Positions 1 through 64,000 of a stretch of 64,000 nucleotides of DNA are shown here, in pieces. How positions within the stretch are numbered: the stretch's first letter is position 1; each line of letters opens with the position of its first letter. The translations under genes and the position numbers were made by a program. Below the pieces are notes generated by a model that was not told where the DNA came from, searched no databases, and saw only the letters and a list, made by a program, of their open reading frames with translations. Source of the stretch: Bordetella genomosp. 5 (GTDB lineage Bacteria > Pseudomonadota > Gammaproteobacteria > Burkholderiales > Burkholderiaceae_B); assembly GCF_002261475.1 (NCBI RefSeq), contig NZ_NEVN01000004.1, forward strand, positions 620,001 through 684,000, written 5' to 3'.

Positions 1-184
1 CGGCCGCCTTCTTGTTGCCGGTACGCAGCACATTGGTGGCGCCGGGGTTCTTCGATCCATAGCTGCGCGGATCCTGCAGCCCCATGAGCTTGCTGACGAC
101 CACGGCGAACGGAATGGACCCGATCAGGTAGGCCATCAGGATCAAGCCGGCGGCGATCGCCATGGAAGGAGGGGTGGTCAGCAT
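1..184 (-). CDS. plsY: glycerol-3-phosphate acyltransferase PlsY, N-terminal part
   Basis: Only the first 61 codons lie in the window; the gene runs off the left edge. PlsY is an inner-membrane enzyme that transfers acyl groups from acyl-phosphate to glycerol-3-phosphate, the first step of phospholipid synthesis. The visible part shows the first membrane helix with [18 protein letters not shown] and then the family loop [20 protein letters not shown], which binds phosphate and substrate. Two in-frame ATG codons are possible, at 184 and 163. The first is preferred because AAGGA lies upstream of it, although the spacing is long. It is divergent from surE. Confidence 0.85.
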
Positions 185-415
185 GGTGGAAGGGACGTCC
201 TTGTTGTCGTGTGAGTCTCCCCCGTTCGGCCTGGGGCCGGGCGCCGGGGGCAGGCGATTCTACCGCGATGACAGGCGGGCAGGCATCGGGCTCAACCCGC
301 CCCGCGTCGTCCGTCATGTGGATGACGCGCCGCGCGTCTCCGGCGCGGCAAGTCTGACGGTACAATCCGTGCCTGTCGGATCGCGGCTGAGCGGTCCGGG
401 TGTTTCGGAGGGGTG

Positions 416-1174
416 ATGCGTATATTGGTTTCCAACGACGACGGCTACAACGCGCCGGGTCTGGAGGCGCTGGTCGAGGCCTTGTCCGGGCTGGGTGACA
501 TCACCGTCGTTGCGCCCGAAACCAATCACAGCGGCGCCTCCAATTCGCTCACGCTCAATCGCCCGCTGTCGGTGCGCACCGCCGCCAATGGCTTTGTCTA
601 TGTCAACGGCACGCCCTCCGATTGCGTGCACGTGGCGCTCACCGGCCTGATGGATGCCCGGCCCGACCTGGTCGTCTCGGGCATCAACAACGGCGCCAAC
701 ATGGGCGACGACACGCTCTATTCCGGTACGGTCGCCGCCGCCACCGAAGGGTATCTGTTCGGCATTCCCGCGATCGCGTTTTCGCTGGTCGACAAGGGCT
801 GGGAGCATATCGAGTCCGCCGCGCGCGCCGCGCGGCAGATCGTCGAGCGCCAGATCGCCGATCCGCTCGGCGCGCCGGTGCTGCTCAATGTGAATATCCC
901 CAACCGCCGCTTCGAAGACCTGCACGGCGTGCGGGTCACGCGGCTGGGCAAGCGTCATCCTTCAGAGCCGGTCGTGCGCAGCACCACGCCCTACGGCGAA
1001 CCGATCTACTGGATCGGCCCCGTGGGCCTGGCGCTCGACGCCACGCCCGGCACCGATTTTCATGCCGTGACCGAGGGGGCGGTGTCCGTCACCCCGTTGC
1101 GGCTCGACCTGACCCACACCGGGCAGCTCGACGAAGTTCGCACCTGGGCGGGGCCGTTATGCGCAAGCGTCTAG
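416..1174 (+). CDS. surE: 5'/3'-nucleotidase SurE
   Basis: SurE is a metal-dependent survival nucleotidase that dephosphorylates nucleoside monophosphates in the cytoplasm. The 252-residue product begins [15 protein letters not shown]. The metal ligands are D8, D9, S39 (in NHSGASNS) and an Asn in [11 protein letters not shown] near residue 91. The length is typical. An in-frame GTG lies one codon upstream, but the ATG at 416 is best placed behind the strong ribosome site GGAGGGG. A TACAAT -10-like hexamer sits at 361-366 without an obvious -35. The gene overlaps pcm by 16 bp, so the two are translationally linked. Confidence 0.96.
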
Positions 1175-1983
1175 GTCCGCAAGAGTCGCCCACGCCCACG
1201 CGCCTGAGTTCCTCGTCGCGCTACGACGGCCGGGGCCTGGCGCCCGGCATCACGGCCACCAACAGCAACACCCGGATTTCCGCCGCCACGCTGCAGCGCC
1301 CGGCGCCCAGCGCGCCGGCCGCCGCCAGTGGCAACAACATGGGCCTGAACTCGGATCGCCTGCGGCAGGCCATGGTCGAGCGCCTGCGGGCGCAGGGCGT
1401 GTTCGACGAGCGGGTGCTCAACGCCATGGCCGCCGTGCCGCGTCATATCTTCGTCGACGAAGCGCTCGCCAGCCGGGCGTACGAAGACGCGGCGCTGCCG
1501 ATCGGGCATTCGCAGACCATCTCTCAGCCCTGGGTCGTCGCGCGCATGATCGCGGCCGTGTGCGAGGGCCGCACGCCCACCCGCGTGCTCGAGGTCGGCG
1601 CCGGCTGCGGCTACCAGGCGGCCGTGCTGTCGCAGTTCATCCGCGAGGTGCATGCGATCGAGCGCATCCGCGGGCTGTACGAGCTGGCGCGCACCAATCT
1701 GCGCGCCTTGCGCCTCACCACCCGGGTCCGCTTGATTTACGGCGACGGCATGCTGGGCGTCCCCGGCGTCGCGCCGTTCGATGCTATCGTTGTGGCTGCG
1801 GCCGGACTGGCCATTCCGCAGGCGCTGCTCACGCAGCTGGCGCCCGGCGGACGCCTGATCGCCCCCGAGGGCACCACCAGCCAGAGGCTGGTCCTGATCG
1901 AACGAACCGGCACCGCAAGCTGGAAACGCACCGAGCTCGAGGCGGTGCGTTTCGTGCCTCTGAAGGCCGGAATACAATCTTGA
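1159..1983 (+). CDS. pcm: protein-L-isoaspartate O-methyltransferase
   Basis: Pcm methylates L-isoaspartyl residues with S-adenosylmethionine to repair aged proteins in the cytoplasm. The core of the 274-residue product has the SAM-binding motif [17 protein letters not shown], an upstream [15 protein letters not shown] substrate loop and a downstream [12 protein letters not shown] segment. The family core is about 210 residues. Here an extra N-terminus of about 60 residues, rich in Ser, Pro, Ala and Arg, precedes [15 protein letters not shown]. The start overlaps the end of surE. A shorter start near the internal Met before GLNSD cannot be excluded. Confidence 0.92.
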
Positions 1984-2000
1984 GCAAACAGGAGAATCGT

Positions 2001-2897
2001 ATGCTCAACGGGCAGTTGCAACTGACCGAACCCCATCTGCGCGGCGCGCTTGTCGCGCGTCTGCGTCGTCCTGCCCTGATTGCCGGCGTGCTGAGCCTGG
2101 CGATCCTGGCGGGATGCGCCTCCAAGGGCACGCGTGCGCCTGTCGTCGACATGACCGGCGGCCAATCCTCCGGCGGCAGCCAGGCGAGCGGCGGCTCTTA
2201 CGTCGTGAAGCCGGGCGACACGCTCTACAAGATTGCACGGGCGAACAACGTCGACATCGAGACCGTCAAGCGCCTGAACAACATCGCCGATCCCAACCAG
2301 ATCCACGTGGGTCAGGTGCTGCGCCTGTCGGGTACGGCCTCCGCGAGTACCGGCCCGAGCACCGCGCCGGTCGGCACCACCAAGACCGAACCGCGTCCGC
2401 TCGATCCCGCGCCCGGCACCGACACCGCCGGCACCACGCCGCCGCCCACCGAAGCCGATCCCAACGCGCAGGCCTCGGCCACGCCGCCGCCCGTCGACAC
2501 GCCCAAGCAGCCGCCCCGCGCGGCCGATGCCAGCGTGATCAGCTGGGGCTGGCCGGCCACCGGCCAGGTCATCCAGACCTTCAACAGCAACAGCAAGGGC
2601 ATCGATTTCGCCGGCAATCCGGGCGATCCGGTGATCGCGGCGGCCGACGGCAAGGTCATGTACAGCGGCAACGGCGTGCGCGGCCTGGGCAACCTGATCA
2701 TCATCAATCACCAGAACGGCTTCATCACGGCCTATGCGCACAACCGCGCGCTGCTGGTCAAGACCGGTCAGAACGTCAAGCGCGGCGTGAAGATCGCCGA
2801 GATCGGCCAGACCGATGCCACCTCGCCCCGGCTGCACTTCGAGATCCGCCGCCAGGGCACGCCGGTCGACCCGCTGCAATACCTGCCCGCGCGATGA
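2001..2897 (+). CDS. nlpD: lipoprotein NlpD (LysM plus degenerate LytM domain)
   Basis: NlpD activates the cell-wall amidase AmiC at the division septum and sits in the outer membrane as a lipoprotein. The 298-residue product has a lipobox ending ILAGC near residue 36. A LysM domain follows (SYVVKPGDTLYKIARANN), then a Pro/Thr/Ala-rich linker, then a C-terminal M23/LytM domain (KGIDFAGNPGDPVIAAADG to LHFEIRRQGTPVDPLQYLP). The His normally expected before the GxD zinc motif is absent, as in other NlpD/EnvC activators, so it is probably not itself a peptidase. The ribosome site AGGAGA precedes ATG 2001. A TACAAT hexamer at 1972-1977, inside the end of pcm, could be an internal promoter. Confidence 0.93.
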   Translation: MLNGQLQLTEPHLRGALVARLRRPALIAGVLSLAILAGCASKGTRAPVVDMTGGQSSGGSQASGGSYVVKPGDTLYKIARANNVDIETVKRLNNIADPNQIHVGQVLRLSGTASASTGPSTAPVGTTKTEPRPLDPAPGTDTAGTTPPPTEADPNAQASATPPPVDTPKQPPRAADASVISWGWPATGQVIQTFNSNSKGIDFAGNPGDPVIAAADGKVMYSGNGVRGLGNLIIINHQNGFITAYAHNRALLVKTGQNVKRGVKIAEIGQTDATSPRLHFEIRRQGTPVDPLQYLPAR

Positions 2898-3673
2898 CCC
2901 CCACGCTGGTTTTCGACCTCGAAACCCTGCCCGACGTGCCCGGCCTGCGCCGGCTGCACGGCTGGGGCAGCGAGGTGAGCGATCTCGAGGTGGCCGAGCG
3001 CGCCTTCGCCGCCCGGCGCGAGGCCGTCGGCCACGACTTCCTGCCGCTGCACCTGCAGCGCGTGGCGGTGGTGGGCTGCGTGTTTCGCGACGACCAGGGC
3101 TTTCGCGTCAAGACGCTCGGCCAGCCCGATGATCCCGAAGAAGTGCTGCTCAGCCAGTTTTTCAAGACCATCGAGCGCTACACGCCGCGTCTGGTCAGCT
3201 GGAACGGCTCCGGCTTCGATCTCCCCGTGCTCCATTACCGCAGCCTGATCCATAAGATCCAGGCGCCGCGCTACTGGGACCTGGGCGACGAAGACCGCGA
3301 CTTCAAGTTCAACAACTACATCAGCCGCTATCACAATCGCCACACCGATCTGATGGACGTGCTGGCCAAGTACAACGGCCGCGCCAATGCGCCGCTCGAC
3401 GAGCTCGCCAAGCTGTGCGGCTTTCCGGGCAAGCTCGGCATGGACGGCAGCAAGGTCTGGCAGGCCTGGAACGAAGGGCAGGCCGACGCGGTGCGCGCCT
3501 ATTGCGAAACCGACGTGGTCAATACCTGGCTCGTGTATTGCCGCTTCCGCTTCATGCGGGGCGAGATCGACCATATCGCCTACGACCAGGAAATCGCGCT
3601 GGTGCGCGACACCCTGGCCGCCAGCGATGCGCCGCACTGGCGCGAGTACCTCGCCGCCTGGGACGCGCCCTGA
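2894..3673 (+). CDS. DnaQ-fold 3'-5' exonuclease, PolB-like
   Basis: This is a predicted single-domain 3'-5' exonuclease of the DEDD superfamily, related to the proofreading domain of family B polymerases (Pfam DNA_pol_B_exo2). In its 259 residues the three exonuclease motifs are visible: DLET near residue 8 (Exo I), WNGSGFDLPVL (Exo II) and YCETDVVNT (Exo III). The start overlaps the nlpD stop as ATGA, so it is the last gene of the surE-pcm-nlpD transcript. A polymerase domain is absent. In many gamma- and betaproteobacteria rpoS occupies this position. The physiological substrate cannot be told from sequence. Confidence 0.88.
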   Translation: MTPTLVFDLETLPDVPGLRRLHGWGSEVSDLEVAERAFAARREAVGHDFLPLHLQRVAVVGCVFRDDQGFRVKTLGQPDDPEEVLLSQFFKTIERYTPRLVSWNGSGFDLPVLHYRSLIHKIQAPRYWDLGDEDRDFKFNNYISRYHNRHTDLMDVLAKYNGRANAPLDELAKLCGFPGKLGMDGSKVWQAWNEGQADAVRAYCETDVVNTWLVYCRFRFMRGEIDHIAYDQEIALVRDTLAASDAPHWREYLAAWDAP

Positions 3674-3904
3674 GCGCTTGACGCGAGCGGGCCCGGCCGA
3701 GTGCCGGGTTGCGCCGCGGCCGGTGGCCCGTCGCCGATAGCCCCTCGCCGGGCGCCCCTCGCCGGGCGCCCCCGACGTGCTGCTTCAGACGATCCGCCGC
3801 CCGGCGAGCAATCGACTGAAACACAACGGGCGCAAACGAAACTTCACTGAAATCGGGCCTGGCCAACAATGGTCTCGCGTTCCAATCACTCAGGAGTTTC
3901 CAAC

Positions 3905-4495
3905 ATGTCCCGTAATCGTTTCGCACTGCGCAGCACGCTGGCCGGCCTGGCCATGGTCATTTCCGCTGGCGCCGTCGTTGCGCCGGCCGTGGCTGCCCCG
4001 CAAGAAGGCAAGCCTGCCGCCGAAGCCCATCACAAGGGTCCGCGCCACCACGGTGAAATGCGCGACGGCGCATTCATCCCGGGCGTGGGACCGCTTTCCA
4101 AGGCTCAGATCGACGCGCTCAAGCTCGACGCCAAGCAGCAGGCGCTGTTCGACACCGCCAAGAAGTCGCAGGGCGAGCTCATGAAGCAGCGTTTCGAGGC
4201 CAAGCGCGCCGAGCATAAGCTGCTGCAGGAGCAGCTCGCCGCCGGCAAGCTCGACCCGCGTGCGCTGTCCGCCGCCAACGAGAAGGGCCGCGACCAGTTC
4301 GGTACCGAAGGCGGCAAGGTGCGCGATCAATGGCTGGCCCTCTGGGACAGCCTGAACGACGCGCAGCGCGCCCAGGTCACCGAAGTGGTGAAGGCCCGTG
4401 CCGCCAAGATGCAGGAGCGCATGGCCAAGGCTCCGCACCATCGCGGCGCGCCCGGTGCCCCTGGCGCTCCCGGCGCACCCGCCGCCACCAACTGA
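3905..4495 (+). CDS. Spy/CpxP-like periplasmic protein
   Basis: This 196-residue protein has a clear signal peptide (positively charged start, hydrophobic stretch, cleavage near AVAAPQEG). A His-rich patch (AHHKGPRHHGEMRDG) and a long Ala/Lys/Glu-rich helical region resembling Spy/CpxP/Zra periplasmic chaperones follow. It ends in a GAPGAPGAPGAP tail. Spy-type proteins bind unfolded proteins or metals under envelope stress; that role is inferred here from general features, because the diagnostic LTxxQ repeats are only weakly visible (for example LSKAQIDAL and LNDAQRAQV). The ribosome site AGGAG is at 3892-3896. A GAAACTT element at 3838-3844 resembles a sigmaE -35 box, without a convincing -10. 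A strong terminator follows. Confidence 0.72.
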   Translation: MSRNRFALRSTLAGLAMVISAGAVVAPAVAAPQEGKPAAEAHHKGPRHHGEMRDGAFIPGVGPLSKAQIDALKLDAKQQALFDTAKKSQGELMKQRFEAKRAEHKLLQEQLAAGKLDPRALSAANEKGRDQFGTEGGKVRDQWLALWDSLNDAQRAQVTEVVKARAAKMQERMAKAPHHRGAPGAPGAPGAPAATN

Positions 4496-4515
4496 TCCTC
4501 ACCCTCTGGGTCTCG

Positions 4516-4543
4516 ATGCCCCGGCGCAAGCCGGGGCATTTTT
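4516..4543 (+). terminator. rho-independent terminator after the Spy-like gene
   Basis: A perfect 10-bp stem (ATGCCCCGGC / GCCGGGGCAT) with a GCAA loop is followed by five T. It lies 20 bp past the Spy-like stop codon. Confidence 0.9.
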
Positions 4544-4590
4544 CATGGGCGCGCGCGCCGTGCCTCGCGATGCCTGTTTATGGCGCGGGC

Positions 4591-4650
4591 TGCGCCATGA
4601 AGGCGCATGCAGACCGGGGATCTGGCGGGCTTTTGCACCGCGCCGGTGCG
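4591..4650 (+). promoter_or_regulatory. two NtrC-like enhancer dyads upstream of torF
   Basis: Site 1 at 4591-4607 is TGCGCC-N5-GGCGCA, a perfect dyad. Site 2 at 4634-4650 is TGCACC-N5-GGTGCG, which matches the NtrC consensus GCAC-N7-GTGC exactly. Their centres are 43 bp apart, about four helical turns, and lie roughly 90-130 bp upstream of the start site expected from the sigma54 promoter at 4703. Spacing and arrangement fit a nitrogen-regulated enhancer. This is inference from sequence. Confidence 0.7.
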
Positions 4651-4702
4651 CGCCGGGTCGTGCCGCGTTTGCCGGCTACCGTATGACGCAATTGTTAAAA
4701 GT

Positions 4703-4719
4703 TGGCATGGAAAGTGCTT
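4703..4719 (+). promoter_or_regulatory. sigma54 (-24/-12) promoter of torF
   Basis: TGGCATG-GAAA-GTGCTT matches the RpoN consensus TGGCACG-N4-TTGCWT with the invariant GG and GC exactly 12 bp apart. Predicted transcription start is about 4730, giving a leader of nearly 100 nt before the porin start codon. Confidence 0.78.
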
Positions 4720-4826
4720 GAGCCAGGATGGGCCGATCGGGGAGGGGAGCAGTGCCGCGATCGGCTGGACAGGCGTGATGCGCAGCCCACATCCGCCCTG
4801 GTAGCCATCCCATCAGGATCTCGCAA

Positions 4827-5576
4827 ATGAAAAAGTCCTTTCTTGCCCTGCCGTTCGTTTTTGCCGCATGTGCCGCCACCGCGCAGGCCGAACCCACCGA
4901 CCTCGGCGCCGGCTTCTCCCTCAGTGGCAACGCCGCCATCGTGAGCGACTACCGTTTCCGTGGCTACTCGCAGACGGACTTCCGGCCGGCCGTGCAGGTC
5001 GGCTTCGATCTGGCGCACAGTTCGGGCTTCTATCTCGGCAACTGGAACTCCAACGTCTCGAGTTTCGTGTTCACCGACGGCAATCTGGAAATGGACTTCT
5101 ACGGCGGCTGGAAGGGCGACGTGGGCGGCGGCCTCGGGCTGGACGTCGGCGTGCTGCACTACTACTACCCGGGCTCGAGCTCGCCCAAAGGCGGCAACTA
5201 CAACAACACGGATCTGTACGTGGGCCTGAGCTACGCCAACTATTCGTTGAAGTATTCCTACACGCCCAGCGACTTCTTCTCCGCGCCCGATACCAAAGGC
5301 ACCTGGTATCTCGATGGCACGGCCACGTTCGACCTGGGCGACGGCTGGGGTCTGGTCGGCCACCTGGGCTACCAGAAGCTCAAGAAGCAGGTCGACATGG
5401 ACGGCGATGGCATCGGCCACTACGTCGACTACAAGCTGGGTGTCACCAAGGACCTGAAGGGCTGGGTCGTGGGCCTGGCCGCCGTCGGCGCCACCAAGGA
5501 CAACTGGCTGCCCACGAAGTATGGCCATCCCTCGGGCCGGCTGGGTGCGGTGTTCTCGGTGTCGCGCGCGTTCTGA
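4827..5576 (+). CDS. TorF-family putative outer-membrane porin
   Basis: This 249-residue outer-membrane protein belongs to the TorF/Gcw_chp family. A signal peptide ends at AATAQA-EPTD. The mature part begins GFSLSGNAAIVSDYRFRGYSQ, the family signature, and continues as alternating aromatic/Gly-rich beta strands (for example FYGGWKGDVGGGLGLDVGVLHYYYPG). It ends in a Phe (VSRAF), as outer-membrane barrels do. Family members are often found near glnK-amtB. Its sigma54 promoter and NtrC-like sites suggest it is made under nitrogen limitation and could admit a nitrogen source; the substrate is unknown. The ribosome site is AGGA at 4815-4818. Confidence 0.85.
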   Translation: MKKSFLALPFVFAACAATAQAEPTDLGAGFSLSGNAAIVSDYRFRGYSQTDFRPAVQVGFDLAHSSGFYLGNWNSNVSSFVFTDGNLEMDFYGGWKGDVGGGLGLDVGVLHYYYPGSSSPKGGNYNNTDLYVGLSYANYSLKYSYTPSDFFSAPDTKGTWYLDGTATFDLGDGWGLVGHLGYQKLKKQVDMDGDGIGHYVDYKLGVTKDLKGWVVGLAAVGATKDNWLPTKYGHPSGRLGAVFSVSRAF

Positions 5577-5685
5577 TCGCGGCGCGGCGGGCGGGGCGCC
5601 GCGTGCGCCCCGGTTCGCCGGCCCGCGCCGGGCTGCGCCCCACGCTTCGGCTGCGCCGCGCGCCTCGGTGTCGCCCGTGCTCCGC

Positions 5686-6615
5686 TCAGACCGGCACGGC
5701 CCGCCGCCGTGGCCCGTGGCCCGGTGCGCCCGCCGCGTGCGCGTCGTGCAGACACTCGATAAAACACCGGGCCGCCGGCGTGGGCGGCGAGTCGGCCCGC
5801 GTCAGGATGGCCACGCGCGCCGCCGGCAGCGCGTGCGCGAGCGGCACCATGCGCAGTCCGCGCGGCAGCAAACGATGCTCGAACAGATTGCGCACGAAGA
5901 TGCCCAGCGCATCGCTCTCGGCGATGATGGCGAGCGCCACCGCGATCGACTGGCACGCGATGATGTCCTGCGGCGCGGGCAGTCCATGCGCCGCGAAGGC
6001 TTCCCGCAGCAGGTTGGCCGGCGCCTGGATGTTGCCCGGCAACAGCCACAGCGCGTGATGCAGTTCGCTCAGGTGCCGGGCATCGCGTAAAGGATGACCG
6101 GCGCGCGCGCCGACCGCGAGCGGCAGCGCGAACAGCGTGCTGCGGGCGAAGCCGTCCTGGATTTCTCCGTCGTATTCCGTCTGCACCAGAAAGTCGTAAT
6201 GGCCTGCCTCGAGCTGGTCGTGGCTATACGGCGGGGCGACCTCATTGAACGAGACCGCCACGCGCGGCATGCGGGCGCGGAACGCCGCCAGTGCCGCGGG
6301 CAGCACGGTGAGAGCGGCGGAGCTGATGGCGAGATTGAGCGTGCCGCCCGCGCCATCGCGCATCTGGGCGATTTCTTCCTGGGCCCGGCGCGCCTCCTGC
6401 AACATGAGCACCGCGCGCTTGTACAGCGCCTCGCCGTAGGGCGTGAGTTCGATGCCGCGGACGCTGCGCTGGACCAGTTCGGCGCCCACGCTGGCTTCGA
6501 GCTCCCGCAGGCTGCGCGTCGCCGCCGGCTGCGTGATGAACAGAGCGCGGGCCGCCGCGCGGATGCTGCCGTGTTCGGCGATGAGCACGAAGGCGCGTAG
6601 TTGGCGCAGATTCAT
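5686..6615 (-). CDS. LysR-family transcriptional regulator
   Basis: This is a 309-residue LysR-type activator/repressor. An N-terminal winged helix-turn-helix (residues 1-60, MNLRQLRAFVLIAEHGSIRA to ATRSLRELEASVG) is followed by a type 2 periplasmic-binding-protein-like effector domain. It is transcribed divergently from the MHS transporter gene 149 bp away and very likely controls it together with the downstream DUF2817 gene. The effector is unknown. AGGA lies 9 nt before the ATG. The C-terminus ends in a basic low-complexity tail (GHGPRRRAVPV). Confidence 0.9.
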   Translation of the reverse strand: MNLRQLRAFVLIAEHGSIRAAARALFITQPAATRSLRELEASVGAELVQRSVRGIELTPYGEALYKRAVLMLQEARRAQEEIAQMRDGAGGTLNLAISSAALTVLPAALAAFRARMPRVAVSFNEVAPPYSHDQLEAGHYDFLVQTEYDGEIQDGFARSTLFALPLAVGARAGHPLRDARHLSELHHALWLLPGNIQAPANLLREAFAAHGLPAPQDIIACQSIAVALAIIAESDALGIFVRNLFEHRLLPRGLRMVPLAHALPAARVAILTRADSPPTPAARCFIECLHDAHAAGAPGHGPRRRAVPV

Positions 6616-6652
6616 GAGACTTGTCCTGGCTGGCCGGTGGGCTATGCATAAA

Positions 6653-6676
6653 AGTATTCACGGAGACGAAAATACT
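6653..6676. promoter_or_regulatory. inverted repeat between LysR gene and MHS transporter gene
   Basis: AGTATT-N12-AATACT is a perfect 6-bp-arm inverted repeat in an AT-rich patch of the divergent intergenic region, with a TATATT -10-like element for the rightward gene at 6703-6708. This is a good candidate recognition site for the neighbouring LysR protein. Confidence 0.5.
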
Positions 6677-6764
6677 GTCTTTTCCTTATTGTTTGCCATC
6701 CGTATATTCACCGCCATGGGAGAGGGGGACCTCACCCGCCACAACACGGACATAGGGGAAAAGC

Positions 6765-8123
6765 ATGTCAATCGCCATCGCCGCCGCGCCCGCGGCGCCG
6801 GGCCTGCATACGCCGGGCATGCGCCGGCGCGTGATCGCCGGCACCACCATCGGCAACGCGCTCGAGTTTTTCGACTTCACGGTGTTCACCTTCCTGATGC
6901 TGGTCATCGGGCCGTTGTTTTTTCCCGCGGCATCGAGCTATGGCCAGCTGTTGCTCACCACCGCCACTTTCGGCGTCGGCTTTCTGATGCGGCCGGTCGG
7001 CGGCATGCTGATCGGCTCGTATGCCGACCGCCATGGCCGCCGCGCCGCGCTGACGCTCACGCTCTGGTTGATGGGGATCGGCTGCGCGCTCATCGCCGTC
7101 GCGCCGACGCACGCGCAGATGGGCGTGGCCGGACCGGTGCTGATGGTGATCGCGCGCCTGATTCAGGGCTTCGCGGCCGGCGGTGAGGTCGGCGCGTCCA
7201 CGACGCTCCTGGTCGAACACGCGCCGGCGCACAAGCGAGGCTTTTATGCGAGCTGGCAGTTCGGCAGCCAGTCGCTCGGCGTGATGCTGGGGGCGCTGAC
7301 GGTGGCGCTGCTGACGGCGTCGCTCACCGCAGAACAGATGCAATCCTGGGGCTGGCGCGTGCCGTTCGTGTTGGGCGTGCTCACGGTGCCGGTCGGCGCC
7401 TACATCCGTCGCCACCTCGAAGAAACGCTCGAGACGGCCGCCCCGGTGGGGCAGGCCCGGGCGGACGGCGCGGCGGCGCAACGCCAGCCGGCGCGTCAAC
7501 CCGTGCGCCAGGTCTGGGCCGAGCACAAGCCCGCCATCGTCAAGGGCATCCTGCTCGTCATCGGCGGGATGGTCTGCGCGCAGATCATCGGCTTTTACAT
7601 GCCGGCCTATGCCAGCAAGGCGCTCGGCCTGCCGCCCACGTCCACCTTGTTCGCCAGCGTGGTGCTCGGCGCCATCGGGTTCCTGATCGCGCCGCTGGTC
7701 GGCATGCTGGCCGATCGGGTCGGCCGCAAACGGGTCATCTTCTGGTCGCGGGCCGCGACCGTGGTGGCCCTGCTGCCGTGCTTTCACTGGCTGGTGGCGG
7801 CGCCGAGCTCGGGGCGCCTCATGACGGTGATCGCCTTGCTGGCGGTGCTGCTGGCGCTGCAGATGACGCCCGCCATCACCATGCTGCCCGAGCTGTTTCC
7901 GAAGGCCGTGCGCACGACCGGCATGTCGGTGGTCTATGGCCTGGGCATCTCTGTGTTCGGCGGCTTTGCGCAGTTTTTCGTGACCTGGCTGCTGCAGGTC
8001 ACCGGCAATCCCATGGCGCCCGCCTGGTACCTGATGGTCACGGTCACCCTGTCGACCGTGGTGCTCTTCTGGATCCAGGATCGGACCGGCCACGATATCG
8101 ACGCCCAGGAGACGGCAGCATGA
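6765..8123 (+). CDS. MFS metabolite:H+ symporter (MHS family)
   Basis: This 452-residue inner-membrane transporter has twelve predicted helices and belongs to the metabolite:proton symporter branch (ShiA/ProP/CitA relatives). The branch signatures are visible: GNALEFFDFTVFTFL in helix 1, the loop motif GSYADRHGRRAAL between helices 2 and 3, and its repeat MLADRVGRKRVIF in the second half. Such carriers import organic acids, osmolytes or amino-acid derivatives; the substrate here is unknown. The following metallohydrolase gene overlaps its stop codon (ATGA), so transport and hydrolysis are probably coupled. The ribosome site AGGGGAAA is at 6754-6761. Confidence 0.88.
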   Translation: MSIAIAAAPAAPGLHTPGMRRRVIAGTTIGNALEFFDFTVFTFLMLVIGPLFFPAASSYGQLLLTTATFGVGFLMRPVGGMLIGSYADRHGRRAALTLTLWLMGIGCALIAVAPTHAQMGVAGPVLMVIARLIQGFAAGGEVGASTTLLVEHAPAHKRGFYASWQFGSQSLGVMLGALTVALLTASLTAEQMQSWGWRVPFVLGVLTVPVGAYIRRHLEETLETAAPVGQARADGAAAQRQPARQPVRQVWAEHKPAIVKGILLVIGGMVCAQIIGFYMPAYASKALGLPPTSTLFASVVLGAIGFLIAPLVGMLADRVGRKRVIFWSRAATVVALLPCFHWLVAAPSSGRLMTVIALLAVLLALQMTPAITMLPELFPKAVRTTGMSVVYGLGISVFGGFAQFFVTWLLQVTGNPMAPAWYLMVTVTLSTVVLFWIQDRTGHDIDAQETAA

Positions 8124-9220
8124 CGCGCAGTTCCGACTACTTCCCCAAGAGCTACCGGCAATCGCGCGAGCGGTTTCTGCAGGAGGCATCGCGCCTGGAC
8201 GCGACGCTCACGTCCTATCCCATCGAGGCGCGTGGCCGCGAAGGCGAGGCGCTCGCCACCGACGTGGCGCTGCTCGGGCCGCGCGATGCCGAACGGCTGT
8301 TGATCGTGACGTCGGCCACGCATGGCGTGGAAGGCTTCTGCGGCGCGGGCTGCCAGATGGCGCTGATGGACGACGCGCCCATGCTCGAGCGCGCGCGCCG
8401 GGCCGGGGTGGCGTTGTTGCTGGTGCATGCGGTCAATCCGCACGGATTTTCCTGGCTGGCGCGTACCGACGAGGACAACGTCGACCTCAATCGCAATGCC
8501 CAGCCGTTCGGCGCCAAGCCGCTGCCCGAGAATCCGGCTTATGCCGGGCTGCATCCGCTGCTGCTGCCCGCCGAGTGGCCGCCCACCCAGGAAAATCGGC
8601 GCGCGCTGGACGCCCACGTGGCCGAGCACGGCCACGCGGCGTACGCGCAGGCGGTGTCGCGCGGTCAGTACACGCACGCCGACGGCCTGTTCTATGGCGG
8701 CGCGCGTCCGGCGGCGTCGTTGCAGAATCTGCGGCGCATACTCGAAATCCACGCCGCGCGTCACGCGCACGTGGGCTGGATCGATGTGCACACGGGCCTC
8801 GGGCCGCGCGGCCACGGCGAAAGAATCTACGCCGGCCGGCGCAGCGACACCGAAGTGGCGCGGGCGCGGCAGTGGTGGGGCGCCGACATCGCCGTGCCTT
8901 ACCTGGGCAGCTCCGCCTCGGTCGACATCACCGGGCACCTCGCCTCGCTGATCTACCAGGCGTGTCCGGACGCCACGCCCACCCTGATGGCGCTGGAATA
9001 CGGCACGGTGCCGTTCGGCGGCATCATCGAGGCGCTGCGGGGGCGCAACTGGCTGCGCGCGCATCCGGACGTGCCCGAGGCCCGGCGCGACGCCATCCTG
9101 CAGGCGACCCTCGACGCGTTCTATTGCAACGAGCCCGACTGGCACGGCAGCGTGCTGGGCCAGTGCCGCGTGGCGGTGCTGCAGGCGGTCCTGGGGCTGG
9201 AGAGCGCGGGCGCGGCATAG
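8120..9220 (+). CDS. DUF2817 / M14-like zinc carboxypeptidase-related protein
   Basis: This 366-residue cytoplasmic protein belongs to the DUF2817 family, which shares the zinc-carboxypeptidase (M14) fold. Likely zinc ligands are the His and Glu of [13 protein letters not shown] near residue 69 and the His of [12 protein letters not shown] further on. [10 protein letters not shown] resembles the substrate-binding Arg/Asn segment of M14 enzymes, and [11 protein letters not shown] near the end could supply the general-base Glu. It overlaps the transporter gene by 4 bp. Hydrolysis of an amide or peptide bond in the imported compound is inferred; no specific substrate is known. Confidence 0.8.
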
Positions 9221-9317
9221 GGGGCCGGATCAGCGGCGCGCCGCGCGGGGGGCGGTCTTGCGCGCGTGGCGGGTGTCTTACAATGCCCGCCTGCTGCTGA
9301 ACCTGGATGTGTGCGAG

Positions 9318-10769
9318 ATGCTCGACGTATTGACTATCGAATCCCTGGACCTCGAAGCCCGGGGTATCGCGCGCCGTGATGGCAAGGTCGTGTTCGTGGA
9401 GGGTGCTTTGCCCGGCGAGCGCGTCACCTCGACCACGGTGCGCAAGAAGCCCTCTTATGAAATTGCCCGCGTCGACGAGGTGCTGCGCCCGTCGTCGCAG
9501 CGCGTCGTGCCGCGTTGCCCGCATTTCGGCGTCTGTGGCGGCTGTGCGATGCAGCACCTGGAGCCCTCGGCCCAGGTGGCGATCAAGCAGCGCGCGCTCG
9601 AAGACAGCTTCTGGCACGTGGGCAAGCTGCGTCCGGCGCGCATGCTGCCGCCGCTGCAGGGGCCGACGTGGGGCTATCGCTATCGTGCGCGCCTGTCGGT
9701 GCGCAATGTGCCCAAGAAGGGCGGTGTCCTGGTCGGCTTCCATGAGCGCAAGAGCAGCTATGTGGCCGACATGCGCGAATGCCACGTGCTGCCGCCGCAC
9801 GTGAGCGCGCTGCTGGTGCCGCTGCGCGAGATGATCGGATCCATGTCGCGGCCCGATCGCATGCCGCAGATCGAAGTGGCGCTGGGCGAGAACTCGACCG
9901 CGCTCACGCTGCGGCATCTCGAGCCGCTCACGGATAACGACATCGCCATCCTGCGCCGGTTCGCCGCCGAGCACGACGTGCAATGGTGGCTGCAATCCAA
10001 GGGGCCCGAGACCGTGATGCCGCTGGAGCCGGCCGATGCCGAACGCCTGGCCTACACCATGCCCGAGTTCGGTCTGCGCATGCCGTATCGCCCGACCGAC
10101 TTCACGCAGGTCAATCACGCCATCAACCGCGCCATGGTGTCGCGCGCGCTGCAGCTGCTCGATGTGCAGCCCACCGACCGCGTGGCCGATCTGTTCTGTG
10201 GCCTGGGCAACTTCACGCTGCCGCTCGCCACGCAGGGACGCGAAGCCGTGGGCGTGGAAGGGAGCAAGCAGCTCACCGACCGCGCGCACGAGGCGGCCGC
10301 CCGCCATGGCCTGGCCGACCGCACCAGCTTCGCCACGCTCAATCTGTTCGAGGTCGATGTGTCATGGCTGCGCGGCCTGGGTTACTTCGATCGCATGCTG
10401 ATCGATCCGCCGCGCGAAGGCGCGCACGCCGTGGCTCAGGCCCTGGCGCTGCTCGGGCCCGAAGAGCGTCCGCGCCGCATCGTGTACGTGTCCTGTGCGC
10501 CGAGCACGCTCGCGCGCGACGCCGCGATCATGGTGCACGAAGGCGGCTACAGCCTGAAGGCCGCGGGCGTCATCAACATGTTCCCGCACACCGGCCATGT
10601 GGAGTCGATCGCGGTGTTCGAATCGCTCGAACCCGAGGCCGTACTGGCCGCGCAGGCGCAGGCCCGCGAAAAGGCAGAGCTGGCTGCGCTGGCCGAACAG
10701 GCCGCGCTGGCGGAAAAGGCCGAGAAGGCCGCTCTGGCGCAGGCCGAGGGCGAGGCCTCGCAGGCCTGA
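9318..10769 (+). CDS. rlmD: 23S rRNA (uracil(1939)-C(5))-methyltransferase RlmD
   Basis: RlmD adds a methyl group to U1939 of 23S rRNA using SAM and carries a [4Fe-4S] cluster. In the 483-residue product an N-terminal TRAM domain ([19 protein letters not shown]) is followed by cluster cysteines C67, C73, C76 and C155. The SAM site is [18 protein letters not shown], the catalytic DPPREG comes next, and the nucleophile is Cys 393 in [13 protein letters not shown]. After the usual end, about 45 residues of Ala/Glu/Lys repeats form an unusual helical tail. No clear ribosome site precedes ATG 9318. A TACAAT hexamer lies at 9279-9284. Confidence 0.95.
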
Positions 10770-10773
10770 GCGT

Positions 10774-11187
10774 TCAGGCCGCCGGCTGCCCCAGATCCGC
10801 GAGGATGGGGCAGTCGGGCCGCGCATCGCCATGGCAGTGCCGCGCCAGATGCTTGAGGGTGTCGGCCATCGCATGGAGCTCCGCGGCCTTGCGCTCGAGC
10901 TCGGCGACATGCTCGAGCGCGATGCGCTTGACGTCCGCGCTGGCCCGGCTGCGATCGCGCCACAGCGCGAGCAGCTCGTGCATCTGTTCCACCGAGAATC
11001 CGAGATCGCGCGCCCGCCGCACGAAGCGCAGCGTGTGCAGGTCGGCATCGGTGTAGACGCGATAGCCCGAAGCGGTGCGCGTGGCGGAACCAATCAGGCC
11101 GATGCTTTCGTAATACCGGATCATCTTGGCCGAGATGCCGCTGGCGGCCGCGGCTTGTCCGATATTCATCTGGTCGGTGGCAGGCAT
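10774..11187 (-). CDS. cueR: Cu(I)-responsive MerR-family regulator CueR
   Basis: CueR senses cytoplasmic Cu(I) and activates copper-efflux promoters that have a 19-bp spacer. The 137-residue product has the MerR winged helix (MNIGQAAAASGISAKMIRYYESIGLI), the dimer helix, and the metal loop with C118 and C126 separated by seven residues (CHGDARPDC), the CueR spacing. It lies 14 bp downstream of copA on the same strand, with GGAG before the ATG. It should therefore be co-transcribed with copA, and it has matching promoters on both sides of the copA/copZ divergent region. Confidence 0.93.
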   Translation of the reverse strand: MPATDQMNIGQAAAASGISAKMIRYYESIGLIGSATRTASGYRVYTDADLHTLRFVRRARDLGFSVEQMHELLALWRDRSRASADVKRIALEHVAELERKAAELHAMADTLKHLARHCHGDARPDCPILADLGQPAA

Positions 11188-11201
11188 GTGAAGCTCCGGG
11201 G

Positions 11202-13469
11202 TCAGGCCGCGCGCGGCGGCGAGTAGGCTTTGAGACGCAGCGCATTGGCCAGCACGAACACGCTGGACGCCGCCATCGCGCCCGCCGCGAACATGGGCGA
11301 AAGCGAGATGCCGAACGCCGGATCCAGCACGCCGGCCGCCACGGGAATCAGCGCGGCGTTGTAGACGAAGGCCCAGAACAGGTTCTGGCGGATGTTGCGC
11401 AGGGTCGCGCGGCTGATGGCCAGCGCGTTCGAAACGCCCTGCAATCCGGGCGACATCAGCACCACATCGGCCGCCTCGATGGCCACGTCGGTGCCGCTGC
11501 CGATGGCGATGCCGACGTCCGCCGCGGCGAGCGCCGGCGCGTCGTTGATGCCGTCACCCACGAAGGCGATATTGCCGTGCGTGGCGCGCAGCGAGGCGAT
11601 GGCCTCGACCTTGCCGTCGGGCAGCACCTCGGCACGCACGTCGTCGATGCCGAGCTGACGCGCCACGGCGCGGGCCGTGTGCGGGTTGTCGCCGGTGATC
11701 ATGGCGGTACGGATGCCTTGCGCATGCAGCGCACCGATGGCGGCCGCGGCCGAGGGCTTGATCGGATCGGCGATCGCGACCAGCGCGGCCAGGCGACCGT
11801 CGACGGCCACATACACCGGGGTTTTGCCGGCCTCGCCCCATTGCGCGATACGGGTCTCGAAGCCGTCGTGCGCCACCCCCGACTGCTGCATCAGGCGCGC
11901 GGCGCCCGCCAGGATGGCGTGGCCGTCCACCGTCGCACGGACGCCCGCGCCGGTGATCGCCTCGAACGCGCTGGCTTGCGCCAGCGTCATGCCGCGCTCT
12001 TCGGCGGCGCGCACGATGGCGTGGGCGATGGGATGCTCGGAGCGCGCCTGCACGGCCGCGAGCCAGGCCAGCACCTGATCCGCGTCGACACCCGGCGCCG
12101 CTTCGATGTCGGTCAGCGTGGGCTTGCCCTCGGTCAGCGTGCCGGTCTTGTCGAAGGCCACGACACGCACCTCACGCAGCGATTGCAGCGCGTCGCCCTG
12201 ACGGAACAGCACACCCATCTCGGCCGCGCGGCCCGTGCCGACCATGATGGACGTGGGCGTGGCCAGCCCCATCGCGCACGGGCAGGCGATGATCAGCACC
12301 GCCACGGCGTGCACCAGCGCGTAGGTGAGCGCGGGCGAGGGCCCCCAGACCAGCCAGGCCAGGAAGGTGAGCAGCGCGAGGCCCATCACCACCGGAACGA
12401 AGACGCCGGTGACGCGGTCCACCAGGGCCTGGATCGGCAGGCGGGCATTCTGCGCGTTCTCGACCATGCGGATGATGCGGGCGAGCACCGTATCGGCGCC
12501 GGTGTGCGTGACACGCAGCGTGAAGCTGCCCGACGTATTCAGCGTGCCGCCCGTGGCGGCCATGCCCGCTTCCTTGGCGACGGGCACGGGTTCGCCCGTG
12601 AGCATGGATTCGTCGACGTAGGAGCTGCCCTCGATGATCTCGCCATCCACCGGCACCTGCTCGCCCGGACGCACCAGCACCAGGTCGCCCGCGCGTACCG
12701 ACGCGATGTCCACGTCCTGCGTCTTTCCGTCGCGCAGCACGCGCGCGGTGCGCGCCTGCAGGCCGATCAGACGCTGGATCGCGGCGCCGGTGCGGCCCTT
12801 GGCGCGGGCCTCGAGCATGCGGCCGAGCAGGATCAGCGTCACGATCACCGCGGCCGCTTCGTAATACACGTTTTGTGCGCGCGCCGGCAGCCAGTCCGGC
12901 GCGAAGGTCGCCACCACCGAGTAAGCCCAGGCGGCCGACGCTCCCAGCGCCACCAGCGAGTTCATGTCGGGCGCGCGGCGCCACAGGGCCAGCGCGCCCT
13001 TCACGAAGAAGGGGCGGCCCGGCCACGCGAGCACCAGCGTGGTCAGCGCGAACTGCAGCAGCCAGCTGTTGCGCTGGCCGACGTGGTCGAGAATCCAATG
13101 GTGCAACGGCGGGATCAGGTGACCGCCCATTTCGATCAGAAACACCGGCAGGGTCAGCGCCAGCGAAACGATGAACGCGCGCCGCAGCGCGGCGGCGTGC
13201 GCGTCGCGCTGTTCGGCCTGGCGGGCGGCGTGATCGTCGTCGGCCTGTATCGGATGGGCCTCATAGCCGGCCTGCACAATCGCCGCCACGAGGGCGTCCG
13301 GGGTGACCGCCGCGCCGGCCTCGACCTGCGCGCGTTCGGTCGCGAGGTTGACCTGCGCCTGCGTGACGCCCGGCACGCCGCTAAGCGCGTTCTGGACACG
13401 CTTGACGCAGGACGCGCAGCTCATGCCTTCAATGGCGAATTCGAGTTGACGAGGGGTGGCGGTAGTCAT
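11202..13469 (-). CDS. copA: Cu(+)-exporting P1B-type ATPase CopA
   Basis: CopA pumps Cu(I) out of the cytoplasm using ATP. The 755-residue product has one N-terminal HMA domain (GMSCASC, C18 and C21), the membrane region with the copper-transport motif C396-P-C398, the phosphorylated D440 in [11 protein letters not shown], the HP-locus (SEHPIAHAI) and the hinge [11 protein letters not shown]. There is a single metal-binding domain instead of the two found in E. coli. It is followed by cueR and divergent from copZ, under a CueR-type promoter at 13500-13530. No purine-rich ribosome site is visible before the start; the predicted leader is only about 25 nt. Confidence 0.96.
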
Positions 13470-13499
13470 GGAGCGAGGAGGGTGGATGTCGATGAAGCC

Positions 13500-13530
13500 A
13501 GTATGAACCTTCCCATTATGGCAAGGTCAA
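13500..13530 (-). promoter_or_regulatory. CueR-type promoter for copA-cueR
   Basis: On the minus strand, TTGACC (-35) and CATACT (-10) are separated by exactly 19 bp. The spacer holds the CueR dyad CCTTGCCATAATGGGAAGG. The over-long spacer with a central dyad is the hallmark of MerR-family activation. Confidence 0.85.
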
Positions 13531-13579
13531 GCGTCGCAGAATCCGGCATCCGACGCCTTCCGCGGCGTAGAGGGTCCGC

Positions 13580-13610
13580 TTGACCTTACCACGATGGGAA
13601 GGTCTAACAT
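13580..13610 (+). promoter_or_regulatory. CueR-type promoter for copZ
   Basis: TTGACC (13580-13585) and TAACAT (13605-13610) are separated by exactly 19 bp. The spacer holds the dyad ACCTTACCACGATGGGAAGGT, closely matching the copA site on the other strand. It drives the small HMA protein gene, with a leader of roughly 60 nt. Confidence 0.85.
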
Positions 13611-13677
13611 GGGTCATACCGTCATGCGCCGTGCGTGGTTTTCGCTTGCGGCGCGCCCATTCCTCAAGGAGTTTTCC

Positions 13678-13875
13678 ATGGTTACCTTCGTCGTCCCCGA
13701 TATGACCTGCGGCCATTGCGTCAAGACCATCACGCAGGCCGTTCAACAGGCCGCGCCCGATGCCACGCTGGAGTTCGACCTGCCCGCGCATCATGTGAAG
13801 GCGGCGCCCGACGCGCTCGCCGCGCAGGTCGAGGCCGCGATCCGCGCGGCGGGGTATGATCCCAAACAAATCTAA
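13678..13875 (+). CDS. copZ: CopZ-like copper chaperone (single HMA domain)
   Basis: This 65-residue protein is essentially one heavy-metal-associated domain. It carries the Cu(I)-binding motif MTCGHC near residues 9-14 and the beta-alpha-beta-beta-alpha-beta pattern ending AAIRAAGYDP. Proteins like this carry Cu(I) to CopA or CueR. The start is chosen at ATG 13678 because the ribosome site AAGGAG lies 9 nt upstream; an upstream in-frame extension has no HMA features. It is divergent from copA-cueR and has its own CueR-type promoter. Confidence 0.92.
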   Translation: MVTFVVPDMTCGHCVKTITQAVQQAAPDATLEFDLPAHHVKAAPDALAAQVEAAIRAAGYDPKQI

Positions 13876-13877
13876 CG

Positions 13878-13999
13878 AATTCTCCTGGGTGATAGCTTAA
13901 GGCTAACGATTGCTTAAAATAATTGAATTAGCCTGAACGATAGCTATTAGTTAAAGTTCTATTTACGGTGGCGCGACGCCACAGACACCCAGGAGAATT
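13878..13999 (+). promoter_or_regulatory. AT-rich control region with RBS-pairing inverted repeat
   Basis: A perfect 14-bp inverted repeat, AATTCTCCTGGGTG (13878-13891) and CACCCAGGAGAATT (13986-13999), brackets an AT-rich island. The right arm contains the AGGAGA ribosome site of the peroxiredoxin gene. A transcript reading in from copZ could bury that site in a stem, while one starting inside the loop could not. Inside the loop are TTGAAT (13923-13928) and TATTAG (13945-13950), 16 bp apart, as a possible promoter. There are also three related GATAGCTTA-like motifs at 13891, 13908 and 13939. Confidence 0.6.
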
Positions 14000-14003
14000 T
14001 CGA

Positions 14004-14732
14004 ATGCTGCAAAACCGTGAAGGCCAACGCGTACCCAATGTTGTTTTTCCCGTTCGCGAAGGCAACACGTGGAAAAAGCTGACGTCCGACGAGCTGTTCA
14101 AGAACAAGACCGTGGTCGTGTTCTCGCTGCCGGGCGCCTTTACCCCCACCTGCTCCTCGACCCATCTGCCGCGCTACAACGAACTGGCTCCGGCCTTCCG
14201 TGCCGCCGGCGTCGACACCATCGTCTGCGTGTCGGTCAATGACACCTTCGTCATGAACGAGTGGGCCAAGGACCAGGAATCCGAGAACATCACGCTGCTG
14301 CCCGACGGCAACACGGAGTTCACCGCCGGCATGGGCATGCTGGTCGACAAGAGCGATCTGGGCTTCGGCAAGCGCAGCTGGCGCTATTCGATGCTCGTGA
14401 AGGATGGCGTGGTCGAAAAGATGTTCATCGAGCCCGAGAAAGAAGGCGATCCGTTCGAAGTGTCGGACGCCGACACGATGCTCGCCTACATCGCGCCGAA
14501 CGCGAAGAAGCCCGACCAGGTCGTCGTGTTTTCCAAGCCGGGCTGCCCGTTCTGCGTCGAAGCCAAGTCGCTGCTGGATGCCAAGGGCTATGACGCCATC
14601 GAGATCCCGCTCGAGCATAAGGTGCGCGGCCGCGTGATCGGCGCCGTGTCGGGCAAGGCGACCGCGCCCCAGGTGTTCATCAACGGCAACCTGATCGGCG
14701 GCCTCGAGGATCTCAAGGCGCACTTCGCCTGA
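14004..14732 (+). CDS. peroxiredoxin 5-glutaredoxin fusion protein
   Basis: This 242-residue hybrid peroxidase reduces hydroperoxides with glutathione as electron donor. Residues 1-160 are a Prx5-type peroxiredoxin with peroxidatic C50 in [16 protein letters not shown]. Residues 170-242 are a glutaredoxin with the CPFC redox site (C181, C184) and the [14 protein letters not shown] glutathione-binding segment. The fusion is known from Haemophilus, Neisseria and many betaproteobacteria. AGGAGA precedes ATG 14004. A flavoprotein disulfide-reductase-like gene follows 131 bp downstream. Confidence 0.95.
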
Positions 14733-14863
14733 GCCAGGTCCGCGCGGGCGGCGAGCCCGTCCGCGCGGCGCTTTTACCGCACTCATCAAGACGAACCCCG
14801 GCGCGGCGGCCTGCGGCCGCCCGCGTCGCGGCATGGTTCGCGCCCTTCACCCACAGGATAATC

Positions 14864-16300
14864 ATGAAAACGCTGCATACCGACATCGCCGTGATCGGCG
14901 CCGGCACCGCGGGCCTGGCGGCCTATCGCGCGGCCCGCGCCGCCGGCAAGCGCGCCGTGCTCATCGAAGGCGGCCCCTATGGCACCACCTGCGCCCGCGT
15001 GGGCTGCATGCCGTCCAAGCTGCTGATCGCGGCCGCCGAGGCAGCGCATGCGGCCGCGCATACCGACGCGTTCGGCGTGCGGGTGGAAGGTCCGGTCAGC
15101 GTCGACGGCGCCGCCGTGATGGACCGGGTCAAGCGCGAACGGGATCGTTTCGTGGGCTTCGTGCTCGAAGGCGTGGAAAACATCCCCGCGCAGGACAAGC
15201 TGCATGGGTATGCGCGTTTCGTGAGCGACACGGTGCTGCGCGTCGACGATCACACCGAAGTGCAGGCGGCCAGCGTCGTGATCGCCACGGGCTCGCGCCC
15301 GGCGGTGCCCGCGCCGTTCCAGGCCCTGGGCGACCGGCTCGTCGTGAATGACGACGTGTTCGCCTGGGACACGCTGCCGCGCCGCGTGGCGGTGTTCGGT
15401 CCGGGCGTGATCGGTCTCGAACTGGGTCAGGCCCTGTCGCGCCTCGGCGTGACCGTGCGTGTCTTCGGCGTGAGCGGCAGTCTGGGCGGGATCACCGATC
15501 CCAAGGTGCGTGACAGCGCCCGCAAGGTGTTCCAGCAGGAGTTCTATCTCGATCCCGACGCCCGAGTACTCGAAACCACCCGGGTGGGCGACGAGGTCGA
15601 GGTGCGCTACGTGGGGCTCGACAACAGCGAACGCACCGAGCGCTTCGACTACGCGTTGGTCGCCACCGGCCGCCGCGCCAACGTGGATGGCCTGGGGCTG
15701 GAGCACACCTCGCTCAAGCTGGATGCGCGTGGGGTCCCGGTGTACGACCGCGGCACCATGCAGGCGGGCGCCAGCGCCATCTTCATTGCCGGCGACGCCA
15801 ATGCCGACGCGCCCTTGCTGCACGAGGCGGCCGACGAAGGCCGCATCGCCGGCGACAACGCGGCGCGCTTTCCGGAAGTGCGCCCGGGTCAGCGGCGCGC
15901 GCCGCTGGGCGTGGTGTTCTCCGACCCGCAGATTGCCCTGATCGGCACGCCGTTCGCGCGGCTGCCCGCCGGCACCACGGTGACGGGCGAGGTCGACTTC
16001 GGCGACCAGGGCCGCTCACGCGTCATGCTGAAGAACCGCGGCATGTTGCGGGTCTACGCCGATATCGAGTCGGGCCGCTTCCTGGGTGCCGAGATGGTCG
16101 GTCCGAGCGCGGAGCACATCGGGCATCTGCTGGCCTGGGCCGTGCAGCAGGAGATGACGGTGGCGCGCATGCTCGAGATGCCGTTCTACCACCCGGTGAT
16201 CGAAGAAGGCCTGCGTACGGCGCTGCGCGACGCGGCGGCCCGGTTGGCCGCGGCCCAGGCCCGCCTGCAGGAGGCCGAGGCCGAGCGCAAGGTCGCCTGA
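14864..16300 (+). CDS. dihydrolipoamide dehydrogenase-like flavoprotein
   Basis: This 478-residue pyridine nucleotide-disulfide oxidoreductase has an N-terminal FAD motif (IAVIGAGTAGLAAYRAARAAG), redox-active disulfide C43/C48 (CARVGCMPSK), a NAD(P) motif (VAVFGPGVIGLELGQALS) and a C-terminal dimer domain with the catalytic HPVIEE. A coiled Ala/Glu/Lys tail ends the protein. No 2-oxoacid dehydrogenase genes or lipoyl proteins are nearby, so it is probably not the E3 of a central complex. Position after the Prx-Grx fusion suggests a role in thiol or peroxide metabolism, which is inference. A symmetric hairpin follows. Confidence 0.85.
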   Translation: MKTLHTDIAVIGAGTAGLAAYRAARAAGKRAVLIEGGPYGTTCARVGCMPSKLLIAAAEAAHAAAHTDAFGVRVEGPVSVDGAAVMDRVKRERDRFVGFVLEGVENIPAQDKLHGYARFVSDTVLRVDDHTEVQAASVVIATGSRPAVPAPFQALGDRLVVNDDVFAWDTLPRRVAVFGPGVIGLELGQALSRLGVTVRVFGVSGSLGGITDPKVRDSARKVFQQEFYLDPDARVLETTRVGDEVEVRYVGLDNSERTERFDYALVATGRRANVDGLGLEHTSLKLDARGVPVYDRGTMQAGASAIFIAGDANADAPLLHEAADEGRIAGDNAARFPEVRPGQRRAPLGVVFSDPQIALIGTPFARLPAGTTVTGEVDFGDQGRSRVMLKNRGMLRVYADIESGRFLGAEMVGPSAEHIGHLLAWAVQQEMTVARMLEMPFYHPVIEEGLRTALRDAAARLAAAQARLQEAEAERKVA

Positions 16301-16322
16301 AGCTTCGTTGCGCGCCAAAGCG

Positions 16323-16350
16323 AATCGCCCGGCCGATGGCCGGGCGATTT
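16323..16350. terminator. probable terminator between the flavoprotein gene and rlmJ
   Basis: A perfect 12-bp stem (AATCGCCCGGCC / GGCCGGGCGATT) has a GAT loop with a short T run on the plus strand. It lies between two convergent genes and may serve both. Confidence 0.7.
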
Positions 16351-16401
16351 GCATGGCGGGTGCCGTGGCGCGTTGCGGGGAATCTGCGCGCCGTGGCGCG
16401 C

Positions 16402-17262
16402 TCAGGGATTCTCGCGGTACTGCAGCGTGAAGGTGGCGCGATCGTCCTGGGCGAGCTCGCGCGCCAGGAACGGCATGACCGGTTTGAGCGCGGCATCGAG
16501 CGTCCAGGGCGGATTGACCAGGAACATGCCGCTGCCGTGCAGGCCGAAGCCGTCGCCGGCCGGCCGCTTGACCGACAGCGTGGCGTGCAGCCAGCTCTTG
16601 ACCGGCAAGCGCTCGAGCTGGCGCGTCATCTCGGTCACCTCGCGCCGCTGCACCAGCGGATACCAGACGGCGTAGGTGCCGGTGGCGAAGCGCTTGACGC
16701 CTTCCTTCACGGCCGTCAGGGTACGGCGATAGTCCTGTTTATCCTCGTACGACGGGTCGATCAGCACGGCGCCGCGGCGGGTGGGCGGCGGCAGCATGGC
16801 CTTCAGACCCTCGAAGCCATCGGTGCCGTAAATCGTGGTCTGGCGCTGGATCTGGCGATCGCGCTGGTCCAGGTTGCGCGCAAGCACGCCCGATTCGGTG
16901 GGGTGCATCTCGAACAGCCGCAGGCGGTCACGGTCGCGCAGGGCATCCATGGTAAGCCAGGGCGAACCGGGGTAGTGGCGCAGTCGGCCGTCCGGGTTGT
17001 AGTCGCGGATGCGCTCGACATAATCGGCCAGCAACGGCGGCAGATCATCGCGGTCCCAGAGCCGGGCTACGCCGTCGGCGAACTCGGCGTTTTTGTTGGC
17101 CCAGTCGCTGTCCAGCGCATACAGGCCCGCGCCGGCGTGGGTGTCGATCACCCAGTAGGGCGCGTCCTTGCGATTGAAGTAATCCAGCACGTGGACGAGG
17201 ATGGCGTGCTTGAGCACGTCGGCGTGGTTGCCGGCGTGAAAGGCATGGCGATAGCTGAACAC
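16402..17262 (-). CDS. rlmJ: 23S rRNA (adenine(2030)-N(6))-methyltransferase RlmJ
   Basis: RlmJ methylates A2030 in 23S rRNA with SAM. The 286-residue product starts with a GTG and reads MFSYRHAFHAGNHADVLKH, the family's conserved N-terminus. It continues with the SAM segment VIDTHAGAGLYAL and the catalytic DPSYE motif (family NPPY-type) in AVLIDPSYEDKQDY. Length is typical. The gene starts 9 bp after ugpQ on the same strand, suggesting co-transcription. Confidence 0.95.
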   Translation of the reverse strand: MFSYRHAFHAGNHADVLKHAILVHVLDYFNRKDAPYWVIDTHAGAGLYALDSDWANKNAEFADGVARLWDRDDLPPLLADYVERIRDYNPDGRLRHYPGSPWLTMDALRDRDRLRLFEMHPTESGVLARNLDQRDRQIQRQTTIYGTDGFEGLKAMLPPPTRRGAVLIDPSYEDKQDYRRTLTAVKEGVKRFATGTYAVWYPLVQRREVTEMTRQLERLPVKSWLHATLSVKRPAGDGFGLHGSGMFLVNPPWTLDAALKPVMPFLARELAQDDRATFTLQYRENP

Positions 17263-17271
17263 GGCGGTGCC

Positions 17272-18030
17272 TCAGGCGGCGGGCCGGATCTGATCCAGCA
17301 CGTCGGTGAAAATGCCGTCGATTCCCCAATCGAGCAGCTGGCGCGCGCGCGCCGGGTCGTTCACGGTCCAGGCCGCGATGCGGAAGCCGGCGGCATGCAC
17401 GGCGTCGATCAACTCGGGGGTGGCATCCTTGTGGTTGATGTTGAGCGCCACGCACTCGTACTTGCGCAGGCGCGCCTCCCAATCGGCGGGCACGGCCTCG
17501 ACCAGCAGGGCACGCGGCAGCTTCGGCGCCACCTGCCGGGCCACGGCCAGCGACGCCTCGGCAAATGAAGACAGCAGCGGCGCGACGTCGGCGCCCTCCC
17601 AATACTGGCTGCACAGCCGCGCCACGATGGCGCCGGTCTCGACCTCGCGGCCCGGGCAGGGCTTGATCTCGACATTGCAGGCGATGCCATTGGCGCGGGT
17701 GTAGCGCGCGACGGCGGCAAAACTCGGGATCGGCTCGCCTGCGTAGTCGGCCGAGTGCCAGCTGCCGGCGTCCAGCAGCGAGAGCTGCGTGTAGCTCAGG
17801 CCGGCGGCCGGGCCACGGCCGTCGCTGGTGCGGTCGACCGTGTCGTCATGCATCACGATGGCGACGTTGTCGGCCGAGAGTTTCACGTCGAACTCGAACA
17901 TCGTGAAGCCTTGCGCCGCGCCCACGCGCATGGCGGCCAGCGTGTTCTCGGGAGCCAGGCGGCCACCGCCACGGTGCGCGATATAGGGGGAGTAGGGCCA
18001 GGCCGGCAGGGACGGGCGCAGGGAGGTCAT
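17272..18030 (-). CDS. ugpQ: glycerophosphodiester phosphodiesterase UgpQ
   Basis: This cytoplasmic enzyme hydrolyses glycerophosphodiesters to glycerol-3-phosphate and an alcohol. The 252-residue product has the GDPD signatures AHRGGGRLAPENTLAA (catalytic His and Glu) and FEFDVKLSADNVAIVMHDDTVDRTSDG (metal Asp and second His), with VEIKP further on. There is no signal peptide, consistent with a UgpQ- rather than GlpQ-type enzyme. No ugp transporter genes are adjacent; rlmJ follows in the same direction. GGGAGG precedes the ATG. Confidence 0.93.
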   Translation of the reverse strand: MTSLRPSLPAWPYSPYIAHRGGGRLAPENTLAAMRVGAAQGFTMFEFDVKLSADNVAIVMHDDTVDRTSDGRGPAAGLSYTQLSLLDAGSWHSADYAGEPIPSFAAVARYTRANGIACNVEIKPCPGREVETGAIVARLCSQYWEGADVAPLLSSFAEASLAVARQVAPKLPRALLVEAVPADWEARLRKYECVALNINHKDATPELIDAVHAAGFRIAAWTVNDPARARQLLDWGIDGIFTDVLDQIRPAA

Positions 18031-18120
18031 GAACGACAGCCTCGGGATAGAAAAGTCAGCGGAATTCGTAACGCCGCGGCAGGGGCGGGCGCCGGGTACG
18101 CAAGCATACTCCGAACCCGC

Positions 18121-18243
18121 AGTTTATCCGGGGGCGGATGCTCTGGGCAGACGCGCCGGAGGTGGTAAACTCCGGCGGCTAACCGGTACGCAATCCTGCG
18201 GCAGGCCGGTTGATGGATTCGGGCGAAACGTTCGCCCTTTTTT
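18121..18243 (+). ncRNA. candidate structured RNA upstream of ppiD
   Basis: Three consecutive perfect hairpins end in a T-run terminator. They are CGCCGGAG/CTCCGGCG (18154-18161/18170-18177, loop GTGGTAAA), a nested AACCGG-CCTG/CAGG-CCGGTT (18181-18211), and GGGCGAA/TTCGCCC followed by six T (18221-18243). No coding frame with a ribosome site lies inside. It could be a small RNA or a leader that attenuates ppiD. I do not recognise a known family. The 5' end is uncertain. Confidence 0.45.
18221..18243 (+). terminator. rho-independent terminator upstream of ppiD
   Basis: GGGCGAA-ACG-TTCGCCC is followed by TTTTTT. It lies 59 bp before the ppiD start and downstream of no protein gene on this strand. 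Confidence 0.8.
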
Positions 18244-18301
18244 ATGCGTTTTCTTGGGGCCGGTCGCGGGGCTGCCCCAGAGCTTAGGCAACAGGGGTTC
18301 C

Positions 18302-20263
18302 ATGTTTGAGACTATTCGCAACCATCGGCGTTGGCTGCAGTTCATCCTGCTGATTCTGATCGTGCCTTCGTTCGGGCTGGTTGGTATGTCCGGCTACGAC
18401 AGCTTTGTGAGCCGGGATCCCGAGCTCGCCACGGTGGCAGGGCAAGCGATCACCCGCCCCGAGTTCGACGCGGCTCACCGCAACCAGCTCGAGCAATTCC
18501 GCCAGCGCATGGGCGCGCAGTTCGACCCGGCCGTGGTCGACACGCCGGCCATGCGCCAGCAACTGCTCGATCAGCTGATCGACCAGCGCCTGCTGGCTCA
18601 GGTCGCGATCGACAACCGCTTCTCGGTGTCCGACGCCACGCTGCGCAACACCATTGCCGCGATCCCGCAGGTCCAGGACGAAGGCCGCTTCTCGCCCGAG
18701 CGCTACCGCCAGGTGCTGGCCGCGCAGGGCATGTCGCCCACCTCGTTCGAAAACGGCCTGCGCCGTGATCTGGCCGTGGCCCGCGTGCTCGAGCCCGTCG
18801 GCACCACCGCGCGCCTGCCCGGCGAAGTGGTGGGCAGCCTGCAGCAGGCCCTGTCGCAACAGCGCACGCTGCAACTGCGCGTCTTCACCGCCGAAGATTT
18901 CCGCTCCAAGGTCACCGTCACGCCGGAAGACATCCAGACCTGGTACGACGCCAATCAGGAATCCCTGCGCGTGCCCGAGCAGGTGCAGGCCCAGTACCTC
19001 GTGCTCGACGAAGCCGCCGCCACGCAGGGCGTGCAGGTCAGCGACGCCGACGTCACCGCCTACTACGAGCAAAACAAAAACCGCTTCGGCACGCCCGAAC
19101 AGCGTCGCGCCAGCCACATCCTGATCCAGGTGCCCTCGGGCGCCAACGAGCAGACCCGCAAGGATGCGGAAGCCAAGGCCAAGACCATCGCCGCCGAAGC
19201 GGCCGCCAACCCCGCCGGCTTCGCCGAGCTCGCCAAGAAAGAGTCGCAGGATGCCGGCTCGGCCGCCACGGGTGGCGATCTGGGCTGGATTTCCGGCAAC
19301 GCGGTGCCCGCCGAGATCATCAAGGCCGTCGCCGGCCTGGCCAAGGATCAGGTGTCGGACGTGGTGCGCAGCCCCTACGGCTACCACATCCTCAAGCTGA
19401 CCGACCTCAAGGAAGGTCAGGCCAAGCCGCTGGCCGAGGTGCGTGAGCAGATCACCACCGAAATCCGCCGCCAGATCGCCGCGACCCGCTTTGCCGAGAT
19501 GGCCACCAAGATGAACACGCTGGTCTACGACACGCGCGACAATCTGCAGCCCACCGCCGACGCGCTCGGCCTGAAGCTGCGCAGCGCCGCCGGCATCACC
19601 CGCACGGGCCTGCTGTCGGCCGAACAGGCCGGCCCGGGCGCCGCCGCGACCAGCGCCGATGCGCAGCTGCTCGACAACCCGCGCGTGCGTCAGGTGCTGT
19701 TTTCGCCCGAGGTTCTGCGCGACAAGCTCAACTCCGGCGTGATCACGCTCTCGCCCGACACCATGGTCGCCGTGCGCGTGGCCCAGGTCACGCCGTCGCA
19801 GATTCCGCCGCTCGACAAGGTGCGCGACGCGATCCGTGCCCGTCTGACCGACGAGCGTGCCGCCGCTGCCGCCAAGGAAGCCGGCGAGGCCGCCCTGAAG
19901 GCCGCGCAGGCCGCCCCGCAGACGGTTCCCGAAGGTTTCGGCGAGGCCATGACCGTGTCGCGTCAGGCGCCGCTGAATCTGCCGCGCCCGGTGCTCGATC
20001 TGGTCATGCGCCAGCCCGCCGGTTCGCTGCCCGCTTATGGCGGCGCCGCCGTGGGCGTGGACTACGTCGTGGTGCGGGTCGAGAAGATCGAGCCGGGCAC
20101 CGCGCCCGAGCAGGATCGCGACATGCTGGCGCGCCAGCTGAGCGGTGCCTGGGGCGAAGCCGAAGACCAGGCCGTGCTCAAGATGCTGCGCGAGGCCTAC
20201 AAGGTGCAGACCCTGCCGGCCGCCAACGACGCCATCAAGGGCGAAGCCACCGCCGAAGGTTGA
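18302..20263 (+). CDS. ppiD: periplasmic folding chaperone PpiD (SurA-like, parvulin domain)
   Basis: PpiD is anchored in the inner membrane and helps newly exported proteins fold near the Sec translocon. The 653-residue product has one N-terminal membrane anchor (FILLILIVPSFGLVGMSGY), a SurA_N-like chaperone domain to about residue 260, a parvulin prolyl isomerase domain at about 265-360 (RASHILIQV to SPYGYHILKL), and a C-terminal SurA-like helical part. The start is ATG 18302, just after a terminator hairpin. A strong bidirectional terminator follows. Confidence 0.95.
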   Translation: MFETIRNHRRWLQFILLILIVPSFGLVGMSGYDSFVSRDPELATVAGQAITRPEFDAAHRNQLEQFRQRMGAQFDPAVVDTPAMRQQLLDQLIDQRLLAQVAIDNRFSVSDATLRNTIAAIPQVQDEGRFSPERYRQVLAAQGMSPTSFENGLRRDLAVARVLEPVGTTARLPGEVVGSLQQALSQQRTLQLRVFTAEDFRSKVTVTPEDIQTWYDANQESLRVPEQVQAQYLVLDEAAATQGVQVSDADVTAYYEQNKNRFGTPEQRRASHILIQVPSGANEQTRKDAEAKAKTIAAEAAANPAGFAELAKKESQDAGSAATGGDLGWISGNAVPAEIIKAVAGLAKDQVSDVVRSPYGYHILKLTDLKEGQAKPLAEVREQITTEIRRQIAATRFAEMATKMNTLVYDTRDNLQPTADALGLKLRSAAGITRTGLLSAEQAGPGAAATSADAQLLDNPRVRQVLFSPEVLRDKLNSGVITLSPDTMVAVRVAQVTPSQIPPLDKVRDAIRARLTDERAAAAAKEAGEAALKAAQAAPQTVPEGFGEAMTVSRQAPLNLPRPVLDLVMRQPAGSLPAYGGAAVGVDYVVVRVEKIEPGTAPEQDRDMLARQLSGAWGEAEDQAVLKMLREAYKVQTLPAANDAIKGEATAEG

Positions 20264-20314
20264 GTGCGGCGAGTCGGGGCCGCACGGCCCCGGCCCCGGC
20301 CCGTTCCCGCCAGC

Positions 20315-20352
20315 CAAAAAATGCCGGCCCCGCGAGGGGCCGGCTTTTTTTT
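20315..20352. terminator. bidirectional rho-independent terminator of ppiD and tesA
   Basis: GCCGGCCCC-GCGA-GGGGCCGGC is flanked by AAAAAA on the left and TTTTTTTT on the right, so it can terminate both convergent transcripts. Confidence 0.93.
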
Positions 20353-20416
20353 GACCGCGCTGGCTTCGGCACGGCTCGGGCGCGCGCCCGGCGGAACCGA
20401 CGCCGCAAACTCCGGA

Positions 20417-21073
20417 TCAGCCCTTCGACGCCTTGAGCAAGGGCTCGAGCTCGGGCCAGACGTTCTCGAGCAACGCCGGCTGCGCGGCCTCGTTGGGATG
20501 AATGCCGTCGGCCTGGAACATGGCGCGGTCGGTGGCCATGCCATCCATGAAGAAGGGCACCAGGCGGGTCTGTTCGTCCTGGGCCACGCGCGAGAAGAGC
20601 TGCCCGAAGCGCTGGGCGTAGTCGCGCCCGTAGTTGGGCGGGATCTGCATGCCCAGGATCAGCACTTGCGCGCCGGCCTTTTGCGAGGCCGTCGTCATGG
20701 TGCGCAGGTTTTTCTCGGTCATGTCGAGCGGCAGGCCGCGCAGCGCGTCGTTGGCGCCCAGCTCGAGCACGACGATGCCGGGCTTGTGCTCGCGCAACAG
20801 CGCGGGCAGGCGCGCCACGCCGCCACTGGTGGTGTCGCCGCTGATGCTGGCATTGACGACGCGGTAGTTGGGGTATTGTTCGGATAGCCGCTGTATCAGC
20901 AGCGGGACCCAGCCGGTGCCACGCTTGATGCCATATTCGGCCGACAGACTGTCACCGACCACGACGATGGTGTTTGGGGAACTGGCGGGCTGGGCCTGGG
21001 TCTGAGCCAGGGTGGCCGGCACGGCCGCCGCCGTCATGACTGTCGCAACGAGTACACGGAAAAATAGGCGCAT
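20417..21073 (-). CDS. tesA: arylesterase / thioesterase TesA-like (SGNH hydrolase)
   Basis: This periplasmic SGNH-family esterase acts on acyl thioesters, lysophospholipids or aryl esters. The 218-residue product has a signal peptide (MRLFFRVLVATVMTAAAVPATLA). The four SGNH blocks follow: GDSLSAEYG (nucleophile Ser), ASISGDTTSGG, LELGANDALRG and DGIHPNEAAQ (catalytic Asp and His). The start ATG overlaps the ATG of the divergent ATPase gene within the tetranucleotide CATG. Pairing of tesA with ybbA is conserved from E. coli, but zero spacing is extreme. Confidence 0.93.
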   Translation of the reverse strand: MRLFFRVLVATVMTAAAVPATLAQTQAQPASSPNTIVVVGDSLSAEYGIKRGTGWVPLLIQRLSEQYPNYRVVNASISGDTTSGGVARLPALLREHKPGIVVLELGANDALRGLPLDMTEKNLRTMTTASQKAGAQVLILGMQIPPNYGRDYAQRFGQLFSRVAQDEQTRLVPFFMDGMATDRAMFQADGIHPNEAAQPALLENVWPELEPLLKASKG

Positions 21074-21743
21074 GGATAGCAAGAACTCGATCGAAGTGAA
21101 GGGGTTGGGCAAAGTGGTCGCTGACGCGGGCGGCGAGCTGGCCATCCTCGATGGCATCGATTTTACGGTGCAGGCCGGTGCCGCCCTGGCCATCACCGGC
21201 AGCTCCGGCTCCGGCAAGTCCACCTTGTTGGGACTGCTGGCGGGCCTGGATGTTCCCTCGGCCGGCAGTGTGCAGCTGGCCGGGCAGGATTTGTTCGCGC
21301 TCGACGAAGACGGTCGCGCGCGCCTGCGTGCCAATCATGTGGGCTTCGTGTTTCAGTCGTTCCAGCTGCTGCCCAACCTCACCGCCCTCGAAAACGTGAT
21401 GCTGCCGCTGGAGCTCTCGGGCGAGCCCGCGCGGGGCGCGGCACAGGCCATGCTCGAACGCGTGGGCCTGGGCGCCCGTCTGCACCACTACCCGCGCACG
21501 CTGTCCGGCGGAGAGCAGCAGCGGGTCTCGCTGGCGCGGGCGTTCGTGGTGCAGCCCGATCTGCTGTTCGCCGACGAGCCCACCGGCAGCCTGGACGCCG
21601 CCACGGGCGCGACCGTGATCGATCTGATGTTCGACCTGCATCGTGAGCACGGCACCACGCTGGTGCTGGTGACCCACGATCAGGATCTGGCGGCCCGCTG
21701 CGGCCAGCAGCTGGTGCTGGCGGGCGGCCGGCTGGCCGCCTGA
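21072..21743 (+). CDS. ybbA: ABC transporter ATP-binding protein, YbbA/LolD type
   Basis: This 223-residue ATPase of the MacB/LolD/YbbA group has Walker A GSSGSGKST, the Q-loop FQSFQLLPNL, signature LSGGEQQR, Walker B LLFADEPTGSLD and the H-loop VTHD. YbbA normally works with the fused permease YbbP encoded just downstream, but here the next gene is an unrelated EamA permease on the other strand. Either the partner is elsewhere or the ATPase is orphaned. The ribosome site is weak (TAGG before ATG 21072). The start codon overlaps that of tesA. Confidence 0.9.
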   Translation: MDSKNSIEVKGLGKVVADAGGELAILDGIDFTVQAGAALAITGSSGSGKSTLLGLLAGLDVPSAGSVQLAGQDLFALDEDGRARLRANHVGFVFQSFQLLPNLTALENVMLPLELSGEPARGAAQAMLERVGLGARLHHYPRTLSGGEQQRVSLARAFVVQPDLLFADEPTGSLDAATGATVIDLMFDLHREHGTTLVLVTHDQDLAARCGQQLVLAGGRLAA

Positions 21744-21768
21744 GGGTGTGTGCGGTCCGGGCTGGCCC

Positions 21769-22782
21769 TCAGGCCCGGGCGGTGGCGTGTGCCTGGGCCC
21801 GGCGGCCGCGGCGCCATTCGAGCACGCCGATCACGATGCCGCTGGCGCAGATGATGCCGATGCCGAGCCAGGTGAGGCTGTCCGGGAAGTGATCCCAGAA
21901 TAGCCAGCCCACGGCGGTGGCGCTCACGATTTGCAGATAAACGAATGGCGCGAGCATCGATGCCGCGGCATTGCGATAGGCGCCGATCTGCAGCAAGTGC
22001 CCGAGGGCACCCCAGAAGCCCGTGGAGATCAGCAGGACCCAGTTGCCGAAGCTCAGTTCGCGCAGCACGGGCAGGGCCGCCGGCAGCGTGACCGGCAGGG
22101 CCAGCGTGAGGCACAGCGTGCCGACCGCGCCGCTCCAGATCAGGGTGGTGTAGGGATCGTCGGTCGCGACGCGCCGGGTGGCGATGAACTGCGCCGCGAA
22201 ACAGCAGGCGGTGAGCAGGCCGAACATCACACCCACCGGATGCAGCCCGCCGCCGGGGCGGATGATGATGAGCACACCGACGAACGCCACGCCACAGGCC
22301 ACCCAGCGCGAGATGCGCGGGGGCTCCTTGAGCACCCAGGGCGCGATCGACAGCACGATCAGCGGGGCGAGGAAGTTGATCGCCGTGGCTTCGGCCTGCG
22401 GCAGATAGGTGAGGGTGGTGAAGAACACCAGGGTGGCGAGGAACATCGCGCCGCCCCGCAGCAACTGATCGCGCGGCCGCTTGGCGCGCACGATGCGCCA
22501 GCCGCGCGTGGGCACGACTAGCCCCAGCACCAGCACCAGATGCACCACGTAACGCACCCAGCACAGAATGAAGAGCGGCACGCCGGCCGCCATCACCCAT
22601 TTGCCGCTGGCATCGAGCCCGGACAGAACCCACATCGACATCACCAGCAACCCGATGCCCAGCAGGGTGCGGGTGGGCGCGGCAGTGGGGGTGGCCGTGC
22701 CGGGCGCCGATGCGCCGGGCGTCGCTACGCCGGGCGTCGCTACGCCTTGTGGCTTGGCCAGGCCGGTCTGGGCCGGGGGCAT
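21769..22782 (-). CDS. EamA/DMT-family permease
   Basis: This 337-residue inner-membrane protein has ten predicted helices in two EamA repeats (drug/metabolite transporter superfamily; ATINFLAPLIVLSIAPWVLKE closes helix 4 of the first repeat). It is probably an exporter or importer of small metabolites; the substrate is unknown. The first 35 residues are a Pro/Ala/Gly/Thr low-complexity tail encoded by a 15-bp tandem repeat, unlike typical members. GGAG lies before the ATG. It is divergent from a LysR gene 84 bp away, which probably regulates it. Confidence 0.87.
   Translation of the reverse strand: MPPAQTGLAKPQGVATPGVATPGASAPGTATPTAAPTRTLLGIGLLVMSMWVLSGLDASGKWVMAAGVPLFILCWVRYVVHLVLVLGLVVPTRGWRIVRAKRPRDQLLRGGAMFLATLVFFTTLTYLPQAEATAINFLAPLIVLSIAPWVLKEPPRISRWVACGVAFVGVLIIIRPGGGLHPVGVMFGLLTACCFAAQFIATRRVATDDPYTTLIWSGAVGTLCLTLALPVTLPAALPVLRELSFGNWVLLISTGFWGALGHLLQIGAYRNAAASMLAPFVYLQIVSATAVGWLFWDHFPDSLTWLGIGIICASGIVIGVLEWRRGRRAQAHATARA
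22697..22746. repeat. 15-bp tandem repeat in the EamA gene 5' end
   Basis: Three copies of a 15-bp unit (about GCGCCGGGCGTCGCT; the last two differ at one position) plus a partial fourth encode repeats of V/A-A-T-P-G on the minus strand. An in-frame unit length means copy-number change would lengthen or shorten the N-terminal tail without breaking the frame. Confidence 0.8.
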
Positions 22783-22866
22783 GCGTGTCTCCTCGGTGGG
22801 ACGAGATATTGGAAGCTTAGGCCGTGCAAGGCGATCATGATACGCTCATCGCCTTCGGATGAGCTC

Positions 22867-23781
22867 ATGATAGACCTGCGACAGATCGAGACCTTCTTCT
22901 GGGTGGCCACCCTCGGCAGCTTCCGCGCCGCCTCCGAGAAGCTCAACACCACTCAGCCTGCGATCTCGCAGCGCATCGCTTCGCTCGAAGAAGACCTCGG
23001 CGTGCGCCTGTTCGAGCGCGATGCGCGCGGCGTCACGCTCACCGGCAAGGGCCACGAGCTCCTATCACATGCCGAGCGCATGCTGCAGGTGCGCAGCGAC
23101 ATGCTCGAGGCCGCTCGCGCCCAGAACGTCATGAGTGGCCGCGTCCGCATTGGCGTGGCCGAGACCATCGTGCAGACCTGGCTGCCCGAGCTGCTCGAAG
23201 CCGTGCATGCCGCGCATCCCGCGCTGGTGCTCGAGATCGAAGTCGACACCTCCAATGTGTTGCGCGCGCAACTGATCGGACGTCAGATCGACGTGGCCTT
23301 TCTGATGGGGCCCATTCTCGAAGACCGCATGGAGAATCTGCCGCTCTGCACCTATCCGCTGGCGTGGGTCGCCAGTCCGTCGCTCGACCTCGGGCCCGGG
23401 CCGCTCACGCTCGAATGCATGGGCCGTCATCCCATCATCACCTATCCCTCGGCGAGTGAGCCGTATCGCATGGTGCGCGATATGTTGATGCGCGCCGGCG
23501 TCAAGGCGCCGCGCATGTACGGCAGCGCCTCGCTGTCGATGGTGGTGCGCATGGCCGCCGACGGCATGGGATCGAGCGTGATCGCGCCGATCTTTCTCGA
23601 CAAGGAGCTCGCGCGTGGCGAGCTCTGCGTGCTCGACGTGCAGGCCGACCCCTTGCCCGGCCTGTCGTTCACGGCCACCTGGATGCAGGGGCCCGACAGC
23701 CACGCCGCGCGCGCGGTGGCGCAGATGGCGCAGGCCGTCGCGGCGCGTCATGGCGGCTCGGTGGACCCCGCAGCCACCTAG
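22867..23781 (+). CDS. LysR-family transcriptional regulator
   Basis: This 304-residue LysR-type regulator has an N-terminal winged helix (MIDLRQIETFFWVATLGSFR to ISQRIASLEEDLG) and a C-terminal effector-binding domain. Its position, divergent from the EamA permease gene with an 84-bp gap, makes that permease the likely target. It also precedes the TRAP operon at 24127, 345 bp downstream, which it might control as well. The effector is unknown. The start at ATG 22867 fits the LysR family N-terminus; no strong ribosome site is visible. Confidence 0.9.
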   Translation: MIDLRQIETFFWVATLGSFRAASEKLNTTQPAISQRIASLEEDLGVRLFERDARGVTLTGKGHELLSHAERMLQVRSDMLEAARAQNVMSGRVRIGVAETIVQTWLPELLEAVHAAHPALVLEIEVDTSNVLRAQLIGRQIDVAFLMGPILEDRMENLPLCTYPLAWVASPSLDLGPGPLTLECMGRHPIITYPSASEPYRMVRDMLMRAGVKAPRMYGSASLSMVVRMAADGMGSSVIAPIFLDKELARGELCVLDVQADPLPGLSFTATWMQGPDSHAARAVAQMAQAVAARHGGSVDPAAT

Positions 23782-24126
23782 GGATTTCCCGTGGGCGGCG
23801 CGCGCAGGCGCGTCGCGCCCGGTCCGTCCCGCGATCCCCCTCTTATCGCCGAAACCCGCGCCAGCATTGGCGCTGCGGGCATTTGGCCGGCCGGGATCGA
23901 GCCACCCTTAAGAGGAATTTATACCTCCTCCTCCAAACTAATGATTGGCTCTGGCGCGGGCGCTGCGGTGCAATGGCCCCGCCAACTGGCCGGTCGTGTG
24001 CCGGTGGGGCAGGGGAAGCCAGCATCGCGCACGCGCGGCGCTCCCTCCAAGCAAGATCAATCCACGGCGCCACGGGCAGCGGGGCCCGGCGCCCATTCGA
24101 AATCCCGCTTGCAAGGAGAAGTTCAC
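23782..24126. other. 345-bp non-coding leader of the TRAP operon
   Basis: No convincing gene lies here. The middle holds a less GC-rich patch (about 23909-23945) with the small dyad GAGG-N8-CCTC at 23912-23927 around a TTATAC -10-like hexamer (23919-23924). The last 25 bases carry the ribosome site AAGGAGAA of the TRAP binding-protein gene. It probably contains the operon promoter and an operator. Confidence 0.4.
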
Positions 24127-25170
24127 ATGAAGCACGTTCTGATCGCGGCCGCGCTGGCCATCGGCGCCGCAGGCGCCGCCCAGGCGCAGGATCTGCCCAA
24201 GACCCAGCTCAAGGTCGTGGGTGGTCTGTCGAACCTGACGGCCTACAACGACTACGAAAAGCCGTTCTGGACCAAGACCATCCCCGAACAATCGAAGGGT
24301 CAGGTGACCGCGGAGATCAAGGGCTTCAATGAAATGGGCCTCAAGGGTCCTGAGCTGATGCGCCTGATGTCGCAAGGCGTGATCGAGTTCGGTACCGCCA
24401 CGCTCTCGTACTTCGCCAGCGACAACCCCATCAACGAAGCCATCGACCTGGCCGGCCTCGCGCCCGACGTCAAGACCGCACGCGAAGTCACCGACGCGTT
24501 CGAGCCGGTCTACGCCCGTCTGTATGGCGAAGGCGCCAACGTCAAGCTGCTCGGCATCTCGACCTACCCGGCACAGGTGCTGTTCTGCAACGCCACCATC
24601 ACCGGCCTGGCCGACATCAAGGGCAAGAAGGTTCGCACCAGCAGCCGCACGACGGCCGAGTTCGTCGAAGCGCTGGGCGGCACCAGCGTGACCATGGCCT
24701 TCGGCGAAGTGGTGCCGGCACTGCAGAACAAGGTGGTGGATTGCGCCATCACCGGCTCGCTGTCGGGTTACTCGGCCAAGTGGTACGAAGTGTCGACCCA
24801 CCTGTACGCGCTGCCCATCAACTGGAACCAGCAGATCCACGCCGTGAACCAGAAGGCCTGGGACAAGCTCGATCCCAAGGTGCGCACGTTCCTGCAGGCC
24901 CAGGTCAAGGGCCTGGTCGACCAGATCTGGGAAGCGGCCGCGCGCCAGACCCAGGAAGGCTATGACTGCAACACCGGTGCCGCCGCCTGCACGCAAGCCG
25001 TCAAGGGCAAGATGGTCCTGGTGCAACCCACCGATGCCGACCGCGCGCTGCTCAAGAAGGTCCTGAACGACGCCGTGCTGCCCAAGTGGGCCGCCCGTTG
25101 CTCGGCGCAATGCGTCAAGGACTTCAACGAGACGATCGGCACCAAGATCGGCCTGCAAGCCAAGAAGTAA
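24127..25170 (+). CDS. dctP: TRAP transporter solute-binding protein DctP
   Basis: This 347-residue periplasmic binding protein of a TRAP transporter captures an organic acid or related anion. A signal peptide ends at AAQAQD. The fold signatures include IKGFNEMGLKGPELMRLMSQG and the ligand-binding region KKVRTSSRTTAEFVEALGG, with the Arg that usually pairs a carboxylate. Six cysteines occur as close pairs (two in the middle, DCNTGAAAC, and RCSAQC near the end), suggesting disulfides unusual for this family. AAGGAGAAG lies before the ATG. It is the first gene of a five-gene operon ending with an amidase. Confidence 0.9.
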   Translation: MKHVLIAAALAIGAAGAAQAQDLPKTQLKVVGGLSNLTAYNDYEKPFWTKTIPEQSKGQVTAEIKGFNEMGLKGPELMRLMSQGVIEFGTATLSYFASDNPINEAIDLAGLAPDVKTAREVTDAFEPVYARLYGEGANVKLLGISTYPAQVLFCNATITGLADIKGKKVRTSSRTTAEFVEALGGTSVTMAFGEVVPALQNKVVDCAITGSLSGYSAKWYEVSTHLYALPINWNQQIHAVNQKAWDKLDPKVRTFLQAQVKGLVDQIWEAAARQTQEGYDCNTGAAACTQAVKGKMVLVQPTDADRALLKKVLNDAVLPKWAARCSAQCVKDFNETIGTKIGLQAKK

Positions 25171-25272
25171 TCCGCTTGATCCAAGGTGGATGCGCGCCGG
25201 TGCGAACCGGTGCGCGCGTCGCCCGCAGGGCCGCGCCGCGGCATGCGGGCGACGTTCTACCCGGAGGACATC

Positions 25273-25893
25273 ATGAATCAGAAAGAAAAATTCGCCTTGC
25301 TCGGCGCGCTGTTGCGGCGCGCCGAAGGGCTTTCGCGCGTGGCGGTATGGGTGGGCGGCGCGCTCACCATCGCCAGTGTCCTGCTCATTTCGTTCGACGT
25401 GCTGGCGCGCAAGTTCGCCGGCATCACGATGGGCGGCGCGGACGAGCTGTCGAGCTACGCGTTCGCCATCAGCACGTCGTGGGCGCTGGCCTTCGCCACG
25501 CTGCAACGCGCCAACGTGCGTGTGGATGTGGTCTACCAATATCTGCCGGTGCGCGTGTCCGCGCTGCTGGACTGGATTTCGCTGGTGGCGTTGGCCGTGT
25601 TCATGGTCACGCTGTCGTACTACGCCTTCGACGTCGTGCATACGTCCTGGCTGCAGAAAGCCACCGCCAATACGCCGCTGGCCACCCCGTTGTGGCTGCC
25701 GCAGGGGCTGTGGCTGCTGGGTCTGTTCTGGATGTGCATCACCGTCGCCCTGATGCTGCTGCGCGCCAGCGCAGCGCTCGTCACCGGCGACATCGAACTG
25801 GTGAAGCAAATCTGCGGCGTGCGTTCGGCGCAGGAAGAGGCCGAGGAAGAAGCGGCCGCCGGTGAGCGTATGGTCAAGGGAGGCCAGGCATGA
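25273..25893 (+). CDS. dctQ: TRAP transporter small permease DctQ
   Basis: This 206-residue inner-membrane subunit has four predicted helices and the DctQ pattern (VWVGGALTIASVLLISFDVLARKF at the start, ATPLWLPQGLWLLG near the end). It works with the adjacent large permease. The C-terminal tail is acidic (QEEAEEEAAAGE). Start ATG 25273 follows GGAGGA. It overlaps dctM by 4 bp (ATGA). Confidence 0.9.
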   Translation: MNQKEKFALLGALLRRAEGLSRVAVWVGGALTIASVLLISFDVLARKFAGITMGGADELSSYAFAISTSWALAFATLQRANVRVDVVYQYLPVRVSALLDWISLVALAVFMVTLSYYAFDVVHTSWLQKATANTPLATPLWLPQGLWLLGLFWMCITVALMLLRASAALVTGDIELVKQICGVRSAQEEAEEEAAAGERMVKGGQA

Positions 25894-27173
25894 TCTCGAC
25901 CACACTTATTTTGCTCCTGGTGCTGATCGGGATTTCCATTCCCGTCGGCGCCGCCCTGGGCGTGCTCGGGCTGATCCTCGACCCGATGTTCTCCATGCTG
26001 CCGCTCACGCGCGCCATGGGCGAGCTGGCGTGGAGCACCAACAACGAGTTCCTCCTCGTGGCGATTCCGTTGTTCATCCTGCTCGGAGAGGTGCTGCTGC
26101 GCGCAGGCTTCGCCGAGAAGATGTACAGCGCAATGGCACTGTGGCTGTCGTGGCTGCCGGGCGGTCTCATGCATGCCAACATCGGTGCATCGACGCTGTT
26201 CTCGGCCACCTCCGGCTCGTCGGTCGCGACCGCGGCCACGGTGGGTACCGTCGCCATCCCGCAGATCAAGAAGTACGGCTACAACGAGCCGCTCTTCCTG
26301 GGCAGTCTGGCGGCGGGCGGCACGCTCGGCATCCTGATCCCGCCCTCGATCAACCTCGTGATCTATGGCGTGCTGACGAACTCGTCGGTGCCCAAGCTGT
26401 ATCTGGCCGGCATCATCCCGGGTTTCCTGATGGCGGCGCTGTTCATGCTGACCGTGGTGGTGGCCTGCATGTTCAAGCCGTCGTGGGGCGGCAAGAAGAT
26501 CCAGGCCAGCTGGGGCGAGCGTATCGCGAGCCTGATTCACCTCGGCCCGCCGCTGGGCATCTTCCTGCTGGTCGTGGGCTCTATCTACGCCGGCCTGGCG
26601 ACGCCGACCGAAGCCGCCGCGCTGGGCGTGCTGGGCGCACTGATCCTGGCCGCCTGGTTCCGCCGTCTGACCTGGACCATGCTGCGCGAGGCCATCGAAG
26701 GCACGATGCGTTCGACCGCCATGATCATGCTGATCGTGCTGGCCGCGGGCTTCCTGAACTTCGTGTTGTCCGCGACCGGCGTGACCGATGCGCTGACGCA
26801 ATCGATCACGAATCTCGGCCTGTCGCCCACCATGATGCTGCTCATCATCATCGTGTTCTACCTGGTGCTGGGCTGCTTCATGGAAACGCTGTCGATGATG
26901 ATCACCACGATCCCCATCGTGGCGCCCATCATGATCGGCCTGGGCTACGACCCGATCTGGCTCGGCATTCTCATCATCGTGCTGGTCGAGGCCGCGCTGA
27001 TCACTCCGCCCGTGGGTCTGAACCTGTTCGTCGTGCAGAGCCTGCGCAAGAGCGGTTCCATGACGGCGGTGATCAATGGCGCGCTGCCGTTCGTGGCCGC
27101 GATGTTCCTGATGCTCGCGTTGCTGGCGTTCTTCCCGGGCCTGGCGCTCTGGTTGCCGCAAGTCTTCAGTTGA
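25890..27173 (+). CDS. dctM: TRAP transporter large permease DctM
   Basis: This 427-residue sodium-coupled transport subunit has about twelve helices. Typical DctM segments are present: FATSGSS-like SATSGSSVATAATVG, GGTLGILIPPSINLVIYG, and LITPPVGLNLFVVQ near the end. It is translationally coupled to dctQ. A GC-rich hairpin follows at 27179-27206, but the operon may continue to the DUF2848 and amidase genes. Confidence 0.94.
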   Translation: MISTTLILLLVLIGISIPVGAALGVLGLILDPMFSMLPLTRAMGELAWSTNNEFLLVAIPLFILLGEVLLRAGFAEKMYSAMALWLSWLPGGLMHANIGASTLFSATSGSSVATAATVGTVAIPQIKKYGYNEPLFLGSLAAGGTLGILIPPSINLVIYGVLTNSSVPKLYLAGIIPGFLMAALFMLTVVVACMFKPSWGGKKIQASWGERIASLIHLGPPLGIFLLVVGSIYAGLATPTEAAALGVLGALILAAWFRRLTWTMLREAIEGTMRSTAMIMLIVLAAGFLNFVLSATGVTDALTQSITNLGLSPTMMLLIIIVFYLVLGCFMETLSMMITTIPIVAPIMIGLGYDPIWLGILIIVLVEAALITPPVGLNLFVVQSLRKSGSMTAVINGALPFVAAMFLMLALLAFFPGLALWLPQVFS

Positions 27174-27178
27174 TCGAC

Positions 27179-27206
27179 ACGGGGCGCCGCCTGCGCGGCG
27201 CCCCGT
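27179..27206. terminator. GC-rich hairpin after dctM
   Basis: A perfect 12-bp stem (ACGGGGCGCCGC / GCGGCGCCCCGT) with a CTGC loop is followed by only TCTT. It may be a weak terminator or RNA-stabilising hairpin that reduces expression of the two downstream enzyme genes relative to the transporter. Confidence 0.55.
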
Positions 27207-27321
27207 CTTCCGGCGCCGCGCGAGCGGCGCTTCGTTTTCCCCGGACACGGCGCATGCGGTGTCCGTTCCAGATACCCCGGGCGCGCCCGTCGGCGCGCCG
27301 CTCACGTTGTGCAGGTGCTAT

Positions 27322-28002
27322 ATGAAAGCGAGTTTCCAAGTCCAGGGCGCCGATGCCCGCACCATCGACATCGATTTCGACCAACTCGTGGTGGCTGGCT
27401 GGGCCGGCCGTGACCGCGACGCCATCGAACACCACATCGAAGAGCTGGCCGCGCTGGGCGTGCCGCGTCCCAGCACCGTCCCGCTCTACTACCGCATCGC
27501 CGAAAACCAGCTGACCCAGGCCGCGCAGGTCCAGGCGCTGGGCGAAGAATCGTCGGGCGAAGCCGAAACCTTCGTGTTCAAGTTCGGCGGCGAGCTGTAT
27601 GTCAGCCTGGCCTCCGACCACACCGACCGCAAGCTCGAAGCCGTGAGCGTGGCCTTCTCGAAGCAGACCTGCGTGAAGCCCGTGGCCCGCGAAGCCTGGC
27701 GTCATGCCGAGGTGGCCGGCCACTGGGACGAGCTGGTGCTGCGCGCCTACATCGTCGAAGGCGGCAAGGAAGTGCTGTATCAGGACGGCACCCTGGCCAG
27801 CCTGCAGAATCCGCTCGACCTGATCCGTGGCTATGCCGGCGAGGCCGGCCTGGCCGAGGGCACGGGCATGACCTGCGGCACCGTGGCCGCGATCGGCGGT
27901 ATCCGCCCGTCCACGACCTTCATCATGGAGTTGCACGACCCGCGTCTGGGCCGTACGCTTCGCCATCGCTATGATGTGACGACGCTGCCCGTCGTGGCCT
28001 GA
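27322..28002 (+). CDS. DUF2848 family protein
   Basis: This 226-residue cytoplasmic protein belongs to the DUF2848 family, whose function is not established. Visible features are PSTVPLYYRIAENQLTQA, GEAETFVFKFGGELYVSLASDHTDRK and GMTCGTVAAIGGI; the overall layout resembles small-molecule hydrolases of the FAH fold. It sits between a TRAP transporter and an amidase in the same direction, so it probably acts on the same imported compound. The start is taken at ATG 27322, because upstream sequence lacks the family's N-terminus. No strong ribosome site is visible. Confidence 0.75.
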   Translation: MKASFQVQGADARTIDIDFDQLVVAGWAGRDRDAIEHHIEELAALGVPRPSTVPLYYRIAENQLTQAAQVQALGEESSGEAETFVFKFGGELYVSLASDHTDRKLEAVSVAFSKQTCVKPVAREAWRHAEVAGHWDELVLRAYIVEGGKEVLYQDGTLASLQNPLDLIRGYAGEAGLAEGTGMTCGTVAAIGGIRPSTTFIMELHDPRLGRTLRHRYDVTTLPVVA

Positions 28003-28070
28003 TCCGGACAGCCTCTGTCGCGTTTCCGATACCGATCATCCAGCTTGCCGCGCGAGCGGCTACCGCCACC

Positions 28071-29426
28071 ATGTATCCCACGCTCACCGACTCCCAGCGC
28101 GCCCTGCAAGACGGGCGCACCACCTCCGCCGAACTGACCGAGGCCGCGCTCGCGCGGGCCGCCGATCCGGCCGGCGAGGGCGCCCGCGTCTTCACGCAGC
28201 TTTACGCCGAACAGGCGCGTGCCGCCGCCCGCGCCAGCGACACGCTGCGCGCGGCCGGCCTGGCCCGTTCGCCGATCGAAGGCCTGCCCATCTCGATCAA
28301 GGACCTGTTCGACGTGACCGGCGGCACCACGCTGGCCGGCTCGGTGGCGCGCGAGGGCGCGCCCGCTGCCACCCGCGACGCGGTCGTGGTGGAACGCCTG
28401 CGCGCCGCGGGTGCGGTGCTGGTGGGCCGCACCAACATGAGCGAGTTTGCCTACTCGGGCCTGGGTCTGAATCCGCATTACGGCACGCCGCGCAATCCCT
28501 GGGATCGCGCCACGGGCCGCATCTCGGGCGGATCCTCGTCCGGCGCCGCGATCTCGGTGACCGACGGCATGGCCCTGGCCGGTATCGGCTCGGACACCGG
28601 CGGTTCGGTGCGCATCCCCTCGGCGCTGTGCGGCCTCACGGGCTTCAAGCCCAGCGCCCAGCGTGTCTCGATGGAAGGCGTGCTGCCGCTGTCGGTCAAT
28701 CTGGACTCGATCGGTCCGCTGGCCGCCAGCGTGAGCGACTGCGCGATCCTCGACGCCATCCTGGCCGGCGAAGATCCCGCAGACGTCCCGCAGGCCGCCC
28801 GTCTGCGTGGTCTGCGCCTGGCTCTGCCCGTGACGATCGTGCTCGACGGCATGGACGATCACGTCAAGGCCACCTTCGATGCCGCCGTCACGCGCCTGGT
28901 CGCGGCCGGCGTGCAGATCGACGAGATCGAGGTGCCCGAGTTCGCGAAACTGGCCGAGATCAACAGCAAGGGCGGTTTCACCGCTTCCGAAGCCTGGGCC
29001 TGGCATCGCGAGCTGCTCGAGCGCGCCGGCGACAAGTACGATCCGCGCGTGCGTACCCGCATCCTGCGCGGCAAGGACATGTCGGCGGCCGACTTCATCG
29101 ACCTGCTGGAAGCGCGCAAGCGCTGGATCGCGGGCGTGTCGGCGCGCATGGCCGGCTACGATGCGCTGCTGATGCCCACGGTGCCGGTGGTCGCACCCGA
29201 GATCGCGCCGCTCGAGGCCAAGGACGAGCAGTTCGGCAGCACCAACCTGCTGATCCTGCGCAATCCCACCTTCATCAACTTCCTGGATGGCTGCTCGCTG
29301 TCGCTGCCGTGCCATGCGCCCGGCACCGCGCCCGTGGGCCTGATGGTCTCCGCGCTCAACGGCGCCGACCGCCGCGTGCTCGAGATCGGGCTGGCCATCG
29401 AGGCGCTGCTGGCCGCTCAGGGCTGA
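28071..29426 (+). CDS. amidase-signature family amidase
   Basis: This 451-residue amidase hydrolyses C-N amide bonds with a Ser-cisSer-Lys triad. Probable residues are K77 (LPISIKDLFD), S155 (ISGGSSSGAA) and the nucleophile S179 (GSDTGGSVRIPS). It is cytoplasmic, with no signal peptide. As last gene of the dctPQM-DUF2848 cluster it probably hydrolyses the transported compound or its product. It is not GatA, because gatB/gatC are absent and the C-terminus differs. A strong terminator follows. Confidence 0.9.
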   Translation: MYPTLTDSQRALQDGRTTSAELTEAALARAADPAGEGARVFTQLYAEQARAAARASDTLRAAGLARSPIEGLPISIKDLFDVTGGTTLAGSVAREGAPAATRDAVVVERLRAAGAVLVGRTNMSEFAYSGLGLNPHYGTPRNPWDRATGRISGGSSSGAAISVTDGMALAGIGSDTGGSVRIPSALCGLTGFKPSAQRVSMEGVLPLSVNLDSIGPLAASVSDCAILDAILAGEDPADVPQAARLRGLRLALPVTIVLDGMDDHVKATFDAAVTRLVAAGVQIDEIEVPEFAKLAEINSKGGFTASEAWAWHRELLERAGDKYDPRVRTRILRGKDMSAADFIDLLEARKRWIAGVSARMAGYDALLMPTVPVVAPEIAPLEAKDEQFGSTNLLILRNPTFINFLDGCSLSLPCHAPGTAPVGLMVSALNGADRRVLEIGLAIEALLAAQG

Positions 29427-29461
29427 GCCCGGGGCGCGACCCACGCGCGCGTCATACACGA

Positions 29462-29493
29462 AGCCCGCCGGAAGCGATTCCGGCGGGCTTTTT
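29462..29493 (+). terminator. rho-independent terminator after the amidase gene
   Basis: A perfect 12-bp stem (AGCCCGCCGGAA / TTCCGGCGGGCT) with a GCGA loop runs into five T. It ends the TRAP-amidase operon. Confidence 0.93.
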
Positions 29494-29524
29494 GTCGGGT
29501 GCGGTATGAGGCCGGGAGCGGGTG

Positions 29525-30478
29525 TCAGCCCAGGAAGGCGCGCAGTTGCGCGACCAGGAACTCCGGCGCCTCTTCGGGCACATAGTGGCCGCAGGGCGCG
29601 ATCACGCCGGTCACGTCGTCGGCCACGCGGCTCAGCATTGTCTCCATCATGCCGCCCAGCGCCGTCTCCCCGCCCATGGCCAGGACCGGCATCGTGAGCC
29701 GCGCACGCGCGTGGGCTTGGTTCTGCTCCATGTCCTGGAACAGCGCGCGGTAGTAACTCGCGCCCGCGCGCCAGCCGCCCAGCCCGCCGTAGCAGCGTGC
29801 GTATTCGTCCAGCGCGTGCGGCTCGATCCATTGCACCCCGGCGCTCTTGGACTGAAACAACCAGCCGAGGAACTCGCGCTCGCGGCCGGTCAGCAGCGCT
29901 TCGGCGAGATCGGGCATGGCGAAGAAGTAGAAATGCCAGTTCTTGCTGATGCGCTGCGGTTCGAAGGCATAGGCCTCCGGCGGCGTGAGGCCGGGTATCG
30001 TGGCGTCGATGAGCGCGAGCTTGTTCAGGGTATGGCCGTGGCGGCTGGCGTAGGCGTAGCCGATCCACACGCCCACGTCGTGACCCACGTAGTGAAAACG
30101 GTCCCAGCCCAGGGATTGCGTGAACGCGTGCAGGCGGTCCGCCGCGGCGTCGGTGTCGTAGCCGCCCGGCGGCCGGTCGGAGTCGCCCAGGCCGGGCGGG
30201 TCGATCGCCACCACGGTGTAATGCCGCGCCAGCGCGCGCATGGTCTTGCGCCAGGCATACCAGGTCTGCGGCCAGCCGGGCACCAGCAGTACCGGTTCGC
30301 CCTGGCCGCCGATCACGTAGTGCAGCCGCTGGCCCGGCTCACCCTGCATGCGATGTTCGAAGTGCGAGCCGGGCTCGTTCAGCCGGCGGCTCGCCCGGTG
30401 GGCGCCGCCGTCGTCGCGCGCGCCGGCCAGGGCGGCGCTCAACGCATCGGTGAGCAGGTCGGTGGCGGCGTAAGTCAT
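29525..30478 (-). CDS. alpha/beta hydrolase, epoxide hydrolase / dehalogenase-like
   Basis: This 317-residue alpha/beta hydrolase has the oxyanion segment VPGWPQTWYAW, a nucleophilic Asp in HYVGHDVGVWIGY (the GHDxG form typical of epoxide hydrolases and haloacid dehalogenases rather than esterases), and the catalytic His in APCGHYVPEEAPE. There is no signal peptide. It is divergent from a LysR gene that probably regulates it. Whether the substrate is an epoxide or a halogenated acid cannot be decided from sequence. Confidence 0.83.
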   Translation of the reverse strand: MTYAATDLLTDALSAALAGARDDGGAHRASRRLNEPGSHFEHRMQGEPGQRLHYVIGGQGEPVLLVPGWPQTWYAWRKTMRALARHYTVVAIDPPGLGDSDRPPGGYDTDAAADRLHAFTQSLGWDRFHYVGHDVGVWIGYAYASRHGHTLNKLALIDATIPGLTPPEAYAFEPQRISKNWHFYFFAMPDLAEALLTGREREFLGWLFQSKSAGVQWIEPHALDEYARCYGGLGGWRAGASYYRALFQDMEQNQAHARARLTMPVLAMGGETALGGMMETMLSRVADDVTGVIAPCGHYVPEEAPEFLVAQLRAFLG

Positions 30479-30557
30479 GGATGCATCCAGGTCGTCATAT
30501 CGCCTTCGATGCTAGCGGCAGGCGCGCGAGAGATCATCGGCGCTGGCGTAATATCAC

Positions 30558-30576
30558 TCATCACTGTCCGTGATGA
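30558..30576. promoter_or_regulatory. palindromic operator just upstream of a LysR gene
   Basis: TCATCAC-TGTCC-GTGATGA is a perfect 7-bp-arm inverted repeat ending 11 bp before the LysR start codon. It directly follows TAATAT (30550-30555 region), a -10-like hexamer. It is probably the autoregulatory site of the LysR protein and may overlap the promoter of the divergent hydrolase. Confidence 0.55.
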
Positions 30577-30587
30577 ATGGAGCCGGC

Positions 30588-31478
30588 ATGGACCTCGATC
30601 TACGAACCCTGCGCATCTTCGTGAAGGTGGCGGAACTGCGCAGCTTCGTGCGCGCCGCGGAGGCGCTGGCCATCACGCAGGCCGGCGCGAGCAATGCGCT
30701 CAAGCGGCTGGAGGCGCAGCTGGGCACGGCGCTGTTGTTGCGCACCACGCGCAGCGTGAGCCTCACGCTCGATGGCGAGGCCTTCTATCACCGCTGCCGG
30801 CAGGTGCTGGCCGACCTCGAAGAGGCCACGCAGGTGCTCACGCGCGCGCGGCGCAAGCCGGCGGGCCTGCTGCGGCTGAGCCTGCCATCCTCGTTCGGCC
30901 GGCACTGCGTGGTGCCGGCGCTGGGCGAGTTCCAGGCCCGGTATCCCAAGGTCGAGGTGGATGTGGGTATCACCGATCGCGAGGTGGATCTGGTGCAAGA
31001 GGGCGTGGACGTGGCCGTGCGCTTCGGGCCCTTGCAGGATTCCAGCCTGATCGCGCGGCCGCTGCGCCGGGTGCGGCGGCGGCTGGTGGCCGCGCCCGCC
31101 TATGTCGCGAAGCACGGCACGCCCGTCACGCGCGACGATCTGGCCGCGCACAATGGCCTCGCGCTCACCTATCACGAGACCGGCCGGCCGCGCCGCTGGC
31201 GCTTTCAGATCGGTGGCGAGCCCTGCGCACACGCGCCGGTCGGCACGATGCGCATGAACGACAGCCACGCGCTCCTCGCGGCGGTGCGCGCCGGATTCGG
31301 CATTGCCCAGATTCACGACTATTACGTGCAGGACGACCTTGCCGAGGGGCGCCTGGTTTCGCTGCTGGACAGCATCGAGCCGGTGCCGGACGAGCTCTTC
31401 ATCGTGTACCCGAAGTCGCGGCATCTGTCGCCGCGCGTACGGGTGTTCGTCGACTTTCTGGTGACGGCGCTGCGCTGA
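30588..31478 (+). CDS. LysR-family transcriptional regulator
   Basis: This 296-residue regulator of the DsdC/GcvA-like LysR branch has an N-terminal winged helix (LRTLRIFVKVAELRSFVRA to SNALKRLEAQLG) and an effector domain with DVGITDREVDLVQEGVDVAVRFG. It is divergent from the alpha/beta hydrolase gene with a palindromic operator between them. The start at ATG 30588 is chosen for the preceding TGGAG; an in-frame ATG lies five codons upstream. Confidence 0.9.
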   Translation: MDLDLRTLRIFVKVAELRSFVRAAEALAITQAGASNALKRLEAQLGTALLLRTTRSVSLTLDGEAFYHRCRQVLADLEEATQVLTRARRKPAGLLRLSLPSSFGRHCVVPALGEFQARYPKVEVDVGITDREVDLVQEGVDVAVRFGPLQDSSLIARPLRRVRRRLVAAPAYVAKHGTPVTRDDLAAHNGLALTYHETGRPRRWRFQIGGEPCAHAPVGTMRMNDSHALLAAVRAGFGIAQIHDYYVQDDLAEGRLVSLLDSIEPVPDELFIVYPKSRHLSPRVRVFVDFLVTALR

Positions 31479-31530
31479 TAGGGGCGCGGGGCAAGCGTGC
31501 GCGCGCCCGAACCTATTCGGCCGTGCAACG

Positions 31531-31564
31531 AAAAAGCCCCCTGACCGTTGCGGTGCAGGGGGCT
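31531..31564 (-). terminator. rho-independent terminator of the minus-strand TRAP operon
   Basis: AGCCCCCTG / CAGGGGGCT (9 bp) encloses a small ACCG/CGGT helix. On the minus strand it is followed by TTTTT. It lies 28 bp past the dctM stop. Confidence 0.9.
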
Positions 31565-31592
31565 CGTGTTCAGCCGAACGGGAAGCAGCGGC

Positions 31593-32894
31593 TCAGAGCG
31601 TCATCTTCGTGGGCAGCCAGGTGGCGATGCCCGGGATGAAGTAGAGCAGCAGCACCGCCACGATCATCAGGAAGAACATCGGCAGGGACACCTTCGCGAC
31701 GTACGGCAGCTCGCGGCCCGTCATGCCCGAGAGCACGAACAGGTTGAAGCCCACCGGCGGGGTGATCTGCGCCATCTCGACCACGAACACGACGAAGATG
31801 CCGAACCAGATCAGGTCGATGCCGGCACTCTGCACGGTGGGCAGCAGCACGCCCATGGTCAGCACCACGATGGAGATGCCATCGAGGAAGCAGCCCAGGA
31901 TGATGAAGAACACCATCAGCGCCATGATCAAACCGAACTGCGACAGACCGAGCCCGCCGATCCATTCCGCAAGCGCGCGCGGCAGGCCGATATAGCCCAT
32001 CGCCAGCGTGAGGAACTGCGCTCCCGCCAGGATCAGCGCGATCATGCAGTACAACCGGGTCGCGCCCAGCAGCGACTGCATGAAGGTGCTGCGCGAGAGC
32101 GAGCCCTGCAGGCCGGACAGCAGCAATGCGCCGACCACGCCCACGCCGGCCGCCTCGGTGGCGGTGGCGACACCCGCATAAATCGAGCCGAGCACGGCGC
32201 CGATCAGCAACATGACCGGGATCAGATGGCGCGATTGCTTGAGCTTCTGGCCGAAGCTCATGCCGGGATCGGCGGCGGGCACTTGCTCCGGATTGCGCAG
32301 CGCCCACCAGGCGATGTAGCCCATGAACAGCAGCGCAAGCACGATACCCGGCACGATGCCGGCGATGAAGAGCCGGGCGATCGACACGTCGGCCGCCACC
32401 CCGTAGACGATCATGATGATCGAGGGCGGGATGAGCAGGCCCAGCGTGCCGGCGCCCGACAGCGTGCCGAGGATCTTGGACTCGGGATAACCGCGGCGCG
32501 TGAGCTCCGGGATGGTCATCTTGCCCACCGTGGCCACGGTGGCCGCCGACGACCCCGACACGGCCGCGAAGATGGCGCAGCCGATGACGTTGGTGTGCAG
32601 CAGACGGCCGGGCAGGCGGTTGAGCCAGGGCGCGAGGCCGCGGAACAGGTCTTCGGAGAGCCGGGTGCGGAACAGGATCTCGCCCATCCACAGGAACAGC
32701 GGCAGGGCGGTGAGGGTCCAGGACGACGAGGCGCCCCAGATCGTGACGGCCATGGCATCGCCCGCGGGGCGGCTGGAGAAAAGCTCCATGCCGATCCAGG
32801 CGGTGCCGGCCAGGGTCAGCCCGACCCACACGCCGCAACCGAGCAGCGCGAAGATCGAGACGACCAGCATCGTGATGACGAAGATTTCACTCAT
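31593..32894 (-). CDS. dctM: TRAP transporter large permease DctM
   Basis: This 433-residue large permease has about twelve helices. SGSSAATVATVGKMTIPEL, GTLGLLIPPSIIMIVYG and ITPPVGFNLFVLSGMTG are the family signatures. The start is taken at ATG 32894, which overlaps the end of the small permease gene by 8 bp; an upstream extension in the same frame is Pro-rich and not family-like. It is the third gene of dctP-dctQ-dctM on the minus strand. Confidence 0.93.
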   Translation of the reverse strand: MSEIFVITMLVVSIFALLGCGVWVGLTLAGTAWIGMELFSSRPAGDAMAVTIWGASSSWTLTALPLFLWMGEILFRTRLSEDLFRGLAPWLNRLPGRLLHTNVIGCAIFAAVSGSSAATVATVGKMTIPELTRRGYPESKILGTLSGAGTLGLLIPPSIIMIVYGVAADVSIARLFIAGIVPGIVLALLFMGYIAWWALRNPEQVPAADPGMSFGQKLKQSRHLIPVMLLIGAVLGSIYAGVATATEAAGVGVVGALLLSGLQGSLSRSTFMQSLLGATRLYCMIALILAGAQFLTLAMGYIGLPRALAEWIGGLGLSQFGLIMALMVFFIILGCFLDGISIVVLTMGVLLPTVQSAGIDLIWFGIFVVFVVEMAQITPPVGFNLFVLSGMTGRELPYVAKVSLPMFFLMIVAVLLLYFIPGIATWLPTKMTL

Positions 32895-33387
32895 AGGTGT
32901 GCTGCGAGGAGGGGGCGGCGTGACCGCGGATGCGGCGGACCAGTTCGTCGACCATCGCAATCAGGAACAGCACGGTGCCGATGGCCATGCTCAGTTGCGG
33001 GATCCAGAGGGGCGTGGCGTCGTTGGACGTGGACACGTCGTTGAACGTGTGCGAATCCAGCGTGAGCTTCACGCTGAAGAACGCGAAGGCCGCCGCGAGC
33101 AGCACGCCGGCCGCCAGCGCGAAAATGTCGAGGCCGCGGCTGGCGCCGGGCTTGAGCGAATTGAGCAGCAGTGTGACGCGGATGTGTTCGCCATGCTTGA
33201 ACGTGCTGGCCAGGGACAGGAAGCCCGCGGCGGCCATGAAATAGCCGGCGTAGGCGTCCGTGCCCGGGATGTTCCATTCGAACTGGCGGGCCAGGATGGC
33301 CGCCAGTACCGACACCAGCACACCGATGGTGCAAAAGCCGGCCAGCAGGCCGGCGGCACCGTACAGCGTATCGAGAAAGCGGCGCAT
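32887..33387 (-). CDS. dctQ: TRAP transporter small permease DctQ
   Basis: This 166-residue subunit has four predicted membrane helices. The helix-2 segment FLSLASTFKHGEHIRVTLLL and SNDATPLWIPQLSMAIGTVLFL are typical for DctQ. It starts 2 bp after dctP and overlaps dctM by 8 bp, so all three subunits are tightly coupled. Confidence 0.9.
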   Translation of the reverse strand: MRRFLDTLYGAAGLLAGFCTIGVLVSVLAAILARQFEWNIPGTDAYAGYFMAAAGFLSLASTFKHGEHIRVTLLLNSLKPGASRGLDIFALAAGVLLAAAFAFFSVKLTLDSHTFNDVSTSNDATPLWIPQLSMAIGTVLFLIAMVDELVRRIRGHAAPSSQHTYE

Positions 33388-33389
33388 GC

Positions 33390-34364
33390 TTACTGCTTCT
33401 TGTAGGCCGCGATGATTTGTTCACCTTCGGAGCCGGCCTTCTTGAGCCAGTCGTCGAGCATGCGCTTGCCCACATCGCTCAGACCCTGCTTGAGCTCGGC
33501 GGTGGGCTGGATGATTTCCATGCCGTTGGCCTTGAGCTGCTCCTTGTACCACTCGTTCTTCTCGCGCGAGATCTTCCAGCCGCGCTCTTCGGCCTGCGCA
33601 CCGGCCTTCTTGAGCGCGGTCTGCGTGGCGGGGTCGAGGGCGTCGAAAGCCTTCTTGTTGACGATGATCGCGTTCTTCGGCAGCCAGGCCTGGGTGTCGT
33701 AGAACTTCTTGATGTACTCGAAGGTCTTGGTGTCGTAGCCGGTCGAGCCCGACGACATGTACGAGTCGATCACGCCGGTGGCCATGGCTTGCGAGAGCTC
33801 GGCCTGTTGCACCGTGACCGGCTGGGCGCCCACGAGCTCGGCGATCTTGGCGGTCACCGGGCTGTACGCGCGCCACTTCAGACCCTTCATGTCGCTGGTC
33901 TGCTTGATGTCGCGGTTGGCGAAGATGCCCTGGGGCGGCCAGGCCACCGCGTACAGCAGCATCATGCCCTGCGATTCGAGCTTCTTCTCGAGGAAGGGCT
34001 TCTGCGCTTGATAGAGCTTGAACGAGGCGTCGTAACCCGTGGCCAGGAAGGGCAGGCCGTCGAGTTCGTAGATGGGGGCTTCGTTGGCGAAGTTGGTCAG
34101 CAGGATTTCGCCGATCTGGGCCTGGTTGCCCTGGACCGCGCGCTTGATCTCCGGCGCCTTGTAGAGCGACGCATTGTTGTGCAGCTGGATCTTGAGCTTG
34201 CCGCTCGACAGCTCATCGACTTCCTTGACGAACTGCGTCAGGTTTTCGACGTGCAGGTTGCTGGCCGGATAGGCCGAGGGCAGATCCCATTTGGTCTGAG
34301 CGATGGCGCCGGCGGAAAAAGCCAGGCCGATGCTGCCGGCGAGCAATGCGATGCGTTTGAACAT
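33390..34364 (-). CDS. dctP: TRAP transporter solute-binding protein DctP
   Basis: This 324-residue periplasmic binding protein has signal peptide MFKRIALLAGSIGLAFSAGAIA. The mature protein starts QTKWDLPSAYPASNLHVENL. The segment MKGLKWRAYSPVTAKIAELVGA contains the Arg that usually binds a ligand carboxylate, followed by VTVQQAELSQAMATGVIDSYMSSG. It lacks the cysteine pairs of the other DctP in this window, so the two TRAP systems are different paralogues. The ligand is unknown. Confidence 0.92.
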   Translation of the reverse strand: MFKRIALLAGSIGLAFSAGAIAQTKWDLPSAYPASNLHVENLTQFVKEVDELSSGKLKIQLHNNASLYKAPEIKRAVQGNQAQIGEILLTNFANEAPIYELDGLPFLATGYDASFKLYQAQKPFLEKKLESQGMMLLYAVAWPPQGIFANRDIKQTSDMKGLKWRAYSPVTAKIAELVGAQPVTVQQAELSQAMATGVIDSYMSSGSTGYDTKTFEYIKKFYDTQAWLPKNAIIVNKKAFDALDPATQTALKKAGAQAEERGWKISREKNEWYKEQLKANGMEIIQPTAELKQGLSDVGKRMLDDWLKKAGSEGEQIIAAYKKQ

Positions 34365-34844
34365 AGGGTGGATCCTTCGTGCTGAGACTAGAAGAACCGC
34401 TTGCGCGCGAGCCGGCGCGATGGCGGTTTGTTACCAGGAGAGGAGCCGGGCGCCGAACCTGCGCGCGCCGTCGAAAACGCTGCAATTCTATGTTGAGGCC
34501 GCGTGCGACAGCGCTGAAAAAACGCTGTTTTGCGGGTAAGTCCTAACGTTGCACGCGCCTCGATGCTTCAGGCATCAACGTTCGACACCGATGCGCGAAA
34601 TCGGGTGACCCGATGCGAATGGCCGTCCCGCGAACCGCACCGGCGTGCCGCCGCGATGGGCGTTGCCGGGCTCCCGTCCGGCGCATGCCGCACCGCGACG
34701 GTGAAGAAACTGGTGCGCGCGCCTCGAACGACCGCGATCGAGGGAAAACCATGAGGCGTTTCCCGGTTTCTGAGTCGTTATTTTGTTGATGAAACGTTGA
34801 TAAATTATTAGTATTTCGCCATTGAAGGGCTGGCGACGCCAGTC
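34365..34844. other. 480-bp divergent control region, no gene
   Basis: This stretch separates the minus-strand TRAP operon from the MarR-like gene and shows no credible gene. Its right end (34776-34820) is AT-rich and carries a possible promoter, TTGATG (34786-34791) and TAGTAT (34809-34814), 17 bp apart. It also has a direct repeat GTTGATGAAA / GTTGATAAAT (34785 and 34796) that could bind a regulator. The middle is ordinary GC-rich spacer. Confidence 0.45.
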
Positions 34845-35372
34845 ATGCCTGGGAATCACAGCGTGAAAAGCAATCTGATCGCGTCTTCGGCGCACCTGGC
34901 CAGCGGGCGCGCGCCCGATCTCTCCGAGGTCGAGTTCGGCCTCATGATCGCGAGCCACGCGTTCGACCGCTGGACGGTGCGCTGCATGGCGGCGGCGGGC
35001 CTGCCCGATCTCACGCCGACCGACGTCATGGTCATGCACCACGTCTATCACCGCGAGCGTCCCAAAAAGCTCGCCGACATCTGCTTCACGCTCAACGTCG
35101 AAGACACGCACATCGTCAACTACGCGCTCAAGAAGCTCGAGCGGCAGGGCGTGGTGCGGGGCGAGCGCAGCGGCAAAGAAGTGTTCTACAGCGTCACGCC
35201 GGAAGGCGCGGCCTATATCGAGCGGTACGCGGCCATCCGCGAGCAATGCCTGATCGACGGCATGGAAGCCGGCGCGGGTCGCGGTCTGGAGTTCACGCGC
35301 CAGTTGGCCAACACGCTGCGCGCGCTGTCCGGCCTGTACGATCAGGCCGCGCGGTCGGCGACGTCGCTCTGA
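34845..35372 (+). CDS. MarR-like winged-helix transcriptional regulator
   Basis: This 175-residue protein has a MarR-like winged helix-turn-helix: LTPTDVMVMHHVYHRERPKK, then LADICFTLNVEDTHIVNYAL as recognition region, and the wing GVVRGERSGKEVFYSVT. It lies 73 bp upstream of the fused 5-oxoprolinase gene in the same direction, so it probably controls that enzyme, the divergent TRAP operon, or both. The start at ATG 34845 has a weak ribosome site. The effector is unknown. Confidence 0.82.
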   Translation: MPGNHSVKSNLIASSAHLASGRAPDLSEVEFGLMIASHAFDRWTVRCMAAAGLPDLTPTDVMVMHHVYHRERPKKLADICFTLNVEDTHIVNYALKKLERQGVVRGERSGKEVFYSVTPEGAAYIERYAAIREQCLIDGMEAGAGRGLEFTRQLANTLRALSGLYDQAARSATSL

Positions 35373-35445
35373 AGAATCCGTCGGCCGCCGCCGCGGCGGC
35401 CGCGCATGCAGCTGAGCTGCGCTATTCCTACATTCCGAGGGTGTT

Positions 35446-39078
<3,633 letters not shown>

Positions 39079-39080
39079 CC

Positions 39081-40100
39081 CTACAGCACGATCGTCTGCG
39101 CCGGCAGCTCCTGACGATCGTGCACCGCCAGCGTTACCTGGCCACCGTCCATGCGAAAGCAGGCGGTGGCCAGCGTGTTTTCGTCGTCCGGATCGTCGGG
39201 CGCGCGGCGCAAGATCGGCAACGGCCCGCCGTCATCGTGCAACAACGCAATCAGATCGCTCGGCTGTGCCATGCCGCCCCAGACGTCCAGTGCGCGCTCG
39301 GCCTTGTCGTGGCGGGCGCGTGACGAGTCGCTCACGACCTGAGCCTGCCGGGTGCTGCCGGCGTGCACCAGATGATTGGTGTGTACGTAGCCGCGCCCGA
39401 TTTCCAGCACCGAGCATGCGGCGGGCGCCGCCTCCACGCTGTAGAGCCGCTGATCGTGTGCCGAGCCCAGCAGGTGATGAAAGCCGCCCGCGCGCGGCGC
39501 GTCGCGCAGCAGGGTCAGCGCGTCGGGCAGGGTGGCGCAGTCGAGCACGGCGCGCGCCAGCAGCATGCGCGGCACGCCGGCATGGCGCTGGCGGATGCGC
39601 AGATTGTTGATGGTCTGGACCAGCCCGGCCCGGTTGGCGGCGAAGGTGTGCCCCGGCAGCGAGCCGGGATAGTAGAAGCTGACGTAGCCCGGCGCGTCGT
39701 CGGGCTGCACATCGACCAGCTGGCAGCGGCCGTACAGCCAGGGATCGCCGTCCTCGTTATGCGCGATCCAGCGCACCCCGCCGGCGTCGCGCAGCGCGAT
39801 CGACGTGCAGCCGTCGGTGGTCTTGTGCAGCAGGTCGCCCCGGCAGTGCCAGAGCAGCACGTCATCGAGCGGCAACCGCAGACCCTCGGCCAGCCCTTCG
39901 AGCTCTTCCCAGATCGCGGGCAGGCGCAGCTGCGCCGTGTCGGCCAGGCTTTCGAGATAGGAATGGCCGCGCCACGGGCGCAGCGCCTGCCAGGTACGGC
40001 TCTGGTCGAGATACGGTTCCATGATCGGGCGCGCGAGCTTGCCCAGCGCCGCGCCGATCTCACGGCGGGTACCACGGATGGAGACAGGCTTGAACGGCAT
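39081..40100 (-). CDS. C45-family acyltransferase / Ntn hydrolase
   Basis: This 339-residue protein of the C45 (penicillin acyltransferase-like) family would cleave itself before a Cys to expose an N-terminal nucleophile. The probable cleavage site is G-C in TTDGCTSIALRDAGG, followed by WIAHNEDGDPW, the family oxyanion region. The precursor lead of about 95 residues fits. Family members hydrolyse or transfer acyl groups on amines; the substrate here is unknown. It is convergent with the oxoprolinase gene and divergent from a glutamine-type ABC transporter, all consistent with amide/acyl amino-acid metabolism. GGAGG precedes the ATG. Confidence 0.85.
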   Translation of the reverse strand: MPFKPVSIRGTRREIGAALGKLARPIMEPYLDQSRTWQALRPWRGHSYLESLADTAQLRLPAIWEELEGLAEGLRLPLDDVLLWHCRGDLLHKTTDGCTSIALRDAGGVRWIAHNEDGDPWLYGRCQLVDVQPDDAPGYVSFYYPGSLPGHTFAANRAGLVQTINNLRIRQRHAGVPRMLLARAVLDCATLPDALTLLRDAPRAGGFHHLLGSAHDQRLYSVEAAPAACSVLEIGRGYVHTNHLVHAGSTRQAQVVSDSSRARHDKAERALDVWGGMAQPSDLIALLHDDGGPLPILRRAPDDPDDENTLATACFRMDGGQVTLAVHDRQELPAQTIVL

Positions 40101-40300
40101 GGCAGACCTCCGGGTTGTCGATTCATTGTAGGGGCGCCAGGCGGCGTGCGCGTTCGGCCTGAATATTCGTTACAGCATCGCAGGCGCGGCAAGCTGCGCT
40201 AAGATCTTCGGAGCCCCTCGGCCCCTGGCTGAACGAGGCGATGCAATCCAGGCGCCGCAGGCGCGGCGTCGCGGACATAACCAGAGTGAGGAGACTTTCC

Positions 40301-41053
40301 ATGTTCAAGCGTAGTGTTGCTGCGTTGTTGCTGGGGTTGTCGACTTCGGTGGCGGGCGTCACGTCCACCGCTCAGGCGCAGGGGCGTGAATTGGTGGTGG
40401 CCACCGACACCGCGTTCGTGCCGTTCGAGTTCAAGCAGGGAAGTACCTACACCGGCTTCGATATCGACCTCTGGGAAGCCATCGCCAAGGAGCTCAAGCT
40501 CAAGTACAAGCTGCAGCCGATGGACTTCAACGGCATCATCCCGGGCCTGCAAACCAAAAACATCGACGTGGCGCTGGCCGGCATCACGATCCGCGACGAC
40601 CGCAAAAAGGTCATCGACTTCTCCGATCCCTACTACGAAAGCGGCCTGGCAATCCTCGTCAGCGAGAAAAACACCGATATCAAATCGGCCGCCGATCTGG
40701 CCGGCAAGTCGGTCGCCGTCAAGACCGGCACCGCCACGGTCGACTATCTGCGCGCGCAGGTCCCCAAGGCGCAGCTGCGTCTGTTCCCCAACATCGACAA
40801 CGCCTACCTCGAGCTCGCCACGGGCCGGGTCGACGCCGCCGTGCACGACACGCCCAACGTGCAGTACTACGCCAACACCGCGGGCAAGGGCCGCGTCAAG
40901 GTCGCGGGCACCCTGAAGAGCGGCGATTTCTACGGCATCGCCTTTCCCAAGGGCAGTGCGCTCGTGCCGGAGGTCAACAAGGCCCTGGCCACGCTCAAGT
41001 CCAACGGCCAGTACGACGCGATCTACACGAAGTGGTTCGGCAAGAAGCCCTGA
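40301..41053 (+). CDS. glnH: amino-acid ABC transporter substrate-binding protein (GlnH-like)
   Basis: This 250-residue periplasmic binding protein belongs to family 3. A signal peptide ends in STAQAQG. The mature part has [16 protein letters not shown], the signature [14 protein letters not shown], ligand-binding [16 protein letters not shown] and [16 protein letters not shown]. It is most like glutamine-binding proteins, but specificity should be regarded as likely polar amino acid. GAGGAG lies before the ATG. It is first in a three-gene operon with the permease and ATPase. Confidence 0.9.
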
Positions 41054-41136
41054 GCGCAGCGCAACGGTACTGACGGCGCGTCCCGCCGGTCCATCGTGGG
41101 CCGGTCGGGGGCCGCCTTCGTTCGAAGGGGACGCTC

Positions 41137-41793
41137 GTGGAATTCGACTGGTCCGTTATCGAAAATGCCTTGCCCAGCCTGATCGAGGGCACGCGCATGA
41201 CCGTGTACATCACCACGCTGGGTCTGGTCGGGGGCGCGTTGCTGGGCGCCCTTACCGGCGTCGTGCGAGCCTACGGCAACAGGGCGCTGGGCCTGCTGGC
41301 GCTCACCTACGTCGCGGTGATCCGCGGCACGCCGATCGTCGTGCAGGTGATGTTCATCTATTTCGCGCTGCCGCTGATGTTCGACATCCGGGTCGACCCG
41401 GTGATGGCCGCGATCGCCACGCTCATGATCAACTCCGGCGCCTACATCGCCGAGATCGTGCGGGGCGCGCTGCTGTCGGTGCACAAGGGGCTGCGCGAGG
41501 CAGGGCAGGCCATGGGCCTGCCTTTCTACAAGATCCTGTTCTACATCATCGGGCCCATCGCGTTCCGGCGCATGATCCCGCCGCTCGGCAATCAATGCAT
41601 CATCAGCCTGAAAGACTCTTCGCTCTTCATCGTGATCGGCGTTGCCGAACTCACGCGCCAGGGGCAGGAGATCATGGCCAGCAACTTCCGCGCGGTCGAG
41701 ATCTGGTCGGCGGTGGCCATCATCTATCTGATCCTGACCGGCATGATGGCGCTGGGCCTGCGGCTGCTCGAAACCAGGATGCGCATACTATGA
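41137..41793 (+). CDS. glnP: amino-acid ABC transporter permease (GlnP-like)
   Basis: This 218-residue permease of the His/Glu/Gln/Arg type has five helices. It starts with a GTG preceded by [29 protein letters not shown] is the EAA loop that contacts the ATPase. [18 protein letters not shown] is the family N-terminal signature. Its stop overlaps the ATPase start (ATGA). Confidence 0.93.
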
Positions 41794-42518
41794 GCATGGT
41801 CGAGTTCGACAACGTCATCAAGCGCTTCGGCGAGACCACGGTGCTCGACGGGATCTCGCTCGCGATCGACGCGGGCGAGGTCGTGGTGGTGGTCGGGCCC
41901 TCGGGGTCGGGCAAGTCCACCTTCCTGCGCTGCATCAATGTGCTGGAGACCATCGACGACGGCGATCTGCGCGTCGACGGCCTCAGCGTGCGGGGCTCGG
42001 CGCGCGAGGTGCGCGAGATCCGGCGCGAGGCCGGCATGGTGTTTCAGCAGTTCAATCTGTTCCCACAAATGACCGCCTTGCAGAACGTGATGTTCGGGCC
42101 GGTGCACACGCGCGACATGAGCCGCGACGAAGCCCACGAGCTGGCTCTGGATCTGCTGGCCAAGGTGGGGCTGTCAGAGCGGGCGGGGCACTATCCCGCG
42201 GAGCTCTCGGGCGGACAGCAGCAGCGCGTGGCCATCGCCCGGGCGCTGGCGATCCGGCCCAAGCTGATGTTGTTCGACGAGCCCACGTCGGCGCTGGACC
42301 CCGAGCTGCGGCACGAAGTGCTCAAGGTGATGCGTGACCTGGCCGAAGAGGGCATGACCATGATCGTGGTCACGCACGAAATGGAATTCGCGCGCAAGGT
42401 CGGCAGCAGGCTGCTGTTCATCGACGGCGGCAAGATCGCGCACGACGGTGCGCCGGCCGCGCTGTTGAGCGACCCGCCGAGCCAGCGGCTGCGGGACTTT
42501 CTGCAGCACGTGAGCTGA
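41790..42518 (+). CDS. glnQ: amino-acid ABC transporter ATP-binding protein (GlnQ-like)
   Basis: This 242-residue ATPase has Walker [11 protein letters not shown]-loop [18 protein letters not shown], signature [15 protein letters not shown], Walker [15 protein letters not shown] and H-loop VTHEMEFA. This pattern is diagnostic of polar amino-acid transporters. It is coupled to the permease by a 4-bp overlap. No nitrogen-type sigma54 promoter is visible upstream of this operon. Confidence 0.94.
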
Positions 42519-42545
42519 GCGAAGCGCGCGAGCGGGGCGACCCGC

Positions 42546-44834
42546 TCAGCCCTTCACGCGCACGATCTTCTGTACCTGGGGTACGTGGCGGATGGCGCGG
42601 ATGACCTGGGCCAGGTGCTTGCGGCTGTCGACCTGCACCGTGAGGTGCAGCGAGACCGTGGATACCGCATCGTCGTGCATCGTGACGTGCACGATGTTGG
42701 CGTCGGCCGCGGTGACCTCGGCGGCCAGACGGCCGAGCACGCCGCGCTCGTTGCGCGTGACGATGTCCAGGCGCGTGGCCAGGTGCTTGGCGGTGTGGCT
42801 GTCCCACGCCACCGTGACCCAGCGCTCGGGCTCACGGGCGCGCTGGCGCGCCGCCACGGGGCAGTCGTCGATATGCACGACCAGGCCGTGGCCCAGACGC
42901 ATGCCGGCGATGATGGGATCGCCGGGCAGCGGGCCGCAGCACGGAGCCAGCTGCACGGCCTGGCCCTCGTTGCCCTGGATCAGGATGGGCGCGCTGCGGG
43001 CCGAGGTGATTTCGTCGACGGCCGCGGCGGTGGTGGCCACCAGCGCGTGCTCCGGCGCGAAGCGGCGCGCCACGACGGCGGCGAGACGCTTGCCCAGGCC
43101 GATGTCGGCCAGGATCTCGTCGCGCGACGAGGCACCGCTGCTGCGGGCCAGCTTTTCCCACATCGGATCGTCGGCGGGCGCGAGCGGCAGGTGCAGCTCC
43201 TGCAGGGCCTGCGTGAGCAGGCGTTCGCCGAACGCGACCGATTCTTCGTATTTGACCGTGCGCAGGTAATGCCGGATCTCGGAGCGGGCGCGGCCGGTGC
43301 GCACGTAGTTGAGCCACTGCGCGTTGGGGCGCGAGGCGGGCGAGGTGATGATCTCGACCGCGTCGCCGCTGTTGAGTTCGGTGCGCAGCGGCACGAACTC
43401 GTTGTTGATCTTGGCCGCGACGGCCTGGTTGCCGATGTCGGTGTGGATGGCGTAGGCGAAATCGACCGGCGTAGCTCCGCGCGGCAGCGAGATGATCTTG
43501 CCGCGCGGCGTGAAGACATACACCGCGTCCGGGAACAGGTCGACCTTGACGTGCTCGAGGAACTCGCCCGAATCGCCGGTCTGGCTCTGGATGTCGAGCA
43601 GCGACTGCAGCCATTGGTGCGTGCGCTTCTGCAGCTCGTTGAGCGTGAGGTCGGCTTCTTTGTAGAGCCAGTGCGAGGCCACGCCTTCTTCGGCGATGTG
43701 ATGCATGTCGCGCGTGCGGAACTGGAATTCCACCGGCGTGCCATACGGGCCGACCAGCGTCGTGTGCAGCGACTGGTAGCCGTTCACCTTGGGGATGGCG
43801 ATGTAGTCCTTGAACTTGCCCGGCACCGGCCGGTAAAGCTGATGCAGCGTGCCCAGCGCGAGGTAGCACTCGGGCAGCGTGTGCACGATGACGCGGAACC
43901 CGTAGATGTCCAGGACCTCGGAGAAGGTCTTTTTCTGGTCGGCCATCTTGCGATAGATGCCGAACAGCGTTTTTTCGCGGCCCGTGACCTCGGCCTCGAT
44001 GCCGGCGGCGGGCAGGGCGGCGCGCACGGCGTCCTCGATCTTGCTGATCACTTCGCGGCGGTTGCCGCGCGCGGCCAGCACGGCCTTGTACAGCACCTGA
44101 TAGCGATTCGGATACATCGCCGCGAAGCACAGATCCTGCAGTTCGCGGAACAGCAGGTTCAGGCCGAGGCGATGCGCGATGGGCGCGTAGATCTCGAGCG
44201 TCTCGCGCGCGATGCGGCGGCGCTTCTCGGGATTGACCGCGTCCAGCGTGCGCATGTTGTGCAGGCGGTCGGCCAGCTTGATGAGGATGACGCGCACGTC
44301 GCGCGCCATCGCCAGCAGCATCTTGCGAAAGCTCTCGGCCTGCTGCTCGGCCTTGGTGGCGAAATCGAGGCGGTCGAGCTTGGACAAGCCATCGACCAGT
44401 TCGGCCACCTCGGGGCTGAAGCGCTCGGCCAGCTCCTGCTTGGTGACGCCCTGGTCTTCGATCACGTCGTGCATGAGGGCGGCCGACAGCGCATTGGCGT
44501 CGAGTTTCCAGCCCGCACAGATCTCGGTGACGGCGATCGGATGGGAGATGTAGGGGGCGCCGCTGGCGCGGAACTGGCCCAGGTGGGCCTGATCGGCGAA
44601 GCGATACGCCTCGCGCACCCGTTCGACCTCTTTCGGATCGAGGTAGGTGCTGATGATCTCGGTGAGGGGAGCGAGCGAGGCGACCGGCAGCGCGGCCGCC
44701 TGTGCGGCCTCTTCAGCCGCCTGCGCCTGGGGCAGGGCCGCGTTTTTTTTCGGGCTGCGCCGGCCCAGTCGAGAGCCGGCGCGCAGCGCCGCGAGCAGTC
44801 CTGAAGATGCGTACTTCAGTCCGGGAAAAGCCAT
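42546..44834 (-). CDS. spoT: bifunctional (p)ppGpp synthetase/hydrolase SpoT
   Basis: SpoT makes and degrades the alarmone (p)ppGpp. The 762-residue product has an intact HD hydrolase domain ([31 protein letters not shown]), the synthetase domain ([40 protein letters not shown]), a TGS domain ([24 protein letters not shown]), and a C-terminal ACT domain. All hydrolase motifs are present, so it is the bifunctional form and not RelA. The first 55 residues are a variable Ala-rich lead. It is the last gene of gmk-rpoZ-spoT. GGGAGG precedes the ATG. Confidence 0.96.
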
Positions 44835-44857
44835 GCCTGCCGCCTCCCCGGCCGTGA

Positions 44858-45061
44858 TCAGGTCGGGACTTTACGCAGCATTTCCAGGCCGGTGAGGCCG
44901 GAAGCGATTTCGCGCAGCGCGGTCACCGTGGGCTTGTCCTTGCTGTCCAGGCGCGGGGCGTGGCCCTGAGCCAGCTCGCGGGCGCGGTACGTGGCGGCCA
45001 GCGTGAGCTTGAAACGATTGGGGATCTGATTCAGACAGTCTTCGACAGTGATACGGGCCAT
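44858..45061 (-). CDS. rpoZ: DNA-directed RNA polymerase omega subunit
   Basis: This 67-residue omega subunit helps assemble RNA polymerase and forms part of a ppGpp-binding site. It begins [33 protein letters not shown], the family's full N-terminal helix pair, and ends with the [10 protein letters not shown] segment. It lies between gmk (39 bp) and spoT (23 bp) in the standard order. Confidence 0.97.
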
Positions 45062-45100
45062 GGAGAAATACCTGATGCTGACGGGTGATAGGGGATCGCT

Positions 45101-45733
45101 TCAGTGTGCGGCCGGGATGCCGAGTTGTGCGAACAACTGGGAATTTCGGACAGCCTGAGACGAAAAACGTAGCCGTGCGGCGCTGACGATCTGGTTCAGC
45201 TCCGCGAGGGCTACGCTAAATTCTTGATTAATAATAACATATTCGCATTCAGGCGCGTGGGCGATTTCGCCCCCCGCCGCCAGCAGGCGGCGCGCGATCA
45301 CTTGCGGGGCATCCTGGCCGCGCGCCTTCAGGCGCGACTCGAGCTCTTCGATCGAGGGCGGCAGGATGAAAATCCCGATCGCGTCGGGGTAACGCTGGCG
45401 CACCTGGCGCGCACCCTGCCAGTCGATCTCGAGCAGGACATCCTGGCCGGCCTTGGTGGCGGCGTCGATCCGGTCGCGCGGCGTGCCATAAAAGTTGCCA
45501 TGCACCTCGGCCCATTCGAGCAACTGCTGGCCTTCGCGCATCTCGTTGAACGCCTCGGGCGTAACGAAACGATATTCGCGGCCATCCTCTTCACCCGGAC
45601 GCGGCGCGCGCGTGGTGCAGGAAATCGACAGCACGATGGACGGGTCGCGGTCGAGCAGAGCGCGGACCAGGCTGGATTTGCCGGCGCCACTGGGGGCGAC
45701 GACCATGAAAACATTGCCGGAGTGAGCGGACAT
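45101..45733 (-). CDS. gmk: guanylate kinase
   Basis: This 210-residue enzyme converts GMP and ATP to GDP and ADP. It has P-loop APSGAGKSS (residues 13-21), the GMP-binding segment [17 protein letters not shown], and [12 protein letters not shown]. The start ATG 45733 (MSAHSGNVF) matches the family N-terminus. A GTG 16 codons upstream is in frame, and neither has a strong ribosome site. It heads the gmk-rpoZ-spoT operon; the yicC gene often found upstream is absent here. Confidence 0.95.
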
Positions 45734-45825
45734 GGAGCGGAAAACACACGGAACGAGAGGCGAAGCATAGCAAATCGGCACGGATCGCGGCGCGCCGGCC
45801 CCGTGCGGAAGGCTACGCCAAGGTG

Positions 45826-45863
45826 TTGCAAGGCTGGAGCAAAATCGTCACCGGCGCTTGCAA
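45826..45863. promoter_or_regulatory. inverted repeat between gmk and the dehydrogenase gene
   Basis: TTGCAAG (45826-45832) and CTTGCAA (45857-45863) form a perfect 7-bp inverted repeat with a 24-bp spacer in the divergent gmk/SDR region. Flanking GGTG and CACC nearly extend the dyad. Possible operator; the binding protein is unknown. Confidence 0.35.
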
Positions 45864-45922
45864 TGCACCCGCGACCTTTGGGGTAGGATGGCGCGGTTAC
45901 AAATCTACCGCTGGAGCGATCC

Positions 45923-46708
45923 GTGAATTCCCAAACGTCTGAAACGCCCGAGATCCCGGTTGCCCGGGTCGCCCTGGTCACTGGCGCGGGGACCGGCATC
46001 GGCCGCGCCGTCGCGCTCGAGTTCCTGGCCCAGGGATATCGGGTCGTGCTCGCCGGACGGCGCCGCGAGCCGCTGGACCAGACCCGCATCGCGGCGGGCG
46101 AAGATGGCGTGCGGGCGCTGGTGGTGCCCACCGACGTGACGCGCGAAGAATCCGTGCGCGAGCTGTTCGAAACGACGCAGCGCGAGTATGGCCGCCTGGA
46201 TGTGCTGTTCAACAATGCCGGGCGCGGCGCGCCGGCGGTGCCGATCGAGGATCTGCCGATCGAGACCTGGCGCGAGGTGGTCGATACCAATCTGAACGGC
46301 ATGTTCTTCTGCGCCCAGGCCGCGATCCGGCTGATGAAGGCCCAGAATCCGCGCGGCGGACGCATCATCAACAACGGCTCGATCTCGGCGCATGCGCCGC
46401 GGCCGTATTCGATCGCGTATACGGCCACCAAGCATGCCGTGACCGGCCTCACCAAGTCGATTTCGCTCGACTGCCGTCAGTACGACATCGCCTGCGGTCA
46501 GATCGATATCGGCAATGCCGCGACCGACATGACCGAGCGCATGGCCAAGGGGGTGCTCCAGGCCAACGGCACGACCTCGGTCGAGCCGCGCATGGACGTG
46601 GCGCACGTGGCGCACGCCGTGGTGGCCATGGCCAAGCTGCCGCTCGACGCCAATGTTCAGTTCATGACCATCATGGCGACCAACATGCCGTTCGTCGGCC
46701 GCGGCTGA
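45923..46708 (+). CDS. short-chain dehydrogenase/reductase
   Basis: This 261-residue NAD(P)-dependent oxidoreductase has the classical SDR cofactor motif [16 protein letters not shown], and the catalytic Ser (NGSISA) with YTATK. AGRRRE after beta-2 favours NADPH. It starts with GTG after GGAG at 45913-45916. It is divergent from gmk. The substrate is unknown. Confidence 0.9.
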
Positions 46709-46720
46709 GCCAGGCCGCGG

Positions 46721-48100
46721 TCAGGCCTGGGGCCAGGGCGTGCCGGAAAAGCGCAGGCTCTCGGCCAGGTCGACCGACTTCAGCGCAAACGATGCGCTGC
46801 CATCCCAGGCGAACGGGCGGCTCGCATCGCACGCGAGCGGCTCGGCCGGCAGGCCCCACGGCCCGCCACAGGATGGGTCGGCGGGCTCGGCGTCTGCATG
46901 CGGCGGCAGGCCGCCCGTCAGGGCCGCAAGCGCCAGGCCGCCCAGCATGACGGGGCCGTTCACCAGCAGCGACACGACGCCGGCCATCGCCGGCTGCCAG
47001 GCGGGGGCCGGGGATGTCCGGCTCGGCGCGTCGGCGTGCATCGTGCTCCACGGATGCACTTCGGCCTCGCCCTCCTGAACGAACGCAATGCGACGCCGGC
47101 CCTCGGCGTCGGTCTGCATGCGCAGCACCTGGCGGCTCAGCACGCGCCGATGTTCGGTGACGACGCCGTCGCTCAACGAGGTTTCGCTCTCGCAGACGAA
47201 TTGATTGCCCGTGAAAGACAGGGTGAGCGAGTGCAGGGTGGGGGCGGCGGGCAAGCCGTCGTCCTGATCGACGCCGAGCGGACGCGGCGCCTTGAGCTGC
47301 AGCATCGGGAAGTCGCCCACGAACTCGAAGTCTTCGCGCTGCGTGCCCGGATAGGCAAGGGCCAGCGCAGGCAGGATCAGTCTGTCCAGCAGCAGGTGCG
47401 GCGAGATCAGCATGGCCGCCGGCTGCTTGTCGGCGATCACGCTGGCCATCACCTGCTGCTTGAGGTGTCCGCCCGGGCGGCCGTTGGTCATGGCCAGAAT
47501 GGCGAGCACGCCGTCGCCGCGCGCCGGCCGGTCGGCATAGGCGTAGCTGATGGTGGTGGGCTTGAGCCAGGCGTGCGGCGCGTCGGTGCGCGGCGGATCG
47601 AGCGCGATGGTGGCGAGCGCATGTCGGAAGGCCCCGGCATGGGTGGCGATCCAGTCGTGCAACGAGGATTCGACCATGGAACGCCCCATCAGCCCGCACA
47701 GCGCGCCGAGGTCCGTGCGTTCGATATGGAAGGCGGCTTTGTCGTCGTCGCGATCGCTCCGGATCCGCAACGTGTGACCTTCAGCCTCGGCCACGTAGGC
47801 CAGGCTGACCGACACCGTGACCGAGCCATAAAAAGTCTGGATGCGGTCGGCGTGCCGCATGCTGGCATGCAGGATGGGAATCTGCAGGAAGATCCGATCC
47901 GCCCCGCCGCCGGGCACGATCTGCCATGCGCCCAGCGTGCCCTCGACGGAAATTTCTTCACCGTAGGCCGAGGAAAATTGCCGCGGCGCAGGTTGCCCGG
48001 CCGCGATGCGCGCGTTCAGATGCGAGATCTCGACGGCGTATACCAGGTCCCAGCCCAGGGTCGGGACGCCCCGGCGGGGCGCTTGAAGAAGTGAACTCAT
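46721..48100 (-). CDS. P47/TULIP-like lipid-binding-domain protein
   Basis: This 459-residue protein starts TLGWDLVYAVEISHLNARIA, which resembles the start of Clostridium P47 and related TULIP-fold proteins; beta-rich, aromatic stretches continue through residue 400 (for example FYGSVTVSVSLAYVAEAEG). TULIP proteins bind lipids in a hydrophobic tunnel, and P47 is encoded in botulinum orfX toxin clusters. There is no signal peptide and no clear membrane segment except a hydrophobic patch near residues 400-415 (GVVSLLVNGPVMLGGLALAAL). The start at ATG 48100 is the best fit to the family. It is divergent from a two-component system. The family call is from pattern resemblance only. Confidence 0.62.
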   Translation of the reverse strand: MSSLLQAPRRGVPTLGWDLVYAVEISHLNARIAAGQPAPRQFSSAYGEEISVEGTLGAWQIVPGGGADRIFLQIPILHASMRHADRIQTFYGSVTVSVSLAYVAEAEGHTLRIRSDRDDDKAAFHIERTDLGALCGLMGRSMVESSLHDWIATHAGAFRHALATIALDPPRTDAPHAWLKPTTISYAYADRPARGDGVLAILAMTNGRPGGHLKQQVMASVIADKQPAAMLISPHLLLDRLILPALALAYPGTQREDFEFVGDFPMLQLKAPRPLGVDQDDGLPAAPTLHSLTLSFTGNQFVCESETSLSDGVVTEHRRVLSRQVLRMQTDAEGRRRIAFVQEGEAEVHPWSTMHADAPSRTSPAPAWQPAMAGVVSLLVNGPVMLGGLALAALTGGLPPHADAEPADPSCGGPWGLPAEPLACDASRPFAWDGSASFALKSVDLAESLRFSGTPWPQA

Positions 48101-48149
48101 GCTTGTGTGCCAACTGCGCTGGAGCCCCCGTTGGTGGGGCGCTGTAACA

Positions 48150-48174
48150 AACGTTATCATCGCCAGATAGCGTT
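48150..48174. promoter_or_regulatory. inverted repeat between the P47-like gene and the two-component genes
   Basis: AACGTTATC-N7-GATAGCGTT is a 9-bp-arm inverted repeat with one mismatch, about 50 bp before the P47-like start and 125 bp before the response-regulator start. It is the obvious candidate binding site for the AraC-type response regulator, controlling one or both directions. Confidence 0.5.
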
Positions 48175-48298
48175 TTGATCTGCGAGGTTTGCTGGAATGC
48201 AGGACAGGTTTGCCGCAAGGAAAAATATTCGTGCGGCGGCAGGAGAGATGTCTGTCGCAGTGCGTCCGGCCGCGGGCCGCCGTGGAAGAATGCGCGGC

Positions 48299-49102
48299 AT
48301 GAATGACGCCCCCGATCCGCTGGCACCCGGCCAGCTTGCCGGCTTGCGCGTGCTCGTCGTCGAGGATCGCCCCGAAGACCGCATGCTGCTGGTGGACTTC
48401 CTGACCAGCCAGGATTGCCGGGTCTATGTGGCCGAAGACGGCAACGACGGCTATCGGAAGGCGCTGCTGGTGCAGCCCGACATCATCCTGATGGATGTCA
48501 CGATGCCGGTCTGCGATGGCGTCGCGGCCTGCCGCCTGTTGAAGGCCGACCGGGCCACGCACGGCATCCCGATCATCTTCCTGACGGCGGCGGTGTTGCC
48601 CAACGAGCGCGTGGCGGGCCTGTCGGCCGGCGCGGTCGATTACGTGACCAAGCCGTTCGACTTCGAAGAGGTGCGCCTGCGCCTCCTGATTCATCTGCGG
48701 GTGGCGCCGGCGGCGCCGCCCGAGCCGCGCCCGGAAGAGGGCATGTCGGCGGCCGCCGCCGGCGCCTCGCTCGACGGCGTGCTGTTTCGGGCCGCGCGCA
48801 AGCTGCTGCGCGAGCGGCTGGACCACACGCCGGAGTTGATGCCGCTGGCGCAGGCGCTGGGCACCAACGCACGGCGCCTGAACCAGGCGTTCCGCCGCTG
48901 CGCGGGCACCACCGTGTTCGAGTTTTTGCGTGAAGAGCGCATGCGCGAAGCGCGCCGCCTGTTGTGCGAGACCGGCCTGGATATTCAGGCGATCTCGCAG
49001 GCGGTGGGCTACGGCAACCGCGGCAATTTCTCCACGGCGTTTCGCGAGCGTTTCGGTATGCCGCCGACGGCGTTGCGCCAGGAGTCGGATCCGCATGCCT
49101 GA
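48299..49102 (+). CDS. response regulator with AraC-type DNA-binding domain
   Basis: This 267-residue protein has an N-terminal receiver domain with phospho-acceptor D66 (IILMDVTMPVCDG) and conserved K118 (YVTKPFDFEE). A C-terminal AraC helix-turn-helix pair follows (LAQALGTNARRLNQAFRRCAG; ETGLDIQAISQAVGYGNRGNFSTAFRERFG). Several in-frame ATGs lie upstream back to 48197, but codons before 48290 include many AGG, AGA and AAA, unlike this genome, so the start at 48299 is preferred. It overlaps the hybrid kinase gene by 8 bp and is probably its output. Confidence 0.85.
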   Translation: MNDAPDPLAPGQLAGLRVLVVEDRPEDRMLLVDFLTSQDCRVYVAEDGNDGYRKALLVQPDIILMDVTMPVCDGVAACRLLKADRATHGIPIIFLTAAVLPNERVAGLSAGAVDYVTKPFDFEEVRLRLLIHLRVAPAAPPEPRPEEGMSAAAAGASLDGVLFRAARKLLRERLDHTPELMPLAQALGTNARRLNQAFRRCAGTTVFEFLREERMREARRLLCETGLDIQAISQAVGYGNRGNFSTAFRERFGMPPTALRQESDPHA

Positions 49103-51824
49103 CCGCCACAGCGCGTGGCCGCGGTCGCTGGTCTCTGTTCTCGTTCTTCTGCTCTTGCTGTCCGGGTTCTTCATGCCCGCGCGCGGCCAGCCGCCGCAAC
49201 CCGTGGTGGATCTGAGCGCGCTCAGTGGCAGCCTGCGCCTGGAGGGCGTGCTGCGTGGCGTGGAGGATCGCGCCGGCCGGCAGGAAGCCGCCGACATGCT
49301 GCACGCGGCCTGGCAGCCCGTGAGCGCGGCCTGGCTGAATCGCGGCTACTCGGCCTCGGCATTCTGGCTGCGCCTCGAAGTGAGCAATTCCACGCCGGAC
49401 ATCCAGGAGCGCTGGCTGTCGCTGGGCGTGCCGCGGCTGGAAGACGTCCGTTTCTACCTGTTCGACGACGACACACAGCGCCCCTTCAAGACCTTGCTCG
49501 CCGGCAACCGCGAGCCCCTGTCGCTGCGCGAAGTGCCCGCCACCGTGTCGGTCCTGCCTTTGCTGCTGGCGCCGGGTGAGCGGATGACGGTGCTGGTCCG
49601 GGTGCAGAGCCGCTCTGCGATCAACATGGAACCCGTGCTCTGGACGCCCGCGGCCTTCGTGGGCGTGGAGCAGCGCGGCACGCTGGTGATGGCGCTGTTG
49701 ATCGGCGCGCTGGCGATGGTGTGCCTCTACACGGCCTTGCTGGGGGTGTCGCAGCGCGATCCGGTGTTCCTGCTGCTGGCCGTGGCCATTCTCGCCGAGA
49801 TCCTCTACAGCCTGGCGTTTCATGGTCTGCTGTATCGCTATGTGCTGACCGACGGCGGCGAATGGGTGCTGCGCGCCCCGACGGTGCTCGCGACGCTGGC
49901 CACGACACTCTTCGGCTACATGGCCATGCGCTTCGCGGATCTGCAGCGCGTGCGGCTGTGGCGCTGGGTGTATCACGCGCTCACCGTCTGCGGTGCGATC
50001 GGCTGCGTGTGGGCCGCGCTGGGCGATTACCGCGTCAGCGCACAGGCGATGATCGGGCTGGTGCTGCTGTGGGCCCTGGTCTGGCTGGTGTCGATGGTGG
50101 ATGGATGGCGCCGGGGTCATGCCAATGCGCGCGTGTTTCTGCTGTCGTTCGCGGTCTATCTGGTGTGCCTGGTGCTGCGACTGGCCTTTATCCACGGGCT
50201 GTTGCCGGGCAGTTGGGGCGGCGGGCCGGAGATTGCGTGGGACCTGATGGCGATCTCGTTGATGCTGGGCGTGCTGTTGCACGGCCGGGCGCGGCAGCAA
50301 CGCCAGGAACGGCTGGCGGCCCAGGAGGCCCTGACCCAGGCGCGCGAACGCGAACACCAGCGGCTCGATCAGGCCGTGACCGAGCGTACGCAGGCCCTGC
50401 AGGCCGCGCTCATTCGCGCCGACGAGGCAGGGCGGGTGCGCCAGGACTTCCTGGCCCGCATCAGCCACGACCTGCGCACGCCGCTCACGTCCATCATCGG
50501 CTTCGCGGATCTGATCCAGGCCGGTGGGCGCGACGACGCGCCGCGCGGCACGATCATTCGCCGCAGCGCCGACCATATGCTGGGCATGGTCAACGACCTG
50601 ATCGATTACGCGGCGGGGGCGGGCGGCCAGGCGCTGCGGCTTTCGCCCGAATACGTGCACGCGCTGCTGGACGTGATTGCGAAGGAGGCCGGCCCGATCG
50701 CGGCGCGCAACGGCAATCGCTTCGTGCTGCGCGTGTCGGCCGAGGTGCCGACCGTGCTGGATCTCGACGGCAGGCGCGTGCGGCAGGTGCTGTCCAATCT
50801 GATCGACAACGCCGCCAAGTTCACGCAGCACGGTGTCCTGACGCTGACCGCGGACTACCGCGAGGTGGACGGTGCGGCGGCACCGGCCGCCGCGGCATCG
50901 GCGACGGACGCCGTTTCAGGGCATCTCGTGCTCTCGGTGCGTGATACCGGAAGCGGCATCGCGCCGGAAGACCTGCAGCGCATTTTCGAGCCGTTCCAGC
51001 GGCTTGCGGCGGCGGACAGCCAGCCCGGCGTGGGCCTGGGCCTGGCCATCGTGCAGCACTGGACCGAGCGCATGGATGGCCACGTTCGCGTCGATAGCAG
51101 GGTGGGCGAGGGCACCTCCGTGCACGTGACCCTGCCGGTCCGGGTGCTGGACGAATCCCGAGTGTCGCATCACTACCTCGCGACGGCGGCGCACGCGTTG
51201 CCGGCGCTCGAGGGGCAGGGCAAGCAACTGTGGCTGGCCGAAGATACGCCGGAAATCCGCGAGTTCCTGGTCGAGGAGCTGACCAGCCTGGGCTTCGCGG
51301 TCGAGAGCGAGGCCGACGGGCTCGGCATGCTGGCGCGCATTCAGCGCGCGGATGCGCCACGGCCGGACCTGATCCTCACGGACCACCGCATGGAAGGTGC
51401 CGACGGCGCGGCGGTGCTGGCGGCCGCGCGCGCACGCTGGCCCGAGGTGCCGGTGGTCGCGGTGTCGGCCACGCCGCACGACACGCGGTCGGGCGGCGGT
51501 GCGGGTTACGACGCGAGCCTGCTCAAGCCCATCAGCCTGGTGGACCTGAGGCACGTGCTGGCCAGGTTGTTGCGGCTGTCGGTGAACGAGGTGGCGGCAC
51601 CCGCGCCCGTGTCGGCGTCCGCGCCGCGACTGTCCGCCGACGATCTGCGACAGCTGCACGCGCTGCTCGACAGCGGCGCCATTTCCGACCTGATGGACTG
51701 GGCGCGCGCGCTGCGGGCGCGCGATCCCGCGCTCGACGCATTGGGCGAGCAGATCCGCGGGCTCGCCCGTCTGGGCGATCTCGGCGCGATCCGTGCGCTG
51801 TGCGAGCGCCCGGATTCCGCCTGA
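49095..51824 (+). CDS. 7TMR-DISM hybrid sensor histidine kinase
   Basis: This 909-residue membrane kinase has a signal/anchor helix, then a periplasmic 7TMR-DISMED2 domain of about 150 residues. A seven-helix 7TMR-DISM membrane region follows (about residues 195-400), then a coiled-coil linker, HisKA with phospho-acceptor H458 (ARISHDLRTPLTS), HATPase (NLIDNAAKF, DTGSGIAPEDLQ, GVGLGLAIV), and a receiver domain with D763 (LILTDHRMEG) and K811. The DISMED2 fold resembles carbohydrate-binding modules, so a sugar or glycolipid signal is possible. No Hpt domain is seen. It is translationally coupled to the AraC-type regulator. Confidence 0.9.
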   Translation: MPDRHSAWPRSLVSVLVLLLLLSGFFMPARGQPPQPVVDLSALSGSLRLEGVLRGVEDRAGRQEAADMLHAAWQPVSAAWLNRGYSASAFWLRLEVSNSTPDIQERWLSLGVPRLEDVRFYLFDDDTQRPFKTLLAGNREPLSLREVPATVSVLPLLLAPGERMTVLVRVQSRSAINMEPVLWTPAAFVGVEQRGTLVMALLIGALAMVCLYTALLGVSQRDPVFLLLAVAILAEILYSLAFHGLLYRYVLTDGGEWVLRAPTVLATLATTLFGYMAMRFADLQRVRLWRWVYHALTVCGAIGCVWAALGDYRVSAQAMIGLVLLWALVWLVSMVDGWRRGHANARVFLLSFAVYLVCLVLRLAFIHGLLPGSWGGGPEIAWDLMAISLMLGVLLHGRARQQRQERLAAQEALTQAREREHQRLDQAVTERTQALQAALIRADEAGRVRQDFLARISHDLRTPLTSIIGFADLIQAGGRDDAPRGTIIRRSADHMLGMVNDLIDYAAGAGGQALRLSPEYVHALLDVIAKEAGPIAARNGNRFVLRVSAEVPTVLDLDGRRVRQVLSNLIDNAAKFTQHGVLTLTADYREVDGAAAPAAAASATDAVSGHLVLSVRDTGSGIAPEDLQRIFEPFQRLAAADSQPGVGLGLAIVQHWTERMDGHVRVDSRVGEGTSVHVTLPVRVLDESRVSHHYLATAAHALPALEGQGKQLWLAEDTPEIREFLVEELTSLGFAVESEADGLGMLARIQRADAPRPDLILTDHRMEGADGAAVLAAARARWPEVPVVAVSATPHDTRSGGGAGYDASLLKPISLVDLRHVLARLLRLSVNEVAAPAPVSASAPRLSADDLRQLHALLDSGAISDLMDWARALRARDPALDALGEQIRGLARLGDLGAIRALCERPDSA

Positions 51825-51858
51825 ACAGCGCGCGGACGAGCGCTCTGCCGGCGCCTGC

Positions 51859-53301
51859 TCAGCGCAGCGCGGCAGGCGCGCCGGCGTCTTCCCAGCCACC
51901 GCCGAGCGCCAGGAACAGCGCCACCTGATCCGACGAGAGCTGCGCCTGCGAGGCGGCCAGCGCGCTTTCGTTGGCAGCCAGCGTGCGTTCGGCGTCGAGC
52001 ACCGTGAGGTAGTCGGTCTTGCCCAGCGTGAACAGCTGGCGCGCCTGCTGCGCCGCGAGGCGGCTCTGGTCGCGTGCCGCGCTCAGTGCGGCGTCGCGAT
52101 CGAGCTGACGCGCATAGCTCACCAGCGCGCTCTCGGTTTCGCGCAGGGCGTTGAGTACCGTGCCGTCGAAGCGCGCGAGCGCGGCCTTGGTCGAGGCCTG
52201 GGCCTCGGCGATGCGGGCCTGCGCGGCGCCGGTGTTGGGCAGCGTCCAGCTGATCAGCGGCCCGACGCTCCAGCTGAACGTGCCTCGGTCGCCCAGCATG
52301 CTGGCCGGTCCGCCCGAGGCGCCGGACAGGCCGAGCGAAATTTTCGGATAGAGGTCGGCCGTGGCCACGCCGATGCGCGCCGTGGCCGCGGCCAGCGTGC
52401 GTTCGGCCTGACGGACGTCGGGCCGGCGCCGCAGCAGGGCCGCGCCGTCGCCCACCGGGATCGTCTGCGTCAGGCGCGGGGGCTGCGCGCATTGCAGCAG
52501 CGTCGTGGGCAACTCGGCCGGCGCCCGGCCGGTGAGGGCGGCGAGACGGTACAGCGCGATGCGCTGCTGGGCCTGGAAAGGCGGCAGATTGGCCTGCAGT
52601 TGCTCGAGCTGACCGCGGGCGCGCGAGACATCGAGGGCGGTGCCGCGGCCCGCCTGCTGCAGCCGCTCGACCGCCTGCAACGAATCGCGTTGCACCTTGA
52701 CCGACTGCCGCGCGGAGGCGAGCTGCATGCCGGCCGCACACATATCGGCGTAGGCACGGGTGGTCTCGGCGACCAGCGTGACGCGGGCACTGTCGTAGGC
52801 GGCCTGCGCGGCGGCCTCGTCGCCCTGCGCGGCTTCGATCGCGCGCCGGATCTGGCCGAACAGATCGACCTGATAGGCGATGCTGACGCCGCTCGAATAC
52901 GACCATCGGTCTTGCGGGCGGGTGTCGGGCTGCAGTTGCTGGATGCCGGAGCCATGACCGAAGGTCGGCGAGGCGTTGACGCCCAACGTGGGCTCCTGGC
53001 CCGCCTGCGTCTCGCGCGTGACGGCCTGCGCGCGCTCGAGATTGGCGGCCGCCACGCGCAGATCGGTGTTCGCGGCGAGCGCCTGTTCGACCAGCCCGTC
53101 GAGCGTGGGATCTTGATATAGGCGCCACCAGTGCGCCGGCAGCGGCGCCCGGCTGACCATCGCCTCGGCCTGCGTGAACGGCCCCTGGGCCGCGTCGCGC
53201 TTGACCACGGCCTCGGCGGGCACGTGATAGTCGGGACCGACGGCGGCGCAGCCGGCCAGCGCGAGCGCGAACGCAAGCGGCAGGAGTAGGCGGGTTTTCA
53301 T
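51859..53301 (-). CDS. NodT/OprM-type outer-membrane efflux lipoprotein
   Basis: This 480-residue outer-membrane channel of tripartite efflux has a lipobox ending ALAGC (signal peptidase II). The repeated TolC fold follows, with PLPAHWWRLYQDPTLDGLVEQAL at the start of repeat 1 and DVRQAERTLAAATARIGVATADLYPKIS typical of repeat 2. It is the last gene of the MarR-FUSC-DUF1656-HlyD-NodT operon and would form the exit duct. Confidence 0.94.
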   Translation of the reverse strand: MKTRLLLPLAFALALAGCAAVGPDYHVPAEAVVKRDAAQGPFTQAEAMVSRAPLPAHWWRLYQDPTLDGLVEQALAANTDLRVAAANLERAQAVTRETQAGQEPTLGVNASPTFGHGSGIQQLQPDTRPQDRWSYSSGVSIAYQVDLFGQIRRAIEAAQGDEAAAQAAYDSARVTLVAETTRAYADMCAAGMQLASARQSVKVQRDSLQAVERLQQAGRGTALDVSRARGQLEQLQANLPPFQAQQRIALYRLAALTGRAPAELPTTLLQCAQPPRLTQTIPVGDGAALLRRRPDVRQAERTLAAATARIGVATADLYPKISLGLSGASGGPASMLGDRGTFSWSVGPLISWTLPNTGAAQARIAEAQASTKAALARFDGTVLNALRETESALVSYARQLDRDAALSAARDQSRLAAQQARQLFTLGKTDYLTVLDAERTLAANESALAASQAQLSSDQVALFLALGGGWEDAGAPAALR

Positions 53302-53341
53302 GGCAAGACTTCTGTAGGCAAACGATAAAAGAAAAGTGCGA

Positions 53342-54283
53342 TCAGCCCGCGCGACCGGACGGCGGCGTGCTGGCCGCCGGGGCGGCCGCGGTAGCCGCGG
53401 CAGGCGTGGCGTTGTCGATGGCGACCGTGGCCGTCTGACCGGCGACCAGCCGCACGCCGTCGGGAATGCTGTCGATCTTGACGCGCACCGGGATGCGCTG
53501 CGCGAGCCGCACCCAATTGAACGTCGGGTTCACATTGGGGAGCAGGTTGGCGCTGGTGCTGCGGTCCCGATCGGCGATGCCCATGGCGATGCTTTCGACA
53601 TGGCCGCGGATCTGGCGGTCGTCGCCCATCAACGTGACGAGGGCGGCATCGCCTTCTTTGATGCGTACCAGCTTGGTCTCTTCGAAGTAGCCCTCGATGT
53701 AGAACGAATGGGCATCGACCAGGGCCATGACGGGATGACCGGCGGTGGCATAGGCGCCCACGCGCAGATCGAGGTTGGTGACGCGGCCGTCGACCGCCGC
53801 GATCACGCGGCTGCGTTCGAGATTGAGCTTGGCCACGTCGAGCTGGACCTTGGCCTGCGCGAGCGCGGCGTCGGTCTGCTGCAGACGGGTCTGGCTCTGT
53901 TCGACCGTCTCGGCCGACACGAGCTGTCCGAGCGAACGATTGCGTTTGACGTCGCGCGCGGCCTGATCGTGGGCGACCTGCTGGGCGCGCACGGCGGCGT
54001 CGGCCTGGTCGAGCGCCAGCGCGAATCGGGCGCGGTCGATCTCGAACAGCACGTCGCCGGCCTTGACGTCCTGGTTGTCGTGCACCGGCACCTGGGTGAC
54101 GAGGCCGGACACGTCGGGTGCGACCTGCACCACGTTGGCCTTGACGCGGCCATCGCGGGTCCAGGGTTCGACTTCGTAGTGCACCCAGAGCTGCCAGCCG
54201 GCGTACGCGGCGGCGGCCACGACGAGCGCCGTCACGGCATAACGGCCGAGCGCAGCGGGGCGAAGCATGGTTGGGAGTTTCAT
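53342..54283 (-). CDS. HlyD-family periplasmic adaptor (AaeA/EmrA-like)
   Basis: This 313-residue membrane-fusion protein has one N-terminal anchor helix (AVTALVVAAAAYAGWQLWVHY), a lipoyl half (TRDGRVKANVVQVAPDVSGLV), an alpha-helical hairpin, the second lipoyl half (VIAAVDGRVTNLDLRVGAYA) and a beta-barrel. It is AaeA-like, which matches its FUSC and DUF1656 partners. The C-terminus is an Ala/Pro tail. Confidence 0.93.
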   Translation of the reverse strand: MKLPTMLRPAALGRYAVTALVVAAAAYAGWQLWVHYEVEPWTRDGRVKANVVQVAPDVSGLVTQVPVHDNQDVKAGDVLFEIDRARFALALDQADAAVRAQQVAHDQAARDVKRNRSLGQLVSAETVEQSQTRLQQTDAALAQAKVQLDVAKLNLERSRVIAAVDGRVTNLDLRVGAYATAGHPVMALVDAHSFYIEGYFEETKLVRIKEGDAALVTLMGDDRQIRGHVESIAMGIADRDRSTSANLLPNVNPTFNWVRLAQRIPVRVKIDSIPDGVRLVAGQTATVAIDNATPAAATAAAPAASTPPSGRAG

Positions 54284-54287
54284 ACTG

Positions 54288-54500
54288 CTATCTCTGGAAA
54301 AAATAAGGGGAAATCAGGCTGGCGCCATACAGCAGCACCACGAACAGCGCCAGATCGAACAGCGCGGGGTGCCACACGAGGCGGTAGAAGCCGACCCGTG
54401 CCAGCACGCGCCGCGTCATCCACGCCACGGCCAGGGTGGGCACGGCCAGCACCAGCAGCCACGGAAAGAAGACGCCGTAGAAATTGAATTCGCCGATCAT
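54288..54500 (-). CDS. DUF1656 small membrane protein (AaeX-like)
   Basis: This 70-residue protein has two predicted membrane helices (FPWLLVLAVPTLAVAWM; LALFVVLLYGASLISPYFF). It corresponds to AaeX, the small protein regularly encoded between a FUSC transporter and its HlyD adaptor. Its molecular role is unknown. It overlaps the FUSC gene by 4 bp and is 4 bp from the adaptor gene. Confidence 0.9.
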   Translation of the reverse strand: MIGEFNFYGVFFPWLLVLAVPTLAVAWMTRRVLARVGFYRLVWHPALFDLALFVVLLYGASLISPYFFQR

Positions 54501-56644
54501 GATGCATACCCTGCGGAATCAAGACGCCGCGGACGATAGTCTTCGGCATCGGGGAAAAGGGCGCGCCGGATACCCACCAGCGCCACCACGGCGCGCTCGC
54601 GGGGTCCGCCCGTGCGGGGTCCGCCCGTGCGGGGGCCGCCCATGCGGGGTCCGCCCGTGCGCGGCGCGTCCGTACCGGGGGCGTCCGCACGCGGGCCCTC
54701 GGAGTGGTTCGCGCTGGCGCACACGCTGGCCAGCGCCTGATCGATGCGATCGAGCAGCTCGGGCGTGCGCGTGCCGCGCCGGCCCGCGTTGCGCTCGCGA
54801 AAGAAATTGCCCAGGCCATCGAGCACGGGCTGGATCGCCACGTCGGCGACCGGCAGATGGCGGCGCGCGCGCTGCAATTCGGCGATGTCCTTGCCCACCC
54901 GCAGATCCTTCAGGGCGTCGTCGGCCAACTGATCGTCGGCGCGTTTGCTCAGGGCCAGGCGCGGCTGCAGCAGACCGATGCGATCGAGCATGCGGCTCGC
55001 GTAGGCCTGGCGTCCAGGCACGCGGCGATTGCCGGCCAGCGCGATCAGCTCGCGCCAATTGGCGGCCTGGATGCGGCGCGCGCTGGCTTCGACGCTCACG
55101 CTGCGGAACAGCGCGGCGATCAGGGCGGCCATGGCGACGCCGATGCATTGGGCGACCACCGTGTCGAGGAAGGACACGAGGTCGGCCGTGTTGGTGTCGT
55201 GCAGCGCGAGCGTGCCGGTCAGGCCGAAGAACACCGCCATCGCCTTACCCGTGCTGGCCGGCCGCATGATGTACACGCCCGTCACGAACGCCACCGGAAA
55301 CAGCGTCAGGGCCAGCATTTCGAACGAATGCACGGCGGGCATGATGCCGAGCAGGTACAGCGCCGACAGCGGGATCGAGTAGATCGTGTAGGTCAGGAAC
55401 TGCATGATGCCGGGCACGGGGTTGTCCTGCGCGGCGAAGAAGCAGCTGAAGATCGCGGCCATCATGGCGGCGGTCGCGCCGTTGGTCCAGGCCGTGCCGA
55501 TCCAGAACAGGCAGCAGATCGAGATCGCGACGCCGGCAGCGAGCGCCGAGAGCAGCGCCATGCCGTGATCCCGATGCAGGGCCTGGCCGCGGGTGAGGCG
55601 GCGGGGCCGCGCCGACAGATGCGGCACGCCGTGCAGGCCGTCGCGGATGTCCAGGCGCAGCGCCAGGCACGCATCGTAGGTGTCGACCAGCTCGCGCAGC
55701 CGCACGAGCAGGCTGGTGAGCAGCGCGTCCTGCCAGCTGGCCTGTGCATCGAGCGTGGGCTCCAGACGGGTGAGGGCGGCGCGCAGCTTCACCGCCTGAT
55801 CGCGTGTGGCGGTGCGGGAGCCGTCCATCCAGACGGAAATATCGTCGAGCACCTGCGCCACCGGCGCGGGCAGCTCGTGGCCAGCGGCGGAGAGCGCCTG
55901 GAGCCGGTCTTCGACGGCGGACACGGCCGGCGTGAGCGCGGCGATGTGATCCTGCATGGCGCGCAGCGCGTCGGCCGTCCAGCGGATGTTGCCCGTGTCG
56001 AACGGCACATGGGTGGAGAGCAGGCGCAGCTGCGTGATGTCGTTGGCCAGCACGCGGCGGTCGCGCGCATGGCGGGCCTCGTCGCGGCGATTGAGCACGT
56101 CCTGAATCCAGCTGCGGGCATCGCGCACCGTGGCGTCGAGGCGGCCCATGAGCGGCGCGGCGATGCCGCGCGGCAGGATCAGGCTGTGGGCGAGCGTGGC
56201 GCAGAGGATGCCGAGGCTGATCTCCTCGACGCGGGCCAGCGCGGTGTCGAACACGGTGGACGGGTCGGTCACGCTGGGAAAGCCGATCATGGCGGCCGTG
56301 TAGCCGGCCAGCATGAAGAGATACGAGCGCGGCGTGCGGTCGAGCACCGCGATATAGAGGCAGGTGCCCACCCACAGCACCATCACCAGCGTCATCAGCA
56401 CGGGATAGTTGGCGAGCCGCGGCACGCAATACACCGTCATGGCCGAACCGAAGAAGGTGCCGCCCAGGCGGTACACCGCCTTCGAGCGCACGGCGCCCGA
56501 CCAGGGCTGCGACACCACGTAGGCGGTGGTGACCGCCCAGAAGGGGCGCGGCAATCCGATGGTGTACGAAACATAAAGCGCCAACATGGCGCCCAGGTAA
56601 CACTTGATCGAAAAGAGCGATTCCTCGGCGGTGGGCAGCTTCAT
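54497..56644 (-). CDS. FUSC-family transporter (AaeB-like)
   Basis: This 715-residue inner-membrane protein has two blocks of about six helices, each followed by a cytoplasmic domain, as in AaeB. It likely drives export of aromatic acids or drugs together with the adaptor and outer-membrane channel. Near the C-terminus a stretch of GGPR-type repeats (about residues 660-680) is encoded by a 15-bp tandem repeat and is not part of the family core. It overlaps marR by 4 bp. Confidence 0.9.
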   Translation of the reverse strand: MKLPTAEESLFSIKCYLGAMLALYVSYTIGLPRPFWAVTTAYVVSQPWSGAVRSKAVYRLGGTFFGSAMTVYCVPRLANYPVLMTLVMVLWVGTCLYIAVLDRTPRSYLFMLAGYTAAMIGFPSVTDPSTVFDTALARVEEISLGILCATLAHSLILPRGIAAPLMGRLDATVRDARSWIQDVLNRRDEARHARDRRVLANDITQLRLLSTHVPFDTGNIRWTADALRAMQDHIAALTPAVSAVEDRLQALSAAGHELPAPVAQVLDDISVWMDGSRTATRDQAVKLRAALTRLEPTLDAQASWQDALLTSLLVRLRELVDTYDACLALRLDIRDGLHGVPHLSARPRRLTRGQALHRDHGMALLSALAAGVAISICCLFWIGTAWTNGATAAMMAAIFSCFFAAQDNPVPGIMQFLTYTIYSIPLSALYLLGIMPAVHSFEMLALTLFPVAFVTGVYIMRPASTGKAMAVFFGLTGTLALHDTNTADLVSFLDTVVAQCIGVAMAALIAALFRSVSVEASARRIQAANWRELIALAGNRRVPGRQAYASRMLDRIGLLQPRLALSKRADDQLADDALKDLRVGKDIAELQRARRHLPVADVAIQPVLDGLGNFFRERNAGRRGTRTPELLDRIDQALASVCASANHSEGPRADAPGTDAPRTGGPRMGGPRTGGPRTGGPRERAVVALVGIRRALFPDAEDYRPRRLDSAGYAS
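54605..54664. repeat. 15-bp tandem repeat in the FUSC gene 3' part
   Basis: Four adjacent 15-bp units, consensus TCCGCCCGTGCGGGG, differ at one or two positions (third unit GCCGCCCATGCGGGG). On the minus strand they encode RTGGP/RMGGP repeats. The in-frame unit allows length variation without frameshift. Confidence 0.9.
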
Positions 56645-57123
56645 GGCCGGTAGTCCTCCATGGAGGCGGCCGACTGGCGGCCCAGCGCGGTCTTGAGGGT
56701 GTCGAACACGCGCAGGCAGACCTCGAGATCGGCTTCGCTCACGCCATCGAACAGCTGCCGGCGCAACTGAATGAGCACGCCCTCGATGCGCTCGCGCAGC
56801 ACCTGGCCGGCATCGGTCAGGTGAATCGTCTTGGCGCGGCGGTCCTGGGCGTCTTCGCGGCGCTCGATCATGCCGGCGGCGACGAGCTGATCCAGCACGC
56901 GCACCAGCGACGGCCCCTCGACGCCGAGCGCCTCGGCCAGCACGCCCTGGCGCACGCCATCGCCGAGCCGTCCGGTGAGGATCACCGGCCAGGCGGTGGC
57001 CTGCGACATGCCGAAGTCGGCCAGTGCCTTGTCGGCCGCGCCGCGATAGGCGCGCGAGAGCACCATGAGGTTGGCGGTCATGGCCATGAGGCGGGCGTCG
57101 GAAGGCGTGTTCATGGAGTGCAT
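56641..57123 (-). CDS. MarR-family repressor of the efflux operon
   Basis: This 160-residue MarR regulator has DNA-binding segment LAEALGVEGPSLVRVLDQLVAAGMIERREDAQDRRAKTI, which includes the conserved D-x-R-A wing. It is first in the operon with the four efflux genes and overlaps FUSC by 4 bp, so it is probably an autorepressor released by an exported compound. The start at ATG 57123 has AGGA 5 nt upstream; an in-frame ATG follows three codons later. A perfect palindromic operator lies just upstream. Confidence 0.92.
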   Translation of the reverse strand: MHSMNTPSDARLMAMTANLMVLSRAYRGAADKALADFGMSQATAWPVILTGRLGDGVRQGVLAEALGVEGPSLVRVLDQLVAAGMIERREDAQDRRAKTIHLTDAGQVLRERIEGVLIQLRRQLFDGVSEADLEVCLRVFDTLKTALGRQSAASMEDYRP

Positions 57124-57127
57124 TGTA

Positions 57128-57157
57128 TCCTATTTAGTAGGAAGCTAATAAATAGGA
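57128..57157 (-). promoter_or_regulatory. MarR operator of the efflux operon
   Basis: TCCTATTTA-N12-TAAATAGGA is a perfect 9-bp-arm palindrome, strikingly AT-rich, 5 bp upstream of the marR start codon. The left arm overlaps the ribosome site region. It fits repressor binding that blocks transcription of the whole operon. Confidence 0.75.
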
Positions 57158-57417
57158 AATCGCAATAATTCTGATCGATTGTGCCTAATGGTGAGCAGCC
57201 GGCCCGGCTCACCAAAAAGGGGGCGGATTGACCAGGGTCGGGCAGGGAGGCGGGGAACCGGTGGCGTCGAAGGCGGCGGTCAGGGGAGCAACGAGGGAGT
57301 GCCGGCGGCCAGGGCGGCGGCGGGCACGACGGCAGCGGGCCGGGCGGCAGCGGGGGCAGAGCGAGCGGGGGCAGAGCGAGCGGCGGGCGCGCCGGCCGGC
57401 GCGCCCGTGCCGGGAAC
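57158..57417. other. intergenic spacer with G-rich repeats and a 22-bp palindrome
   Basis: No gene is convincing here. The right half carries a 15-bp direct repeat (GCGGGGGCAGAGCGA at 57350-57364 and 57365-57379) and a perfect palindrome GGGCGCGCCGG/CCGGCGCGCCC at 57385-57406. The palindrome lies just past the queD stop and may act as its terminator hairpin, although no T run follows. Confidence 0.5.
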
Positions 57418-57861
57418 TCAGGCGGTGCAGTCGGCCCAGCAGTTGGGCGTTTCGTAGAGGCGCACGCGCGTGAGCCGCAGGTCGGCGCCGTAGTGGCCGT
57501 GGTAGTGCGGCGCGAGGATGCCGAAGATGATGGTGGCGAGATTTTCGGCCGTGGGGATGCGGTCGAGCACCACGGTCTTGTGGCCGGGCAGCGTTTCCAG
57601 GAACGCGCGCACCGCCGTGTCGCCCTCGAATACCAGGAACGCGTGGTCCCAGACGTCGACGACGTGCGTCTTTGCGATCGACTTGATCTCGGAGAAGTCC
57701 ATCAGCATGCCGTTGTCGGACTCGCCGGGCGCCTGCACGATGTCGCCCGTGAGGGTGAGCTCGAGCACATAGCGGTGCCCGTGCAGGTTGCGGCATTGGC
57801 TGCGATGGTCGGGAATGCGATGGCCGGCGTCGAATTCGAGCCTGCGGGTAACGGAAATCAC
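57418..57861 (-). CDS. queD: 6-carboxy-5,6,7,8-tetrahydropterin synthase QueD
   Basis: QueD converts dihydroneopterin triphosphate to 6-carboxytetrahydropterin in the queuosine/7-deazaguanine pathway. The 147-residue product has zinc ligands H14, H27 and H29 (FDAGHRI, NLHGHRY) and catalytic C23. LYETPNCWADC near the end is typical. It starts with GTG. It lies 31 bp downstream of queE on the same strand. Confidence 0.93.
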   Translation of the reverse strand: MISVTRRLEFDAGHRIPDHRSQCRNLHGHRYVLELTLTGDIVQAPGESDNGMLMDFSEIKSIAKTHVVDVWDHAFLVFEGDTAVRAFLETLPGHKTVVLDRIPTAENLATIIFGILAPHYHGHYGADLRLTRVRLYETPNCWADCTA

Positions 57862-57892
57862 GACGCGTACCTCGTCGTGCTCATGCGGACGT

Positions 57893-58525
57893 TCATGGAA
57901 TGCCTATGTATTTGTGGGTTTGCACGCTCAGCCGCCACTGCGGATGTTGCATGCAGTACTGCACCGCGGCCTCGGTATGGGCCAGCCGCTGCGGGCTGTC
58001 CATGGGCTGCAGGAAGAAGTGCTCGAACTCGAGATCGGCGTAGCGCTCTGGCGGCGCTTCGCGCTGCGGATAGACCAGCTTGAGCTCGTTGCCCTTGCGC
58101 ACCACGATGGTGGAGCTGCCCTTGGGGCTGACGCAGATCCAGTCGATGCCGGGCGGCGGCTCGACCGTGCCGTTGGTCTCGATGGCGATGGTGAAGCCTT
58201 CGGCATGCACCGCCTCGATGAGCGGGGTGTCGAGCTGGAGCAGTGGTTCGCCGCCCGTGAAGACCACATAGCGGCCGGCGCGCTCGGGGCCCCAGGTGCG
58301 GGCGAGCGTGTCGGCCAGGGCCTGGGCCGTGGCGAACTTGCCGCCGCCCACGCCATCGGTGCCGACGAAGTCGGTGTCGCAGAAGGTACAGACGGCGCTG
58401 GCCCGGTCGCTTTCGCGGCCGGACCACAGATTGCATCCGGCGAAGCGGCAGAACACGGCCGCGCGGCCGGCCTGGGCGCCTTCGCCCTGCAGCGTTTTGA
58501 AGATTTCTTTGGCGGAGTAAGTCAT
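57893..58525 (-). CDS. queE: 7-carboxy-7-deazaguanine synthase QueE
   Basis: QueE is a radical-SAM enzyme converting 6-carboxytetrahydropterin to 7-carboxy-7-deazaguanine for queuosine. In the 210-residue product the cluster cysteines follow the long CX14CX2C pattern (FAGC, then TFC region), as known from Burkholderia QueE, in place of the usual CX3CX2C. FTGGEPLLQ is the SAM/substrate GGEP motif. The start at ATG 58525 (MTYSAKEIFKTLQGEG) matches the family N-terminus. It is in operon with queD. Confidence 0.94.
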   Translation of the reverse strand: MTYSAKEIFKTLQGEGAQAGRAAVFCRFAGCNLWSGRESDRASAVCTFCDTDFVGTDGVGGGKFATAQALADTLARTWGPERAGRYVVFTGGEPLLQLDTPLIEAVHAEGFTIAIETNGTVEPPPGIDWICVSPKGSSTIVVRKGNELKLVYPQREAPPERYADLEFEHFFLQPMDSPQRLAHTEAAVQYCMQHPQWRLSVQTHKYIGIP

Positions 58526-58657
58526 GCGGGTGCCTCCGGGCGGACAGGCCGGAGGTGGAGAACAATCCCGCATTTTACCGGCACCGGGCCAACCTGCGCC
58601 CGACCGAGGCGCGGACGCTGCCGCACGCGGCCCGATAAGGGGGTAGACTCACGCCCT

Positions 58658-59074
58658 ATGTTGCATATCAAGGACGCTTTCTACCTGGATCCGCGCGATC
58701 TGGTCTTCGGCATGATCCGAGCCCAGGGCGCCGGCGGCCAGAACGTCAACAAGGTCTCCAGCGCGGTGCACCTGCGCCTGGACCTGCGCGCCAGCGGTTT
58801 GCCGCCCGAGGTGCAGGACAAGGTCATGGCGCTCGACGATCATCGGGTCACGAAAGAGGGCGTCGTGGTGATCAAGGCGCAGGCGTTTCGCAGCCAGGAA
58901 AAGAACCGCGCCGACGCCGTCGAGCGCCTGCTGGTGCTGCTGCGCAAGGCCTTGCACGAAGAGCGTCCGCGCAAGGCGACGCGCCCCACGCGCGCCTCGC
59001 AACAGCGGCGGGTGCAGCGCAAGGTCCAGCATGGCGACGTCAAGCGCATGCGGGGCCGCGTGCGCGACGACTGA
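58658..59074 (+). CDS. arfB: alternative ribosome-rescue factor ArfB
   Basis: ArfB releases peptides from stalled ribosomes without a stop codon. The 138-residue product has the catalytic GGQ in RAQGAGGQNVNKVSSAVHLR (G26-G27-Q28) and a basic C-terminal tail (KATRPTRASQQRRVQRKVQHG) that threads the empty mRNA channel. Length equals the family's. TAGACT at 58643-58648 may be the -10 element close to the start. It is divergent from queE. Confidence 0.94.
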   Translation: MLHIKDAFYLDPRDLVFGMIRAQGAGGQNVNKVSSAVHLRLDLRASGLPPEVQDKVMALDDHRVTKEGVVVIKAQAFRSQEKNRADAVERLLVLLRKALHEERPRKATRPTRASQQRRVQRKVQHGDVKRMRGRVRDD

Positions 59075-59090
59075 CCCGGCGCACGCCGCT

Positions 59091-59939
59091 TCAGCCCGCC
59101 AGCGCGGGATAGACGAACAAGCCGAAGTGCACGGTGTTGAGCCCCAGATGCGCGGCCACGGCCGCGGCCAGGCCGCCGTGCCGGTACGCCCAGCCGTAGC
59201 AGAGTCCCGCCACGGTGGCGAGCGCGATCATGGCGGGCCCGCCCGCCCAGTGTGCCAACCCGAACAGCAACGCGGCGATGCCGCATGCCGCCGCGAAGCC
59301 CAGCCTGCGGCTTAGCTGCTGCTGCACATAGCCGCGAAAAAACGCTTCTTCCGCCAGCGTCACGAGCACGGCGTTGTTCAGCAGCCAGATCCCGCCCTGG
59401 GCCGGCCAATGAGGCGACCAGCGCGTGTAGTCGAACAGCCAGGCCGGACCCAGGCACGCGAGGCAGGCGGCGGCGGTGGCCATCCACGCGGCGCGCAGCG
59501 TGGCGGCCGCGCTGCGGCCCAGGCAGGGCGGGGCCAGCACCAGCAGGATCCAGGCCGCGACGAGCGGTTTGTCGAAGTTCAGATAGAGCGTGAACGGCAC
59601 CGCCCGCGGATCGAACCGGACGCCGTCGATGACGCGCGTGTTGTGAAAGCCGGGGAACAGGTGCAGCGCGAGGCCGAGGGCCGTCAGCACGAATACCGCG
59701 TGCCCCACCGGCGTGAGCCAGCCGCGCGCGGACGCGCCTTGCGGGCTGCCTTGCCACACCGCCCACGCGGACGCGCCCAGCAGCGCGAGCGGGGCGAGCA
59801 CGCGCGCGTCGATCTGTCCGCCGATCGCGGCTAGCAGCAGACCGGCGGCGATGCCCATCAGCGCGACGCGCCGGGTCGCCGGCGGCCAGAGCAGCAGGTA
59901 AGAAGGAATCAGGATCAGCCAGGGGGCGTGGGCAGGCAT
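59091..59939 (-). CDS. CPBP-family intramembrane metalloprotease
   Basis: This 282-residue membrane protein has about eight helices and the CPBP (Rce1-like) motifs: AEEAFFRGY (EExxxR), ALLFGLAHW (FxxxH) and LGLNTVHF (HxxxN region). The natural substrate is unknown. It may correspond to the CAAX-prenyl protease-related group annotated as JDVT-CTERM-like, but no partner substrate gene is visible. The start at ATG 59939 gives a first helix directly; a long upstream extension in frame is not family-like. Confidence 0.85.
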   Translation of the reverse strand: MPAHAPWLILIPSYLLLWPPATRRVALMGIAAGLLLAAIGGQIDARVLAPLALLGASAWAVWQGSPQGASARGWLTPVGHAVFVLTALGLALHLFPGFHNTRVIDGVRFDPRAVPFTLYLNFDKPLVAAWILLVLAPPCLGRSAAATLRAAWMATAAACLACLGPAWLFDYTRWSPHWPAQGGIWLLNNAVLVTLAEEAFFRGYVQQQLSRRLGFAAACGIAALLFGLAHWAGGPAMIALATVAGLCYGWAYRHGGLAAAVAAHLGLNTVHFGLFVYPALAG

Positions 59940-60146
59940 GGCGCGGCAAGGGAAGCCAGGGGTGCGCAGCAGTGTATGCGAGGGCCGGGGGCGGCACGGC
60001 GCGCGTTCGGACGAAGGCGCGGAGATTGCGTGACGTGACGCCGTGCGGGCGCATACCTGCCGAAGCGACACCGGTCCGATTGACGCCTTGAAACGGGCAG
60101 GCAATCATGTGACGCCCGGCATCCGTCGCCGGAGGAGGAGACAGGG

Positions 60147-60521
60147 ATGCATGTGATCGCGTGGTTGATGGTGGTGGCCGCTGTGCTGCCGATCGTGTCG
60201 GCCGGGCTGGCGAAGGCGGGCGGCAAGCGCTTCGACAACAACGCGCCGCGCGAGTGGCTCGCGCGTCAGGAGGGCTGGCGTGCGCGCGCGCATGCGGCGC
60301 AGAACAACGGGTTCGAGTCGCTGCCGTTTTTCTACGCGGCGGTGCTGTATGCGTTGCACACCCACGCCGATCCGCGCCATCTCGCCGTGCTCATGGGCGC
60401 CTGGCTGCTCACGCGCGTCGTCTACGTCGCGCTGTACGTGGGCGGCTACGGCACGCTGCGCTCGCTCATCTGGGCGACCGGCCTGGTGCTCAACGTGGTG
60501 ATCCTCTTCTCGGGCCGCTGA
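60147..60521 (+). CDS. MAPEG-family membrane protein
   Basis: This 124-residue protein with four predicted helices belongs to the MAPEG superfamily (membrane-associated eicosanoid/glutathione metabolism). Features are GKRFDNNAPREWLARQEGWRARAHAAQNNGFESLPFF, the family's helix 1-2 segment including the conserved NNxE-like NNGFE. Bacterial members may have glutathione transferase or peroxidase activity, not shown. GGAGGAGGAG precedes the ATG. Confidence 0.9.
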   Translation: MHVIAWLMVVAAVLPIVSAGLAKAGGKRFDNNAPREWLARQEGWRARAHAAQNNGFESLPFFYAAVLYALHTHADPRHLAVLMGAWLLTRVVYVALYVGGYGTLRSLIWATGLVLNVVILFSGR

Positions 60522-60541
60522 GCCAGGCTTTGCTGCTGGAT

Positions 60542-60570
60542 AAAAAACAGGCCGGCAATATGCCGGCCTG
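60542..60570 (-). terminator. rho-independent terminator of the minus-strand secreted-protein gene
   Basis: A perfect 10-bp stem (CAGGCCGGCA / TGCCGGCCTG) has an ATA loop; read on the minus strand it runs into six T. It lies 76 bp past the stop of the secreted-protein gene at 60646. Confidence 0.88.
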
Positions 60571-60645
60571 CGTCCTTCGTGGCGCACAGCGGTCAGACGT
60601 GCAATCGAATGGGCCCGACGCCGCGGCGCCAGGCGCGTGGCCCGC

Positions 60646-61098
60646 TTACTTGCTGAGCGGCCACTCGAAGCTGGCGCGGGTGGTGCCGCTTGCGCCCACT
60701 TTCACCTTCTGCGTTTTTTCGACACCGCTGGAACTTGCCTTGACGGTGTATTCGCCGGACGGCAGGTTGGCCAGCAGGTAAGGTCCCTGGGAGGTGGTGT
60801 TGAGCACCGTGGCGCCCTTGGCGTCGGTGATCTGCACGGGCACGTCGGCCAGGTAGACGCCGCGGCCGCCGTCGCCGCGCTGGGCGAAGGTGAGGGCGAG
60901 GCGGTACTGCGACGAGGCCTTCTGCAGCGCCTGCGACTGGCCTTCGCCGATGCCGCCCGAGACAAATTGCACCGAGCCCTGGGTCTGTGCCTGCGGCAGC
61001 ACGGGCAGGGTTTCCTGGGCATGGGCGAGCCCGGAGAAGGCGAGGGTGCCGGCGATCATCGCGGCGGCAATCATCGAACGTTCGTGGTTTTTCTTCAT
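60646..61098 (-). CDS. secreted carboxypeptidase-regulatory-like domain protein
   Basis: This 150-residue protein has a signal peptide (KKNHERSMIAAAMIAGTLAFSGLAHA). After it comes a beta-sandwich region GVYLADVPVQITDAKGATVLNTTSQGPYLLANLPSGEYTVKASS, typical of carboxypeptidase-regulatory-like/prealbumin-like domains that decorate envelope proteins. There is no catalytic motif. The start at ATG 61098 has AGGAG 9 nt upstream. The function is unknown; a role in the periplasm or outer membrane is inferred. Confidence 0.8.
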   Translation of the reverse strand: MKKNHERSMIAAAMIAGTLAFSGLAHAQETLPVLPQAQTQGSVQFVSGGIGEGQSQALQKASSQYRLALTFAQRGDGGRGVYLADVPVQITDAKGATVLNTTSQGPYLLANLPSGEYTVKASSSGVEKTQKVKVGASGTTRASFEWPLSK

Positions 61099-61240
61099 GG
61101 CGAACACTCCTATCGGTCGGTTCCGGCAGGCGCGGCGGGGCAGTTCGAAAGCCCGGTCGCCGTTCATCCCGGAATGTCTGATTCGACCATGGGAAGCCAT
61201 GCAAGTTCGTTGCCGGTTGTGAACAAATCCGGCAGAGCTT

Positions 61241-62026
61241 TCAGCCTGGACTGACGCGGAAAGCCAGATCGGTTTCGCGCCGGATGCGCGCGTCCGGATC
61301 GAAGGTGCGCTCGTGCAGCTCGCCGCGTCCGTCGGCATGCCAGGCGAGCAGCGTGGAGCTGCGCGTGCCGTAATCCGGGCTCACGATGAACGGGCTGCCC
61401 AACAGGCGCTCGCGATCCAGCGGCAGGCCGGTGCGCGGCAGATCGGCGTCGCTGGCCGGGGTGCGGTCGTCGAGCGCCGCGTACAGGGCCGGAATCTGTT
61501 GCGCGAAGGCCGCGTTGGCGTGTTCCAGCACGTGCGTGAAAGCGGCTTTCAGGCGGACCAGCTTCGGCCAGGGCGTGTCGAGCAGGGCGTTGGAGACCGC
61601 ATACACGCCCGGCGCCAGCCGGCGCGGCGAGCCCGGGTCGCGATTGCTGCAATACCAGGCCGAACGCAGATCGCCGACGATGAGATTGAATCCGTTGTAG
61701 CGCTCCCCCTCGCGGGCCACACGCGCCACGTAGTCGGCCGGCGCCTCGTCGCCGCGCAGGTAGGCTTCGACCAGGGCGCCGCGCGAGACCGCATCGGTGT
61801 GCTGGCGCCCGACCTCGCGGTAGTTCGTGACCAGTGCAAAGCGGCCCCGGTCCGTCGTGCCCATCCAGCTGCCGCCGGCCTGCAGATCGCGGCCGGCATA
61901 AAGCACCGGCTGCCCGGGCCAGGGGTGGATGGGCTCGGTGGGGCGGGCATGGAACTCATCGCGGTTGGCCGCGATCAGGACCGGCATGCCGGGCACATGA
62001 TGAAGGGCGAGGACGGCAAGGCACAT
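61241..62026 (-). CDS. NRDE-family protein (TANGO2-like)
   Basis: This 261-residue protein of the NRDE/TANGO2 family begins MCLAVLALHHVPGMPVLIAANRDEFHARPTEPI; the second residue Cys and the NRDE motif (Asn-Arg-Asp-Glu) are the family signature and resemble an Ntn-hydrolase active site. TANGO2 proteins have been linked to heme trafficking and lipid metabolism in other organisms; the bacterial role is not settled. It overlaps nothing and is followed by a short spacer. Confidence 0.9.
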   Translation of the reverse strand: MCLAVLALHHVPGMPVLIAANRDEFHARPTEPIHPWPGQPVLYAGRDLQAGGSWMGTTDRGRFALVTNYREVGRQHTDAVSRGALVEAYLRGDEAPADYVARVAREGERYNGFNLIVGDLRSAWYCSNRDPGSPRRLAPGVYAVSNALLDTPWPKLVRLKAAFTHVLEHANAAFAQQIPALYAALDDRTPASDADLPRTGLPLDRERLLGSPFIVSPDYGTRSSTLLAWHADGRGELHERTFDPDARIRRETDLAFRVSPG

Positions 62027-62034
62027 GGCGGATC

Positions 62035-62583
62035 CTAGGTCGCGTCGACGTCGGCCGCGCCGGCGGGCGGGGCGGAATCGGCCTGCACGGGCGCGGCATC
62101 GGGCGGGCGCACCAGGGGGGCCACGCGGGGCCGCGCGATGCGAAAGTAGTCGTCCGCCCGCATCAGGATCGACGCGTCGAGGCGGCCGGCGTTGAAAACG
62201 ATCTGCTCATGACGGTGCTCGAGCGTGGGATCCACCAGCAGCATCAGATCCGGATTGAACGAAAAGGGCGGAATCGCGCCGATCTCGCAGCCCGTGAGTT
62301 CGCGGGCGAGGTCACGCGTGGCCAGCGATGCCTTCTTGCCACCCGCCGCGGCGGCGATCGCGTCGAGATCGGCCTGGCCATCGGCCGGGAAGACGGCCAG
62401 CACATGCTGGCGCACGGTGGAGCTCATTTTCACGCGGCAGACCAGAGCCTTGGCGCCCTGGCTGACCTGCGTGCCACGGATCGCGGCCACCTCGGCGGAA
62501 CGGCCCTCCGCCGCGTGGCGCAGAAGCTGATAGGTGGCGCCTTGCGCGTCGAGCAGGTCTTGCAATTGCTGGAAGATGTCCAT
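62035..62583 (-). CDS. YbaK/EbsC-family deacylase-like protein
   Basis: This 182-residue protein has the YbaK/aminoacyl-tRNA-deacylase fold: GATYQLLRHAAEGRSAEVAAIRG, then the KALVCRV segment with the conserved Lys, and GGKKASLATRDLARELTGCEIGAIPPF. Members hydrolyse mischarged tRNAs (for example Cys-tRNAPro). Its C-terminal 30 residues are a variable Pro/Ala tail. The gene is 8 bp upstream of the NRDE gene on the same strand. Confidence 0.87.
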   Translation of the reverse strand: MDIFQQLQDLLDAQGATYQLLRHAAEGRSAEVAAIRGTQVSQGAKALVCRVKMSSTVRQHVLAVFPADGQADLDAIAAAAGGKKASLATRDLARELTGCEIGAIPPFSFNPDLMLLVDPTLEHRHEQIVFNAGRLDASILMRADDYFRIARPRVAPLVRPPDAAPVQADSAPPAGAADVDAT

Positions 62584-62777
62584 CGTCGGAGGGGCGCCGC
62601 CGCGAAGGCGGAATGAGCTGTCGAACGGGGCTCCATGATACGCCGCCGCGTGCGTAGGGCCCCGCAAGGCGCATGGTGTAAAAGAGAGGGAACGGGCGCG
62701 GACAGGTTGCCCGGCCGGCGTCACCGGCCATGCGGACCCGCGCCCACCATGCGCATTGCGCGAGGAGGCTGTATCCG

Positions 62778-63830
62778 ATGACGACATCTCAATCCGCCAC
62801 GATCAATCGCCGTGTCGTGCTCGCACGGCGCCCGCAGGGCGAGCCCGTTGCCGAGGATTTCCGGCTCGAGACCGATGCGGTGCCCACACCCGGCGAGGGC
62901 CAGGTGCTGCTGCGCACCGTCTATCTCTCGCTCGATCCCTACATGCGCGGCCGCATGAGCGACGCGGCGTCGTACGCCGATCCCGTGGCGCTGGGCGCGG
63001 TGATGGTGGGCGGCACGGTCAGTCGCGTCGTGGCCAGCCATCATCCCAAATATCAGGTCGGCGACTGGGTGCTGTCGTATGCCGGCTGGCAGGACTACAG
63101 CCTGTCGGATGGCACGGGTCTGCTGCCGCTCGGCGCGGCGCCGGAGCATCCCTCGTATGCGCTGGGCGTGCTGGGCATGCCGGGCTATACCGGCTACCAG
63201 GGGCTGCTGGACATCGGCCAGCCCCAGCCCGGCGAAACCGTGGTGGTCGGCGCGGCCACCGGCGCGGTGGGCTCGGTCGTCGCGCAGGTGGCACGGCTGA
63301 AGGGTTGCCGGGTCGTCGGCGTGGCGGGCGGCGCCGACAAGTGCCGCTACGCCGTCGAAGTGCTGGGCATGGACGCGTGCGTGGATCATCGTGGCCCGGA
63401 CCTGGCCGGCGCGCTCGCGGAGGTCACGCCCAAGGGCATCGACGTGTATTTCGAGAACGTGGGCGGCAAGACTTTCGACGCGGTCCTGCCGCGTCTCAAT
63501 ACCCGCGCACGTATTCCGGTGTGCGGCCTGATCTCGGCCTATAACGCCACGTCGCTGCCCGACGGTCCGGATCGACTGCCGCTGCTGACGCGTACCATTC
63601 TGACCAAGCGCTTGCGCGTGCAGGGCTTCATCATCATGCAGGACTATCCCGATGGATTCGGCGCGTTCCGGCGCGAGATGACGGGATGGCTGGAGCAAGG
63701 CCAGGTCAAGTATCGCGAGGACGTGGTCGAGGGATTGCAGGCCGCGCCGCAGGGCCTCATCGGCCTGTTGCGAGGAGAAAACGCCGGCAAGCGCATCGTG
63801 CGCGTCGGCACGGACGAAGGGAGTGCATGA
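62778..63830 (+). CDS. NADP-dependent oxidoreductase (zinc-independent MDR)
   Basis: This 350-residue medium-chain dehydrogenase/reductase is related to curcumin/leukotriene reductases. It has LSLDPYMRGRMSD in the N-terminal catalytic domain and the cofactor motif VVVGAATGAVGSVVAQVARLKG, followed by GVAGGADKCRYAV, where Lys suits NADPH. There are no zinc ligands. GAGGAGG lies 10 nt before ATG 62778. The next gene starts at its stop (ATGA). The substrate is probably an alpha,beta-unsaturated carbonyl. Confidence 0.92.
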   Translation: MTTSQSATINRRVVLARRPQGEPVAEDFRLETDAVPTPGEGQVLLRTVYLSLDPYMRGRMSDAASYADPVALGAVMVGGTVSRVVASHHPKYQVGDWVLSYAGWQDYSLSDGTGLLPLGAAPEHPSYALGVLGMPGYTGYQGLLDIGQPQPGETVVVGAATGAVGSVVAQVARLKGCRVVGVAGGADKCRYAVEVLGMDACVDHRGPDLAGALAEVTPKGIDVYFENVGGKTFDAVLPRLNTRARIPVCGLISAYNATSLPDGPDRLPLLTRTILTKRLRVQGFIIMQDYPDGFGAFRREMTGWLEQGQVKYREDVVEGLQAAPQGLIGLLRGENAGKRIVRVGTDEGSA

Positions 63831-64000
63831 TGAAGATCCTGATGGTGCTGACCTCGCACGACCGGCTGGGCGACACGGGCCGCAAGACGGGCTTCTGGCT
63901 CGAGGAGTTCGCCGCGCCTTATTACGTCTTCAAGGATGCGGGCGCCGAGCTGGTGCTGGCCTCGCCGGCGGGCGGGCAGCCGGCGCTCGATCCCAAGAGC
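63827..64000 (+). CDS. DJ-1/PfpI-family protein, N-terminal part
   Basis: Only the first 58 codons are present. The start MKILMVLTSHDRLGDTGRKTGFWLEE, followed by YYVFKDAGAELVLASPAGG, is typical of DJ-1/PfpI (type 1 glutamine amidotransferase-like) proteins such as Hsp31-type chaperones. It overlaps the oxidoreductase stop codon, so the two form an operon. Two adjacent in-frame ATGs (63827 and 63830) are possible starts. Confidence 0.85.
   Translation, partial: MMKILMVLTSHDRLGDTGRKTGFWLEEFAAPYYVFKDAGAELVLASPAGGQPALDPKS

Follow-up and report, generated by a model that had tools for sequence, protein, structure and literature searches.

The stretch upstream of torF in Bordetella genomosp. 5 carries a sigma54 -24/-12 element preceded by two NtrC-like dyads and, judged from its sequence, is very likely a standard NtrC-activated sigma54 promoter. 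Since this nitrogen-starvation switch is kept in nearly all of the relatives examined, it suggests that the cell makes the TorF channel when nitrogen is scarce. The regulation of torF is ordinary in kind; its bearing is that a widespread porin family would be tied to nitrogen starvation by a conserved promoter architecture, both where the gene stands alone and where it heads an operon. This opens the question of whether an outer-membrane channel limits nitrogen scavenging.

Promoter architecture and the torF product

The features discussed here lie in a 64-kb window, i.e., the whole stretch of DNA that was analyzed, and are collected in Table 1. Throughout the analysis, TGGCACG-N4-TTGCW served as the sigma54 consensus and TGCACC-N5-GGTGCA as the consensus of the NtrC site. 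The promoter element TGGCATGGAAAGTGCT departs from the former twice (C to T in the -24 block and T to G before TGC), its -12 element reading GTGC and not TTGC, while the proximal dyad agrees with the NtrC consensus at 11 of 12 positions and the distal one at 10 of 12. The centers of the two dyads are 43 bp, or about 4.1 helical turns, apart. A first-pass annotation had described a sigma54 element with a GG/GC spacing of 12 as well as two dyads with this distance between their centers, about 90-130 bp upstream, and both descriptions hold, the centers lying at -87 and -130 from the inferred start. The length of 17 bp given there applies to the full site, whereas the GCAC-N7-GTGC core itself spans 15 bp.

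Table 1. Features of the torF promoter region (window coordinates)
Feature	Position	Strand	Remarks
Probable intrinsic terminator of the upstream gene	4515-4540	+	-23.7 kcal/mol, z -5.02, followed by a U run
Distal NtrC-like dyad, TGCGCC-ATGAA-GGCGCA	4591-4607	.	center about -130; perfect dyad
Proximal NtrC-like dyad, TGCACC-GCGCC-GGTGCG	4634-4650	.	center about -87
sigma54 -24/-12 promoter, TGGCATG-N5-TGCT = TGGCATGGAAAGTGCT	4703-4718	+	GG to GC 12 bp apart
Inferred transcription start	4729	+	12 nt after the C of the -12 GC (sigma54 rule)
Inverted repeat, possible mRNA stem-loop near the 5' end of the leader	4731-4765	+	RNAalifold, 37 leaders
torF, TorF-family (Gcw_chp) putative outer-membrane barrel, 249 aa	4827-5576	+	TIGR02001, PF09694

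The idea that the promoter serves another gene was rejected because both the stop of the upstream gene and a strong terminator-like hairpin come before the promoter, and the first gene after it in its own direction is torF. This hairpin is absent from the list of the consensus scan. The sigma70 promoter scan returned no promoter between 4400 and 5800, and no Rfam match at gathering level was obtained for 4400-5000. At 4581-4597 there is an additional perfect 6-N5-6 dyad, TGGCGC-N5-GCGCCA, which shares bases with the distal enhancer; it is not NtrC-like and probably due to chance.

The assignment of the gene product to the TorF family, likewise proposed in the first-pass annotation, is borne out by a TIGR02001 match of 164.7 bits (cut-off 47.15) over positions 1-244 of 244 and a PF09694 match of 175.1 bits over positions 6-230 of 230. 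The torF leader comprises 98 nt from the inferred start and has AGGA ahead of the ATG. As the next gene, a LysR regulator gene (ORF 5686-6615), lies on the opposite strand, torF stands alone, and its message would be monocistronic. By model only, TorF is predicted to be an outer-membrane beta-barrel: the AlphaFold2 model (pLDDT 95.9) lists 13 strand segments, the first of which is only four residues long, so that about 12 barrel strands are to be counted. In fold the model is nearest to the NanC/KdgM porins, which are 12-stranded and monomeric; the fold is similar, but the identity amounts to 8-13% and there is no match in sequence. Correspondingly, a sequence search of the PDB found no related protein, the one match (E 0.3) being a transcriptional regulator. 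Upstream of the promoter, a small secreted-type gene (3914-4495) has no Pfam or NCBIfam match at E 0.001, and 42 of the 46 Bordetella/Achromobacter/Corticimicrobacter loci among the best 79 related loci described below have a gene resembling it ahead of torF.

In the window, the torF site is the single exact match to TGGCAYGN5TGCW. Matches with up to two mismatches number 71, below the shuffle mean of 95.65, and thus only the exact match carries weight. An NtrC-like score of at least 10/12 is reached at only nine window positions, two of which are the torF dyads, and the sole score of 11 is that at 4634. Perfect 6-N5-6 dyads are common in the window (59, at 68% GC), so the GCGC dyad taken alone is weak evidence; it is backed by its position, the nearest relative (L114) having TGCGCC-N5-GGCGCA at the same -130. 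In this relative both dyads stand at -87 and -130 with changed spacers. In the 5.2-Mb genome, the sigma54 pattern yields 22 exact matches vs. 12 for the reversed-pattern control, and perfect GCACCN5GGTGC dyads number 40 vs. 3 for the control. Five of the 22 sigma54 sites have a perfect dyad centered 40-250 bp upstream, compared with 0.035 expected under an even spread. Because several of the 22 sites (e.g., L004, L005, L016, and L018) look coding or unrelated, the pattern alone is no proof, and the evidence lies in gene company and conservation.

Conservation and gene order among relatives

The scan of related genomes for conserved sites, which had been proposed as a check on the promoter, was carried out on the best 79 of 281 related torF loci, each reaching up to 5 kb to either side and some less. 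The strict pattern TGGCA[CT][GA]N5TGC, sought within 300 bp upstream of torF, occurs in 75 of these 79 loci as compared with about 0.24 in shuffles; the counts are not independent since many of the loci are close kin. Divided by taxon, the pattern is found in 45 of the 46 Bordetella/Achromobacter/Corticimicrobacter loci (shuffle mean 0.13, maximum 1) and in 30 of the 33 others (shuffle mean 0.11, maximum 2), and it never occurs on the reverse strand upstream in the same 79. The four loci in which it is missing are L100, L126, L128, and L130. An NtrC-like dyad of at least 10/12 is present between -160 and -50 in 61 of the 75 pattern-bearing loci (shuffles 1.26, maximum 4) and one of at least 11/12 in 19 (shuffles 0.18), leaving 14 of the 75 with no dyad of at least 10/12.

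Across the relatives, the dyads shift by whole helix turns, their centers clustering near -54, -65, -76, -87, -97, -118, -130, and -141. The 28 distinct dyad positions give a vector strength R of 0.56 at 10.5 bp. Not one of 20,000 random draws gave a value this high; the draws are a lenient control because even distinct positions come in neighboring runs. When periods from 7 to 15 bp are compared, 10.9 bp fits best.

An orthologue of torF with at least 77% identity was found in 10 of 15 genomes of the genus and not found in the other five, two of which are incomplete. TorF proteins of some kind occur in 164 of 268 genomes of the family (E to 1e-20) and in 139 of 250 evenly drawn genomes of the order (E to 1e-30). 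That the promoter is a feature of all TorF genes was rejected, seven of nine loci of a distant TorF type in the genus having no strict sigma54 pattern. The remaining two (L051 and L052, in genomes G008 and G012) have a strict sigma54 site with dyads of only 9/12, one at -88 in each; no torF orthologue is present in these genomes, and it is possible that the distant TorF takes over the torF role there. The window's genome also encodes a second, distant TorF (L002, G000:C9:344745-345398), which is 41% identical, has no strict sigma54 site and adjoins ORFs that by eye resemble two-component regulator genes.

The first-pass annotation had further linked TorF-like porins to glnK-amtB, and the gene order of the relatives agrees with this. 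Outside Bordetella/Achromobacter/Corticimicrobacter, 25 of the 33 loci among the best 79 have the order torF-glnK-amtB with torF first; glnK follows torF within 226 bp in all 25, and amtB is next in 24, the locus L121 ending first. No glnK was seen in the other eight (L103-L106, L108, L128, L130, and L132). Within the 46 Bordetella/Achromobacter/Corticimicrobacter loci, glnK is never adjacent to torF, and only one of them (L073) has it about 4.9 kb downstream. A TorF tree of 44 rows was computed from the window protein, 36 of the 79 loci and seven distant paralogues, the midpoint root serving for drawing only. Here, the window falls into a lone clade of 15 rows (support 100/99), which is placed among operon rows (Pigmentiphaga, Verticiella, and others) and includes five of the eight outside loci with no glnK seen. 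The closest operon neighbor of this clade is weakly placed (81/63). As the lone arrangement requires three changes on the tree, it probably arose more than once. Probably, the operon is the older form, and torF left it and kept its control. The glnK-amtB genes of the window's genome have their own sigma54 site, and thus both halves appear to be still under the same control.

The probable nitrogen regulon and related operons

The genome encodes ntrC (620.6 bits vs. a cut-off of 558.6), on the strand of glnA and about 2.6 kb past the start of that gene, and two copies of rpoN above cut-off (G000:C12:118294-119760 and G000:C10:3114-4484). The C12 copy of rpoN is preceded by a sigma54-type site (L023), and a gene for an NtrC-type regulator lies close by (C12:121409). 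A sigma54 site combined with a perfect dyad occurs at torF, at glnA (L021) and at three further loci: an NMT1/SsuA-type ABC binding-protein gene (L011), a peptide-type binding-protein gene (L020), and an ABM-domain gene (L012) that has no plain nitrogen role. The context AAAAGTTGGCATGG-N4-TGCTTGA is common to torF, glnK-amtB (L022), and L011. Moreover, urtA and an allophanate hydrolase gene, both above the NCBIfam cut-offs, lie behind sigma54 sites, as do genes for family-3 and branched-chain-type binding proteins, an amidase, an ATP-grasp protein, and RpoN, together with an aldehyde dehydrogenase gene (L019) that has no plain nitrogen role. The membership of torF in the nitrogen-starvation regulon, as put forward in the first-pass annotation, thus gains support from the company of glnA, glnK-amtB, and nitrogen-scavenging genes and from the conservation of the promoter. 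On contig G000:C9, at about 162 kb, urtA and the allophanate hydrolase gene are arranged back to back with a separate sigma54 site for each (L014/L015), forming a compact urea-use control region.

In architecture, the torF promoter resembles those of glnA and glnK in the same genome, each with a sigma54 site and two upstream dyads. The dyads of glnA lie at -86/-119 and those of glnK-amtB, which are imperfect, at -97/-130, i.e., about three turns apart, whereas those of torF are about four turns apart. In addition, the torF promoter differs by its -12 GTGC and by driving a porin-family gene, in contrast to an enzyme and an ammonium channel. The glnAp2 promoter of E. coli has a sigma54 -24/-12 site with two upstream NtrC-like dyads, as seen here at glnA and glnK.

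A close parallel for the operon form is the nlmA-glnK-amtB operon of Herbaspirillum seropedicae, which, according to the accessible part of the source, is NtrC-dependent: nitrogen limitation raised the expression of an amtB::lacZ fusion 21-fold. The same source, of 2011, found NlmA in membrane extracts and called it most probably periplasmic (PMC3023670). In the accessible part of a further source, Hsero_0083 ('membrane protein', 98251-99039), glnK (99052-99390), and amtB (99406-100938) are up 15-, 43-, and 20-fold in rice roots (PMC6646362). The genome G413 contains a TIGR02001 gene (95952-96731), then, beyond a gap of 12 nt, a glnK of 339 bp and, 15 nt further on, amtB, with a sigma54 site upstream of the operon. 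Because it shares both gaps and the length of glnK with the operon as printed for H. seropedicae in these partly accessible sources (torF 780/789 bp, amtB 1536/1533 bp), H. seropedicae NlmA is, on this comparison of gene layouts, very probably a TorF-family protein. Hence the unexplained first gene of this operon may encode a porin-family barrel; the accessible text places NlmA most probably in the periplasm, whereas the family fold predicted here is an outer-membrane-type barrel. The G413 TorF is 37% identical to the window TorF (113 bits), compared with 44% and 153 bits for the second TorF of the window's genome and 151 bits for the TorF of the Pigmentiphaga operon. Since it is nearer to the second TorF, the NtrC data available in print concern a family member and perhaps not a strict orthologue. 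Moreover, in this NtrC-dependent operon, as far as the sources are accessible, the membrane-protein gene comes first and torF is joined to glnK-amtB, in contrast to the lone torF of the window.

Among the papers matched, as far as their text is accessible and with subscription literature thinly covered, there was no study of TorF in nitrogen starvation and no functional study of the TorF porin family. The accessible part of an NtrC study of B. cenocepacia lists several porins, none of which could be tied to TorF.

Probable nitrogen-dependent control and the possible role of TorF

Starting from the computed sites, their conservation, the regulon company, the predicted barrel, and the lone clade among operon rows, we infer the following order of events. 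When nitrogen is short, phosphorylated NtrC would bind both dyads, whose spacing of about four turns puts them on the same face of the helix. Bound NtrC would oligomerize, loop to RNA polymerase-sigma54 waiting at the -24/-12 element and open the complex, and transcription would start near 4729, giving a message for torF alone. The product may act as a monomer, forming an outer-membrane channel with about 12 strands, which would raise the permeability to small nitrogen-bearing solutes and feed the inner-membrane importers (AmtB and those for urea, amino acids, and peptide-type substrates) whose genes this genome carries behind sigma54 sites. The lone torF would derive from a split of the torF-glnK-amtB operon, both halves keeping their own sigma54/NtrC promoters. 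Of these steps, the import of nitrogen-bearing solutes through TorF is plausible from the gene company and is favored with modest confidence.

The substrate is where an alternative is to be taken most seriously: the nitrogen-controlled promoter could be real and TorF nevertheless serve to remodel the outer membrane during starvation (stress, sieve size, or waste exit) with no nitrogen import. This is considered the less probable role, as the recurrent operon with glnK-amtB (25 of the 33 outside loci among the best 79) and the nitrogen importers behind further sigma54 sites argue against it. In a narrower version of the import role, TorF might be a dedicated outer-membrane partner of AmtB which passes ammonium or small nitrogenous solutes at very low supply, though this is rather unlikely. 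It is an equally doubtful extension that such a channel ancestrally belonged within the betaproteobacterial glnK-amtB operon and is active where general porins limit uptake. If it were true, H. seropedicae NlmA, given as a probable periplasmic protein in the accessible part of the source, would be such a channel.

With regard to the activator, an enhancer-binding protein other than NtrC could be the main driver of the sigma54 promoter, NtrC contributing little or nothing. At least two more NtrC-type regulators are encoded (387.5 and 382.9 bits, under the ntrC cut-off) and 14 of the 75 pattern-bearing relatives have no strong NtrC dyad, but the torF dyads fit the NtrC consensus, take positions like those at glnA and glnK in the window's genome and have an NtrC-like counterpart in 61 of the 75, which makes such an activator improbable. 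Chance matches in GC-rich DNA, for which the 59 perfect dyads in 64 kb and the lack of enrichment with two mismatches allowed might speak, would predict loss of the pattern in most relatives, the opposite of the 75 of 79 loci found against about 0.24 in shuffles and of the helical phasing of the dyads, and have a negligible probability. Activation of torF by NtrC at the sigma54 promoter thus stays the preferred reading and is supported about as well as sequence data allow.

Downstream of the start, the inverted repeat of the leader recurs as GCCGGY...RCCGGY in many relatives. For its alignment, 10 of 47 leaders were omitted, nine of them as long, divergent, or near-duplicate (L073, L076, L091, L092, L094, L096, L097, L098, and L101) and that of L100 as its promoter misses the strict pattern. 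In the resulting 37-leader alignment, 95.0% of the stem cells are paired. Only five of 46 single leaders beat their shuffles at p ≤ 0.05, and the whole leader of the window is not more stable than shuffles (z 0.82). Nine stem cells are changed on both sides, a number equaled in 30 of 500 shuffles, and the covariation score is as high in five of 500. The covariation is modest, and the repeat might be either a stem-loop at the 5' end of the mRNA or an operator in the DNA.
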